Assembly (NCBI GenBank): GCA_000697665.1
Contig: KL197724.1
Coordinates: 700,695-764,694 of the forward strand
DNA from: Jaapia argillacea MUCL 33604
Lineage: Eukaryota > Basidiomycota > Agaricomycetes > Jaapiales > Jaapiaceae
Length of the DNA: 64,000 nucleotides
Reading direction: 5' to 3'
The notes beneath the pieces are model-generated. The model did not search any database, had not been told where the DNA came from, and saw nothing but the letters and a program-made list of their open reading frames with translations. This document shows positions 1-64,000 of this stretch, in pieces. A program made the position numbers and the translations under genes. Position 1 is the stretch's first letter. Each line of letters opens with the position of its first letter.

Positions 1-205
1 TTCTCTTGAATTCAGTCATTCATTGTGGATATATCCCGGCTTCGCCGTAAATGTGCGAGCCACCTGAACAGACGACACCAAAGGGAGACACAAGACAGGG
101 GCTCAAATTCGACGAAACGGGAGAGTTACAAGGACGGGTGGGCATATTGAGAACAGTACAAACAAACAAGAAAGCAACAGGAGGAGATACATTCGACAAA
201 CGAAA

Positions 206-901
206 TCAGTGACAAGCCATTGTTTTGCCTGCTCCTGCTCCTCCAGCGAGGACAGAGTCGACATCCATGTGAGAATTGAACATATAGTTGCCGATACCAG
301 CTCCGATGACCACGGCAAGGATGAGGTACGCCTGGGTGAAGATGAGGTAAACTCGACGCAGAGAAAACGTTAAGAGTACTCACGTTGTATGTCATGAACA
401 CCAACATGAGGAAGAAGGACAAGAACACGGTGGTTGCGTAGGCAAGGGCGCGAAGTGCGCGAGGCGCCAACGGGACGGGAATGCTAACAAGCGTTCGTCA
501 GTGAACAAGTCGTACGATGATAAGTTCACAACTCACTCAGAACCTTTGCCCGTCCTTCTTCCAGTTAACAAGCCGGTATCCTCAGGGGCCTCGTCAGGAC
601 TGTTCCTCCCGCTCCCACTTCCCGCCCTAACAGGGCCCTTGGCCCTTTCTCTCTTCAAGCCCAGCGCAATGCGCCTATCCAATCTCGTCTGTAGCACCCT
701 CAACCATTCATACAAGACACCAAGGGCCAAGATGATGAAAAAGGAGACAACGAAACCGGTCATGGAGTAGATGTGCCATTCGCGGAAAACGATGCAGGTG
801 TTGACGATATTGGTGTTCCAGAGCATGTACATCGAGCACCTGGCGGGGGCGGGTGCTGCAGCCATGTGCATGCTGTGGCCGGAGTGGTCGCCGTGGTTCA
901 T
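206..901 (-). CDS. CTR-family copper transporter
   Basis: Three exons (901-537, 483-384, 331-206) join in frame to a 196-residue protein. The N-terminus is rich in Met and His (MNHGDHSGHSMHM), as expected for copper capture. TM1 follows (TGFVVSFFIILALGVLYEW), then a charged Arg/Gly/Ser loop. TM2 contains the MxxxM motif (MLVFM), and TM3 (ILAVVIGAGIGNYMF) contains the small-residue GxG packing motif of the trimeric Ctr pore. Ctr proteins move Cu(I) across the plasma or vacuolar membrane; the short length resembles Ctr2-like members, so a vacuolar site is possible but not shown. Both introns have GTGAGT donors. The start at 901 was chosen because it begins the Met/His stretch. Confidence in the family is high; the compartment is inferred. 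Confidence 0.92.
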
Positions 902-1070
902 TGTGAGCTGAAGGTACAACGTAGTGGAGGGCTTGAATGAAGCTGATGGCGGTTACTTTAGAGGTCGCGGTGTCCTGTGACGGCCGTGACTCTCACGGGT
1001 TGTCCACTCCCACATCATCTTCGACTCTGAATCTTTGCATTTTTCATTCGATCTCGTTGATTTGCGCAGT

Positions 1071-4000
1071 ATGGAACCCGGTGAGTGTGCTGAAGGGAAG
1101 GCAGTCAAGGTACTGACCGTCCGATTCTCCAGATCAAGGCTCCTCGTTTACTCAGTTCCCCGAATCTCTTGAGGAGATTAGCCGGAGGCCTATCCAGTAC
1201 CCAAACACACTTCCCACTTGGCTCATCAAACTTGGAGGCTCTGCCAAGTGATTCTTTGGATCCCTAGGTAGCAGAGACGAAGACCTCGACACCACCATTT
1301 CAACCCTATCCAACAGATTGTCCCATTATTCTGATAGCCATCCCGAGAAATTTGTGCTTTTACAGGATCTTGCTGTCTGTCTCCAGACTAGATTTTACAC
1401 CTTGAGAGAGCTTTCAGATCTTGACAAAGCCATTCTACACCTGACTAGTGCAGCTAGTCTTGCTCCTCCTAGATTTTTAGATCTGCCAGTACTTCTTAGT
1501 AACCTTGCAAATGCTTTTGAAGCAAGGTTCAATGAGTTATATGATATTACAGACCTTAATATGAGCATTTTTTACCTGTCTAAAGCAGTTGATATATCAA
1601 CTACACATCCTCACAAGGCTTTATGGCTTCATACCCTTGCCTTTTGCCTTGAGAAGCGTTATGATAAACTTCACAGTTTGCCTGATATTGATAAAGCTAT
1701 AGACTGTCGATTAGAAGCAGTCAATCTGGTACCCTCAGAGAGTAATATCATTGCAGATGGTCATCCTGAACTGGCATCTCTTTTAGATAATCTGGGTAGA
1801 ACTTTTCGAGTTAGATATGAAAGACTTCACAATATTGTTGACATTGACAATGCAATTCAACATCAGCTACATGCAGTTCAGTTAACCTCTAAGCAACATT
1901 CAATGCTACCATCTCGGCTTAGTGGCTTAGGTAGTTCATATTATAGCAAGTTTGAAAGACAGGGAGAATTGAAGGATCTCAACACAGCTATTATTTTGCA
2001 ATCAAATGCTATTAACTGCACTACAGATAGTGATTTAGGAAAGCCATATTGGCTAAACAATCTTGCAGGCTCACTATTTAGCAGATTTCTCAGATTAGGA
2101 GATTTGAAAGATTTGGATATGTCCATTACTCATTGGCAAACTGCTATTAAGCTTACAGCTGAAGCTCATCCAGATATGGCAAAATGGCAGGGTGGTCTTG
2201 CAGCTTCACTTCATACTCAGTTTGATAGTGTAGGAGAATTAAAGGACTTAGATGCAGCTATTGAACATGGGACTAAGGCTATTGCTCTGATACCAACAAC
2301 TGATACTACTGCTAGTATATGGCAACATAATCTTGCCTTAAATCTGTATTGCAGATATCAACGGCTTGGAAATTTCCATGATCTTGAAGCTGCTATTTCA
2401 CAACAGTTATCAATTCTAAGTCAAACTTCAGAAGAAGATCAGGAAAGGCCAGCTCGCCTAAACAGCTTTAACAGCTTTCTACTAAGTAGATTTGAAAGAT
2501 TAGGGAATATTGATGATCTCAACCATGCTATACTACATCAACAAATTGCAGTGGATGTAACATCAAATGAATCTACAAAAAAACCTCTAAGGTTGAGCAA
2601 TCTTGGAATTCTTCTTAAAAAATGATTTGATCAACTCAATATCACAGAAGATATTGAAGCTGCTATTCAAAATCACAACACAGCAGTACAGCTAACACCA
2701 GAGAGTCATATTAGTATGCCTCTTCAACTTCATGCTTTGGGAGCATCTTATCAGAGCAGATTTAGAAGACTAGGAAATTCAAAAGACCTTGACAAAGCTG
2801 TTGCATGTATTTCTAAGGCAATTAATCTGACACCTGAGGGACATCCAAACAAAGTTGTCTGGTATAGCCATCTTGGCATCTATCTGGAAGAGAAGTTTGG
2901 TATCTTAGGAAGAGTTGATGATCTAGATACATCAATTTTAAACCAGCTTACTGCAATCAAACAAACTCCTGCAGATCACCCAGATTTACCATCTCGTCTT
3001 AATAATCTTGGTACAGCATTGCACTCAAGGTTTTCTAGACTAAGAACTATTGAGGATCTTAACACAGCAATATGTCATCAACAATCTGCTGTCAGCTTGA
3101 CTCCAGATCTACATCCACAAAAACCTATGAGATTGATAAATCTAGGAAGTTCTCTACATAGCAGATACATTCAGAATAAGAACATGGCTGATCTTGATGC
3201 AGCAATAATGTATCAATTAGAGGCTATAAAGTTAACAGTCACAGACCATCCAGATCTACCATTACTATTTGTTGCAATTGCTGTATCATTCTCTACAAAG
3301 TTTCAAGAATCTGCAGATGTTAATAGTCTTGAGATAGCAATTTCATACATATCTAAAGCAGTTGATCTGACCCCAAATGAGCACCCAAAGAAAGCAATGT
3401 GGGTAAATAATCTAGGGCTTAACTTAGGCTACAAGTTTGAGAATTTAGGAAACATTGAGGATCTTGACCAAGCTATCTACTACTGTATGCAATCAGTCAA
3501 ATTAACAGAGGCAAATAGTCCATATGCATGCTCACACCTCTTCAACCTTGCTAGTGCATATCAAAAGCGGTTTTTAATAAGTCATAAGTCAGAGGATTTA
3601 GAATTAGCCATTATCCATTTTGCTGAAGCTGCTCAGTCATCTGTTGGTGCTCCTTCTATTATGTTAGAAGCTGCAATTAAGTGGATAGAAACTGCTCATA
3701 TTGAGATGCATCTGTCTTTGATCAATGCATGTCAAATTGCACTCAAATTACTCTCTACAGTAGCTTGGGTGGGGTACCATATTCAACATAGACTATTACA
3801 GCTTCGTAACCTACCAAGTACAGCATGTGATGCAGCTGCTTGTGCAATTGAAGAAGGTCAATATTTAGTAGCTGTTGAGTGGTTGGAGCAAGGAAGAGTT
3901 ATTGTTTGGAAACAAATGCAGCAAACTAGGACATCTTTTAAAACACTCTCTGATACTTATCCAGAGCTTGCAGCACAGCTTCAAGCTATTGCCTATCAGC

Positions 4001-5303
4001 TTGAAACTGAAGGCATTCAAGCAGACAACTTAAATTCTGACTTATCAGAAGTAGTTGGTAGAAAATATCGTCAAAGTGCACAGCAATGGGAATTACTGTT
4101 GCATGATATTCAACTTCTTCCTGGCTTTGACTCCTTCCTACTTTCAAAGTCATTTTCTGAATTGAGGCAATCAGCTAAATCTGGTCCAGTTGTTCTACTT
4201 AATGCTAGTCAATATCGATGTGATGCCCTTATCATAACCTCTCCAACTACAGGTATCAAGCATATTCCATTGTCCACAGTCAATTTATCAGTTTTGAAAT
4301 ACTGGCATAGGTTAATGCCTCATTGGCCTGGAGGAAGAGCTGCTCAGGATGATAAGAGACATTTTAAGCAAAAAACTAAGCAGATCAATGATGATCCATA
4401 TGAGCTACTATTGGCTCAGATATGGATATCTGTAGTGGAACCAATTGTGACTCAACTGAATTTGAAGGTATGTCATTATAAGTCATTTTTCTTGATTCTA
4501 TATTTATAAATCACAATATCTCTTGATAGGAGACCATAAATATACCTCATATATGGTGGTGTCCAGCAGGTGCTTTTGCCTCTCTTCCTTTACATGCTGC
4601 TGGCAATTATAAAAGCAACATATCAATTATGAATTTTGCAATCTCTTCCTATACTTCAACATTAGAGGCTCTTATACCTCTTTTACCATTTGAACCTGTT
4701 TCTCAAATAAAATTGCTTGCCATTAGTTAATCTACAACACCATATGCATCAAATTTACCTGGAACTGTACTTGAAATAGATGCTCTTAAAAGAAACATTT
4801 CAAAGGAGGTGATATTTAATTTACTTGAGGGGTCAAATGCTGTTATAGAGACAACTCTACAAAAAATGTCAGAGTCACATTGGTGTCATTTAGCTTGTCA
4901 TGGGGTCCAGAACTCTGATTTGCCCTTAGATAGTGCTTTTCTACTATATGATGGGCATTTAACACTGTCAAAGATTCTACAAAAAACATTTCCACATGTT
5001 CAGTTTGCATTTCTCTCAGCTTGTGAGACTGCCAAAGGTGATGAGGGTCTATTAGATGAGGCAACTCATTTAGCAGCAGGATTGCAGTTAGCAGGATTTC
5101 ATAGTATTATTGCAACACTCTGGTCAATCAATGACAAAGATGGGCCAGTAGTAGCAGATGCTGTTTATCACCACTTGTTCAGGTCAGAAAATATACCAGA
5201 TTACAGACAAGCTGCCTATGCACTCCACTATGCTATTCTCAAGCTGCAGAAACAGAGTGTCTCCTTTGCCAGATGGGTTCCCTTCATCCATATAGGAGAA
5301 TAA
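1071..5303 (+). pseudogene. TPR-CHAT protein gene with three in-frame stops
   Basis: A 10-nt first exon (1071-1080) is followed by a 52-nt intron and one long frame to 4467, a second intron (4468-4529) and the terminal exon to 5303. The protein is a tandem array of about 50-residue TPR-like repeats with the recurrent pattern LxxLGxxxxxRFxxxGxxxDLDxAI. A C-terminal CHAT (caspase-like) domain keeps both catalytic positions, His in CHLACHG and Cys in FLSACETAKGDE. Three in-frame stops occur, at 1249-1251, 2623-2625 and 4728-4730; the first two sit where other repeats carry Arg before Phe. Splice sites and frame are otherwise intact, suggesting recent loss or unusual decoding. From about 1.3 kb onward base composition turns AT-rich and CpG-poor, unlike the neighbours. 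TPR-CHAT proteins form large families in Agaricomycetes, where NLR-like roles have been proposed; function here is inference. Confidence 0.85.
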
Positions 5304-8264
5304 GTGAGATGTATTAATGTTTAGTAAAGAGAGTGAGTTTAATTATTCAACATATTGATGTATTTATTCAACTGTCAGCAATATAACCACAACTTAATTT
5401 TAGGGTCATTTTTCTTTTTAGTCCAGAATTATCCATATTCTAGGATGTACTATATCATGTAACAAAATCTTGTAAATCAATATATCTATTCTGAAAAAAA
5501 ACAACCTGAGAAAAGCAATTAATGTAGGTAAGTATTAGCAATCACTTTAGGCTTCATTTTGCCTCATGTATGAAAGGTAGCAAGACCTTACTATTTTAAG
5601 TTGATGAACACCTCAAAGATAAGCTCAAATATTCTCAATCCCATATCTTAGACCATTCAGATAGATGTGAAAGTGGTGGAAGGTAGATTTGACAGAGTGG
5701 AGCCCAACTGAGTGTTGTCGAGGGTTCAGCGCAGGGGCCTGATAACACTCAACTATCAACCATGGAGCCTGGCAGTCAAGGCGATCACACAGGATAAGAC
5801 CTAGTAAGCGTACAAGCGTTAGGCTAGGTAATGATTGTCAGGATCGTAATACATCATAAGGAACATAACAAGTGACTTACTCCTCAGTAGCACAGAAAGA
5901 ACTGAGGAGCTGTACAGGCAAGGGCAGTCTTATATACTACAGGGAATGTGGCAGTGCCTGAGCTGTGTGACATCAGCAAAAACAGGATGAGCATAGAAGC
6001 CCAGATAAGCCCATATAAGGTATGTCAGGGTAACAACCTTGCTGGTTTTCACCCTGTTCTTATAAGATATGTTGGAATTTGATTTGAGCTGTGGTCCGAG
6101 CTCACATGAACATTGCTCCCTTTTGGCCTTTGGTAACCTTATTAGCCGTTCCCTTCCCTTCCTTTGGTTCCTAGATACAAGATTTGAGTACATATGCCTG
6201 GCTTGTGTCGTAGATTTTCCCTTTGCACATTTGCAAGGGTTCTCTGCTACAATCCGAATACCCTGCTGGTCTCTCATAATTTCAGAACTTTGAGCTTGCC
6301 TCAGGCTATTTCAACAAGATAACCATTTGGATTACCAAGGTGTCCCAAACCCTTGGCAAGGCTTCACAAGGATGTGGATTTCGACATTCTGGTGTGCAAT
6401 TCTAGGGGTTTCTTGGGCTTGTATGACATGATAAACCTGCACTATACCCACTACCTATGAATCACCTATGAAGTTCACTTTTGCAACTCGCCCGAGACAT
6501 TTTTGACCACTCAAATGTTAGTTAGTTAGGAACAATTCATTTCACGAGGATTATATAATACATGTGAAGGAGCAAAAATTTCCATCTACTACAAAAATCC
6601 CTATGCTACAAAAACACCAGAGACGACAATCTGCTCACTGCAACACTGCCCAACACCCAAATTGATGACTGTCAATCGGTGATGCTCCACAGCCAGCAGT
6701 GGACGAGCAGTGTGAGAGCAAGCCAAGCAGAAAATGGAAGGCAAAACAGAGGGAAGAGAGAGAAGGATACGATGTTGAAACTAGGATAGTCAACTTATAT
6801 ATACCAGTTGAACAGTTGTGCTTGTTTGGTGTTTGATGGCTTCAAATGATGGTGGCAACAGACCTGGAACACTTCTGGAACTCGGATGAAATTCCTTGGA
6901 ACAAATTGCACAGTTGGAGTGAAGCAACTTGTGAAGTCCATTTTTCTCTTGGAGGGCATGTCCTGAAGGGACGAGCAGGCAAAATAGGATAGAAGAGTAG
7001 TACAATAATTCTTTTTTAATTCCCTTTATGAACTCCATTTCTGCTCCTGCTCCCCATCTGAGTTGATATTGTGCCATTCATAGTGATATTGTGCCATTCG
7101 TAGCGATATTGGTAACCGTTGATAAGGCCTTGAAAACACACATAACCGGATTACCAGATGGTAAGGCATGCCCCAGTTGCCGCCGATTCCCCAGGGCTTG
7201 TAAGCAGCATATAAGGCAATATAAGGGTTGATCTGGGTTGCTGATGCTTACAAAGCCAGCAAGGGACTGCCAGAAATTTACACTTTCGCTGATGGAAGGC
7301 AGGTACAACAATAGCAAGGGAAAAGCAGTCCATATGCAGTACAAAGCATGGGAAGGAATGTGGCAGTGTGGAATTCCTGGTCACAGAATGGGACCAGGTC
7401 TCACTCAATATTTGCCTTATGTCGAACAAGTGATGGGCAAGTTGACGTGTGTTGATTGGTTGCTGATAACTTTTGCTTTGATTGGCTACCCCTCAGTATG
7501 ATGTAATAGTGTGGTCCATCTTTCAAGTTGTTGTAGTCCACTGAAGCATTACCCCCATTCCCCCTCACCCTGCAACATCATGTTGCACCGTCATTGAGTC
7601 TGTTCAGTTCACAATGACAAATGCAAGGAAAGAGCTATTTTATACGAGAGTGACCAGGTTGCCCAGAGGGCGTGATTATAATGAAAAGTCCAAAACGGAA
7701 CAACAGAACAACGGAACAACAAACCAATGGTGAGGAACCTATTCCTCAACAACACTGAGTGTTTAGCTGATGATTCAACAATGTATACTGAATGACTCAA
7801 AGATAAAGGAGAAGATTAGACATGAAAAGTTCATAAATGAAACATTGTTTGCAAGGCACACCAGCAGTAGTCAGATTCTAGTTGTTGTGTGAAGGAAAGT
7901 CTCTGCAAATGGTGCTGACCTGCTTACAATCTCATAATTTATGCTGTACTGTCTAGAGGACCAGGAGTGGAGTTAAGATTCATGGGTGCAAGGGAGAGGA
8001 TGTGCAATAACAACACTATCACTATCATGAATGAGAAGAGATGAATCATGAAGAGTATAGATGTAACTTCAACTTGAACCAAACCAGCTTTTCCTTAACA
8101 CAATTGACCAATCAAGCATTCAAAGGGATCCCCACGATGTAGAGTTCGAAACACCGCCATCCGATGGGCCCTAAAGTAAGCATGGAGAATGGATTGATCC
8201 TGTAAGGAACCATGCACTACGAAATACAACGACCAAGATGATAGGAAGCGGGTCACCGACAGTA
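5304..8264. other. AT-rich, CpG-poor non-coding block
   Basis: About 3 kb without a supportable gene. It continues the low-CpG composition of the preceding TPR-CHAT gene and ends near the proteasome gene, where composition returns to normal. The largest open frames are under 120 codons, overlap on both strands and resemble nothing I recognise. Pieces around 5.7-6.1 kb and 7.1-7.5 kb look like decayed repeat DNA, but I found no convincing terminal repeats or coding domains, so no element is named. Confidence 0.5.
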
Positions 8265-9491
8265 CTAAGTGGTCTTCATCTCGGTATCCTCATCCTTCTT
8301 CCCCAAATCGTGCTTCTTGAGCAAGGCGTCAATCTCAGATGGTTTGTAGATCTTCGCCTTCGGCTGTTTTGTCGCTGGGTCGAGGGTTAATGTGGCGAAC
8401 TCCACTAGAAAACGTAGTCAGCATCGTCAGCATCGTTCAACGTACAGCGAACGTCTGAAGCAGACACTGTTATGGGACGTTACTCACATTTCTCACTACC
8501 GAGCGTCGTACTGTCCATGGTCTTACTCATCACCCGTAAGACAAGACCAACAGCCTCCTCGACATCGATTTCATCCTTGTACTCTTGCTTCAACAAACTC
8601 TGGGCCGTGCCGTTGTTTGCACCTATACATGTTGCCTTCCACCCGGAGTAGTTGCCGGATGGATCGGAGTGGTAGAGTTGGAAGGCGTAATGGGGGTCGT
8701 AACCAGCGTAGAGGAGCGAAACACCGAAGGGACGGAGACCTGAAGATTGTGGCGAGGATAAGGGGAGGGGATGATAGATATGCATCGGTCAAATGCCATG
8801 GACGTACCACCGAATTGGGTGTATCCTTGCTTGAGATCGCACAGTCTCTGTGTGAGCATCTCTACAGGAATATCTTCGTTGTACAAAAACAGATGCCGCT
8901 GGGCGGCAGTACGGGCGTAGTTGACTAGGGAGTTGGCATCTGCTGCGATGCCAGCAACTCCCGAGATAACGTTCCTATGCACGAGGGAAGGAGATGAAAA
9001 ATCGTTGAATGAGACGATGGAGGAAGAGTTGACGCACGAGTTCAATAAGAAGATCTTCTCTCCACTCCCCCCATACCCGCCCTCCCTGGCACCAGACATG
9101 TCCAGCAGTTTCCCCGTAACTTTCTTTTCAGCCGCCAATACTACACCATCCTTCGCTAATACACCAAGGACAGTACCTGCGTGTGAGATTGCTTCCATCG
9201 CATACTCAACTGAAATTCAAACGTGAATGAACTGATAGATGAAATCAACGAAGCGTAACACACTTTGGTAGAGACGTCCTAGTCAAAGAATAAGATGAGC
9301 CCGTGTATTCAATGAAAACAAGGAGATAAGTACCTTCGGGCGAGAAGATGGTGGTTCGGCCTGAATGGAGAGGTCAGTGGAATGTTAGATTGGACTGGTG
9401 TGCAATGAACGCACTATCATATCGTCGGGCCTGCGTGATCGTGATCAGATCTCGCAAAATTCATGGCACCTGCGACGAGGGGACATACCAT
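8265..9491 (-). CDS. PRE9: 20S proteasome subunit alpha type 4 (alpha-3)
   Basis: Eight exons give 263 residues: 9491-9489, 9430-9415, 9360-9334, 9278-9264, 9209-9038, 8974-8808, 8739-8488 and 8404-8265. The spliced N-terminus reads [20 protein letters not shown], the alpha-subunit signature of PSMA4/Pre9, followed by [19 protein letters not shown]. The core includes [33 protein letters not shown] and the [16 protein letters not shown] strand; the tail is Lys/Glu-rich. The product forms part of the outer ring of the 20S core that gates substrate entry. The first exon is the ATG alone, followed directly by a GTATGT donor, and the next three exons are 16, 27 and 15 nt. Phase is kept at every junction. 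Two ACGCGT boxes lie 38-62 bp upstream of the start. Confidence 0.95.
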
Positions 9492-9528
9492 TGTATACGA
9501 GGGGACAGAACACAGAGAACTTGAAGTG

Positions 9529-9553
9529 ACGCGTCCACCAAGCAGCAACGCGT
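9529..9553. promoter_or_regulatory. Paired ACGCGT (MCB-like) boxes upstream of PRE9
   Basis: ACGCGT occurs at 9529-9534 and 9548-9553, both followed by CC, just upstream of the proteasome gene start at 9491. ACGCGT is the MluI cell-cycle box bound by MBF in yeasts. Binding here is inferred from sequence and position only. Confidence 0.4.
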
Positions 9554-10865
9554 CCTCACTCAAGGACGGCGTTTGCCGAACCTGTTTCGCCTTGATTCAC
9601 GCCGAAAACTCTCCCTGGTGTTCAACCTTATACTGCTGATTTCATGGTTTCACTACTTGCTCAACATAATGACACTCGTTTGCGATTCCAACCCCGAGTT
9701 ATCTATGAAAACGATGTGCTAGGCATGACCCCCTGAAATGCTACCACCTTACCTTCGGTCACCTTTTAATCTTTATCCTCTTGGAGAGGGGCCGCCATTA
9801 TTTAATTTTCAGGACCCATCAGTCTTGGGCAACCACGAGAGTTATCACGACATCGCCCTCATCGAATCCAGTGACAGCTATGCACCATGATGGCGTGGGG
9901 CACAATCCCTCGGATGTCGACCGTCTGGCCCCGCAATCCTCTTGCGGTCTCCATCACGATTGCCTTTTCTTCTCCAAAACTTCACCAGATTGCCCTCGGC
10001 ACGTCCGACCTTCGTCTGTCCCTGCGGGGTGACTGTTGACCGTCATGAATGTCTCAGAGCTCTGGACAATATTCCATCGTTCCGGGTTGTACTTTCGGAC
10101 CCGTTCCCGCTGCACAGGGTTTGGTAGATGAGTTCCCCTTGAACGTCATCCGTCTCTTCCTTCCTATCTCTCCTCAACATTCCGACCCGCTGAAATGATT
10201 GCCTGGATTCTCCTTATTCGAGCAACGCGTCCCCTTCCCCGTGGCACCCTTTTCGATCCTGAAACTCTCGTCCTCTCGCCTAGGTGCCACTAGAGGTTTG
10301 GCGAGCTTATCACACTCGGATCCCCTAACTCCACCCGTCAATGCACTTCCATTCACCGATGGTATACTCACATAACTCATCTTCGTCACCCCATCAAGTA
10401 CTCCGCTTTTCTTCGGGACGGAACAACTCATCCCCAAACTTTTACAAGTCGTTGACAGCGTTTCGTAGGTTTGACAACACCAAACCCCTACAAACTACAG
10501 GGCTTTCGAGTAGTTCACCAAAGCTTGAATTGCTAAATGGCGCCCCGCCTATGATGGATGCGAGTTGCCTGTTCCACAGTCTCATGGCGGCCGATGGTAC
10601 ATATCCGAAGCTAAAAATTGGGGCTGAGTTGTTACGATTGCATACAGGACGACTTTGCAAGAACTGCACCATCGAACTCCCTGCCACCACTACCAGCGAA
10701 CAGGAATTGTGTGGTGTACTACTACGCAACAAGAGATGGGCTACACAGAGGCAACTTTTGACGACAACTTGACAAACACAGGAACAAGAAAACAGCGAAT
10801 AATAAACGATAACAAGAACATCCGCACTCCCCAATACTCCATGGCAACATGCTCGAGTCTCTCCA
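9554..10865. other. Intergenic, no gene recognised
   Basis: About 1.3 kb between the divergent end of the proteasome gene and the 3' end of CHZ1. Open frames of up to 143 codons exist on both strands around 10.34-10.87 kb but overlap each other and have no recognisable domain, initiation context or splice pattern. I see nothing supportable here. Confidence 0.4.
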
Positions 10866-11463
10866 TCAGTCATCCTTCATTTCCTCATCCTTTGCCTCGA
10901 AAGTTTCCTCCTCGTCATCATCGGCAGCGAGGTGCTCTGGCTTGAGACCAGCCTTGGCGAGGGCTTCAGCGGAAGAGTAGTCAATACGTACTCCTCTGGT
11001 TCGGCGTGCACCTGGAGCCAGGATGGCTGAGGGGTCGATTTCCTCAAGCTTGTCCTCCTATAACGTCAGGATACGTCAGTTTCGGTGGAAGGCGCGTCAA
11101 AAACACAACCCATGCTGAGATGGTTGCAACAGCGAAAGTGGAGAGCATATAGGTGCAAAGCGACACGGGAGAGATACATAATTTTGCCGGCTAAGAAGGA
11201 ATCACTCACCTCCATCTCGTCATCCTCGTCTTCTTCATCTTCCTCCTCCTCATCGTCCTCGTCATCCTCGTCATCCATATCTCCATCGTGCTGAACGGGC
11301 TTTCCTTTGCCTTTGCCTTTCCCAGCAGAGGGGCTGGTTGTTACAGACGCGTCGGTGCTCGCCCTGCACGCCAGACGCGTCAAGTGAGCGAGAGGACTTT
11401 GGAGAAATGGACGGTACATAAAAGAACGTACGCGTTGGATGGGGAAGTTACGCCGGTAGACAT
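10866..11463 (-). CDS. CHZ1: Histone chaperone CHZ1-like
   Basis: Three exons (11463-11432, 11363-11210, 11057-10866) make 125 residues. After a short Ser/Thr and Lys-Gly stretch comes a long Asp/Glu run, then the CHZ motif: EEIDPSAIL, followed by GARRTRGVRIDYSSAEAL. The chaperone binds H2A.Z-H2B dimers and hands them to the SWR1 remodeller in the nucleus; the acidic run contacts the histones. The motif spans the splice junction at 11210/11057, which supports the model. The acidic stretch is encoded by repeated GAN codons, so the opposite strand shows a meaningless poly-Ser frame. An ACGCGT box lies 80 bp upstream. Confidence 0.85.
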
Positions 11464-11542
11464 TTTGGTTGGGAATGGTGGAGGGATCAAGGTATGTTAA
11501 ACGCTACAGAGGGTGGCGGTTGTAATGAAAGAACTTGAAGAA

Positions 11543-11548
11543 ACGCGT
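11543..11548. promoter_or_regulatory. ACGCGT (MCB-like) box upstream of CHZ1
   Basis: ACGCGTCC on the + strand, 80 bp upstream of the CHZ1 start. It repeats the ACGCGTCC pattern found before PRE9 and before the chitin synthase. The remainder of 11464-11819 holds nothing else I can support. Confidence 0.35.
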
Positions 11549-11819
11549 CCCACGTTGGTCTTGCTTAGGATCTGCGGTCGGACTTTGAAATGTCAATGTC
11601 ACCGATCGCAGAGCTGAGGTGAAATGAAGCTGAAATTAAGAATGTGGAAGTAAGGAATTACAATGGGTAAGTGCTATCGATACAGATAAAGCGATACTTT
11701 GGTAGTAGTATCTAGTGGGAAAACTGGGAAAACTGAACAGAAAGCAAACGTAGAAGGTGGTCGATGGTTGGTGGAACAAAAGGAACCGGACCACTGCCCT
11801 GGTGAAGCATGCCCACAAA

Positions 11820-13623
11820 CTAAGTAGGTGGGCTGATGGTGACAGAAGGGATCCCACAGTTCAATTCCGGCAAGGAAAAATCGATTGCATCGTATGCTGG
11901 GGGTGGCGGCTCGTCAGTCTCCGGTACATCCAGCTCATTTGCCACCACGTGAAGACTCGTCGTCTGCAATACGATAGATGTCTCTATGGGACCAGCGTCT
12001 GATGATGCGGAACGACTGGAAGATGTAGAAAGAGTAGAATCTGCCGTACGGGGTCGACGTGATTCAACGGCTGAATGGCGGTGTTCGTGTGCGAGCTTCC
12101 GCGATGACCGTCGACTGTCCTCATCCTCCTGTGGGTCTGAGGCGGACCCGAGCTCGACGGAAATTGGCGAATCAACCATGAGTGATGAGAGAGAAGCGGC
12201 TGTGTCGCAGTCGGTGTCGAGTCGGTGTGGTATGGGAGGGGAGCGTCTGCTCCGAGGACCCGACGGAGCAGGGGGTCGAGTGTTGGCGTGGCTACGTGTG
12301 GGGTATGAAGTTGACGGACCGGGGCGTTCTCTGGCAGCAATATTCGGCCCGGACAATGATCGCCTCAATGGGGTGTGGCGAGGCGGTAACTGCGACGGAG
12401 TAAAACATGGGCCTGGAGGATATGTACGAGATCGGGCTAAGGAATACGATGCTGCACTCGTGGGAGATACGTCTGAGTAGGAGGTCGGCGAAAGGGGCAA
12501 CGGTTCCAAGCTGGATGAAGTGTCTTCGTAACAAGACCCAACCTCGGCACTGTCTGAGTCCACATCGGAACTACCAGTGCTGGAGATGCTGGATAGCGAG
12601 CCAGATGAAGGGTGGGTCGACCCGTAAAAAAGGGATGAACGAGGGCTCTCGGAAGGGCTATCACAGACAGCATCTGGAACTAAATGGAGAGTCGAACGCT
12701 GGTGCCAATGTGGTGCTAACGCCTCACGAGAGGACCTCAGGGATACGGGTCGCGACGGCGATGGGGACGGGGATGAGCGAACAGTCATCCAGTCTCGGGC
12801 ACCGGCCAGGAGTAAAAGTGATGATACGAGAAGATGGTCGAGAAGAACGATAGGAACGCCGCTGAAGCGAGGATGGTGACTATCGTTTGGAAATATCGGA
12901 TCGTACACTCGAATATGTGGAGTACAAGACAGAGTGTTCGGTTCTAGAATAGCCACTGGAGCTTTTGAAGTGGAGACGGTACACTAATGAAGAATGAGAT
13001 ATTGGGTCAGACGCGATATGTGCTCAGACCGCACCTGATAGCAAGCACCAACTCGCTTCCATTTGAAATTTCCAGGGAAATCCGGTACGGTGAACTTACG
13101 AGCACTGGGGAAAGCACATCAATGAAGGATAAGGCAATTTGAACGAATTCGCTCACGTTAAACTCGATGGAGTGGAGCAAAACTCGGATCCGTCACCCAT
13201 CTCTACCAGGATGTCGGATATCCTTGCTTTGCCGTTTCCCTTTCTCCAACAATCTGGCCATCGTATCTTCGCAACGTCGTTGCCACCGAGAAAGGCGTCG
13301 GAGCGAAGAACGGAAGTCGTCCTGCCATCGGCTTCGGTACGATACAAGGTAGTCCCGGTGCGATCATCGCTGATAGACGACTGTAGGAAGGATGAGTGCG
13401 AGAGTTTGAGGTCCACCAGAGGGCGCCTCAAGAGTTTTGACTTCTTGGGCGTCCTGGGGATAAGGCCATCGAGACTCAAGCGAAGTGAGTGTAATCCAAG
13501 CCTAAGCCTCGTCGGGCTCGTCTCGCCATCGGAATTCGCTGATGGTGATGATGGCCTAACCTGGATTGGCTGCCCAAGGGTAAACGGCGTGATGGTATGT
13601 GCGTCAATCATCGTCCGGGTCAT
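11820..13623 (-). CDS. DUF6593-domain protein with Ser/Pro tail
   Basis: Three exons (13623-13157, 13104-13035, 12983-11820) give 566 residues. Residues about 75-250 fit DUF6593, a beta-rich domain expanded in Agaricomycetes: TTLYRTEADGRTTSVLR, then VAKIRWPD, then KFTVPDFPGNFKWKR made by splicing, and finally a Leu-rich helix (VPIVLLDHLLVSSLLLLAG). The remaining 310 residues are disordered, rich in Ser, Pro and Arg, and end with a PPPPAYD motif (PPxY), a typical docking site for WW domains such as those of Rsp5-type ubiquitin ligases. DUF6593 proteins are usually short, so the long tail is unusual. The role is unknown; the PPxY reading is inference. The start at 13623 is the first ATG of the frame. 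Confidence 0.7.
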
Positions 13624-14444
13624 CGCAAAGGACAGAAAGCGATGAAGGGGCCATTGTCCCAGGGTTCAGAGTTTTCCTGCCTTGTGCGGACGATGCAAGG
13701 CTCCGAGGTTCTTCTCCGTACATGTCGGGATGCTGACTTTTCCCGAGAAGCATCGGCCAAAGGCTTGCACGTGGAAGACTTCCTCACCTCGCCTCAAACT
13801 CGAGAGTTATCTGTGAAGCGGAGAGAACTCCAACTAGTGGAGCATATCGTAGATCATAAGGAAGGGATGAACATCCGATGTGGCTGGTGCAGTTGCCGTC
13901 GATGGGTCTCACCGTCAATGCCTCTCTACGAAGTACCTCTAGCTGACGGAATATTTCCTAAAGGCAATCCTTGGGTGAAGACTCGGAGACGCTGGCAGCA
14001 TTCGGTGGATATACGAAGATCCCAAATACTTGTGTGTGCATGATGTTGCAAGGAGAAAAACTGGGAGAGTTGGGTGGCCAGACCGGACTCGGGAGAACCC
14101 GAGTTGAGTAGCAGAGTGGCACACCCCTACACCAATACCTTACCCATATACATGCTATGCGCCCTTATACTCCCACGTTCTCAATACTGGTGGTATTCCT
14201 CAGGGCTTACACTCTAATTAGAGTCTCAAGGTCTTAGTCCGTCCCTTTCACACCTTCCATTCCGCCTATAACCGCAGGTTCCCGTGCATGCTACGGACCG
14301 GTCGGCCATTTAGAGGTGTTTTCAGTAACGCCCGACAATATCCCTCTCTTCCCGACTATTACTGAGCGCTGAGGTCTCTCCTATCCCACCATCTTCCTGG
14401 TCCCTCTAGATTGTCGTCCTTTGTTTCTTCATTAATTTATTGTC
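13624..14444. other. Divergent promoter region
   Basis: About 820 bp between the head-to-head DUF6593 and gluconokinase genes. An open frame of 148 codons from 13597 runs antisense to and past the DUF6593 start without any recognisable domain; I do not call it. No clear TATA box or repeat is visible. Confidence 0.4.
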
Positions 14445-15132
14445 ATGGTCAAGGAGGTGGAACTCGACGCCAAGGCTCAAAAGCCGGTGCTGATAGTGGT
14501 CATGGTGCGTGCCAGGTCAAGTTTATGCCACCTCATCTGTCTGACGTAGTACTCAGGGTGTATGTGGGACAGGGAAGTCAACCCTCGGAGGAGCGCTGGC
14601 AGAAGCACTCTCCATGCCTCTCATCGAAGGCGACGAGATGCATACCAAAGCCGCCGTGGCCAAGATGGCGTCCGGCCAACCCCTCACCGACATTGACCGC
14701 GAACCCTGGCTTCAGCTCATCCGCACCACAGCCGAACATATGTCAGTCGAGCAATCACACGATCCTTCAAAATCTGTTGACATCCGTCGGGGCGTCATCG
14801 TGACTTGCTCTGCTCTCAAACGATACTATCGTGATATTCTGCGGGGGACGTATGTACCTCCGAATGGTGTTCCAAATCACTTAGAACCGCCGGAACTAGA
14901 TCGGTTGCCGACATATTTCGTCTATATCAAGGGGGAGAGACAGTTATTGTTGGATAGGATGGAGAAGAGGAAGGGACACTATATGAAGGCAAGCATGTTG
15001 GATAGCCAGCTGGCGATATTGGAGAGTCCTGAGGGGGAGGACGGGGTTGTGGTGGTCAGTTCAGAGGACTCTACCGAAGAGCAGATGCACATGGCTCTCG
15101 GGGAGCTCAAGACGCTGGCAGGGATAGTGTAA
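14445..15132 (+). CDS. Gluconokinase
   Basis: Two exons (14445-14504, 14557-15132) encode 211 residues. The intron lies inside the P-loop, and splicing creates VVMGVCGTGKSTLGGALA. Further GntK-family landmarks are PLIEGDEMH (substrate side), CSALKRYYRDILRG, and RMEKRKGHYMKASMLDSQ before LESPEGEDGV. The enzyme phosphorylates D-gluconate with ATP to 6-phosphogluconate, feeding the pentose phosphate pathway in the cytosol. Length is normal for the family. An intron that splits the P-loop helps to fix the model, because neither exon alone gives a functional nucleotide site. Confidence 0.93.
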
Positions 15133-15358
15133 TCGTAAGCAGTTGTATTTTACGTTATACAGTCGGGATGGATGTGTCTAGTACGGGAACAATTTTCGTG
15201 GTGAAGATGTTCCTTCCTGCCGTTCTCTCTCTCCAATCCATTGGGAATGATATAAGACTTGTGCAGGACACACCCCACTCCGTTTGTGGGATGGTTAGGG
15301 TTGAAACCACTACGCTCGTGCTCTCGCTTGAGATCTCCCCTCAGGGCCCCGCGTAGCC

Positions 15359-16051
15359 ATGAGGTTCGCAGGAGATGTTTCTCGGAAAGTCTATTCCGTC
15401 GCCTTTGATAAAGTACGGGAGAGTATACACTCTGCGAGCGTGGAGGATACCAGATGCGCCAATATCTGGATTGGGATCCTTCGGGCGGTGTTCCCCCGAT
15501 CGGATTTCTCAATCTCGCCGACACTCTACAACAAATCGAATCCCATCGAGTCGTACGTTCCCAACTCCCCTCCACCCTTCCTGATGTAATCACATCCGCT
15601 TCTCTGGCAGTGTTCATGATGGCGACTCCTTCAGATTTGTAATCACCCACCGTTTCAACGAAGGGCGAGGAACGAATGTTGCAATCTTTGATTTGAAGAG
15701 CGTCGACGAGCCTTTCGAACCTTCAGCAGATCGGCTGAAGCAATATATGAGCGAGGTGGTGGGAGTGCAGGATATCAATACGCGAGACGACTATTGGGCT
15801 GATACGATCTGGGGTGTACAGTCCATCGGGACTTTCTGGAAGGCGTACAGACTGAGATCTGGGGATGTGGACCAGCCTATGGAGCCGGAGTTGATCATCG
15901 ACTGGAAAGAGAATTTTGCTTCGGAGAATTCGCGAACATCGATGCTCCTTCTGCGAAGCCAGATTTCTTGGTGGCTTCAGACGGGAAAACAGGTGCGTGG
16001 ATTGAGGTACGAATAATATCACTCTAATTCATCCGCAGGCTGAGGCACTGA
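15359..16051 (+). CDS. Unnamed W-rich family protein, copy 1
   Basis: Three exons (15359-15552, 15611-16006, 16039-16051) give 200 residues. I know no domain for it, but it is clearly homologous to the gene at 28278-28967 on the minus strand: both share VRESIH/VRETLH near the N-terminus, GESIRY/GDSFRF after the first intron, VAIFDLKSV/LAIVDIKPV, the IWGVQSIGTFWKAYRL/IWGVQTVGSWWRVYRV block and IIDWKENF. Intron positions and phases match, which confirms both models. A beta-strand ending in DxK could belong to a nuclease-like fold, but this is speculation. After the stop, homologous sequence continues to about 16216 in another open stretch (GDVEGIVSYHSEEGK) also present in the duplicated unit at 18.4 kb. 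Confidence 0.65.
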
Positions 16052-16709
16052 TTTGAAGGCGATGTCGAGGGGATTGTTAGTTATCATTCCGAGGAGGGGA
16101 AGACTCTCACAGTACGGCGACGGGTGGAAGAGGGCGTGCAGGAGAAAGGGGCAAATTGCAAGTTGGACTCACCGTACATTTCGAATGATGTTATTGGAAG
16201 TGTTCCCAACGCGTAGCCTTGTCCTCTATTTCACGCCTGCTCCCGGACGGGAGCCCCAAGAAGGTATCAAGGGGCTCCCCAAGCCAAATATGGTGGAGGT
16301 ATTCTTTGACGTGTCATCGACAAATCTTGCGTTGGGGATCTTCTAGGAAATGGAAAGCGAGTTGGAGGTAACAGCCTAAGTATCCACCTTCAGAGTGCGG
16401 AATAAAACTGGCGAAAGCCTCTGAAATGCAGGAGAGGAAATTTCCTCACATGCAAGGAAGAGAGAATCACCAAACGTGGTAACTCGAGATATGTACTCAA
16501 CCGAATAGAAGACGCAGCTGACTAGACTCCTGGAGTCAGTTGTCGTCGATCGAGGAGCGGTGCGGTGCTGTGCATTGCACCGCCGACAGGACACTCCACT
16601 AGAGTTTGAACTATCTTATATTTAATGGCTCCTCTAGCCTCTGGAACTGGTATCTCCCTTTCTCCCCGCCATCAAATCCACCTACCTGCTACCATTCAAT
16701 TTGTGGTCA
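16052..16709. other. Intergenic, promoter of DUF4419 gene
   Basis: Contains the residual homologous stretch to about 16216 noted for the W-rich gene and a strong inverted repeat near 16558-16582 (GCGGTGC, 8-nt spacer, GCACCGC). The second unit lacks this hairpin in intact form. Nothing else is supportable. Confidence 0.4.
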
Positions 16710-18201
16710 ATGCCTGTTACCTTCACCGTCGCTTCACACTTGGCGAACCCTGTTCGCCAACAATATCGTCCCAATACGGTTGATCTCTTCCTCAGCCAGG
16801 CATGCGACGGGCCTTGGCAAGAATGCGAAGAGTTGCTTCGGTCTACTATTGGGAAGGATGACATTGGATCACTCTTACCCCATCAGAATGGATTCTTGGA
16901 TACTGTAGTAGCAGCCTACAGCCAACACCATCATCTCAGTATTAGGTTCGTAGCCATCATTTTCTCACGAACTTGCTGGTGTTGAAGGTAGCTCGTCAAG
17001 ACCTGATAATGTATGGATTGCAATCCTGACCCAGCTCAGCTTCTAGTGAGTATCGAAGTGAAGGAACTTGTTTGCTTGCCTCTGATCCCCGCTCTAGCAT
17101 CAATGCGAATGCAGAGGAATTACGGTCCCAATTCGTCGCTCATGAGGGAAAGAAGGAACTCGTTGTGCGTGCAGTCGGCACCCGATACACATTTGATTGG
17201 GGAAAGTTTGCGCTCGTGATGACTGAGAAACTCGATGAAAACGTTGGTACACACATCATCGATACCTTCAATTCCTAGTTGACATCTACACCAGCTCGTC
17301 GATAAGGATTTGAAAGAGTGGATCATGCCGACGTTCACCACGACCACTGTCATTGATACAACTATATTTGCGATTCAGATGATGTCCACTCTCAAATCGT
17401 CAGTCTTCCCACATTTATTCTCTCTATATCCTAATTTCTCCGACAAGATATTTTGATTTCAAAGCCCATCTCATGTGTGGTATCCCGTCCGTCACGTTGC
17501 AAGGCGAGAAATCCGACTGGGAAAATCTCCTTTCTCGCATCCCCAAACTCGCTACATTCGGTGAAGAAGCGGCCCACTGGGCCGACCTGCTCACCCCCAT
17601 TCTTACCCGCTTCGTTGAAGCTTTCGACGGCAAACCGGATGTGGAATTTTGGAGTAGGATTGCGGACAGTCACCATAACGGTTCTGGTCCCAGTTACTTC
17701 TCTGGGTGGATCACCGCCTTCAATGTATGGGACCAAGATGGCAAATGGGTTGACAAGACCTGTTTGCTACGTGCGGATATCTCCTCCAATCCCCACCCTC
17801 CCAAATCAATACTTCCTGCCGCCGGCTCCAAGAAAAAGGGAGCCAACGGATTTGACGATTGGACTTTCCACACACAAGAATCGATTCGTCAAACTAGTCT
17901 TATCCTAGACGGACGTCCCTATCCCATCATCGATAGCACTGAATCCGCTCCTGGGTTCTGCACCGTCGACGTCAAGTTGGACGATAATGGTGAGCTGTTG
18001 AATACGACGATGGTCGCAGGTCACTTTGCTTGTAGGGTTGAGGGGGACAAGGGGGATACGTTGAAGCCAGAGCCCGGATGGTTTATGTTTGTGAAAGGGG
18101 AGAAGAAGCAACGGAACCCTTGGGCGCACCAACTCCTCGAAGCTACTCCAGTCGTCATTGAGAACGTGGAGGTACCCGCGAAGAAGGGGAAATGCTTCTG
18201 A
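16710..18201 (+). CDS. DUF4419-domain protein, intact copy
   Basis: Five exons (16710-16945, 17001-17045, 17098-17242, 17295-17398, 17448-18201) give 427 residues. The whole protein fits DUF4419, a fungal domain of unknown function: an N-terminal all-helical part with DNVWIAILTQLSFY, the VTLQGEKSDWENLLSRI motif, then SGPSYFSGWITAFNVWD and a C-terminal GHFACRV...EPGWFMF segment. The donor of the third intron is weak (GTTGGT) and may be placed slightly differently, but the frame requires an intron there. No signal peptide or membrane segment is visible. It lies in unit A of the tandem duplication, and the downstream copy is broken, so this is the functional member. Confidence 0.85.
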
Positions 18202-18298
18202 GATGGATGAAGCGCTCTCGATTGATATGCTCCCGCTGGTGCATGTATAATTACTTGTACGATTACATAGCTGTACAAATACTTGGCTGTCTAACCTA

Positions 18299-18640
18299 TC
18301 GAACCAGAGTTGATCATGGACTGGAAAGAGAATTTTGCTTCGGAGAATTCACTAAGATCAATGCACCTCCTAAAGAGCCAGATTACTTGGTGGCTTCAGA
18401 CAGGAAAACAGGTGCGTGGATTGAAGTACGAATAATATCACTCTGATTCATCCGCAAGCTGAGGCACTGATTTGATGGCGATGTCGAGGGGACTGTTAGT
18501 TATCGTTCCGAGGGAGGGTGTGCAGGAGAAAAGGGCAAATTGCTGGTTGAACTCACCGTGGCATTTTCGAACGATATTGTAGGAAGTTCCCAACACGTAG
18601 TCTCGTCCCCTACTCCACGCCTGTTCCCAGGTGGGAGCCC
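18299..18640 (+). pseudogene. Truncated W-rich family copy (unit B)
   Basis: Starts abruptly inside the DWKENF region of the family and continues through the position of the terminal intron, so only the C-terminal part of the gene was carried by the duplication. It has no start and no upstream exons. Similarity to 15.88-16.22 kb is high at first and falls after about 18.5 kb. Confidence 0.75.
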
Positions 18641-19084
18641 CAAGAAGCAAAGATGATCTGACGGCGGGAAACGGTCCCGATCCAAATGTACCCTTTGATA
18701 TGTGATCGACAACCCCTGTCTCGGGGACGTTCTAGAAAACAGAAAGTATCTGGCTTCAGTGTGCGGGTCAACCAAGGGCGGTAGCGTGAAAAAATCATGT
18801 AAACCTCAGCTCTGACATGTGGGTCGAGTCTGTTCCACAACGGACGGAGCCGTGGTTCATGGCGTTGGCTCAGGAAAGAGGATAAACTACCAAATTTGGT
18901 AACTCAGTATACTCAACTGAATAGAAGATGGAGTCAGTTGTTTTCAATCGAGGAGCCCCTGCAGCTTGCTCACCGCCGACAGGAGTTTGAATATATTTAA
19001 TGGCTCATCTCGCCTTCGGAACTGGTATCTCCCTTTCCCCCAGCCGTCAAATTTACCTACCTGCTACCATTCAGTTTGCGGTCA

Positions 19085-20577
19085 ATGCCTGTCACTTTCA
19101 TCGTCACTGAGCATGATGCGAACCCTGTTCGCCAACATCAGCGTCCCGAGACGGTTGATCTCTTCTCGGCCAAGCGTGCCATGCGCCGTGGCAAGTATGC
19201 AAAGAGTTGCTTCAGTCTACTATTGGGAAGGGTGACATCGGATCCCTCTTACCCAACGATAATGGATTTTTAAATACTGTGGTAGACGCCTACAGCCAAC
19301 ACCACCATCTCATCATGAGGTTCGTAGTTATCACTTCCACGCGAACCTGATGTGCTGAAGGTGGCTCGCGAAGACCCGATGATGTGTGGATTGCAATCTT
19401 GACCCAGCTCAGCTTCTAGTGAGTATCGAAGTGAAGGAACTTGTTTTGCCTGCCTCTGATCCCCGCTCTAGCATCAATGCGAATGCAGAGGAATTACGGT
19501 CCCAATTCGTCGCTCATGAGGGAAAGAAGCAACTCGTCGTGTATGGAGTCGGCACCCGATACACATTTGACTAGGGAAAGTTTGCACTCGTGATGACCGA
19601 GAAGCTAGATGAAAACGTCCGTATACATATCATCAATGCCTTTAAATCCTGGTTGACATCTTCGCCAGCTCGTCGACAAGGATTTAAAAGAGTGGATCAT
19701 GCCGACGTTCACCACGACGACTGTCATTGATACAACTATATTTGCGATTCAGATGATGTCCAGTCTCAAATCGTCAGTCTTCCCTCATTTACCTGTCCAT
19801 ATCCTGAACTTCTTCAACCAGGTATTTTGCTTACAAAGCCCATCTAATCTGTGGCATCCCGTCTGTCACGCTGCAAGGCGAAAAATCTGACTGGGAAAAT
19901 CTCCTCTCTCGCATCCCTAAACTCGCAACCTTCGGTCAAGAAGCGGCCCACTGGGCCGATCTGCTCACCCCCATTCTTACTCGCTTCGTTGAAGCCTTCG
20001 ACGGCAAGCCGGATGAGCAATTTTGGGGTAGGGTTGCCGACAGTCACTCCAACGGCTCTGGCCCCAGTTACCTCTCTGGATGGATCACCGCCTTCAATGT
20101 CTGGGACCAACATGGCAAATGGATTGACAAGACCTGTTTACCACGTGCGGATCTCACCTCCAATCCCCACCCTCCTAAATCAATCCGTCCTAAGTCAACC
20201 CGTCCTCGCACCGGCTCCAAGAAAAAGGGATCCCGTGGATCTGAGGGTTCCACCATACAGGCATCGCTTCGTTCAACTACTCTTAAACTAGACGGACGTC
20301 CCTATCCCATCATCGAGAGCACGAAATTTGCTCCTGGGTTTTGCACGGTCGACGTTAAATTGGACGATAATAGTGAGCTGTTGGATACGATGATGGTCGC
20401 AGGTCACTTTGCTTGTAGGGTTGTAGGTAAGAAGGGGGACACGTTGAAGCCAGAGCCCGGATGGTTTATGTTTGTGAAAGAGGAAAAAAAGAAAAGCAAC
20501 GCTTGGGAAGACGCTTAACTTCTCGGAGCTACTCTAGTCATTGAGAATGTGGAGTGAAGAAGGGGAAATGCTTCTGA
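19085..20577 (+). pseudogene. DUF4419-domain gene, broken copy
   Basis: Same exon order as the gene at 16710-18201 and starts MPVTFIVTEHDANPVRQ. It is broken by a small deletion-type frameshift soon after DLFS (about 19160), by a TAG in place of the Trp codon of TFDWGK (about 19572), and by indels in the last exon that bring an early TAA near 20515. The VTLQGEKSDW and SGPSYLSGWITAFNVWD motifs remain recognisable. It is a decayed duplicate with no sign of a rescued frame. Confidence 0.85.
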
Positions 20578-20787
20578 GATGGATGCTCCCGCTGGCGATG
20601 GTTTGCATGTATGATTACTTGTACGATTACAGGATGATGTACGATTAGATTGTTCCCCAAACGACTTTGCTTGGCCGTTCCTGATTATGCATATGTCCAT
20701 ATTCACGCGTCCAGTTCCATCTCCTAAAAGCAGACGAATCACCACTCTTACACGCCTTGGCTTGTACATATTGCAATTCCTTCCATT

Positions 20788-23008
20788 TCATCTTCCCTGC
20801 TTTCCAAACGGCATCCCCACAAATCCCCAAACAGCAAACCCAACAAGCGCAACACAAAGCACCAACAACCTCATCTCCTCGCCCGCCTGGCTCTTCTCCA
20901 CCAACAACCCACCCCACCCTTTCCTCTCCAAACCAGGATGTCCGACAGGCCTCAAGTCATGCACCAAACTCCTTCTCTTATATTTCGGACGTGATCTGGA
21001 GTTTAAGTTGAGCGAGAGGGGCCATGGTATGAGCGTACGCTGAAGGACCGAGAGAGCGATGGGAAGGTTATGCGGCGATCGGATGATATCGTATGTGCCA
21101 GTTTCGTATGCTTGGTTTCGGGCAGGTAAGTCTCGGCGGAGGGGAACCCCACGGGATATATAGGATATCATTAATCGCCGAAGACGCGGGTTTGCCAAGG
21201 CAATCCGAGCTGCGCCTTGAGTCATGGATTCATCTCCTGGTACTTTGACGATAGTTAATGTCAACGATTGGAGTTTCGTTAGGGTGCGTATTGCACGAGA
21301 GAAAGATTCCTGTGCATGGATATCCAGTCAGCACAAGGGAGGATTGAGCATTGAAATGATCGTTACTAACGATAGAGAACGCAGGTTGAACACCACAAAC
21401 GACCTCCAACTCTCTCAGACTTGGACAAACCCCGACCAAACCCCTCAAAACCCCCACATTATCCCAATAGCCACCACCTTCCCTCCCTTCGATCGAAAAC
21501 ACGACGCTGAGTTTCCTCAAGGACTTACAACTAGCAAGCACCCCCGGCATTATCTCTCGGGAGACCAAGGGGTCGCTTAGGCAGATGTCAGTGAGCTGGG
21601 AGAGGGCGGAGGCAGGCAGGTGAGGAAGTTGGGAGAGAGAACCGGTGTAAGTCTTGAGGTTGGGGAGTGAGATGGGTGGGATGAGTGTGAGGTGAGAAGG
21701 GGGAACGTGGATGGATGAAGGAAGCGATAGGTCTTGTATAGTAGGATGATTTGAAAGGAAAGATATTAGGGGAGGGATCTCGGGCTCTTGTGGTTGATTC
21801 GGATTCACGATGGGATTGTGCAGTTGTGGGTGATGGTGTGTAGGAAACTGAACGAGGACAGGACCTACTCCGAGTTTCCTCAGTTTGGGCCAACATGAAT
21901 TGAATAGTATCTGGCCGTCCGTTGGCTGTGCCGAAATGCCATCTATGGTGAGCTCCTCAAGGTCAGGACATCTTTCGGTCAACATTGCCCAGAGCCGGGC
22001 GAAGGGCGAAGGAGGGTTATCTAGAATGATATCCGTAATATTTGTGATTAAAAGTTGCTATCCGCGCTCGGCTACGAGGGAAAGGTACAAACCCCACATG
22101 TCTTCTGGGGGGTCGTAAAACCCCGAACGAAATTGCAATGAGAAACCTTTCAGGTTTTTGAAGTCGAATAGCTGTCAACGATACGAAAGAAAAACTTCAG
22201 AACGGTCCCGATCATTCTGTCGGGACCGGTGAAGGGAAGCAACGAAGACTGAAAATGGACGCACATGGCTTCTGGGACTTGGTGTCGTCGCACCAATTGT
22301 AGTCCCGATGAACTCCAGTTGAGGACATCTACACCAACGATGTAAGACTGTGACTGGGGGACAGGGAGGCTCAGGTACGTACCCCATTCTCAAAGCAAAC
22401 CACATATCATCATACGGTGGCCCATCTTCTCCATCCCATATAAATACATTTAAAGCGTCCAGGTGCCGTGCGGCCTGTCTAACAGCAGCTGCAACGAGGT
22501 ATCCATCCACCGGCGAATAACTTCTCATTCTCCTCCCGTACTGATAAGAGGAGGAAAGAAAGCCTTGGCCGGGGCTGGAACTCGGACGGACGACGAGTTT
22601 ACGGACGTGTCGGGCGATATGGGGGTTAGAAGCGAGCATGGAAAGTGTCACTGAACATTGATCGGGTGATTCGAGAGTAACGGAGGAGTAAAGGGCTGGG
22701 ATGACGTAGGAGAATATCGTCGAGCACTGAAGACGCAATGAAAAGCGCCCGCGATGGTGAACGGGTGGAAAAGTCAATCCACCTCCTTCTATAAAGTGAA
22801 ACGTGGCAAAGATCCTCACCGTAAGACTCAGATGCAGGATGTCTGCCGAACAAGGCAAGAACTTGACGATCTCGAGATACACGTCCGCCGGAACGTCCTC
22901 AAGTACAGAGATCGTTTGTGGTCTCCAGATTAAATGTTTTCTGAGAACATTTGGGAGGAAGCGGAGGGGTAATATGCTCCCCGACTCCGAGTGTTGTAGC
23001 ACGGACAT
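20788..23008 (-). CDS. F-box protein with leucine-rich region, one in-frame TAG
   Basis: Exons proposed: from 23008 (or an ATG at 23134) to 22820, 22726-22383, 22328 to the intron before the LFDFKNL block, a long exon to 21371, and 21309-20788. The F-box is VLEDVPADVYLEIVKFLPCSADILHLSL. Splicing then makes SLTCSTIFSYVIPALYSSV and ALRMGCPQLEFIGTTIGA, typical of the large Agaricomycete F-box family. LRR-like stretches follow (CPDLEELTIDG, CPSLRELEV). The C-terminus ends with a hydrophobic helix (LLVLCVALVGFAVWGFVG) that could anchor it to a membrane. The frame is interrupted by a single TAG at 22060-22058 (sense order); no splice pair removes it. F-box proteins recruit substrates to SCF ubiquitin ligases. 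It may be a recent pseudogene. Confidence 0.7.
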
Positions 23009-24347
23009 CAGCTCGACTGGGAACCCGATGATAGAGCCGCCAATGCAACTGATAGAGGACACCCAGACGGGATGTGTATAGGATGCAATGAGCTGGAGGA
23101 AAGGCAGGGATGAGCTGTGGGATGGGAAAGACATAGGGGGCACACATCAGGTCGTTCGGCGTTACGGTAGTAGCAGTTGGGAACTGCCATGTTCTGGGAA
23201 GCTCGTTGATGGCACGTGGAACAGTGGCGTCAGAGGCACTCCGGAATCTTATCTTATCTATACTGTATAATCAGAAAATCTAATCAACGAAAATATTTGA
23301 AAATTATTCAGTCGTGCTGACCTGTGCTGACACTTGTTCAACTTGTGCGGCGTAGTTCTACCATCCTCGACGTCCAGCAAACTACAAGTTCAGGCGCATC
23401 CTTCGAGCTTTCTTGCTACATTGTACTTTAACATGGCCTTCCAATCTGACTGCGCAGCTATCCCGGTTGTTCACGAGCTCATGGGAATGACAGAAGCGTG
23501 GCACACCAGGCGAAGATTCGAATCTGTGTGTATGGGCTCACTTTTCAATGTGATATCTACTATACTTTGAGCGCCCACCCAATGGTAGCCCACTGCAGAA
23601 AATGTGACCATGGTGGACGAATCCACTCCACGTGTCCTTAAGTCATTCTTCTCCTGCAGATTCGCAATTTAATCTCACGTCTACTGAGGTTTGACGGCGA
23701 TCACTATCGTTAACGGTGGCCATGGCTGATGCTATATCTTTCCAGATCGCAAATTATTATGGCCTCCGTTTCGATCCCTCTTTCTTGGGCAACCTGATAT
23801 GTCCAGGTATTTGCGACAACACTGGTGGGCCATAGCGTCGTGCCCGGTGAATTTACGAAACTTAGGACAGTCGCATCATGCCTTCGACCGGAGCCGCGGT
23901 GTTCTTACCAAGTGGGCCCAGAGTGGCAGGTATGTTGCGTCGGTCACCAAAACGCCCAACCCGACCTGCTACTTTGAGCTGTATTACCAGATCTCCCCCC
24001 TTTCATGCGGCTTTTCTCCTACTCAATTTAGTGATGGGTTGAGATTGGGGTGACAGGTCTTTTCTCCACGGATCGTTGACTAAAGATCCCCAGGTGTGCG
24101 GCGATCACTTCAGGTCCCAAAATCTTAAAGGCGATGGGACTACGCATCTTATGCGATGCGTACATGACATGGTCCTATATAACTTGCCATCCGTCAAGTA
24201 ATCTCGTACGGTTCTCATCACCTTCCAAAATTTCTCTCTATTCCAGTTATATCCCCGAGTGAGCTGGATGCTTCTCTCCTCGTCGCTCTTTCTTCTAGTA
24301 TCTTTTTCTGCCCTCACGTCTCTCGTTTCATATTCCCGTCGGACTCA
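23009..24347. other. Intergenic, no gene recognised
   Basis: About 1.3 kb between divergent genes. Short frames around 23.3-24.05 kb and 24.1-24.3 kb have no recognisable domain and no convincing splice pairs. The stretch 23.27-23.35 kb is AT-rich. I see nothing supportable. Confidence 0.4.
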
Positions 24348-26391
24348 ATGGCGGTCATGCTCCTTTTGCTAGCCGTTGCTCGATCCCTGTTGTTAATTTT
24401 AAGTGGAGTCTCACTTATATCTGTGGGTATACGTGTCTTGCATATGATACGTGTCACTTCATCCTCGCCGCACATCCCCCATTCCTCCACCCCGAAGCTC
24501 AGAGGTGACCTACCGTTCTTGCATCTGGCGATCGTCACTTCTTTGGGATTTCTATCTGCGGTGGCTGCCACCCTTAGCCTCGTCGCCTTTTCTGCCTCTC
24601 TTCTCCCCGACACGTGCGCAAAAGACTCGTTTAGAGGGTCAAGTGGAAGAGGAGTGTCTGATTTGGTCACCGCTTCCACTGCGGTTGTATATGTTATAAA
24701 ACTTGAGCGTACGTCCCATCCATTGTATATGCGCGTGCCATTGTGACTCTTGATGGTAGTGAGCTCAGTGCCCATATTCCTATTTACGAGGAAGAGCTTG
24801 GTTGCTATCAAGACCAGCTCCTCCTTTCGGCGAATCCCTCGGAACGCTTGTACCGCATGCCTCTCCTTAGTGCTCCTTTGTGGTGAGTACCCTTGGTTTC
24901 GCCGTTACTCGTCCTGCTTAACGGACTTTCTTGCACCGCAAGCGACGATATTGTCGTTTCTCTCTCTTTTCCTGCCCAATCTCTCCCCTCTAATCGGCCC
25001 CACCATCCTGCTCGTCAACACTGCTCTTCCTCTCGCTCCCCTTGTCGTTCTTGTCAATCTCTCCAGCAGTTTCAACACCAGGTGGACGGAGCCTCTGTGG
25101 CTGCTGTCCATTGGACAATGCTTGGGTATTGTCTCGTGCGTCGCCGACTTGATCGGCCTGTACCGCGGCATGCGTGGTGGCGGGATACGGAATGTAGGAT
25201 GGGAGTTAGCCGAGTGCGGGTTGTTGGTTGTATGGGGGTTCTTCGTCGTGCTCGTTTTTCATGGTATATGCGCTCATTTTGCCATCGCTACTGCTTTATC
25301 TAATGGCCTAAATAGCAATGTCTATCAACCACCCAGATATACCTCCGGGAACTCCTGCCCGACGCACCCGTGATCAACATAATCCATCAAATCGCCCATC
25401 ATCCCATGCAATCCCTTCACCCGATATCGAAGATTTCCTAGACCTCTCCGATCCCTTCGCCTCGCCACGAGTCAAACGACTCACTACCACCACCTCCAAT
25501 ACAACACCCCACTCCGCTTCTTCATCATTCATGTCTCCTCACTCTCCGACTTCCACAATATCAGCTCATTGGCACACGACTCCTGAAACGAACAATCGGA
25601 ATATTAGTGTGTTGTCGTTACCTCCTTTGAGACAGCCGACACATTATGCGATTGGTAATGGCGAGCCTTCGCCAACCGGGTCAGGGTTCAGTCGGGAAGT
25701 CCGCGTGGCCGGTGATGGGTATGGGATTGGGTACGGGTACGGGTATATGGGTGTCAAGGATCACCGAGTCCAGTGGAGTATCGGTCACGAAAAGAGGGGA
25801 TCGGAGTCCACTACTTCTCATGGCGCCTCTGCCTCGGGTTCAGAATTCTCGTGCTCTTCTGCATCGGGGAGTGTCGATGCTCCTGGGGAGTATGCCGCAT
25901 TCCCTCCCGCCGCTCCTGATAGATACCCTCCCGGCAGCCAATGCGACATATTTCCCCCTGAACGGGAGTATGGGAGGTATGCTTCTGGCTCCAGTGGACA
26001 AGGACAGGAGGAGGACGACGTAGCACTCAGGCAGTTGATCCTGAATACCCTAGATCTGGAACGTGTGGCGTTTCAGAAAACACCGAGTCCTCTTCGCACG
26101 ACGTTTTCGATTCCTAACCATCCAATAATCGCGCCCCCTCTACCCCCACTCTTCATGCCCTTCGCCGCAGAGGACGGAATGGAGAGGGGGAGAGCCTTCT
26201 CTGGCGGTGTGCGTCCTTTGGTAATCAGACCGCGACAGAACGACGCCTCACCGTCTCGAATCACCGACATTCAGGGGGAGGGCGATGGGGAGGGGAGGGT
26301 GGGTCGAAGTATCAGTCGCAATGATACCCCCAGACCTAATACTGGGAGGAGTTCGTTGACTATCACTCCTGGACCTTTCGCACGATTTTGA
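24348..26391 (+). CDS. Predicted 7-TM membrane protein with disordered tail
   Basis: Four exons (24348-24708, 24760-24882, 24943-25263, 25316-26391) join in phase to 626 residues. The first 270 residues hold about seven hydrophobic helices: near the N-terminus (MLLLLAVARSLLLILSGVSL), LHLAIVTSLGFLSAVAATL, a third around VTASTAVVYVIK, then around LSLVLLCATILSFLSLFLP, IGPTILLVNTALPLAPLVVL, LLSIGQCLGIVSCVADLIGL and LLVVWGFFVVLVF. The remaining 355 residues are Ser/Pro/Gly-rich and disordered, with a GYGIGYGYGYMG stretch. I do not recognise the family; the helix count would fit a receptor-like topology, which is an inference only. The two halves, seen separately, look like unrelated frames; the intron at 25264-25315 joins them. 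Confidence 0.7.
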
Positions 26392-26806
26392 AGAGCAGTT
26401 CAACCGCAGATGGAGGGGCAGCTGTTGTATTAGTAGTATTTGTTGGGGTTAGGCTGTACCTTCGACGTTTTTTGGGTTTTTGAAGTTTCATTGGTCAAAT
26501 ATAAATGTAGAATATGTGTTCCTGCTGTTGTAGTGTCCTGAAACGCAGTTGCCAGAGCCATTGGCCTTGTTTGAGCGTCGAATGATGATGATGGGTTGTA
26601 TTTGCCCATGACGGTATCTTTGGGCCTCGTTCAGAATGTGACGTGACATTTGTCTGGCCACCCGTCTGGCAACTCTGGCCACTCTATCATCATGACCGTT
26701 CACCTTGTCGTACATCGCCACCAACATGGATGTAGATCACCAAGGGTGTCCACCCACTCTTTCAGGTAGATGAAAACGAAGTCTGCTTGTCTGTCGCTTT
26801 TTACTT
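26392..26806. other. Intergenic spacer
   Basis: 415 bp between two genes on the same strand. Probably the 3' UTR of the membrane protein and the promoter of the next gene; no repeats or RNA genes seen. Confidence 0.35.
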
Positions 26807-28144
26807 ATGATATCCCCACCAACATCAGGACCAGAGCATGCCGCTGCAGCGATATACATCCCCCCTGAAATACTACTGGCAATATTGGCGCCCATTGCCC
26901 CGCAACGTGTCATGCCCCCCGTAATCATCTCCTTCCTTAAGGAAACTGAGATCCAGCGCGAAATCGAATACGCATCGGAACGACGTAACTTTGCCAACCT
27001 TGCCCTCGTATCTCCCCTCTTTAAAGGCGCAGTCTACCACCATTTGTTTCGCAACCTTGTCATTTTACCATCCACCGATATCGTAAAACTAGCTGCGGTA
27101 TTGGAGAATTATGGATCTCTAGTCCGCACCATAATTTTCGATGGGATCTCAAGCGACCTTCCCTATCTCCTACAACCCCAATGCCCAGATAACATCGCGA
27201 ATCGAATTACGGAAATGCATCGTGCCGTTAACCGTTGCTTCGCTTTGGCGAACCATGCGAAGGAGCTCGAGGTGTATGGTCATCATGTGCTGTTCATCCC
27301 AGAAATTGCGAGGAGCACCTGGCATCGAAATTGTCGGATACCAGAGTTTTCTATTCCAGGGGATCCACTTCCTGTGATCCAATCTTTGACATGGCGATGT
27401 CTTCCTCATCGGAGCGATCTTGACTTTCGTCACGCTTTACATCGGCTCGGGCCGAACCTCGAGGTGTTGAGAGTAGAGATGTGGAAAGATCTTTCCGTTG
27501 GTGCAACACCAAATATGACCCTGCCAATCTCCAAACTCCCAAAATTGCGATGTCTGCAAATTGGGTACGGACAGGCTACATTCGAGGACGTGAACGAGCT
27601 GGTTCAAAGCACGATGTTCACGAATGATGCTGGTCACACCTTCACCAATTTACGGCAGTTGGTGATCATGGAAGTTGAGATGATCGGGGAGGAACAGTTT
27701 TTGACCTTGCTGCGGTCAAATTCTCTGGGATCGCGTCTCGAACACCTCTCCATTTTTCTTGCCCCCACCGTCAGGCAGAACCACACCCACATCCAACGCA
27801 CCTTCTCACCTTCGTTGCCATCCTCCATCCTCCAGCTCTGTCCCTCCTTGAGGCAGTTCGCATACCTGAATGTTGCGACGACAGACTTTTCTTCCGACCT
27901 CCCGCCTTCGCTTGCAAGCCTCAGGTTCACGTTTCAGCCCGATGCGCTGACTAACAATACGAGGATGTCGGCTTTGGCGGATTATATCTCGTCTCCGAAT
28001 GGTGCCAACTTGCGGGATTTGACCATCGTGTTGATGGGTCCGATTGACGTTGGTATTCAAGTTTCACTGGAGGGTGTATGCGCTCGTAATCGGGTCAGGT
28101 GTGATATAAGGGAAGAGAAATTCCCTAGGTTCTCGAATTCTTGA
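26807..28144 (+). CDS. F-box-like/LRR protein
   Basis: A single exon of 445 residues. The N-terminus IYIPPEILLAILAPIAP followed by NFANLALVSPLFKGAVYHHLFRNLVI matches the F-box-like pattern of basidiomycetes (IPxEIL, then ALVSxxF, then LFxNLVI). The rest is a series of degenerate LRR-like units, e.g. LGPNLEVLRVEMW, LPKLRCLQIG, FTNLRQLVIMEVEMIG and RLEHLSIFLAP. It probably serves as a substrate adaptor in an SCF ubiquitin ligase. It is the only F-box-type gene in this window with a fully open frame and no introns. Confidence 0.75.
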   Translation: MISPPTSGPEHAAAAIYIPPEILLAILAPIAPQRVMPPVIISFLKETEIQREIEYASERRNFANLALVSPLFKGAVYHHLFRNLVILPSTDIVKLAAVLENYGSLVRTIIFDGISSDLPYLLQPQCPDNIANRITEMHRAVNRCFALANHAKELEVYGHHVLFIPEIARSTWHRNCRIPEFSIPGDPLPVIQSLTWRCLPHRSDLDFRHALHRLGPNLEVLRVEMWKDLSVGATPNMTLPISKLPKLRCLQIGYGQATFEDVNELVQSTMFTNDAGHTFTNLRQLVIMEVEMIGEEQFLTLLRSNSLGSRLEHLSIFLAPTVRQNHTHIQRTFSPSLPSSILQLCPSLRQFAYLNVATTDFSSDLPPSLASLRFTFQPDALTNNTRMSALADYISSPNGANLRDLTIVLMGPIDVGIQVSLEGVCARNRVRCDIREEKFPRFSNS

Positions 28145-28277
28145 AACATCGTCTGGCACTATAAGCTACCAAACAAATGTATGTACTCATAGTTTCGACT
28201 GTATGAAGGAAATCCGATGCCAATCGTCGACTCTGTATGTCAACGAGGGGATGCTGCTGAGGAGGTGTGACTGGTGG

Positions 28278-28967
28278 TCAGATGTTGTCGTTGATCTGCG
28301 AATGTAACGGCGTTAATCGGTGAGAACCCGCCTCTCACGAATCGACGGACCAGTTCTCCATTGTGAACCCATGTGAGGATTTGATCTCGCATACTCAGCA
28401 TTGAAGTGAGCGATTTGGGAGATGTAAAGTTCTCCTTCCAATCCATGATAAGATCCGGTGTGCCGACTTCGATACCGGGCTCCTTTTCGACCCTATATAC
28501 TCTCCACCACGACCCAACGGTTTGGACACCCCATATCGCATTGGACCATTTGTCGCCGGCGGGGTTGTTGTCCTTGGTTCCTACCAGATCTTTCATGTAT
28601 GCCTTTAGTTTTTCGGAAGATTCTTCGAAAGGTGCGCCCACAGGCTTTATGTCGACGATGGCGAGATGACGAAGGCAGCCCCTCTCGTCTCGACTGAGGG
28701 TGTATCTGATGGATTCTCCATGATGAGAGCTGTCGATCGATCAACTTTCAGTGAAGATGGCCTGTGCCCATAAAACAAGTTGTCGCACAAGATACGTTGA
28801 AGCCTGGATAAGAAGTGACTGCTGAGAGGGAACAATGTGTACAAGATGCGATTCCAAAGGTCGCGGAAGTCGGTGTCACGCGGCTCGCCGTCGTGTAGTG
28901 TCTCTCGAACACGATTGAACTGCAAAGCAAACAATTTCGTGATCTCCTCCTGCGATTGTTGCGCCAT
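28278..28967 (-). CDS. Unnamed W-rich family protein, copy at 28 kb
   Basis: Three exons (28967-28789, 28729-28339, 28295-28278) give 195 residues starting MAQQSQEEITKLFALQFNRV. It is homologous over its length to the gene at 15359-16051, with the same two intron positions and phases; the last exon codes only INDNI. Conserved blocks are VRETLH, HHGESIRYTL, LAIVDIKPVG, IWGVQTVGSWWRVYRV and LIMDWKENF. The function is unknown. It is divergently arranged with the HAC1-like gene and shares a 353-bp promoter region with it. An upstream in-frame ATG at about 29045 is possible but would add residues absent from copy 1. Confidence 0.7.
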
Positions 28968-29087
28968 AGGCTGAGGATGTTGAGAGACAATCTTTGACCG
29001 GCAGCAGAACGGTCGTGTTAGGACCTCCATCAAATTGGGACACAAAAGGGAATTGACTTCCCTAATTTAGATGGTCCGTTTTAGGGT

Positions 29088-29104
29088 CCACGGGACGTCC
29101 GTGG
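29088..29104. promoter_or_regulatory. ACGT-centred palindrome in divergent promoter
   Basis: CCACGG, a GACGT core, then CCGTGG: a 17-bp near-perfect inverted repeat about 220 bp upstream of the HAC1-like start. ACGT-core sites are typical bZIP targets. Inference from sequence only. Confidence 0.35.
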
Positions 29105-29138
29105 GAACGCTGGGGACGCGAAAGGATGATGTGTCGAG

Positions 29139-29145
29139 TGACGTG
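29139..29145 (+). promoter_or_regulatory. UPRE-like TGACGTG site
   Basis: TGACGTG lies 176 bp upstream of the HAC1-like ATG. TGACGTG(G/A) is the unfolded-protein-response element recognised by XBP1/ATF6 and is related to fungal UPREs. The position fits positive autoregulation, as known for HAC1 in yeast and XBP1 in animals. Binding is not shown. Confidence 0.4.
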
Positions 29146-29320
29146 TCAATTGCTCTTTCTTCACGACCTCCACGTAGCCGTCCTGCGTCTTAGCCGACCG
29201 CAGTTCTCCATATCCTACAAGACTAGCATTCCTTCAGTCTTACGTCCACTTACACGTATCTCAAACGTAGTCCATCATCACCCCCACCTTCTCCATCTCT
29301 GATTCCTATAATCACCAACC

Positions 29321-30501
29321 ATGTCGACCTCTATCAACCCCTCGTCACTCTCATTCCACTCACCCTCCCCGGAACCATCGTCTTCCAGCAATAAACGCTC
29401 GGTCTCTCCCTCTGAATCCGACTCCCATTCGAATGCAGGTAGCTCACGCAAGCGCCAGAGGACAGATCTGTCCGCTGAAGAGCGCAAAGACGCTAGGATG
29501 CACAGAAATCGCATCGCAGCTCAAAATTCCCGCGATCGGCGCAAGGCTCATTATGCCCACCTCGAACAGCGTGTAGCTGAACTCGAAGAGGAGAACCGGA
29601 GACTGAGAGCTGGTATGGCTGTGCCCTCCGTTCTCCCACACCGGTCCGAGACCGAGAAGGTGGAAGAGAGAGAACGGGAGAAGGCAAAGGAGAGGGAGAA
29701 CGAGGAGCTGAGGGAGAGAATTAGAACTCTAGAGAAGGGTTGGGAAGCAGTCGTCAAAGCCCTAGCGGCTCAAGGTCTGCCCACCGGCCTCTCCACAGCG
29801 CTCTCCTCGACCTCGTCGGAACCCCTCCCACCGTCAAATATTCCCACCATTGTTCCCACAACACCCATGTTCCCCATTTCCCCTCCATCGACCCTCGCCT
29901 CCCTCACTTCCAGCCCGAGTTGTTTTGTCCCCTCACCGTCAATGTCATCAGCTGATGAATTTGAGCCCACTCGCCACCTAGCACGGGTGGCGACCATCGA
30001 TCCAACTTCGATGCCCCTGCAGCGGGTGGACTCGATACCAATCAGCTCGATCTCGACATTAGCGCACGGGACTTCCACCACCAACTCAACGGCACACAAT
30101 TCGCTGACCCTACGTCGACGACGAATAGCCAATCAGCAGTCGATGAAGCAACTATGGAAGATCTTCTCCGTGAGATCCTCGCGGCTTCTCCCACCATCTC
30201 GTCGACGTCTTTACCTTCTGACGAGTCCATCTCATCATCCTCACCCCTCACCTCTCCAGCACAAGTCCCGTCCACCTCCACGTCCTCCGCGACGCAAATG
30301 ATCAACGAGTCTCATTATATGGACGAGGACTGGGAGAGTGAGAGTAATAAGGAGATGCAGAGATTGATTTTGGGCATGTTGCCTCAAGTATCGTCGGATA
30401 TCCGCGTCGAGACCGTCGACTTTCCATCGGCTCTGAACTTGGAGCTTGGTGGATGGGATCTGGAGAACGTCTTACCTCCGTCCCAGGTCGGCGTGTTCTG
30501 A
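29321..30501 (+). CDS. HAC1: HAC1/XBP1-type bZIP transcription factor
   Basis: Translation from 29321 gives a bZIP near residues 43-100: RKRQRTDLSAEERKDARMHR, then NRIAAQNSRDRRKAHYAHLE and a Leu zipper (LEEENRRL). RNRxAAQxSRDRKKA in the basic region is diagnostic of Hac1/XBP1. The first frame ends at 30301 with an Arg/Pro-rich tail (326 residues). A second frame, clearly protein-like (LDTNQLDLDISARDFHHQLN, later MEDLLREILAAS and an acidic DEDWESESNKE), runs to 30501. Removing the predicted 38-nt Ire1-type intron at 29982-30019 joins the two into a 380-residue protein. Such splicing activates the unfolded protein response from the ER. The C-terminal half made by splicing would be the activation domain. 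A long pyrimidine-rich 3' flank follows. Confidence 0.9.
29982..30019 (+). other. Predicted Ire1-type unconventional intron
   Basis: The 5' site lies in a hairpin with a 6-bp stem (GCCACC 29973-29978, GGTGGC 29986-29991) and 7-nt loop TAGCACG, cut after the third loop base. The 3' site lies in a hairpin CCC/GGG (29-bp region around 30014-30026) with 7-nt loop CTGCAGC, the classical CNG/CNG Ire1 loop, cut after 30019. The excised 38 nt shift the frame by exactly the amount needed, and the junction codon GCA is preserved. No GT-AG pair of suitable length does this. Position +3 of the 5' loop is C rather than the usual G. An alternative 5' site at 29951 (CAG/CTG) would remove 68 nt with the same frame result. 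Confidence 0.65.
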
Positions 30502-31459
30502 TTATAGAAGTGTTGGACGGCTCTTCACCTTCCTTCGCTTTTTCGCTTTGTCATGTTATCTGACTTTGGGTTGTCGCTTTGTCCGTCATCTTTTCTCTGC
30601 ATCTCTCTGTACCGCATCATCTCTTTCACTCTTATTTATGATACCAGCCCCATCGTCTCATTTCCTCTATATCTCAAAAGGACGCGCTTCTTACTGCATT
30701 TCCTCCCTTTCTCTCCACTGCTCCGTCGACCGCCTCCTTACCGACAATCATTCTACTCTTCACTCTAGCCGCCACTTTTCTCACCTACTAGATTACCCTC
30801 TGATGCTGTCTCCTTTCTGTTTCCTTCTCTCCGTTGTTCTCCCCTTCGGGGTTGATGAACAGTGTAGGGATTAAATAGCTAGTGAGCGCTTGGAGGGTTT
30901 TTCTGTTGGGTGGATTTTTGCGGGCGGGAGAGTCGAGTAGTTGCTTCGTTGGTTAGTTAGCACTGCGTAGTTGTGTTTTGGACTTGGTTGAATGCATGAT
31001 GTTGTGCGACACCATCCAGCTTGTTCGAAGATTCGAAGTTGATCAGAAATTTCGTGAAGTTGCCATAAGTTGCCCATTGCCGCCCGCGACAGAAAGTCCG
31101 ACCCGTAGTGAATGTTGCTCAGAGCAAACTGCTTCCCGAGCAATCAAGCGGTTCTCGGGCCCTTGGATTGCTCAATTGCTCGCAGCCCCGTTGTCGAGAA
31201 AGTCCGACCCGCAGGGAATGTTGCAGCCGTGGATGGAGCATCACATGCATCAAAACCCCAAGTGGAAGGTGGGGTAACTCCGCTCACCCAACAACTCCTT
31301 TGTCGCGAGCTGCACTTTCGACTGGGGGTCACTTCAGTTGGGAATAGTGTTTCGTAGGATATCCTACTGCGAATACACGCTAGCAAGGTAACCAGTGGAT
31401 TCGCATATTTATCGCTACGCCTCAAGGTCAACTCATATCCTCACCATTCCACAGAAATC
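30502..31459. other. Intergenic; CT-rich 3' flank and a short direct repeat
   Basis: 30.51-30.87 kb is strongly pyrimidine-rich and is likely the 3' UTR of the bZIP gene. A 28-bp imperfect direct repeat (AGAAAGTCCGACCCG... ) occurs near 31089 and 31197. No gene is supported. Confidence 0.4.
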
Positions 31460-32755
31460 ATGGCCAAAATAGTGGCCCCTGACGACGAAAACCCCCTTCC
31501 AACTCGACTCCCCCTCACCTCACTTCCCCCCGACACCACCCGTCGTTTACCCCACGAGCTACTGACAAACATTTTCATGAAAGCCATCAGCGCCGACCTT
31601 GAAAACTGGCTCGTTGCGATGCGCATTTCCCATGTCTCCAGTCGCTGACGGGCGATCATCCACCAGTATCCACTTGCTTGGACGAACATCCATGTACGTT
31701 TACATACCAAGCCCGAGATATTAGACCTGTACATGGAAAGGTCCCGTAACTGTCGTTTCGACCTCAAATTCGACGACGTCGGAGCAGGGACTTCCACCCA
31801 CTCACCGAAGATGGTTCTATCCAAGATTGATCCCGTCATCCCATACATTGGGCGTGTTCGTTCCATAACCTTGAAGCTCCTCCCTCCTACCATGCGGGAG
31901 TTCTTCGTCTACGATATGCCAGAGTATCCTTTGCTGGAGGAGATAAGGGTCATAGATCATTCTGGGGCGTTGCCGTCGACTACCAACGTATACGACGGGT
32001 TCTTGTTCTCCGAGTTTACGTCCCTCTCGGCACCTCTTCTCAAGTCAGCTGTATTCGACCGATGTGTACCGAACGCTCCTCGTTCATCGTCATGTTCTCT
32101 CACTACCCTCCAAATCGGCTACGCAAATATACCGAGGTACCACCTGAAGCAAGTTCTGGAGGGTTGTCCCCTTCTGGAAAAGTTGGAACTCCGGACTTGG
32201 TGCTCGAACCTTGGCGAGAGGGACGAAGGAACCCTCATTCTGAAGCACCTCCATACGCTCATCATCCATTCGTCCTACCAATGGAAAGGCATCATATACT
32301 TTAATGGCCTTCTTGCTCTCGCACTCCTGCAGGCCCCTGTCCTCACCACCATCGAGCTCCATGATTGTAACGGCATAGCATTCGGAGACACACCCGGCTC
32401 TGGCGAGCTCGTCCACAGATTCCTCGCACAATCAGGGTACCCGCCACTTCATCGGCTATTACTCCGCAACTCGGATTGGAATCGCGAGGAGATGGAACTT
32501 TGCTTCCGCGCAATGTCCCGTTTGAAGGATGTTTGCTTTGAAGATTCCGATGTCGAACTCGAGGACCTCCAAGGGAGGTTGGGATCTGAACTTCGATCCA
32601 TCACTTTCCGTCGTTGCCGTTCCCCCGCGATATCACAGCAATTGCTTCGTGCTATGTTGGAGGACCGTCGCCCTGAACAATTGGCACCTTCCAGCATGAG
32701 CAAGTTCGTCGACGTGACCGTCGACCATTGTTCCAACAGGGTCTTCTATGCCTAG
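31460..32755 (+). pseudogene. F-box/LRR gene with one in-frame TGA
   Basis: One exon, 431 residues if the internal TGA at 31646-31648 is ignored. The F-box is RLPHELLTNIFMKAI followed by RISHVSSR, then the TGA, then RAIIHQYPLAWTNIHVRL. In relatives of this family the residue at the stop is Trp (SRWRAI), so a TGG to TGA change is the simplest account. Downstream, LRR-like units are intact (CPLLEKLELRTW, YPPLHRLLLRNSDW, RLKDVCFEDSDVELEDLQG). All remaining sequence is open, so the loss is recent or the TGA is read through; the TGA-C context is one of the leakier ones. Likely an SCF adaptor in origin. Confidence 0.75.
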
Positions 32756-33237
32756 TGTTCGTTGGGTTGCTGGCGATGGGGTGGCTCCGGGGAGACTGAG
32801 GCAGTACGTTCACCTGGATCGTTTTGGATGGCACTTGATATGGTCTGGTGTTTGGCACCGGCGTTGTACCCTGAAAACCTCTATGGGAAGTCCATGAGGC
32901 TGCAAATATAAATTTTGCTTTGCAAGGGTACGAGTCGTGGGCCGATATCTAGGTATCGATGCGAGACAAGAGCTGGAGAGCTGTATCGAGAGCTTCTGTG
33001 GTGACGTAAATGCCCCATATACTGGCGTCCAACAAGGCGCCCTGACGTTGGTGTCATGCCTCCAACCACATCGCGGGCGTCTTGTGATTGGCGAGTGGGA
33101 CAGACTGAGGGCCCAGCACATGAGAGTCGGCCTGCGAGTTCGACGCCTCAACTCCCAGATACGACTGTAAGTACTTCTTGCGTCGCTGTGGCTGTCAGCT
33201 GTACGCAACAAATGGATCAATTTTCACGAGTGGCAAA
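32756..33237. other. Intergenic between F-box gene and foldback element
   Basis: 482 bp. Both strands show open frames of up to 136 codons with no recognisable domain. Nothing supportable. Confidence 0.35.
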
Positions 33238-33246
33238 CTGAAAATG

Positions 33247-33922
33247 GGATAATGCTATTGGGAAACCCCAGTTGCTGCTGAAAACCCGGGTTTAGCGAGA
33301 AACCGTCAAGTCAACGAAAGCTGACGAAACTCAGGAAGGGTTGTTGATCCCCGAATCCAGGGATTCCGGGCGGCGTCAAGCCCGAGGATGCCTTGATTCT
33401 AGTTGGCGAAGATTGATGCCGGGATTTCCCGAGAAGCGCCAACCACGCCAGCTCGATGACAACGTCACGAACATCGGTTAGCACAGCGGTAAAATAGTCG
33501 CGCTCGTCGTTGTCGACGACGGCGGCGGTCTCTTTGTTGATAATCGATAAATTGGTAATCTGATCCACCATTCAATGATTAAATGCAGATATGTGTGATT
33601 TTGTAATTAGTGTATAATTGTTTAAGTCAAATTGTCGTCGAATTTTAACGTCGTCGACAACGACGAGCGCGACTATTTTACCCTGTGCTAACCGATGTTC
33701 GTGACGTTGTCATCGAGCTGGCGTGGTTGGCGCTTCTCGGGAAATCCCTGCATCAATCTTCGCCAACTAGAATCAAGGCACCCTCGGGATTTACGCCGCC
33801 CGGAATCCCTGGATTCGGGGATCAGCAACCCTCCCTGACTTTCGTCAGCTTTCGTTGACTTGGCGGTTTCTCGCTAAACCCGGGTTTTCAGCGGAAACTG
33901 GGGTTTCTCGATAGCATTATCC
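33247..33922. mobile_element. Mutator-like foldback MITE
   Basis: A 676-bp non-autonomous DNA transposon. Arms of about 275 bp (33247-33521 and 33649-33922) are inverted copies with roughly 95% identity by eye, beginning GGATAATGCTAT at both ends. The 127-bp spacer is AT-rich. It is flanked by a perfect 9-bp target duplication CTGAAAATG (33238-33246 and 33923-33931). Long terminal inverted repeats plus a 9-bp duplication are the hallmark of Mutator-like elements. No transposase is encoded; small frames inside are incidental. High arm identity and a perfect duplication point to a young insertion. Confidence 0.9.
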
Positions 33923-34080
33923 CTGAAAATGGAACTCAAATCGACCGAGATAAATCAACACAGCCTACTGTTCGGACGAACTTACAAAAGGTTCTACAAA
34001 CAAACATATCAACACGACAAGATGTAAAGTCACAAACCCCAAATGAAGACCATAAACACAACCATAGCACAACACCCATC

Positions 34081-35828
34081 TCATAGAAACGCATACGCAT
34101 ATAAACTCCTTCCCCCCATATCACCCTTTGTCCTTGGCGTAACCTTCACAATAGGCTCAACGCGGCTCACTACCCTCCTTGGTAATCGGCGGGATGGAGA
34201 ACGTGATGGAGACGATCCAGAACGAGGACGTTGAGGGTGGTCCCACACCGATGTGCGCGTGCGGAACGAACGATGAGTTCCCGAGTAGGGGCTAAGATTC
34301 GAAGGTGCCAGTGGTGTGCGATCTGAGTCGTTGACTGGGGAGGGGTGGGGGTTGGAAGGGGCTTGACCAGCCTTAGTAGGCGTTTGAACTTGCATTGGCA
34401 CGAGGTGGTCTTGGAGGGTGAACGAGGAGAAGGATTGAGACAGCTCAACCTCGGAACCTGACTCGTCTTCTCCGTCTCCCTCAGCGACGTATTGCTCTCT
34501 GTCGGAGTCTCCGATCACCGACCATTCATCCTCTGGAATCGCTGAATCAGCGCCGGAAGGAGGGGGAACATGGGGAAGTAATGCAGGCGAGCTCGGAGTT
34601 GAAGTTTCTCTTATGGCCTCCAACCCCTCTGGACGTGAAGTCTCTTCTCGTTCGTCGATATCGGACCCGAGTATGCTATCCTCGACATCAGAAGAGGAGA
34701 AATCGTTGGAAGTGAGCTCATGGGCAGAGAGTTCCGAAAGGTCGGTTACTGGTGGGGTATCGAGGGAGGTTTGGGCTAAGCGGTCAGGGCGGGTTACGTT
34801 GGGGCGCAGGAGGTAAGTGAGGCGCTGGCCTGTCGTATCTTTGCCTGGAGTAGATGGGTTAGAGTTGAGGGCAGCAGTGACGGAAACAGGTGAAGAACTT
34901 GAAGGACACGAAGACAGTAAATGCGTTGATGGTAACGGTACTGTGGGGAAGAATAAGGGGAGAAAGATGATACGTACTGAAACTGACTACCTCATGATAT
35001 CTGGCACAACAATGTACCACATATCGCGCAAAAGGGTCGTCGGAAATCTCCCACACCAATTGTAGCGGCGTGCGAGAGACCTCTTTGATGGTATCAAGGC
35101 CGCCAACGAGTGTCGTCGAGTCCTCAGTCGCACCTGTCCGATCGGTGATATTGGCATCCGGTGAGAGAAGTACACCACCCTCAGACAGCCAGTTGACCAT
35201 CTCCGCTTCGATAACACTAACAAGGTATTCCCCCCTTGGGCCGGATTTCTTGAGATCTCGTCGCATACCTGCTCCGAGATAAGCAGCAGTCAATTGAGCA
35301 TCAGGTGGGTCCCGGGGCGAGAGTCATTCCAGCCCACCTTTGATGCTCAAAGAGAATCTTCCTGCGTTAGCAGAGATAGGATCTGTCGTCGGGGTGGCAA
35401 CATTCCCAAGCTTCGTGTTCCTCGAGAGATAGTGGGGAAGAGGTTCAGGGAAGGTGGAACGGGGAGTTGGTACAGTCAGGGAGAAATCTTTCTTCGTTGC
35501 CAAAACGATGTGAGGGTTGTCCGTGAACCGAGCTGAGTGACACGTAGCAAGATGCCTCAGAAGTGCGGGGATAAGGATGGGGGCTTGGAAACCGACCGTT
35601 TTCTTTACGCCTGATCCAGCGTTTCCCTTCTTTATCATCTCTAGTTTTCTTCTTGGTTGCAGAACTTTCGCCTGTGCCCTGGGCTCTTGGTACCTCGGAA
35701 CGAAGATGAGCAAACTTGGAGGAGAGACCAGGGTTTCTGAGGATTGCTGGGAATGACATTGGGATGGGACCGGTGTCTTCCAACGAAGGCTTTGTAGTGG
35801 TAGAATCGAGGGCTATGGTGTCGGCCAT
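34081..35828 (-). CDS. R3H-type protein with R3H-associated N-terminal domain
   Basis: Four exons (35828-35597, 35532-35338, 35268-34978, 34844-34081) give 493 residues. The N-terminal third has GKRWIRRKENARFTDNPHIV made by splicing, matching my memory of the R3H-associated domain. It is followed by SANAGRFSLSIKGMRRDL and a segment EMVNWLSEGGVLLSPDA. Around residues 220-245 an R3H-like motif appears: FARYVVHCCARYHEVVSFS (Arg-x3-His and the terminal SFS). R3H domains bind single-stranded nucleic acids. The C-terminal half is acidic then Ser/Arg-rich and disordered. All junctions keep phase. The domain names are from recollection of pattern and should be treated as moderate confidence; the gene model itself is firm. 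Confidence 0.7.
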
Positions 35829-36138
35829 GGCTGATATAAGGGCTCGAAGGTTGTGTGAAGAAAGTGAGAGGGAAAAGGGGGATTTATGGACGGGTTTAGA
35901 TGAGTCGAAGCTTCCGAGTTCCGAGAGTTTGACAGCTCCGAGCGGTTAACCAATCTTATCATCGCGCACGTGGGTCACAGCCACCGGTATCAGTTTTTGT
36001 TAGCACACTGCTGTCGGCCAGGGTGTTCTGTTCAACTTCTCTGCCAAAGGGTGGGACAGACTCGAGACGAAGGCAAACATGTCTTCAACCACAGAGGAGA
36101 TGTTGCCGCGATATACATATGCATAAATACTTTACACT
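35829..36138. other. Short intergenic spacer
   Basis: 310 bp between tandem minus-strand genes: the promoter of the R3H gene and the 3' flank of the chitin synthase. No features seen. Confidence 0.3.
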
Positions 36139-39100
36139 CTAGCCTGTGAACATTCGGGCCACTAGATACATTGTAGAGCCCACGAAACGCTGCAGAATAC
36201 CCATTAGCCTCAGGACGGAACGAAGGCAGAAAAAGCACTCACAATGGAACTAGTTATTGCTACAAAGGACAGGATGAACGTCATGTATGCTTTCGTTGTC
36301 GTAACATGACTTCCATTGAACGTGCCTGATGAATCGCCCCCACCCAAAATAGCTGCTATCAGCAGGCCCTACTCGAAAAATATGGTTAGATATGGTAGGA
36401 AAATCATTCAGTCAACATACGTTGGACAAGACCCATGCGAGAAGGACCTGAAAGGAGAACATTGACGAGGTTGAACATTAGTTCAGACAAGACGAAGCTC
36501 CACTCACGTTGGTCCTAACACTTGCATAGTAGTCCTTAGCGACCTGCTCCTGTTCGGCCACACTCAAGTTCTCAGCTCCCTTCCCCTTCTCGACTACATC
36601 AACTTTACGATTCTTCAAGTTCTGTAGAGCCTCGACATATAGCTCATTCACATCGGCTGGCTCTGCCAGAACTTCCACGTCTACTTGCGAGTGTTTGTCT
36701 TGGACTACAACACCGAGGTCGGTTTCTGGTGTGGTGTCTTGTTTGGTACCCCAGGATATCTGAAAGGGTGGACTGGTCAGTAAAAGCGAAGATAATAAAA
36801 TGGATGAGGGACCCACGTCGTCGAGGTTGCAAAATGCATAACTACACCAATCGTCCACAGGAAGATGAGAAAAGGGATAGACATTGCGACTGGTCGACTC
36901 ACATGGAAAGAACGTTGATATAGGCCGGCGAGAGGAACATATAAGGCAAGAAGCTCGTAAACATATGCCATGGGTCAAACGCCAACAAACTTGCAAACGT
37001 GTAGACTGCTCTCAGCGTCAGTCTTGCGAGGCCAAACTTGGGGATTAAGACAAGGGAACCTACCGCCATATGTCGCAATGACACTAAAAAGCATCACAGA
37101 ATATGCTCCTCCACCGATACGAGCAGCTTGAATGCCGCACATAACCGCCGAAAAGAAGACGTAGAGCATCAGGACGGCGAAGATGATGACGGTTAACTTG
37201 TATTTCCATTGCGCTCTAAGAAATTATCAGCGTCAGGAGAGTTGGAGCAGCTGAGCGAAAGGAGGATGGCGTACGCTCGAGGTTTGTTCCCCATCGAGAA
37301 CAGGAAGCAGGCAACCACAAGAGACGACATGAGGTACTACGTGCCATCCGACATCGTCCATTAATGAGCAAAGAACGAGGAGTGAGGCGCCGTACCTGAA
37401 TGAGGGAGTTGGCATACTGAATGCCTTTCAACTTGAATACAGGTGATTCCAGGGAAGATGTAAGAATGATCTGCACCTTCTCTCAGTAGCCAAATATCGA
37501 GATAACGAACATCATGACTTACGAAGAATAAGTAGAAGTTGCCCTATAATGCCCGTGTCCCTTAGCGGCTAAAAATCCAGAAGATCCGGGACACTCACAA
37601 TGGCAAACCACGAAAAAATCAAATTAATGATGTTGTACACCGTTTCGATCATCAACATTGTTTTTCTCCCAACGCTGTGGCCAGACCGCAGAATTTGACC
37701 AGCGTGAGCAATGGCGTAGGTAGCTGCGAAGAATGACCCGTTCAGCCATCGCCGTCGTTGACTGATGAACTCGGGCAGAGCGTCGGGGACATCTGTCTCT
37801 CCGATAGCGCTCTTGACATAGCGGAGTACCCTGATCACTGCCGCGTGAGAGAAGGGTCAGACAAGAGGCAAGGGTCAGCTCACCAGTTTGAGTTGGCTTT
37901 GGCTATCAATTCGAAACACAGAATACGCTGCGCAACTACGTTGAACAGCGCACGGAGTTGAGTTCAGCGACTAGTACTCACATCTTCTGCCAAGTCTAAT
38001 GCAAAGTGATTTAGTCTCGTAAACTTTATCATGAGTGGATGAGCGCCTACACATGTTCGAGGTGAAAATATCAGTGTCCCGACCATGCAACACCTCTCCT
38101 TTGAAGTATGACGCTAAAGGGCCACTTCCAGGACTGTCATTCTGCAAGGCGATATACCTATTCCATGGTCAACAGTGCAACCCCGGATCAAGGCGGAGGT
38201 ACCTACCGATACGCAGAAAACGCTCCAGGCTAAGGACAGGACTCAGGACATGCTGGAAGAAGCGGAGGACGAAACTTACAAGCACGCTAATATAGCCAAA
38301 CATACTCTCCGTCGGCTTGTCCAAAATATTGCTGACTTTATACTCAAAATTCTGAGCGGCCACTACATAGAACCGTCAATGTTTGCCTGTCGTAAGATGT
38401 CAAAGTCTCATACCAAGTGGGTTCAAGAGGAGGGACCATGATTTTCCCTTGTACGCAGCAATCTCACCACAAGCACCACCAACATTCGAGCTGAGATCGA
38501 ACGTCTTCCAGAGGTGGTAAATGCTTTTGGGACCAGGCCTTGTTCCGACATCTAAGAGGACGCATATATTGGGCTATTCCAACGCAATATGCCTTCGTGA
38601 GCAAACTGCCAGGTTAATACCGCGTATAATATAAACATACCTGAAGCACTGGACCAAAAGCGTTGAAAAACCATCGATGACTGTTAATCTTCTTCATATT
38701 CCGTTCTTTCAAGCAGAAGAGAATTTGAGTCGGCACAATTCCCTTGTCAGGGTACTTGAAATGGAGTTTGGGGTCTAGGGCAAATGAGGTAGTGTATTCG
38801 AAAAGATGGGCGGTGACAGTTTTATCATTGATGCCATTCTTCATGTGGTCTCCGGGTTGGTACACCCCGAGGAGGGTAAGACAGTCGAGAACTCGGGGGT
38901 GGATCTTCTTGCGACCATCAGCTACTATGCAGACGACGACCTGGAAGAAGATGTCAGACGGTACGGGCGAGAAGAAGGTATTAGAGGAGACCTTCTTCCA
39001 GGCATCTTGTCCCCATGTTCGAGAGTTCTTCCGCGAGCATAAGTGTTGAATGTTCTGCATAACGCCGTACAACGTCCGGCAGAACAGAACTTCGTCTTCC

Positions 39101-40355
39101 TGTGACAGAGTTCACGCATCAATATACTGCCCCTCAATGAAGGAAAAATACCGCTTACGTTGTACATCGTGATAACAATAAACAACTCGGTCGTCCTCCC
39201 CCACTCGTTTTGTCTCAACGAAAACCCACTCTTCTCGAAGTCATCCGGATCGCAAGTGACGGCAGTATACCTAGTCTTCATCATCTCATGCTCTCCGTAC
39301 CTCGGCAGAATCAATTTGGGTGGCACGTCCAACTCTACGACCAAATTCCCGTTTGTCAACTGAACTTGACGTTTCGTCTTGTGCCGACGATGAATCCGTC
39401 CTGAAGGCGCTGGACCAAAGTGGAGTGTAGGTAAGGGGGTTTGGGGACCAGACGAGGTTGTCATGGGCGATTTTAAGCTTTGGTCGGTAGGCGGGTGTTC
39501 GACAGCTGTTGCGTCGAGGTATTGAGAGTATTCGCCTGAAAGGGCAGCTTTCTCTGGGTCGTATGGTAGATGATTATGGTTGATATATTGAATACTCTCG
39601 TCTCCAACAATGTGGTAATCTTCATCGTCACCGAAAGGAGTAGGTGAACGAGATCGCGGAGGAGGATGAAAAGAAGCGCGAGAGTATGTGCCGGAGGCGT
39701 AAGCTTCAGTGTCGTGATGAAAATGGTCGATTCCAGCTGGGGGTACCTGTGAATCTGGTCTCTGGTACATGTCTGAACCCGGTGGGATCATGTTGGGATA
39801 CACGGGAGGTAACGGTAAAGGGGGAGGTTGGGAAGGTAGAAACTGCAAGTTTGGCGGATACATTTGTGACATCGGTTTCTCTGGATAGTATCCAGTTTCG
39901 GGTGTATCATAGGTGAACGGGTCGTTTGGAGGGTGTGGCATCAAGTCGTTCCACACCAAAGGTTCGCCGGACTGGATAGTCGGTAGGTAGGGGGCTGGAG
40001 AAGGCTCACGATATTCGTCCTCGATCTTCTTGAATTCCGCATCCAAGTACCCTCTCTGCTCTACCATAGTCGCTGCAGACGAGGCACTTTGCCTGGAAAT
40101 GGAAGCACGGTCACTGCTAAGGCTTTCCTCTGGTATTTGGGGTAAGCCTCGGGTGGGCGATCCACCCGAAAAGCGATTCTGCAGTTGTGATACCGCTCGG
40201 TCGATGAGATCGTACCCAGCGGGGGCTACAGGCGGGTCGGACAGAGAATATCTCCTGGTGTCTGATAGTTGTGACTGATTGTCTTGATAGTAAGTTTGGT
40301 CGTCCGAGTCGTCTTGTATAGTTTTGTACGTCGGTACCGGCTTTCGAAGGGGCAT
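36139..40355 (-). CDS. Chitin synthase (GT2, division 1)
   Basis: About 18 exons, roughly 1,050 residues. Exon 1 (40355-39159) codes a 330-residue disordered, Pro-rich N-tail and the start of the catalytic domain. Landmarks: [22 protein letters not shown] across the first junction, [42 protein letters not shown] made by three short exons (38362-38280, 38229-38207, 38157-38051), [15 protein letters not shown] made with a 14-nt exon (37995-37982), [20 protein letters not shown] with the QRRRW product-binding motif, then about seven TM helices. It adds GlcNAc from UDP-GlcNAc to growing chitin at the plasma membrane. The class (I-III) cannot be fixed by eye. The start at 40355 is the first ATG of the frame. 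Paired ACGCGT boxes lie upstream. Confidence 0.93.
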
Positions 40356-40463
40356 TGTTGAAATCAAGATCGTGAATTCGTCAGGAGCCGTTATAAATGG
40401 AAAATCGAGAAGTGTCGCGTAAGTCCAGGGCGAAGCTGCAAATACCGCAGCAGATGTTGTAGG

Positions 40464-40485
40464 ACGCGTCCAAGTTTCAACGCGT
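40464..40485. promoter_or_regulatory. Paired ACGCGT boxes between chitin synthase and MDM31
   Basis: ACGCGT at 40464-40469 and 40480-40485, 109-130 bp upstream of the chitin synthase start and about 195-215 bp upstream of MDM31 on the other strand. Same motif as before PRE9 and CHZ1; MBF-type control is inferred. Confidence 0.4.
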
Positions 40486-40679
40486 CACGTGGACGTATCT
40501 TTGAAAATATATTTACTTTTGGTGCTGATAAGCACTTAAACTATTTCACTTCACCAAACAACACACAGTTATCGGTTGCAAATTCCGATTTAAACTTTGA
40601 TGATGCCGACCATCCACGCCTACGCCCACAATCTGGCTGCAACGGGGCATTGAGTTGCTTCTCTGTCTTTGACCACGAC

Positions 40680-43544
40680 ATGCTGACGACAAGTACATTG
40701 TCGATGCGCTCTTTGGCTCAAGGTCGCGGTTTCCTGCGTTTGCAAAGCTCCAGTTCGGTCCGGGAAGGGGCTGTATGTGACCGATACACAACCATCCGGA
40801 ATTTCTTCAAACGAAGCAACCCTCCACGTTTGTCGACAGCTTCTTCACGGACCAAAATATGCTCTACTTCATACAACCGATTTCAGTCGATTTCAGCTGC
40901 CCCCAGGCCTAGTTACCGAATTTCTGCCAACGTCGGACGGTACGCGGCCTCCTTTCACTCTTCGTCTCGTCGTGCTGTCGATCCTCCCAAACCGGATGAA
41001 TCCACTTCTCCCAAACTCGACGCCGAACGCAACCACGACGAGTCTATTCCAGACAAACCAGGGTCCAGAGCTTCTCAAGTAGCTTCAGGCTCAGATCCCC
41101 CTAGGATAGACAACTATCCCCCACTCTTTCAACGACTTGCGTTGTCGTTACCACATCTCCATCGGCCGACTCGGGATGACTTCCTCAAAGTCGCTTCGGG
41201 GTTTTGGGAGCGATTTAGTGTCCATTTCAAGTGGATTACTATTCGGTCGTTTCGCAAGTTCAATGCAGATGATATTTCTGCGTTCGTCACTTGGTTCATC
41301 ATGAGTCAGACTCTGTGGATCTTCGTTGGAACGTTCGTCTTTTGTTTCCCTTGAAATGCTGTAATCTTTGATGGAGTTGCTTTTCACAGCACCACGTTTT
41401 TCTCAGTAATATTCGCCATTGCGAATAGTCTTCGTCTCCAAGGTATGTATCACTGGCTCCTATTCGCCTTCGAAAATTCTGCACGAAAGACCCACATTGG
41501 AATTTTGGGTATAGTGGTGTCGATGGGGCTTCACAGACCATTGGTCTCTCTGAACGCACCAGTATGACCTTGCTCGTTACGTCCTCGAGATACGACGCCT
41601 CGTACGAGATACTATGATCCAGCGTCGATACGTCGAGCCTCCAACTGGAGACACCCGCCATCTTCATTCCCTTTCGTCTGCGTGATAAGCTTGAGATCTG
41701 ACACCTTCACTCTAGAATCCGTCGCCCGAAGCATTAGTAACTATCTCACCCGTGAAACTGGCATCACAGTCATCTTCGAGTCTGCCATCGTCCCAAAATG
41801 GAAAGACTCCCGCATATCCCTCAAAAACGTCTACATCTCCCGTCGACCTCCCTCTGCGTCTGCTATCGCAGCCCCTGATCCAAAAAAGGTTGCCAAAGGC
41901 CCTCATGGGCTCGCAGTCGGCTATGACGTGAGCAACCACCCTGGCAACCATGGCGTTGTTGGAGAGGACGACGATTACGGTCCAGGCACAGTGATCGTCG
42001 GTGAGGATCACTCTGAAGATGACCTCAATTATTCGATGTTTGATTTGAACATTGACTCCATTGATGTCACGCTCTCGTTGACGAGATGGTTGGATGGTCG
42101 AGGATTGGTCAAGGACGCGGTCATTAAGGGCGTTCGTGGTGTTCTCGGTATGAGTTTTCTCCCATTCATACTCAAATACACCCTCACTCTCCGTTGACCT
42201 TCAGACCGCCGCTCAATAACGTGGGACCCAGATCACCCCCTCGACCCAGCCACCTTTCGTCATCAATCTCAAGCAGGCGATTTCGATCTCGACTCCCTCC
42301 AACTCGAAGATCTCCTAATCACTGTCTGCCAACCAGGCAACTTCAGGCCTTACACTGCCTCTATCTTCCGCGCCGATCTCAAGCGATTCCGAAAGCAATG
42401 GATGTTTTATGACTTTTTATGTGCCGAGAATGTAGTTGGGCAGTTTGATAATTGTTTGTTCAGTTTACATACGCCCCAAAGTATTGGAAGGACCACGGAG
42501 AAGGAGTTGGGTGAAGCGATGTGGGGTAGGATGGTGAGCCTGAATATCCGATTTCCTCATCTGACGGATCTCTAATTTCTCGTGTTATCCAGTCTCGTCT
42601 TCGTATCGATGGTGTCAATATCGACCACCTACAATCCATGACTACCCATGAAGGCCCCATTTCCTGGATCACGTCGGGGAAACTCGACGCCGTCCTTGAT
42701 ATCAAGTTTCCTCGAGGGGTATCCGAATCTGACGCATTCAACGTCCTTTTCGACGCTATCACCACTTCAGTTGCAGAGCATATTCCTGGGCAAAGAGAAC
42801 TTGCTAGGCCTCCTCTGAGTGCTCCTGGCGACGACGACGAAGAAGAACGAGAGGGGGAGGGTAATGAGAAGGTGGTCGTTGATATAGATCTACGGTTCAG
42901 GGATATCAAAGCCGCGGTACCTCTCTTCACCAGAGACCTTTCATATGTGAACCTAGCCCTCACAAGGACGATTGTTGCCTTCATGAAGTACGCAGTCCCG
43001 TTTCATTCATTCTGTTCCGAATCAGTCTTGATATTGGATCCCTTCCAGCGCAAACCGCACTCTTATTCCCATTCGTTGTCGAGTTGTCCAAGATTTGAGT
43101 GTGTTTGACGGATCCTGGACTGTAAGTTCACAATCATCTCGTTTGCACACGGTCTAATGCTGTCTCCTCATGTAGATGTGGGAAAGTGAGCAAAGAATTC
43201 ATTTCTTTTTGGCTTCTCCAAACTAACTCACTTGCAGCTGGCTTGACGGATGCTATTGCGGCCAAGGTTGGTCGTCGATCTTCTTGGCTTGCCTACCTAA
43301 CCTCTCTTGACAGACGTATGACGCTCTCGCCTACCACGTAACCCAAGCAAACTTCAACCGACGAATTAAGACTGTCAGCTTGTGGACCCTTCAGCAATCG
43401 GCTAGTGCTGTCCTCTCAGCTCTGAGAACGATTGTCGATCCGATGACTGCCCACCTGAAAGAAGCATATGCGAATGCACAGGCAGCCGCCTCCGCGGGCA
43501 TGGAACTTACAGTTGAACCCGGCGTTATGATTGAAGCCTCCTAA
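40680..43544 (+). CDS. MDM31: Mitochondrial inner-membrane protein Mdm31-like
   Basis: Exons 40680-41332, 41390-41442, 41716-42147, 42205-42533, 42593 onward with several small 3' exons to the stop at 43542-43544; about 740 residues. The N-terminus is Arg/Ser-rich with no acids for 60 residues, a mitochondrial presequence. The first TM region is spliced: FVTWFIMSQTLWIFVG then TTFFSVIFAIANSLRLQ. Family hallmarks are RPTRDDFLKVASGFWERF, VARSISNYLTRETGI, FESAIVPKWKDSRISLKNVY and RFRKQWMFYDFLCAENVVGQ. Mdm31/Mdm32 act in the inner membrane in mitochondrial shape, nucleoid stability and lipid (cardiolipin) balance. Intron 2 is 273 nt, five times the local norm. The start at 40680 is the first ATG that keeps the presequence. 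Confidence 0.92.
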
Positions 43545-43805
43545 GTCACAAGTGTTTCGTGGAGTAGTTCCTCTTCCCCTTCCCTATTTTCATGACCTCC
43601 ACGATACTTATTATCACGTTGCTCTGGCTAAGGACCAATAGACGCTCACTCACAAAAAGTACACTATCATCGTTGTATATAGCCGTCATTATGCTTATCT
43701 GTAGCCATAGAGCACCTCTGGCATTCACACTTTTTCGCAACTTTCTTTAGAATCTCATTTCGCTATACATTGCAAGTAATCTGACACCACCCTCTCACCA
43801 GATCC

Positions 43806-45193
43806 TTATTCCTGACCTGCGGCCATCCACTTCTTCTCGAAAGCCAAGCATCCATCGACTGCATTGATAATGGTCTCCTTCCAGTCCGTCATCTTCTCCA
43901 TCCCTAAAAACTCCCTGGCCCGAGTGGTGTCTACCACCCACCCAGTGGTGTTTGGACCATAGTTGGGAGCCTTCTTCGGGTCGACCAACCTTTCCTTCAA
44001 GTCGGGCTTCACTTCAGCGATATAGTTCACTGCATCCTCCCACTTGAACCAATAGCCACTAAGGATGAGGCGTTTGGGAGTCGAGGAAGGAGGAGCCTTC
44101 AGAGCGAGGACGTGGGCGCGTGCTGTGTCGACTACGTCCGTATATCCCGGGAAGGCGGGGTACGTGCCTTTATCGCCCTGGAGGAGATTAGCAATGTAGA
44201 AGTTTGTGCTGAGAGCGGATTCCTTGCGCGTGGGGATATCGAATCCAGGAGAGAAAGAACCAAACAGGAAGAAGGGGTTGACTGGTAATGTGATATAGAA
44301 TCAATCATTAGAATCGGAAGGAAGATACGAGATGGATCGCTCACTGGTAGTAATGTCGAGATTGGGGTGCCGCTCTCCAAACTTCCAGAGCTCTCGTTCG
44401 GCAACAGTCTTCGCTGCGAAATACACATAGGATGGGTCATCCCTTTTCGCACCCAAAGCTTCGTCCTTATTAGCGGTGTTCCAAACTGGAGAAACTAGTT
44501 TATCAGCTGACAGGTACATTCGACACTGGTAACTTGCCTCGATCAGTCAGTTCGTGCCAGGGCACTCCCGGCTTCATGACAGAGGCCATGCTACTGGTCA
44601 CGACAATCTTCTTGATACCCGCCTTTTCAGCTTGGCGTACGATGTTCAAGCAGCCTTCGACGGATCCCTAGGGCATACAGTCGGACCCATTGTGCTCTCC
44701 AGAATAAATAAGTAACGCTCACATTTATGATCTCTTCTGGAGTCCCTCCACCAGAAAAGGGAGCGGCGATATGAATCACAGCTTCGACACCTGAGCGACA
44801 TCCTCAGGGTTAACATAAAGAAGTAGAGAATAAAATGATACCTTTCAAAGCTTCCGTGGCATCGCTTGTGGCAACATCGTCGAGGAGTACAATCTCTACC
44901 TTGTCTCCATAGGCTTCCCATAGAGCTTGGACGTTGGATACCTTCCCAGAACGCACGCTCCTGTAGGATTCGAAAGAAATCCAGTTCCAAATTTGAAAGA
45001 CGGAAAAAAGACTTCACACAACGCACCCGCGGACTCGATATCCGGCTTTGAGGAGCTCATGTACGACGTTTGATCCAAGGAATCCAGAGACTCCCGTAAC
45101 CTGTAAGGATAACTTTCCGTCAGAGTCTGTAGTAGTTGATGTCTAGTGGGTTGGAAAGAGAAATCGTACGAATACGAGGGGGCTAGTTGTCAT
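43806..45193 (-). CDS. NAD(P)-dependent reductase, GRE2-like (paralogue 1)
   Basis: At least six exons. The first codes MTTSPLVF; splicing gives VTGVSGFLGSNVVHELL, the Rossmann glycine motif of extended short-chain dehydrogenases. The catalytic YxxxK is in SYVYFAAKTVAERELW. C-terminal blocks are PAFPGYTDVVDTARAHVLAL and LILSGYWFKWEDAVNYIAE. The family includes methylglyoxal/aldehyde reductase Gre2 and dihydroflavonol-4-reductase-like enzymes; the substrate cannot be read from sequence. It is in tandem with a close paralogue at 45678-47065 with the same exon layout, so a local duplication is evident. Cytosolic; no signal peptide. Confidence 0.88.
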
Positions 45194-45677
45194 GGTTGAT
45201 TGGTGTTCTGAAGTTGGAGATGGGGTACGATCTGTGGTCCCCTCGTTTTATAGACGCACAGACGCCAGAAAAGCTCTCTGGACAACGCGGGACATTCCGC
45301 TCGCATCAGGGAGCGACCATCGTGTCGCTGCGCCATCTTGGATCCGCAGCATATCGCGCAGCTACTCAATATTCGGTCGTGTGTTGGGCAGCTTGGCTTT
45401 CTTGGAGGTAGTCTGGACAATACGAAGAAGTCATCGTTGGCCTGACAATCAGCGCAGTACCAAGCCAGACAATTCATCATTGCATCATTGCCGTAACAGG
45501 AGACACAGCTGCCTAATATAGAAGTTCTACGAGGTCAAGACTCGAGAGCGACCATGATGAGCACTGGAATCAGAAGCTGAGTATTAACTATCGCGCAGGA
45601 GACGTACTACAAGACAGCATAGATTAGGACTCGCACTGACATCTCATATCATACAATACATGAGTGACGGAACGTCA
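45194..45677. other. Spacer between tandem reductases
   Basis: 484 bp holding the promoter of paralogue 1 and the 3' flank of paralogue 2. Overlapping frames on both strands have no domain. Nothing else seen. Confidence 0.35.
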
Positions 45678-47065
45678 TCACTGCGCCTCAGCAGTTTTCC
45701 ACTTCTTCTCAAAGGCAATATACCCATCAATAGCATTAATGACGCTCTCCTTCCAATCCGTCATCTTATCCATCCCCAAGACTTCCTTGGCCCGCGTAGT
45801 ATCAATCATCCAACCAACTGTGTTGGGTCCATAATCTGGAGCCCTCTTTGGATCCACCAACCTATCCTTCAATTCTGGTCTAGCTTCCGCGATGTAATTC
45901 ACGGCGTCCTCCCACTTGAACCAATATCCACTGAGAATGATACGTTTGCGAGTGGTAGACGGTGGGGCTTTGAGAGCGAGGACGTGCGCGCGAGCCGTGT
46001 CGACTACGTCGGTGTAGCCTGGGAGGCCTGGGAATGTGGCTTCAGGACCTAGAAGAAGCTTTGCGATATAACCATTTGTGCTGAGGGCCGATGGGTTGCG
46101 TGTGGGGATGTCGAAGCCTGGAGCGAAAGAGCCGTATAGGAAAAGAGGATTGACTGGAAAGGCACACAATAATCAATATCAAAGGATGTGGGGGAAGAGG
46201 TGGACTGCCGCTTACTGGTGGTAATGTCCACATGAGGATGCATCTCCCCGAATTTCCAGAGTTCCTGTTCAGCAACCGTCTTCGCCGCTTGGTAAACGTA
46301 GAAAGGATCCTCCTTCTTGCTACCCAGGGCGTCGTCGATATTGGCGACATTCCAATCTGAAAAAAATTTGTGGTCAGAGACACACTGTATCAAACACAGA
46401 GAAAACGACAAACTCTGGTCTGTGAGTTTATGCCAGGGGACCTTTGGGTTCAGTACAGCGACGATGCTACTTGTGACGACAACCTTCTTGATACCAGCCT
46501 TTTCTGCTTGGCGGACGGCGTTAAGACACCCTTCAACCGCTCCCTGATAAGTAACGCATGTCAGACTGACTGGGTGTCAGTGGATCAGAGCAGCAACACT
46601 GACATTGATGATGACGGCAGGCTCGGAGGTCCCAGGCAGTGGAGCGGCGACGTGACAAACCGCTTCAACACCTAGGAGGTATGTTATGTAAGACAGGTGA
46701 TTCTCATGAGCGGGGAAAGAGGGCCAACCTTCCAGCGCTTCTGTGATATCTCCGCTGGCGACGTCGTCGAGGGGGACAATTTCGACTCGGTCCCCATACG
46801 AAGCCCACGCTGCTTGAGTCGCAGCTACTTTGCCAGAGCGGGTCGTCCTGTTTTTACGCAAGGGCTTAATAGACGGTTTTGAGCATCGAGAAGAAAAGCA
46901 TACCCTCGGACACGATAGCCAGCCTCCAAGAGCTGGTGGACGACGTGGGACCCTAGGAAGCCAGAGGCTCCTGTGACCTGTGAAACCAATTCGACGGCCG
47001 TGAGGACGCCAATGATCGGATGGAATGACATAGACACGTACAAGGATAAGAGGGTTGCTTAACAT
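45678..47065 (-). CDS. NAD(P)-dependent reductase, GRE2-like (paralogue 2)
   Basis: The first exon codes MLSNPLIL, spliced to VTGASGFLGSHVVHQLLEAG (Rossmann motif). Then SGKVAATQAAWASYGDRVEI and GVEAVCHVAAPLPG. The YxxxK motif is in FYVYQAAKTVAEQELW. The C-terminus, FPGLPGYTDVVDTARAHVLA followed by IILSGYWFKWEDAVNYIAEA, is nearly the same as in paralogue 1. It is the same extended short-chain dehydrogenase type, and its function is inferred as NADPH-dependent carbonyl reduction. The start at 47065 was chosen by analogy with the 8-residue first exon of the neighbour. Confidence 0.88.
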
Positions 47066-47548
47066 GTTCAAGATTCAAAACGTTGGGGGAAATTTCGAGA
47101 TGAGGAGTGTGTTGCCGTCGGTTGGAGTCTAGTTTTATACTCTCCAGCCATAGAGTACCTCAGGCTCAGCTGGGTCGATTGCCTCATCCATCGAGTCTGC
47201 CATCGACGTTCAGGAATTAGGAAGAACTGTGAATCATTCTCACTAAACGATGGGATGACCGGTGGCCGAAGCCCGAAGCCCGACCTTAGATTTCGACTTG
47301 AAGACACGTAGGTTCGAGGAGTACTATCCCATGAGATGACCGTTTCGACTCGGGCAGAGGTTCGGTCATAACAATCGCTGGATTTCTCGACAGTCACGTG
47401 GTCTTGACGGTTTCTTGAAACGGACTGCCAGCCACTGGTGTATTTCAGCCCTCCGTCCTCCTGCTTGTTTGAATTTCACTGCTCACCCAGCTCTGGGCTG
47501 TTCACTCTCAAAACTTGCTGTATCTCTACACTCGAGTGCGAGACTACA
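47066..47548. other. Divergent promoter of reductase 2 and KR-repeat gene
   Basis: 483 bp between head-to-head genes. The frame of the KR-repeat gene is open upstream of its ATG, but the added residues show no signal peptide. No clear motif. Confidence 0.35.
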
Positions 47549-48658
47549 ATGCGTCGCTCCATTCTAGCTACATTCCTAGCTGTCACTGCTTGCTCCACAC
47601 TGGTCTTGGCTGCACCAACTTCAACGGGCTCGGCAACTCTCGTTCCCTGCGAAGGGAATACCTCGGGTCTATGCCATTCCTCTGAGGGTATGACGTTCGA
47701 TCGCAGGGCCAACCGTAACGCAGACTACGGCACCAGTTCCAACAGCACTGCGCCAGGTAACTCGAGCCCGCCCCCTTCGTCGAGCGACCCCTCGTCAGCC
47801 AGCCAGACCAAACGCTACGTCAAGAATGCGGACTATGGGAAAAGCAGTCAGAGTAACAGTACATCCCAGCCTCAACCGGCGACGGAGCCATCATCTTCGA
47901 ACTCGTCTTCGCCTTCGTCATCCGCAGCTTCTGGCACCACGCCTAGCAAACGAATGTTTATGCATTGCCTGATGGGTAGTGCTACCTCGTCTCAATGCAA
48001 CGCGTTCCTCCACCCACCCATCCCTCATTCCAAAGATGAAGTCGAGTCTTCGGACCATCAACACGTGACTAGGCCTTCTGGCGACTTGGACACTCTTCCC
48101 CATGACAAGGCTTCTCTGTCCTCTGCCGTTGTTCAGTCGGTCAATGTCAACCAACCCACCAAACGCTCCAACATCGACGGCTTGCCTCATGACACTGCGG
48201 CCATATCCGCTGGCATCGTTCAATCCCTCAGCGTCGATCAGCCTACGAAGCGGTTCAAACAAGAGGAAAACGATCAAAAGCCAACCCATGGGACGGGAAC
48301 AGCAGCTCCCCCTTCGAGCGCCAAGCCTGTCTCCATCCCTGAGCCTGGTATCAAACGCACGCCGGAAGGAAATCGCTTCACACGCACAAGAGACGACGAT
48401 GGAGTCAAGGAGGGTTGCACGCTCTCAATCGGAGCCGCCAGGGGAGAAGATAAGGCAGCTCTGCCGGTCGAGCTCTCCAGCGACACTACACCGAAGAAGA
48501 CCATGGAGGGACCGGGTCATCCACGTGAGCAGAATGAGAAGCCGTCAGAGTTATTAGAGGGGGATAGTGGTCTGATTAGATTCGCTACGATCAGGAAGGG
48601 GTACCCAGCGCCGCATACAGGGAATCATCATCAGAAAGAGATTGGGCTCTTGGGATAG
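47549..48658 (+). CDS. Secreted Kex2-processed repeat precursor
   Basis: One exon, 369 residues. A signal peptide (MRRSILATFLAVTACSTLVL, cleavage near AAP) is followed by a Ser/Pro/Asn-rich, disordered chain with dibasic sites: DRR, QTKR, PSKR, PTKR, PTKR and GIKR. Segments between sites are repeated: ANRNADYGTSSNS and VKNADYGKSSQSN; then DLDTLPHDKASLSSAVVQS and NIDGLPHDTAAISAGIVQS, each ending in NQPTKR or DQPTKR. This is the layout of fungal kexin-processed peptide precursors, which yield secreted repellent-like, pheromone-like or RiPP (cyclised) peptides. Two Cys lie in MHCLMGSATSSQCNAF. The start at 47549 was chosen for the signal peptide. Peptide release is inferred; the identity of the product is unknown. 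Confidence 0.8.
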   Translation: MRRSILATFLAVTACSTLVLAAPTSTGSATLVPCEGNTSGLCHSSEGMTFDRRANRNADYGTSSNSTAPGNSSPPPSSSDPSSASQTKRYVKNADYGKSSQSNSTSQPQPATEPSSSNSSSPSSSAASGTTPSKRMFMHCLMGSATSSQCNAFLHPPIPHSKDEVESSDHQHVTRPSGDLDTLPHDKASLSSAVVQSVNVNQPTKRSNIDGLPHDTAAISAGIVQSLSVDQPTKRFKQEENDQKPTHGTGTAAPPSSAKPVSIPEPGIKRTPEGNRFTRTRDDDGVKEGCTLSIGAARGEDKAALPVELSSDTTPKKTMEGPGHPREQNEKPSELLEGDSGLIRFATIRKGYPAPHTGNHHQKEIGLLG

Positions 48659-49013
48659 GTTGTGGTGTCGGAGCTTCGAGGTGTCCATGATATTTACTAG
48701 ATGAGGTTTGGACATTTGTATACCCTCACGATACGACTCTTGGATTGTATTTCGAAGAACACTTGGAACAAGACACATGTATAGCTTCAGGTTATGCCAC
48801 TCAGAGGATTCTAGGAGCACGAAAAACGGTCGAAGACAAGCGGCCAAGGCAGATGGCACGACTGTCACACCAACGTTAACGCGGACAAGCGAAGGGCGAC
48901 CAAATCCGGAAACAGCCCCTTACGCTTCGGTCATCGACTGCGACAAGCGTTGCCTCCAGACGTCCTCACAACCCAGCCCAGTTATTCTCTGAACCCCCCT
49001 ATTTTCCATTATC

Positions 49014-50325
49014 ATGAGTTGGTCAGGGTATGTATACCCCAATTCTGTCGTTTACCAAGCTCAAGCCGTCAATTCAGATTAAAGAAGTCTTTCAACCGAG
49101 CAGGGACAACCGTGAGCATAATCACACCATCGGATATTCGTTCAACCCCCAGGCTCACCATATGTTGGGTTTCTTAGCTCCTGCAAAAGACGGGTCAGAT
49201 TGAACGTACGGTAGACCGCGAGTTTGCAGATGAGGAGGCGAAATACAAGAGGCATGTTTTCCCCTTCCGCCCATACCGTTCCACCCCTTACCAGGACGCT
49301 CCTGTTAGCTTCGAGAAGGAATGTCAGGCTTTGCAGAAAGATAGCAAGAACTACCTCGATGCCATGCGCGGTACGAACCATACTTCTATCCAATGGCAGT
49401 CAGCACTTAACCGACACGGATTGTAGCGATGACCGCCGCTCAAGGTCGATTAGCGGACACGATCGACAATTTCTACAGTGCTGCAGACAAGTCATCAGAA
49501 GGGGCGATGGCAGCTCACTCATACAAACGTGGCGTCGATGATTTGGATACTGGTATTGGCCGAGAGCTCGTACGTCGATTTTTGGTCCATCATTACATAG
49601 TTGAGAAGACTGAGTTGGTTTGCCGTGATGTAGGATGCACCATACCGAACAACCGTTTTAGAACCGTTAGGAAAGATGAATGCATATTTCCCGATCATCA
49701 ACGAGCATATATCCAAGCGCAACAAGAAGGTTTGACCTTCATTCCTACCTCCCTTTCTGTTACAAATGTTGATCGTGGTTATATGCATTGGTAGCTACTC
49801 GACTACGACGCAGCACGCAGCAAGATGCGTAAACTCATAGACAAACCCAGCGAAGACCCCACCAAACTTCCGAAGGTACTTCCCCTCACCCCATCCTTCT
49901 CGTCTTCCCAACTTATCGTATCTTCAGGCTCAACAAGAACACGACGATGCAAAGGAAGTTTTTGATATGCTGAACGACCAACTCATCTCTGAGTTACCCC
50001 AACTCCTCGACTTGCGTGTTCCATTCTTCGACCCGAGCTTCGAGGCCATGATCCGAATGCAATGCAAATTCGCTGAGGAAGGGTACGAGAAGCTGAGTGG
50101 TGTGCAGAGGTATGTCTCTTCTCATCATTTGAATTGGACGGATTGATCGAGGAGGAAATGGTTCAGATATTTTGACGACAGCGTTCGAGATGACTACGCT
50201 GCGGGTCAACTGGATGCACAGGTGAGTACACTCCCTCCAGGTCCAGTTCTGATATTAAATATGAATCACAGGTGGAGGGAGTCTTGGCCGAGATGAGAGA
50301 GCTTTCGATCTGCGGGGCGAGTTGA
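49014..50325 (+). CDS. hob3: BAR-domain protein Hob3/Rvs161-like
   Basis: Nine or so exons. The start MSWSGLKKSFNRAGTT is the N-terminal amphipathic signature of Rvs161/Hob3, made by splicing a 14-nt first exon. Then LLQKTGQIERTVDREFADEE, AMTAAQGRLADTIDNFYSAA, LEPLGKMNAYFPIINEHISK and AQQEHDDAKEVFDMLNDQLI, ending in DDYAAGQLDAQVEGVLAEMR. The N-BAR dimer bends membranes at endocytic sites and helps actin organisation and Cdc42 activation in fission yeast. The intron at 49252-49308 has a GC donor (AG/GCATGT) rather than GT; the frame and the conserved FEKECQALQKD block demand this junction. Confidence 0.95.
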
Positions 50326-50623
50326 GTGCTACATATTGTAATTGCTTGCATACTTCCGCCCCCCCCCCGGACTGTACTGGAGCTCTACACATTTCATTCT
50401 TGTATTCACATCGAAAATGTCCGATATATATAATGCAGTACCAGGAGGACCAGCTGCCCACACAAGATACATGGGTCAAGAGAGAAAGCATAGGTAGCGA
50501 GCTATAACATGGTGCAGAGCACCGACGGCTAGCTCGCTAAGTCCCAGTAATACATATCCGCTGAAGGAGAATGGGGCAGAAAGAGTTGAAGAAGTGGTTC
50601 CACACTTCACAAACAATCGCAGT

Positions 50624-53600
50624 TTACGGAGCAATGCGATCATAGAGCGGAGGGGCCTTCATGTCACTATGGCGGAAGTTCTTCCCTCCTCCGCGACCAC
50701 GGCCTCTACCACGGGGATGTGGGTGATTGGGGCGTTGGTTAGACTGAGGCGGGTCAGTTATGCGAGTCAGGAGTGACACGCGCTCAGATTCCTGAATGGA
50801 TGGATCCGCAAAATTTCGACTCGTGGGTGGCGGTCTATCCCTGGAGGCTTGAGATCTTGCTGGTGGACGAGCCGGAGTTGGCGAATTGTACCTTTTTTCT
50901 TCGTAGCTGCTATACTGGGTTTCTGACGGTGCTTCCCATGAATCCCGTGACCTGGGATATGATGGGTAACGGTCATGGTATTGAGTGCCTGCCTGCAAGC
51001 CGGAAGATGAAGAATATGGATCGTAGCTCTGCTGAGACGAGTCCGGGAGACGTCCCGAAAGGGACGAGCGATAAGAATCATCATGTCTATCCACAGACTG
51101 GGAAGCAGAATAGTCGTCGGTTGACATCCAATTGCGCGATTGCAGGGACAATGGTCTATCACGGTATGGTGGTGACATCGACCTGCCGCGGTACAGCGAC
51201 GAGGATGATTGTAGCAGAGGGGATGGCGTTCTAGCAACAGGCCGATGTCTACGACGGTCAGGCGATGGGGATCGCCGTGACGGCGAGGCATAACGATCAT
51301 CTTCGCCTCTGTAGTCAGGTCTGAATGTATCAGTGCCACGATTCAGGCATCGTGGGTCTGATTCCCGACGTTCCCCTGTAAGGGTGTGACTGGGTGGTGA
51401 CGGAGAATAATAATCTACACTCCTCTGGGATGGTCTCGTGTCCATACGACGCTCAAAATGCCTTGTTGGAGTAATGACTCTAGGAGACGGGCTAAGGCGG
51501 TCTGGAGGCCCTGGCGGAGTGGGGGCCCTCGATTCGGGACTATATTGATGGCGGGGTTCTCTATAATCTAGGTCGACAGGGAGTCGAGGAGGTGTTCGAG
51601 CAAGAGAAGAACCAACAGATGTCCGTTGCTGATCAGAATGCGACTCGTCACCCGAGGCAAACTTAGATGGCCCACTCCCAGAAGAATGTACAGGGGAAGG
51701 TCTTGCAGATGGAAGCGAGGGGGCGGCGACTGATGACGGGTTAGAGGGAAGATATCCTTCAGCGATTTGTCGACCAAACTCATCATGCTGAGCTTGACCG
51801 CCGACAGGAGGGGAAGGTGTGGGGATCTTCAGTGCAGAAAGTGGGGGCCTAGCTTGTTGGCGTCGCGAGGTAGGGTCACCCGTTGAAACACATGGCTCGA
51901 TAGGTAATCCAGGCTGTAAGGGAGGTGATTCTTGCTTGATTTTTGAAACGTCGGGTGCGACACGTTGTCGCTTCGTCTGTCGAGAACTTGTGGCTTGATT
52001 GCTTGAGTTGGCTTGAATTTGAGGTGGATCGGGATCGGCCCCCATGGGTCGTTTGACCGCGCCCGAGGGTGTTCGAGTCTGACATTGTGGCTGGGAAGCA
52101 GTGGGGAGCGGGGGACTGATAGTCGAGGAATGGGATGAAGTCTGTAAAGGACCCGAGATTGCACTTGTCATCACCGGGTCAATGCGAGGCTTTGATCCAT
52201 CAGGACCTCTTTTCTCCGAAGCTAACTGAGTAGAACTGAACGGCATATTGGTGTCAACCATCCTCCCAGCGGTAGTTTGAGCTGGAACGAAAATTGCATG
52301 TTGACCGATCCGATGTGAAGTGCTCGCACCCGAAGTTGATGAATTGTTCAACGAACCGACGACTTGCGGATGGGGAGGGAGAGGACGATGTGTCGAAGAA
52401 GGCTGGATGGAAGGGATGTTGGGTGTGAGGGAAACTGATGGCCCAAGATCATTAGCGGGAAGGGCAATAGTGCTGGCGGATGCCCCCAGTTTGGAGGTCT
52501 TCATCTCCGCTTCAGCCTTCTCTTTGTCAAGCCTTTGCTTCACAAGACGAGCCTGATCATCTCGATTCTTCTTTGAAATCGCGTCAATTTCTCGTTTCTT
52601 CGCCTCGAACTCCTGTCTTCGTCTCTCGTCGTCCTCCTTTACTTTTTCGGCCTCTGCGCGAGCGGCAGCCTGTTCAGATTCACGCTTCTTCTCCGCTCTC
52701 CTCCGCTCCCTTGCTTCCTCCTCTGCGCGTCTCTTCTCTGCCTCCTCTTGGGCATTGCGCTGATCTTCCTGCAAGCGTAAAGCTTCGGCTCCGGCTTCAG
52801 CAGCAGCTTGGGCCTGTCGCATTTCCTCAGCCAGTTTCTCTGCTTTTTCTGCTTCCAACTGGGCCTTTCGGGCTTCTTCGAACTGGCGTTGGAACTCCTG
52901 AAGGGAAACATCGACGACGACCTTTAACGTTTCTTCGTGGAGTGCCATAGGGATCATGGGGCTGTCTAGCGTTCGCGTAAGTTCGTCTCGAGTGGCGTCA
53001 ACTTGTCGAGCGTGGCCACGAAGGAGTTCCAGGGCTTGGATGGCTACATCAACAGCAGCGCAAAGATCCCGTTGACCGGTCTCCAACCTCAAGGAGATCT
53101 TCCTCCGCTCTTCCTCGAGGAGACGCGTCTGTTCGTAGAACGGAGAAAGGACTGTTTGCAAAGTCCGATCTATCCGTGTGCGAACTTCAGGATGAGGCAT
53201 GGTGGGAGTGGGGGGACGATTGATAGGAGGAATACTCTGGGGTGCTATTGGAAAACCGAAAGCTCCGTCTGTCATTACGGTATCTGGATCCTGAGGAGTG
53301 GTAGAGTTCATAGGCTCCGTTGGATCTCGAACGGTAGAGGTAAGGCCCACTCCCGCGGGGGATATCGGAGGGGGCGACACATGAGGTGTTCGACTATTCG
53401 GGGGATGGGGGAGAGACGAAGTATCATCACCCTTAGATGAACCACGGGCGTGACGGTTTCGTTCACGGAAACGTGGCTGATCTTGCGCCGTTGGGGATGA
53501 TAAAGATCCCGACCTCCTAGTCGAGATATTAGAATCCCCCATGGCAAGATTTGAGGGAGAACCATTTGAAGAGAGGGCGAGCTGGTTTCCGACCAATGTC

Positions 53601-53878
53601 TCCATATCGGTCAACGCTTGGAGTAAGCTCTTCCGGGACAGAGGTGTAGAATTCGTTGGCAAGGTGTCCTCACCCTGTTCCGATCCGGATGAGGGTGATG
53701 GGTAGGTTAATTCGGGGTCAAATTCAGTGAAACGATTCAAGAGTGCGGGTGGCTGGCCGATGGTCGTGAATTTGAAGTTCCCGTAGGAGATAGGGGTTGA
53801 AGATGAAGTAGGTGCGGTCGCCGAGGAGCTAGTGACCTCAATGGACAAAGGTGGCAAAGGGAGACTCGTCGGCAACAT
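50624..53878 (-). CDS. Large coiled-coil protein with RGG-type tail
   Basis: A single 1,084-residue frame. Residues about 1-220 are Ser/Pro-rich and disordered; residues about 225-480 are charged and helical, with a long coiled coil (FQRQFEEARKAQLEAEKAEK, later AEEEARERRRAEKKRESEQA). The rest is again disordered, with Arg/Ser/Tyr-rich stretches (RDRPLSLQSR, SRDSWEAPSETQYSSYEEKR) and a terminal RGRGRGRGGG box followed by KNFRHSDMKAPPLYDRIAP. RGG and RS-like stretches suggest RNA binding, but no named domain is present. Lack of introns over 3.2 kb is unusual beside its intron-rich neighbours. The convergent gap to hob3 (50326-50623) holds a C-run near 50.36 kb and nothing else. Confidence 0.75.
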   Translation of the reverse strand: MLPTSLPLPPLSIEVTSSSATAPTSSSTPISYGNFKFTTIGQPPALLNRFTEFDPELTYPSPSSGSEQGEDTLPTNSTPLSRKSLLQALTDMETLVGNQLALSSNGSPSNLAMGDSNISTRRSGSLSSPTAQDQPRFRERNRHARGSSKGDDTSSLPHPPNSRTPHVSPPPISPAGVGLTSTVRDPTEPMNSTTPQDPDTVMTDGAFGFPIAPQSIPPINRPPTPTMPHPEVRTRIDRTLQTVLSPFYEQTRLLEEERRKISLRLETGQRDLCAAVDVAIQALELLRGHARQVDATRDELTRTLDSPMIPMALHEETLKVVVDVSLQEFQRQFEEARKAQLEAEKAEKLAEEMRQAQAAAEAGAEALRLQEDQRNAQEEAEKRRAEEEARERRRAEKKRESEQAAARAEAEKVKEDDERRRQEFEAKKREIDAISKKNRDDQARLVKQRLDKEKAEAEMKTSKLGASASTIALPANDLGPSVSLTPNIPSIQPSSTHRPLPPHPQVVGSLNNSSTSGASTSHRIGQHAIFVPAQTTAGRMVDTNMPFSSTQLASEKRGPDGSKPRIDPVMTSAISGPLQTSSHSSTISPPLPTASQPQCQTRTPSGAVKRPMGADPDPPQIQANSSNQATSSRQTKRQRVAPDVSKIKQESPPLQPGLPIEPCVSTGDPTSRRQQARPPLSALKIPTPSPPVGGQAQHDEFGRQIAEGYLPSNPSSVAAPSLPSARPSPVHSSGSGPSKFASGDESHSDQQRTSVGSSLARTPPRLPVDLDYREPRHQYSPESRAPTPPGPPDRLSPSPRVITPTRHFERRMDTRPSQRSVDYYSPSPPSHTLTGERRESDPRCLNRGTDTFRPDYRGEDDRYASPSRRSPSPDRRRHRPVARTPSPLLQSSSSLYRGRSMSPPYRDRPLSLQSRNWMSTDDYSASQSVDRHDDSYRSSLSGRLPDSSQQSYDPYSSSSGLQAGTQYHDRYPSYPRSRDSWEAPSETQYSSYEEKRYNSPTPARPPARSQASRDRPPPTSRNFADPSIQESERVSLLTRITDPPQSNQRPNHPHPRGRGRGRGGGKNFRHSDMKAPPLYDRIAP

Positions 53879-54364
53879 GGGCGGACGGAGTTAGCAAAAA
53901 GTGAGGACTCGATCCCAAAATAAGATCCTTGGGCAGTTATTAGAAGGCAACGGAGCAGCAAGGGTGGACAGATTTACTGGATAGTGTTTCCGCGTTCCGA
54001 AAGGCTCACCTCTGCTTCATTGAAGACAGATAAAGGAAGGAAGGATACCCTGTATGACAACAAGGCAGCAGGTAGGTGATGGTAGAGGCGAGCAGGTCAA
54101 AGGGCTAGTATTTTGAATTTTTGAACTTTATAGCTGAATAGATTGTTACGTACTTTGCCGCATTCAAACCCGGCAACAGCCCTTGCTTCAGCTTCATTCT
54201 CAGAACTTCGTCGCACCTTCGTGCTCTGCACCCATGACTTTTCAACTCTCATACTCATGTCGTACTTAGAGGGATTCGTCCCCACGGATTTACCATATAT
54301 CATGCCAGTGTTGCCGTGAAGCTCCAAACCTGTCCCCCTTTCCCCCCTCGCAAGTCAGCAAATC
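53879..54364. other. Divergent promoter region
   Basis: 486 bp between the head-to-head coiled-coil and tannase genes. Only short, unconvincing frames; no repeats seen. Confidence 0.35.
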
Positions 54365-56777
54365 ATGTTAGCCTTGCTCGCTATTCCATTCCTGCTACTA
54401 TTTGGTCGCGCTAGCTCCCATTGCGTTCCCAGCACTTTCACCTTTGAGAGCTCTTCCGGAGTTTCCATTCTGAACACCAGTTACTACACCGCTGGGGACT
54501 TGGTCAACATCACCAATCTCTACTCGAATATCGACACGTCGAGCCTGCCGGCGTTCTGCCGTACGTTGTAGCAACATATAATTTCATTTGCATAGCCGAT
54601 TTCGAGGTACATCAGGTGTGGAGTTACTGATCACCACAAACGCGACCGCAAACTCCACGGCGAACACGGAAGTCTGGCTCCCCGACGAGTGGAATGGTCG
54701 ATATGTTGGTTTTGGTAATGGCGGTTATGGAGGGGGAGGTATGCCTTACCTCCACGTCTCTGTCAATCACCTGCATCATGAATCGATGTTTTTCAGTTGA
54801 TGTGGCCGATCTTGGTTTTGTCGCCGTCATGCAAGGATGTAGGTTGCATTCACTCTCAGCACGGGCGTATTTACCACCACAATCCTACCAGTTGCAGGCG
54901 TGTCGACAGACACCGGACACAGCTCCACATCGGCGAGTGGCACTTGGGGGGGACCACATAACGATGTATGCTTCCCACCGGTACCCCGACGGGTTGATGT
55001 TCGTTTCTGACACATTGTCTCTAGAATGCAATCATAGATTGGGCATACCGTGCTCTACATCTTAGCGTAGGCTTTGGAAAGGAAGTTGTGCAGCAATACT
55101 ATGGCTCAGCGGCGAGCAAGTCATATTATCTTGGGTGCTCAACCGGTGAGTATTGCCAATCCATTCCACAAGAATCATTATTGTGATGTTGTATCTCAGG
55201 TGGTCGGCAAGGGTGAGCTCCCTGGTTGAGCACTCACCTCCATCTTACTGATGATCGGATTCTTGATATAGCCTCAAGGAAGTTCAACAATTCCCCGAGG
55301 ATTTTGACGGCGTTGTAATTCTCCACACTAACTCCCCCCGCATGTCAATCTCGATTCACGCCAATATCATTCCTACAGGTCGTTGGTTCTCCTGCGAACT
55401 GGATGAGCCATTTGCAGCCTTGGTCGATTCACATTAACCTTAACGTTTTGCCTGTTGATTCCCCACAATGGATATCGGCCGATACGTGGACCGGTTTGAT
55501 ACACAGCGAAGTGTTGAACCAATGTGATGCACTTGACGGAGTGAGTCGCATTCTCCCTTCTTCGGCTATCGCTCTACGGGCGGAAATCTCACACTCCTTG
55601 CCCAGGTTACCGACGGAATTATCAATGACCCACGCATGTGCTAGTGAGTCGAATGAGCGCCTGCTGAACGAATACTTACCCTCATCGCTTCATCACCCCA
55701 ACAATCAGCTTCCGACCGGAAACTCTTGCATGTCGACCTGGCCAAAATACTTCGACATGTCTTAACCTGGCACAAATTAACGCCATCCACCAAATATATT
55801 CACCATACTTCGAAACCAACGAGACCTACATTTTCGCAGGTTATTACCCCGGAGGTGAATTGGGTTATCCATACGGTTTGGTGGGACCCACTCCGTTCGA
55901 GATTTCCGGGGACTACTATCGCTATTTTGTCTTGAAGTGGGTACCGACCCTTCATACTCTCGGCATTTTCGTCCTGACCTTGTGAGACAGCGACACCACC
56001 TGGAATATCACCTCCCTGAACTATAGCATCATTCAGCTCGGTGACGAGCTTGATCCTGGGATGGAGAACGTATGAGCATTGCGTAGCCCTCTTATATACT
56101 TCTGACCAATCTCCCCAATCACAGGCGATCAGTCCTAACATTACAGCCTTTGCTGGGCCTGAACACAACGGGAAAGTTATTCACTACGTGGGCTGGGCGG
56201 ACCAACTCATTAGCCCGGGCAATTCTCTGTATTATTATGAAACAGTGCACGCCTTCATGCAAACGGAGTCGGAGATGAATATTGATGACTTTTACCGTCT
56301 TTTTACCGTTCCCGGGATGCAACACTGGTACGACCTCCTCATTCCACTCCTGCTGAATGACATTCTGACCGTTCCGATGTTCCACTCTCCAGTCAGGTGA
56401 GTCATACTGTGAAAGATGGTTTCCATAGTTGGTAATGACGCCCACAAAGGGCGGATATGGCGCCAATGCATTTGGCGGAGCTGGCCAAGCTGCTGCATCT
56501 ATGCCTCCTTTGTCATATGATCCGCAATATAACGTCCTCGCGGCTATGGTGGCCTGGGTCGAGGAAGGGATAGCGCCCAGCTCTTTTGTGGCCGCATATT
56601 ATAACAATAACACCGAAACGGATGGGGTGGCTTTCACACGACCGCTTTGCAAGGTGAGTGGTGTTTGATTGCATGCCGTGTCCTCATATTCACCACCATT
56701 TGATTCTTCAGTATCCCGGCAGCATCAAGTACATGGGCGGGGATCCAAATAGTGCTACCAGTTTCATCTGTGCATAG
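54365..56777 (+). CDS. Tannase/feruloyl esterase family, secreted
   Basis: Signal peptide MLALLAIPFLLLFGRASS, then FCRV near the first junction and TNATANSTANTEVWLPDEW, the usual N-terminal tannase block. The nucleophile motif is LGCSTGGRQG, assembled from three exons, the middle one only 13 nt (55200-55212). The acid is in HYVGWADQLISPGNS and the catalytic His in VPGMQH, followed by a Cys across the junction before KGGYGANAFGG; the paired Cys next to Ser and His is typical of this family. The C-terminus ends in ATSFICA. At least eleven introns. It hydrolyses ester bonds of gallate or hydroxycinnamate in plant material outside the cell; the exact substrate is not readable. Confidence 0.92.
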
Positions 56778-58671
56778 GAGCCAATACTTCTACTGCTTAG
56801 AAGGGATTGTAATGCAGTTGCCGTCCTCACCCCAGCGCGCTGATATCCCTTTGTCATTCGGCCGGTAATCAAACTGCAAGGTTCCCTAGAAACCATCAGC
56901 TTTCCCCACAGTCATTTTAAGCAGGGTGTGGTCCTTTTTGATCGCATCCAACTTAATTATTGTTCAACGTCGATCTGCGAGCATCAGGAGACATCAGTAT
57001 CAAGATATCAAGTCCCGGACAAGCGCTCGAGAAGACACTAGCATGAGAACCAGACTTGGAAGCTTCACCTCCGTGTTCAAGCTTCGTGAGACTGACTCAC
57101 CCACCTTACTCGCCTCGGCAGTGCAGGGCACTGATCAACATGAGCACCAAGTTGAGCAACCATTGCATCTGAGGGGAGTGGCAGTGGTTTGAGTCATCGT
57201 CGCACAACCGGTGTTCACTCCTCGCTTACGCAACAACCAATGACTTGGGGTGCCCGAAGATCTTCAGTAAGGAAATATCTGAGCAAGGATAGTTTTTCTG
57301 TGCGTTGTCTGAGGAGTACTTGCTGTGCTCGTTTCAAAATAGCAAGATCGTTTGGATAGATTTGTGTCCGCGAATGTGACAAGCTGTGACGTCTACCGTT
57401 CTCCATCTCACACCGCCTGCTGTGAAACCAAAACTTCCCAACAGAAAGGAACAATCTGATGAGGCTGCTATTGATTCAACGGACCTCGTTTCGCACTCGA
57501 ATTCTAGATCCCGATGATTCCTGGCGCCATTTTTTCTGGAGAAAACTCCACCGCATGTCCGTCCTGGAACTTTTCTTAAGCGCCCAGGGAGTTATCAATC
57601 CAAAACAAGGCGGCGTCTTCATCGATCCCAGTAGCTGGTGGTTCTCCCGGCTGCGCTAACGGCTGTCCGGCTATGTGACTGGGTCTTGCTGTCTGCGCAG
57701 CTCCTGAATTATGACTGGCGTCGTCTCCAAAGTCGCACTGGCGAGGACAAGCAGTACCTTCGGATGCAGTTATACCCGTACGTGGTGGTTCTCACAGCTC
57801 TGATATTTGATAACTCACTGTGTAGCCTTAGGGGGTAGACGAAGCTTGCAACGAATGCTGCGTTACTCATGTTATCATCTGGTGCCAGCGCTTATGCCAG
57901 TGTCACCCTCACGGCCTTTTCTCTTTGCGCAATTTCACATCGAGCTCTTTTCCGCTAGATCAGATGGGGTGCAGTAACTGGCTCATCGCCGCTCAGACGA
58001 AGCTCGCCCAGCGTGTCTGATCTCCCAGATAGATTTTCTCCATCAGAACGCTGTCAATAATTCTCATGCGTTGTTCCACCATGCTTTCCTCTCCTCTCCA
58101 CCGCTGTTATCAAGCTCCGAATGTCTTTGCTTGAAATGCTGTGTTCATACAATAACGCATCACTCGAATTGCGCCAGTGTACCGTATCAGGCCACAATAC
58201 GCATCAACGTTCTCAGGCAAGTCGACCATCGTTACGTTCTCAAGCTGTTAACTGAGCTTCTTTGCAGAATCGGGTGATACGACTCAGTCATACTGACTCA
58301 ACCTGTCGGCTCCCCGGGATTACCGATGACACGATGGATTGTTTCAAGTACACTTTTGAGTGAACTTTGCTGCTTCTATGGACCGACATCCCAAAGTATC
58401 CAACTGCTGTTTTGTTCCGTTGATGGACTCAGCTTGATGTGCAGTTCACCGGAGGATTTCTTGGCCCGCAGCGACTACCAATTTTGCACACTCTTGTGTT
58501 GATCCTCTGTCGGAATGACTCGAGCCTTTGATGAGCTTCCTGGATCCGCAAGCGAATACAAGTACTGCATCTCGTATAAAAGCCACTTGATTGAGGGACG
58601 CCTCTGTCCTCAAACTACACCCATCTATTCACAACCACATTACCTTCCCGATACACTCGACCATCGTCAGA
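56778..58671. other. Intergenic, no gene recognised
   Basis: 1.9 kb. Short frames near 56.93-57.19, 57.46-57.84 and 58.07-58.28 kb lack domains, and no splice pairs join them into a convincing protein. The first part will hold the tannase 3' UTR. Confidence 0.4.
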
Positions 58672-59022
58672 ATGGCCTACAGCGATGATCGTGAGTGGAT
58701 TTATCTCCTCGACTAGACTGCTCGTTCTGATAATTGAGGTCTGAAGACTATCGAATGCGCCTCAACAACTTCCTTCAAGGAAGAGGGGTCGCATCCACAT
58801 TAACCTGGGAAATACACCAAGCTGGAGCAAATCATGCTCCCGTTTGGACCGCGATTGCTTACTGTATGTGACCCCCATCGTTACTCTCCTCAAATTCCAA
58901 CCCTTTTCGTAGTGAACCACATCGAGTATGGCCGAGCAACGTCGAAAACTCAGGGGGGAGCCAAAGAAGAAGCCGCTCGCTTGGTACTCTTTGCCATTGC
59001 CGCCGATAGCGGACGTCGGTAA
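58672..59022 (+). CDS. Small single dsRNA-binding-domain protein
   Basis: Three exons (58672-58690, 58747-58863, 58913-59022) give 81 residues that consist of little else than one dsRBD: YRMRLNNFLQGRGVASTLTW, then HAPVWTAIAYLNHIEYGRAT and the helix GGAKEEAARLVLFAIAAD. The pattern (helix, three strands, helix with AKEEAA) is clear, though the usual KK pair of helix 2 is only partly present (SKTQGGAKEEAA). Alone-standing dsRBD proteins can modulate RNAi or RNA editing; the role here is unknown. An alternative 3' splice beyond 59022 cannot be excluded. Confidence 0.75.
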
Positions 59023-59435
59023 TGATTGGCGTTGGCGTAAAGTGAGTCATCCCATCCCTACTTCTTCCCAAGCTTCGGATTGGCTCACCCTATTTTTTCT
59101 TGCAGATGATCCTATCCTCCCGTCTCTCATCTCTCGCCTTACGAATAATTGTTACAAATAGACTCTCCTATTTTATTCTACTACGGTTGTCCTCTATACA
59201 AATGATCCACATGTATCCCCCATCAATGTCTTTGTTTCGTGCGTCTAAGATGACAGCATTGCATACATATCCTTCTCAGTACCATGCCATGTCAATCCGC
59301 CTATCCATCTGTATATACTTAGTTCTGACTCGCCACTCCGTTCGCAATAAATAGATTCGTCGACATTCTGGTCTTTTTTTGCCACGAACAATCAAGCCAT
59401 CAGATCTTACCAGGGTTATTGGTGGAAAATCGGAC

Positions 59436-59440
59436 AAAAA
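59436..59440 (-). terminator. Pol III T-run
   Basis: Five T on the minus strand, the first T-run downstream of tRNA-His. It lies beyond the extra T-arm, not directly after the tRNA. Confidence 0.5.
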
Positions 59441-59443
59441 TTG

Positions 59444-59467
59444 TGTCCTGAGCGGATTCGAACCGCC
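59444..59467 (-). repeat. Extra tRNA T-arm and 3' acceptor fragment
   Basis: Immediately after tRNA-His on the same strand there is a second T-arm (GCGG TTCGAAT CCGC) followed by TCAGGACA, i.e. a tRNA-like 3' end without a matching 5' half. It resembles, but is not the same as, the 3' end of the adjacent tRNA. Confidence 0.55.
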
Positions 59468-59480
59468 TTGAATCGGAAGG

Positions 59481-59561
59481 TGTCCCGACGAGGATTCGAA
59501 CCTCGGGCTTCACGGATTGCAATACCACAACGTGATGATTTGACCACTAATCGACAGGGAC
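59481..59561 (-). tRNA. tRNA-His(GTG) with 9-nt intron
   Basis: Sense strand starts GTCCCTG (acceptor), D-arm GAT...ATC, anticodon stem TCACG/CGTGA, loop TTGTGG + C with anticodon GTG, T-arm CGAGG TTCGAAT CCTCG, 3' acceptor TCGGGAC and discriminator A. The intron TATTGCAAT sits one base 3' of the anticodon, the canonical place. The acceptor has one mismatch and one wobble. Internal A and B boxes are present. Confidence 0.85.
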
Positions 59562-59918
59562 CGAAGGACAGAAGCCAAACTGACACCATGTCGAGGAGGG
59601 GAACTTCAGCGGACTCCTCGCAGAACGGGACGAATGCCAACGAAACAAAGGCTGAGGAAACCAAGCTCAAGGCTGCAATTTTCCTCAAGCACAGGCGAGG
59701 GATCTCACAGCGACGAGTCGACACCACTTATCTCGAGATGATAGGTGGGGAAGTGGTAAGGTGGAGACGGAAAGGTGTGCAGCCACAGATTCTAAATGCG
59801 GCATTTGTGTTTCCTATTTGGGAAGCCCACGATCGACACCAGTTCTGCTTTGCGGATCGAACACTGAATCGAGTACTTAATGTTCGACTGTGCACCATGA
59901 CTTTGCCAGCAAACAACC

Positions 59919-61657
59919 ATGATCCCCGAATCCATCCTACAGATCGGCTATAACCTCTTAGACCAGGTTAGTGGGCCTTTTTTCGTACCTCAACATCTGA
60001 CCTCACCCTGGGAGTTGACTTGTGTGCAGGGATTAATTCCAGATTCCATTGTTCGACCAGTCATTCGAACATTGTGTCGCCAGAGACTGCGCGACATCGA
60101 CCATGGGTCATTTGAGGCCAACCATTCTGCCAAGATGAAGTGGATTGAACAAGTGAAAGCACGGGCGACTATCGCCGACCTGACTGAGAAGGCCAACGAG
60201 CAGCACTACGAGGTGAGTTATTTTCTCAAGGATTGTTCCGAATATATCATGGAGAACATCTGCTAGGTCTCGACGAAGTTTATTCTTTCATGCCTTGGGC
60301 CTTTCGCAAAGTATTCCTCATGTCTTTATCCGACGGGCAAAGAAACGCTCGCGGAAGCAGAGATTCTGATGTTAGAGAGCTACTGTGAGAAGGCCAAGTT
60401 ACGTGATGGACAAGACGTTCTTGATCTGGGTTGTGGTATGTACCTTGGAAGTGGTGCTCTCATTCCTCCCCTATCTCTGATCACCTTAACTCTCAGGTTG
60501 GGGAAGCCTTTCCCTCTATTTGGCTCAGGTACGAGCATCCCAGAGATTCATTTCATCGCCTGAAACGCCATCTGGTTAGAAATACCCAAAGTCCCGTATC
60601 GTCGGCTTGTCAAATTCTGCCACCCAAAAGGTTCATATTCAAACGACTGCTGCCAATCGTGGCTTGACTAATGTGGAGGTGAGCACTCACCCTGACTGCC
60701 ATCTCCTGAGTCTTACTCAGGGTGAACAGATTATCACAGCAGATGTTAACACGTTTGATTTTAATGGGACCCGTTGGTAAGTTTCCTTCCCTCTCCCAGT
60801 GTCACGACATCGATGAGAGCTCCCCTCTAGTTTCGACCGTATATTATCGATCGAGGTACCCATCTTTCGAGGTCCCAGATAGTCCTTCCCTCAGGCCCCT
60901 TCTATAGATGTTTGAGCACATGAAGAACTACGAGGCCCTTCTTGTGAAAGTCGCAAGCTGGTTGAAGCCAACTCCCCCTTCAACAAAGCTCAAGAACGAT
61001 CGAGTTGAAAATTTGCCATCCGATGAAGCGCTCCTCTTCGTCCATATCTTCTGCCACAAGACCACTCCATATCACTTCGAAGAAGGCGACGGATGGATGG
61101 CCCAAACGTTCTTTTCCGGTAAGTTTTCTGTTTGTTTCTCCTTTCCATCTGTGTATTTTATGCCGTAATGTTCAGGTGGCACCATGCCTTCGCATGATCT
61201 CTTGGTATGCATATATCCACCACAACGTTGCCTGTGCTTGGACCAATTTCCTGTCATTTGCCTAGCTTTACTTCCAAACGGACCTTACACTAATCCGCAG
61301 CTGGTATCTATCTGGGAAACATTATTCTCGGACTTTGGAAGACTGGTTGTCTTTACAGGACCAGAATGCAATGCTGGCTCTCGCAGAACTTGAACGTGAT
61401 GCTGAATCGAAGGGTGTGTCTTCGGCTGAGGCCAGGAAAGCCTTTTACAGGCAAGTGTTTGGGTTATTGTCTCTCAAGGCACTATTGATATCGCCTTCTG
61501 TAGATTCCGTGTCTTCTACATGGCTTGCTCTGAGTTATTCGCCATGAATGGAGGACAAGAGTGAGGACTTTCTCCTTTCTTCGATACCCACTTGTCGATT
61601 GATTGCCTTTGGATTAGGTGGGGAGTTGGCCATTACTTGTTCAGGCGGAAAGATTGA
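59919..61657 (+). CDS. Cyclopropane-fatty-acid-synthase-type methyltransferase
   Basis: Many short exons. The start MIPESILQIGYNLLDQ is spliced to GLIPDSIVRPVIRTLCRQRL. Motif I of the SAM-binding fold is VLDLGCGWGSLSLYLA (made by splicing after DLGCG), followed by IITADVNTFDF, FDRILSIEMFEHMKNYEALL and LFVHIFCHKTTPYHFE. The C-terminus is FYMACSELFAMNGGQEWGVG with HYLFRRKD. This fits the CFA-synthase/coclaurine N-methyltransferase-like family common in fungi. It is a soluble SAM-dependent methyltransferase; lipid or small-molecule substrates are possible. The tRNA-His lies 358 bp upstream on the other strand. Confidence 0.85.
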
Positions 61658-61821
61658 AGTCCAAGGCGACGATATACCCCTCTGCTATAATTCGTATCCT
61701 GTGAGGGTCAAAGATAGTTCCCCATTTCCAGACACATTAGACAAAGGGCATGGTAGTCAAGGAGCAATTCTCCTGAGAGTCCGTATCTGAAAGGTTCCTA
61801 TCATCCGAGTCCACCAATCCA

Positions 61822-64000
61822 TCATCGCGGCGAGACAGAGCCACTCTTATCCTCCATATAAGTGCTCGTGATTTGCTCCAGCTCCTCCCTGTATCGTTTG
61901 TGGTCGTCGCTCAGACGCAGCAATCCATCAATATCCATTAAATCGTCAGCGCCGTCAGATAGATCTGACGTGTTTGCGTCGCCGTTGTTGAACCGTTTCA
62001 GTAGCTGCTCGATTTTGCTCTTTTGAGAAACAATCTTTTGGAAAGTGGTGATATATTCGGGATACGATGCATCGTAACGAGCTCTCAGACCTTCATGATC
62101 TGTAGGAAGGGGCTCAGGCTGTGGTTTTGGATGTGAGCGTGATGGAGTGGAACGACGAGGACGAGCTTTTGATCTTGAAGTCGGCGGGGAAAGATCCTCA
62201 GCGTCATCTTCATCATCTGAGGATGTGTAAATGGGAGATTTCCGACGTGAGAGCTTGTGGGTTGGAGACGAGTGCGATTTGGTAGCACGGTCTCTGCCTT
62301 TGTCTCGGTCGTGCTCCCGGGCGCGTTCTCTTTCCCTGTCCCTTTCCCTGTCCCTTTCTCTTTCACGTTCTCTTTCCCTCTCTCGCTCTCTTTCCTTTCC
62401 TTTTTCCTTTTCTCGCTCCCGATCCCGCTCTCGTTCCCGATCCCGCTCTCGGTCCCGTTCCCGGTCCCTTTCCCGTTCCTTTTCTCGCTCCCTGTTCCTC
62501 TCTCTGGAGCCTGGTGCCGGTGACTCCTCTCTCTTGATTCTCTTCAGCTCTCTCTCACGATCAGTCTTGGCGACAGAGGTATCCCGATCACGACCCCTCT
62601 GCGAAACATCTTCCACCCTCCTTCGTTTGGTAGACCCATTGACAGCATCCCTATCCGAAGCAATAGATTCGTCGTCGTCATTGAGAGCTGGCTTCTTCCT
62701 CTTCATCCCCGTAACACTCAGCTCTCTCGAGTCTCTTGCCTCCCGAACCTCTTTGGAAGCGACCCTCTCCTGCCGAGATACAACTTCGGACTCCCTCGAT
62801 TTCTTCGCCACTTTCGCCGTTCCTAATCCAGGCTGAGTCGACTTGGTCTCCCTTACTGCGGGCGGAGGTATGGGAGGAACGGCTTTGGCGGGTCCTGAAG
62901 GGGCCGGCTCTTCTCGCCTTCCAGACCTGGCGTCGACAGGTCCCGTCCTCTTCTGTACCCTTTGAAGATTCGCTGGGTCTCCCGGGGCGGGAGCATTGGC
63001 AGACATCGGGGTCGAAGGAGTTGGGGTCGTAGTTCGTGAAGTATTGGAATTCGAGGCCTTGAATCCCGATCCTGGTAACCTCCGAACTGGAGGTTTGGAG
63101 GAACCCGCCGTAGGGGCAGGCGTGCCAACCGAGGAATGAGCTGCAGAGGCAGCGGGTGTTTGTTCAACTCGTTTCACCCGAGCAGGAGCACTTCTACTCT
63201 CATCCTTGGCTGTTATCTCCACCTTGGCCGCTCGAGACTTCGCAGTTCCAGTCCCAGCGCCCTCCGCCTTTGGCTTGGTTTTCTTCTCCTTCGTCTTCAT
63301 CAACCCTGACCCGGTGCTTGTACCAGCGGTCGTCCCATTGACAGGTGTATTCGTGCTGGGACCAGGAAGCGCCATAGGAGTATTGGCCGAACGTCGGTAC
63401 GCCACATGACTCCAGACAGGATCGGTCTGAGGGATCTTAAGATCACTAAACGCCAACCTCGCTTTCCTGGCCAAAGCGGTCCGTTCAGCTTCGGTAAGCT
63501 TGGGCCACTCATAAGGGCGGACTTCTCGCCAAGCTTGATTCTTCAGCTGCCAGCCTCGGGTTGAAGGAGAGGACTGTGTTCCCTTCACGGGGGGTGGTTG
63601 CTCAGCCAACTGATATAGCAAGATAGTCAATGAAAGGCGCGACGAAGTCAGAGAATAAGAGACTGACTTCGGCAAGGAGATCGAGGAGGATTTGGCGAGT
63701 GGATGCGTCATAATCGGCACCTCCGACCAACTTCAAAACCTCTTCCGTCGTCCGCATGCTGACAGCTAAGCAATGAACCAGCCTCTTCCTCAAGGGCATT
63801 ACCGTCTCCTTGGATGGCGATGTAGGCGCAGACGCTGCTGGCCGAGGCGAAGCAACTCTGGAAGTTAAATTGGAAGCGGGCACAGAAGATGGCCCACTAC
63901 GAAGATGCTCCGCTTGAGATGCCAACTTCTTCGCTGCAGTGATACCACTCGAACCAGAAGTTGCTGGCGCCTTTCTCTTCTTCCCGTTCACCGATGGCAG
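61822..64000 (-). CDS. ELL-like RNA polymerase II elongation factor (5' end beyond window)
   Basis: Two exons seen: beyond 64000 to 63668, and 63609-61822. The N-terminal part has KRLVHCLAVSMRTTEEVLKL and the segment GWQLKNQAWREVRPYEWPKL, like the ELL winged-helix region. A long disordered linker rich in Lys, Pro and Ser follows, then an Arg-Glu/Arg-Asp dipeptide repeat. The C-terminus is an occludin/ELL-type helical domain: YDASYPEYITTFQKIVSQKS, then RLSDDHKRYREELEQITSTY. ELL stimulates transcript elongation as part of the super or little elongation complex. The family call rests on both ends agreeing; the 5' end is missing. Confidence 0.65.
62320..62510. repeat. Hexamer-rich coding repeat (Arg-Glu/Asp tract)
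   Basis: Tandem TCCCTT/TCCCGA-type hexamers on the + strand code a near-unbroken run of Arg-Glu and Arg-Asp dipeptides on the minus strand inside the ELL-like gene. Such tracts vary in length between strains and occur in nuclear speckle proteins. Confidence 0.8.

Follow-up and report, generated by a model that had tools for sequence, protein, structure and literature searches.

A gene at positions 29321-30501 of the forward strand of the 64,000-nucleotide (nt) window that we analyzed (Jaapia argillacea MUCL 33604, GCA_000697665.1, contig KL197724.1, forward-strand positions 700,695 to 764,694) is, with a probability of roughly three in four, a HAC1/XBP1-type gene with a predicted 38-nt Ire1 intron at 29982-30019. 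That an Ire1 intron of some length lies in this gene is predicted with greater confidence still. A nonspliceosomal intron at 29982-30019 is the best joint account of the change of reading frame, the switch in codon usage, the hairpins, and the exon-exon helices. The initial annotation had proposed a HAC1-like gene with a 38-nt Ire1 intron, and as a prediction this proposal is supported by the phase of the frames, the codon switch, the unique hairpin pair, and the z score of the fold.

Two overlapping reading frames

Exon 1 (29321-29981, frame A) starts with an ATG and encodes a basic RKRQR stretch, a bZIP domain, and a Ser/Pro-rich linker. In the unspliced form, frame A continues up to the stop codon at 30299-30301, and the resulting open reading frame (29321-30301) specifies 326 amino acids (aa), with the bZIP domain followed by a basic, Pro/Arg-rich tail (29982-30301). 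Frame B is open on the same strand from 29965 to 30501 (178 aa) and overlaps frame A by 337 nt; its portion from 30020 to the stop codon at 30499-30501 constitutes the predicted exon 2, which encodes an acidic C-terminal region reached only after splicing. A second coding frame running over the end of the bZIP frame had been noted initially; both frames are indeed present, and the codon scores favor frame B past 30020.

The switch from frame A to frame B requires the loss of 3n + 2 nt, and 38 leaves a remainder of 2 on division by 3. Deletion of 29982-30019 joins the two frames into a product of 380 aa without any stop codon and with GCA as the junction codon, just as the initial annotation had it. 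The net charge of the two tails is opposite: −20 for the 160-aa spliced tail, counted from the junction, versus +17 for the unspliced one. Frame B gave no Pfam match at an E value of 1 or better, and the unspliced frame A tail contains no strongly hydrophobic stretch. The openness of this tail is mildly unusual; when 12 other open reading frames (ORFs) of the window were read in both shifted frames, 106 of 3901 and 261 of 3901 overlapping 107-codon windows were open.

The bZIP domain and the upstream element

The bZIP domain (residues 53-97, positions 29477-29611, forward strand) was recognized by the Pfam models bZIP_2 (E value of 5.3 × 10−11) and bZIP_1 (E value of 2.6 × 10−9). Among six reference fragments, SSRKRQRTDLSAEERKDARMHRNRIAAQNSRDRRKAHYAHLEQRVAELEEENRRL aligned best with human XBP1 (score 143, 31/54 residues identical), followed by HacA (98, 22/47), yeast Hac1 (92, 19/47), CREB (84, 17/40), JUN (70, 20/39), and GCN4 (54, 14/34); the assignment to the XBP1/HAC1 subtype is based on these fragments. 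A search of the PDB with the bZIP region returned 12 sequences at an E value of 0.01 or better, with CREB at the top (7.1 × 10−4) and C/EBP and JUN next. The bZIP domain looks to be of the HAC1/XBP1 type, and orthology to HAC1/XBP1 is likely because of the fragment alignment scores and the PDB matches.

The sequence TGACGTGTC at 29139-29147 (forward strand), 182 bp upstream of the ATG, is a possible autoregulatory element. It has the core ACGTGTC in common with the yeast UPRE2, CTACGTGTCT, as spelled in the available text of PMC4836707. It constitutes weak evidence, because the 2 matches to TGACGTGKC found in the 64 kb compare with an expected number of 0.92. One other copy of TGACGTGTC occurs in the window, at 16307-16315 on the forward strand. 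The same part of PMC4836707 presents HAC1 and hacA as regulating their own expression, as cib1 of Ustilago maydis probably does; the cib1 promoter carries a UPRE, to which the candidate element upstream of the present gene would correspond.

Codon usage at the frame change

Codon log-odds for sub-regions were trained on 13 hand-picked other ORF stretches of the window. Between 29321 and 29981, frame A had the best score in all four of the sub-regions examined. Past the predicted intron, frame B exceeded frame A at 30020-30169 (+5.2 versus −0.7), 30170-30225 (+3.6 versus −0.6), and 30302-30501 (+5.2 versus −11.5), while 30226-30301 ran against this trend (+1.6 for frame B versus +4.6 for frame A); over the whole of 30020-30301, frame B reached +10.7 and frame A +3.3.

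We also scored change points and junctions, with 12 training ORFs for the change point. The best single change point was 30009, and the points at most 2 nats below it span 29971-30015, not all of them contiguous; 29981 and 30019 fell 2.4 and 2.9 nats below the best, respectively. Position 29951 scored 5.8 nats below the best, a figure that overstates the case against a 68-nt intron since this scoring includes the intron codons. When intron codons were excluded from the scoring, the 38-nt model obtained 46.8, ahead of introns of 41 nt (46.3), 68 nt (43.8), and 71 nt (43.3) and of the GT-AG introns 29987-30045 (45.2) and 30170-30225 (34.3), so that its margin was 3.0 nats over 68 nt, 1.6 over 29987-30045, and 12.5 over 30170-30225. 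By codon score, the 38-nt model ranked 900th among 13,200 in-phase junctions. Collectively, codon usage narrows the switch to the correct 50 nt and mildly prefers the 38-nt intron without choosing the junction.

Hairpins at the predicted splice sites

At the level of the sequence, each candidate splice site falls within a hairpin loop of 7 nt in which a G precedes the cut (↓), and the initial observation that two such hairpins flank the 38 nt at 29982-30019 was correct. The 5′ hairpin (29971-29993) has a perfect 8-bp stem, TCGCCACC/GGTGGCGA, and the loop TAG↓CACG (29979-29985), with the cut after 29981. The 3′ hairpin (30012-30028) has a 5-bp stem, TGCCC/GGGTG, including 2 G-U pairs, and the loop CTG↓CAGC (30017-30023), with the cut after 30019. 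The predicted fold also contains an intron-internal hairpin of 6 bp, CATCGA/TCGATG, at 29995-30013, and all three lie on the forward strand. Four hairpins within 29321-30501 combine a 7-nt loop whose third letter is G with a stem of 4 bp or more including 3 Watson-Crick pairs, and two of these four are the proposed splice sites.

The motif of Saccharomyces cerevisiae Ire1 is given in the available part of PMC8104961 as CNG↓(C/A)NGN. The 3′ loop fits it at every position, in agreement with the initial annotation, and an RNA with a 7-nt CUG↓CAGC loop is cut similarly in vitro by the Ire1 proteins of S. cerevisiae and S. pombe, as far as described in PMC6037481. The 5′ loop departs from the motif at +3 (C, not G), which had been recognized at the outset, and also at −3 (T, not C), so that the mismatch then reported is not the sole one. 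This departure lowers the claim without settling it, because the motif is that of S. cerevisiae Ire1, and looser specificity is described for S. pombe Ire1 and for a mutant S. cerevisiae Ire1 (PMC6037481 and PMC8104961, available parts). As a caution against the 38-nt reading, the HAC1 of Candida glabrata, which is without the consensus, is reported in the text at hand to remain unspliced (PMC6116095).

An in-phase hairpin pair of this kind occurs once in the window, both strands included; none of 4000 dinucleotide shuffles of 29820-30310 produced one. The pair criterion (in phase and at least this good, or two canonical loops) was set after the site was known, so that this chance figure somewhat overstates the case. 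In predicted folds, the pair probabilities of the 5′ hairpin were at least 0.84 in nine contexts containing it, with an additional U-G pair that closes the loop to 5 nt. The 3′ hairpin accounts for a minority of the predicted ensemble, with a pair probability of 0.10-0.18 in contexts of 91-1501 nt and of 0.01-0.03 in contexts of 31 and 71 nt; in long contexts, exon 1 is a further partner of its 3′ arm. Forcing both hairpins cost 2.6 kcal/mol. The predicted intron and exon 2 share the heptamer CGGGTGG, at 29984 and 30023, respectively.

Predicted exon-exon helices

Two predicted exon-exon helices enclose both splice sites. Their 5′ halves lie at 29941-29970 (outer, 29941-29956; inner, 29961-29970) and their 3′ halves at 30022-30060 (outer partner, 30041-30060; inner partner, 30026-30035) of the forward strand. 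The fold of 29930-30070 had a z score of −4.9, and the inner part at 29961-30035 alone had one of −3.3. In a scan of 933 windows (60-nt steps from 8001 onwards, 40 shuffles), into which the window 29940-30060 had been put by hand, this window showed the lowest z score (−5.5); in a finer scan (20-nt steps, 25 shuffles), it was 6th of 2794, with a z score of −4.5. Other strongly negative folds of the forward strand were observed at 40120-40240 (z score of −4.9) and 58740-58900 (−4.1 to −4.7).

After splicing, the predicted inner helix would be formed by CCACTCGC of exon 1 and GCGGGTGG of exon 2. An RNA zipper is reportedly the subject of the paper by Peschek (2015). The predicted helix resembles the zipper-like structure by which, according to the accessible part of PMC6037481, the XBP1 exons are held for ligation.

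Alternative accounts of the frame change

The alternative that fares best, although we consider it unlikely, is an Ire1 intron with other cuts, either after 29951 (68 nt, or 71 nt when combined with 30022) or after 29981 and 30022 (41 nt). All three lengths are in the right phase, their codon scores lie near that of the 38-nt intron, and both CAG↓CTGA at 29951 and CAG↓CGGG at 30022 match CNG↓CNGN letter for letter. The 5′ site after 29951 had been put forward from the start; its heptamer CAGCTGA does conform to the consensus, but the stem around a 7-nt loop at 29949-29955 amounts to 0 bp, and these positions fall within the predicted outer helix. A cut after 30022, in turn, would fall at position 6 of the 3′ loop and not at position 3. 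The folds of the spliced junctions separate these candidates: the z score was −5.2 for 38 nt, whereas the 41-nt product folds best (−6.0) and the 68-nt product loses the exon-exon fold (−1.0). In a scan of exon-exon folding across 2114 in-phase junctions, the 38-nt junction was not singled out, ranking 137th, with the 68-nt junction 1010th; when the comparison was limited to the 68 junctions bounded on both sides by G↓C or G↓A, the two ranked 7th and 41st, respectively. The longer options would also be in keeping with the HXL1 intron of Cryptococcus neoformans, which is longer than 38 nt (PMC3154848, available part).

Clearly less probable is a single-base error of sequencing or assembly, or a recently acquired frameshift, at about 29971-30015, in which case the gene would consist of one continuous frame without an intron. 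The codon change point suits such an indel as well as it suits an intron, very short gaps near 29972-30009 score best by codons, and a CCCC run is located at 30014-30017. However, an indel leaves unexplained the in-phase hairpin pair that the shuffles did not reproduce, the exact CTG↓CAGC loop, and the z score of the fold.

Improbable to a similar degree is a spliceosomal intron, for example, 29987-30045 (59 nt, GTGGCG...TCAG) or 30170-30225 (56 nt, GTGAGA...CGAG). Both leave an open frame once removed, lengths of 56 and 59 nt are normal for fungal introns, and the codon score of the former comes close to that of the 38-nt model. Nevertheless, the donor of 29987-30045 is poor and a match to the branch point is missing from it, and 30170-30225 has a poor acceptor in addition to its low codon score. 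The initial annotation had stated that no conventional intron repairs the frame. In formal terms this is incorrect, as 380 frame-restoring GT-AG, GC-AG, and AT-AC junctions exist (about 20-300 nt, donors in 29600-30301), but it holds for the fungal intron signals that we assumed (GTRNG donor, YAG acceptor, YTNAY branch match, about 44-90 nt): under these signals there is no frame-shifting candidate, and the one candidate in the bZIP gene, 30170-30259 (90 nt), leaves the frame unshifted. None of the 380 junctions is convincing by codon scores and assumed signals together, while codon usage alone spares 29987-30045. The same signals find a candidate intron at 9037-8975 (63 nt, GTGCGT...TAG) in the proteasome gene of the window, which fits the protein by eye.

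Finally, programmed −1 ribosomal frameshifting between frames A and B might be suggested by the long frame overlap and the strong RNA structure, but it is scarcely credible, as no heptamer of the X XXY YYZ form begins within 29940-30301 and the bZIP domain resembles a family that uses Ire1 splicing.

Other features of the window

Pfam was run on ten of the 38 ORFs listed for the window. A chitin synthase N-terminal domain (E value of 4.2 × 10−25) and a proteasome subunit (E value of 5.6 × 10−20) were detected, the former pointing to a fungal source. The neighboring forward-strand ORFs at 17383-18201 and 19808-20518 look like near copies by translation, possibly from a recent tandem duplication, and the former encodes a DUF4419 protein (E value of 5.8 × 10−54). 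Long ORFs extend over 1252-5303 of the forward strand, the first one scanned having TPR-like repeats below the Pfam cutoff, and an ORF at 61822-63732 of the reverse strand contains a long Arg/Glu/Asp-rich low-complexity run. The GC content falls to 0.38 at 2001-6000 and is 0.43-0.55 in the rest of the window.

Only one Rfam match in the window reached the gathering score, a serine tRNA of the reverse strand with the anticodon cga, the boundaries of which differ between ARAGORN (59443-59532) and Rfam (59481-59561). Within the bZIP gene, Rfam gave 8 weak matches, all under the gathering scores of their families. A scan of viral contigs for relatives yielded 12 pattern matches, none of which was confirmed by tblastn.

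Comparison with known HAC1/XBP1 systems

The main survey of HAC1/XBP1 introns is said to be that of Hooks and Griffiths-Jones (2011). The present gene has the same 3′ loop as animal XBP1, CUG↓CAGC, but only this loop fits the consensus here, whereas both loops of XBP1 do so; a further difference from XBP1 is that the unspliced tail is devoid of any strongly hydrophobic stretch. As in ascomycete HAC1/hacA, hairpins stand at both ends of the predicted intron and the frame changes to a new C terminus, whereas the bZIP identity to ascomycete HacA and Hac1 (22/47 and 19/47) is weaker than that to XBP1.

Among the basidiomycete cases described down to the sequence, HXL1 of C. neoformans comes nearest, as presented in the available text of PMC3154848. 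As in the present gene, a nonspliceosomal intron is located downstream of the bZIP region and stem-loops are predicted at its splice sites. The HXL1 intron is 56 nt long versus 38 nt here, both lengths leaving a remainder of 2 on division by 3. Whereas both borders of the HXL1 intron read CAG, this triplet is limited here to the 3′ border, the 5′ border reading CAC; in addition, a conventional intron of 55 nt precedes the bZIP region in HXL1, while the frame here is open without one. The same text reports that no pairing between the intron and the 5′-untranslated region (UTR) was found for HXL1, and none was found here either: the predicted intron paired with the 151 nt before the ATG, taken as a stand-in for the 5′ UTR, no better than shuffled sequences did (P = 0.8). 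The long-intron HAC1 genes of yeasts differ in this respect, as their intron pairs with the 5′ UTR and blocks translation. A further basidiomycete homologue of HAC1 is cib1 of U. maydis, from which, according to the accessible part of PMC6918084, an unconventional intron is removed by Ire1.

Such introns, as far as the sources available give their lengths, comprise those of C. albicans (19 nt), A. fumigatus (20 nt), S. cerevisiae (252 nt), and C. parapsilosis (626 nt), with almost 850 nt reached in a relative; overall, these sources hold values of 19-29, 56, 252, and 379 nt and, in one yeast clade, a range from 152 to almost 850 nt. The XBP1 intron measures 26 nt (PMC4490496, available part), compared with 38 nt here. 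A literature search at the level of titles and the beginnings of abstracts returned no 38-nt HAC1 intron, which is not proof of its absence from print. The kind of system described here is known; the intron length and the asymmetric loops may be new.

Proposed mechanism and significance

We propose that the product of the gene would activate the unfolded protein response as a bZIP protein of the HAC1/XBP1 type. The unspliced mRNA encodes the 326-aa protein with the bZIP domain and the basic tail. Upon endoplasmic reticulum stress, Ire1 would cut after 29981 and 30019 within the two 7-nt loops, and the predicted exon-exon helices would hold the loops together. The CCACTCGC/GCGGGTGG helix could then push the intron aside and keep the ends in place for tRNA ligase. 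The joined mRNA would give rise to the 380-aa protein, in which the acidic C terminus presumably serves as an activation domain.

The difference between the two loops leads us to a more tentative suggestion. The Ire1 of this lineage might need only G↓C within a very stable hairpin, together with a strong zipper, at the 5′ site, and might keep CUG↓CAGC at the 3′ site; the code would then be asymmetric, with one loop read by its sequence and the other mainly by its structure.

HAC1 genes of basidiomycetes can be hard to find. As far as the available text goes, the genome paper of Pycnoporus cinnabarinus reports Ire1 and Trl1 and no clear orthologue of Hac1/XBP1 (PMC4101180), and a first search of C. 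neoformans with full-length proteins failed (PMC3154848). The combination of a bZIP domain, a frame change, a hairpin pair, and a zipper offers a search template for related fungi. The work on specific and promiscuous Ire1 proteins, in the part of PMC8104961 available, raises the question of how loop specificity drifts; if TAG↓CACG truly is the 5′ site, the present gene would test how far the loop specificity of Ire1 can drift with splicing kept.
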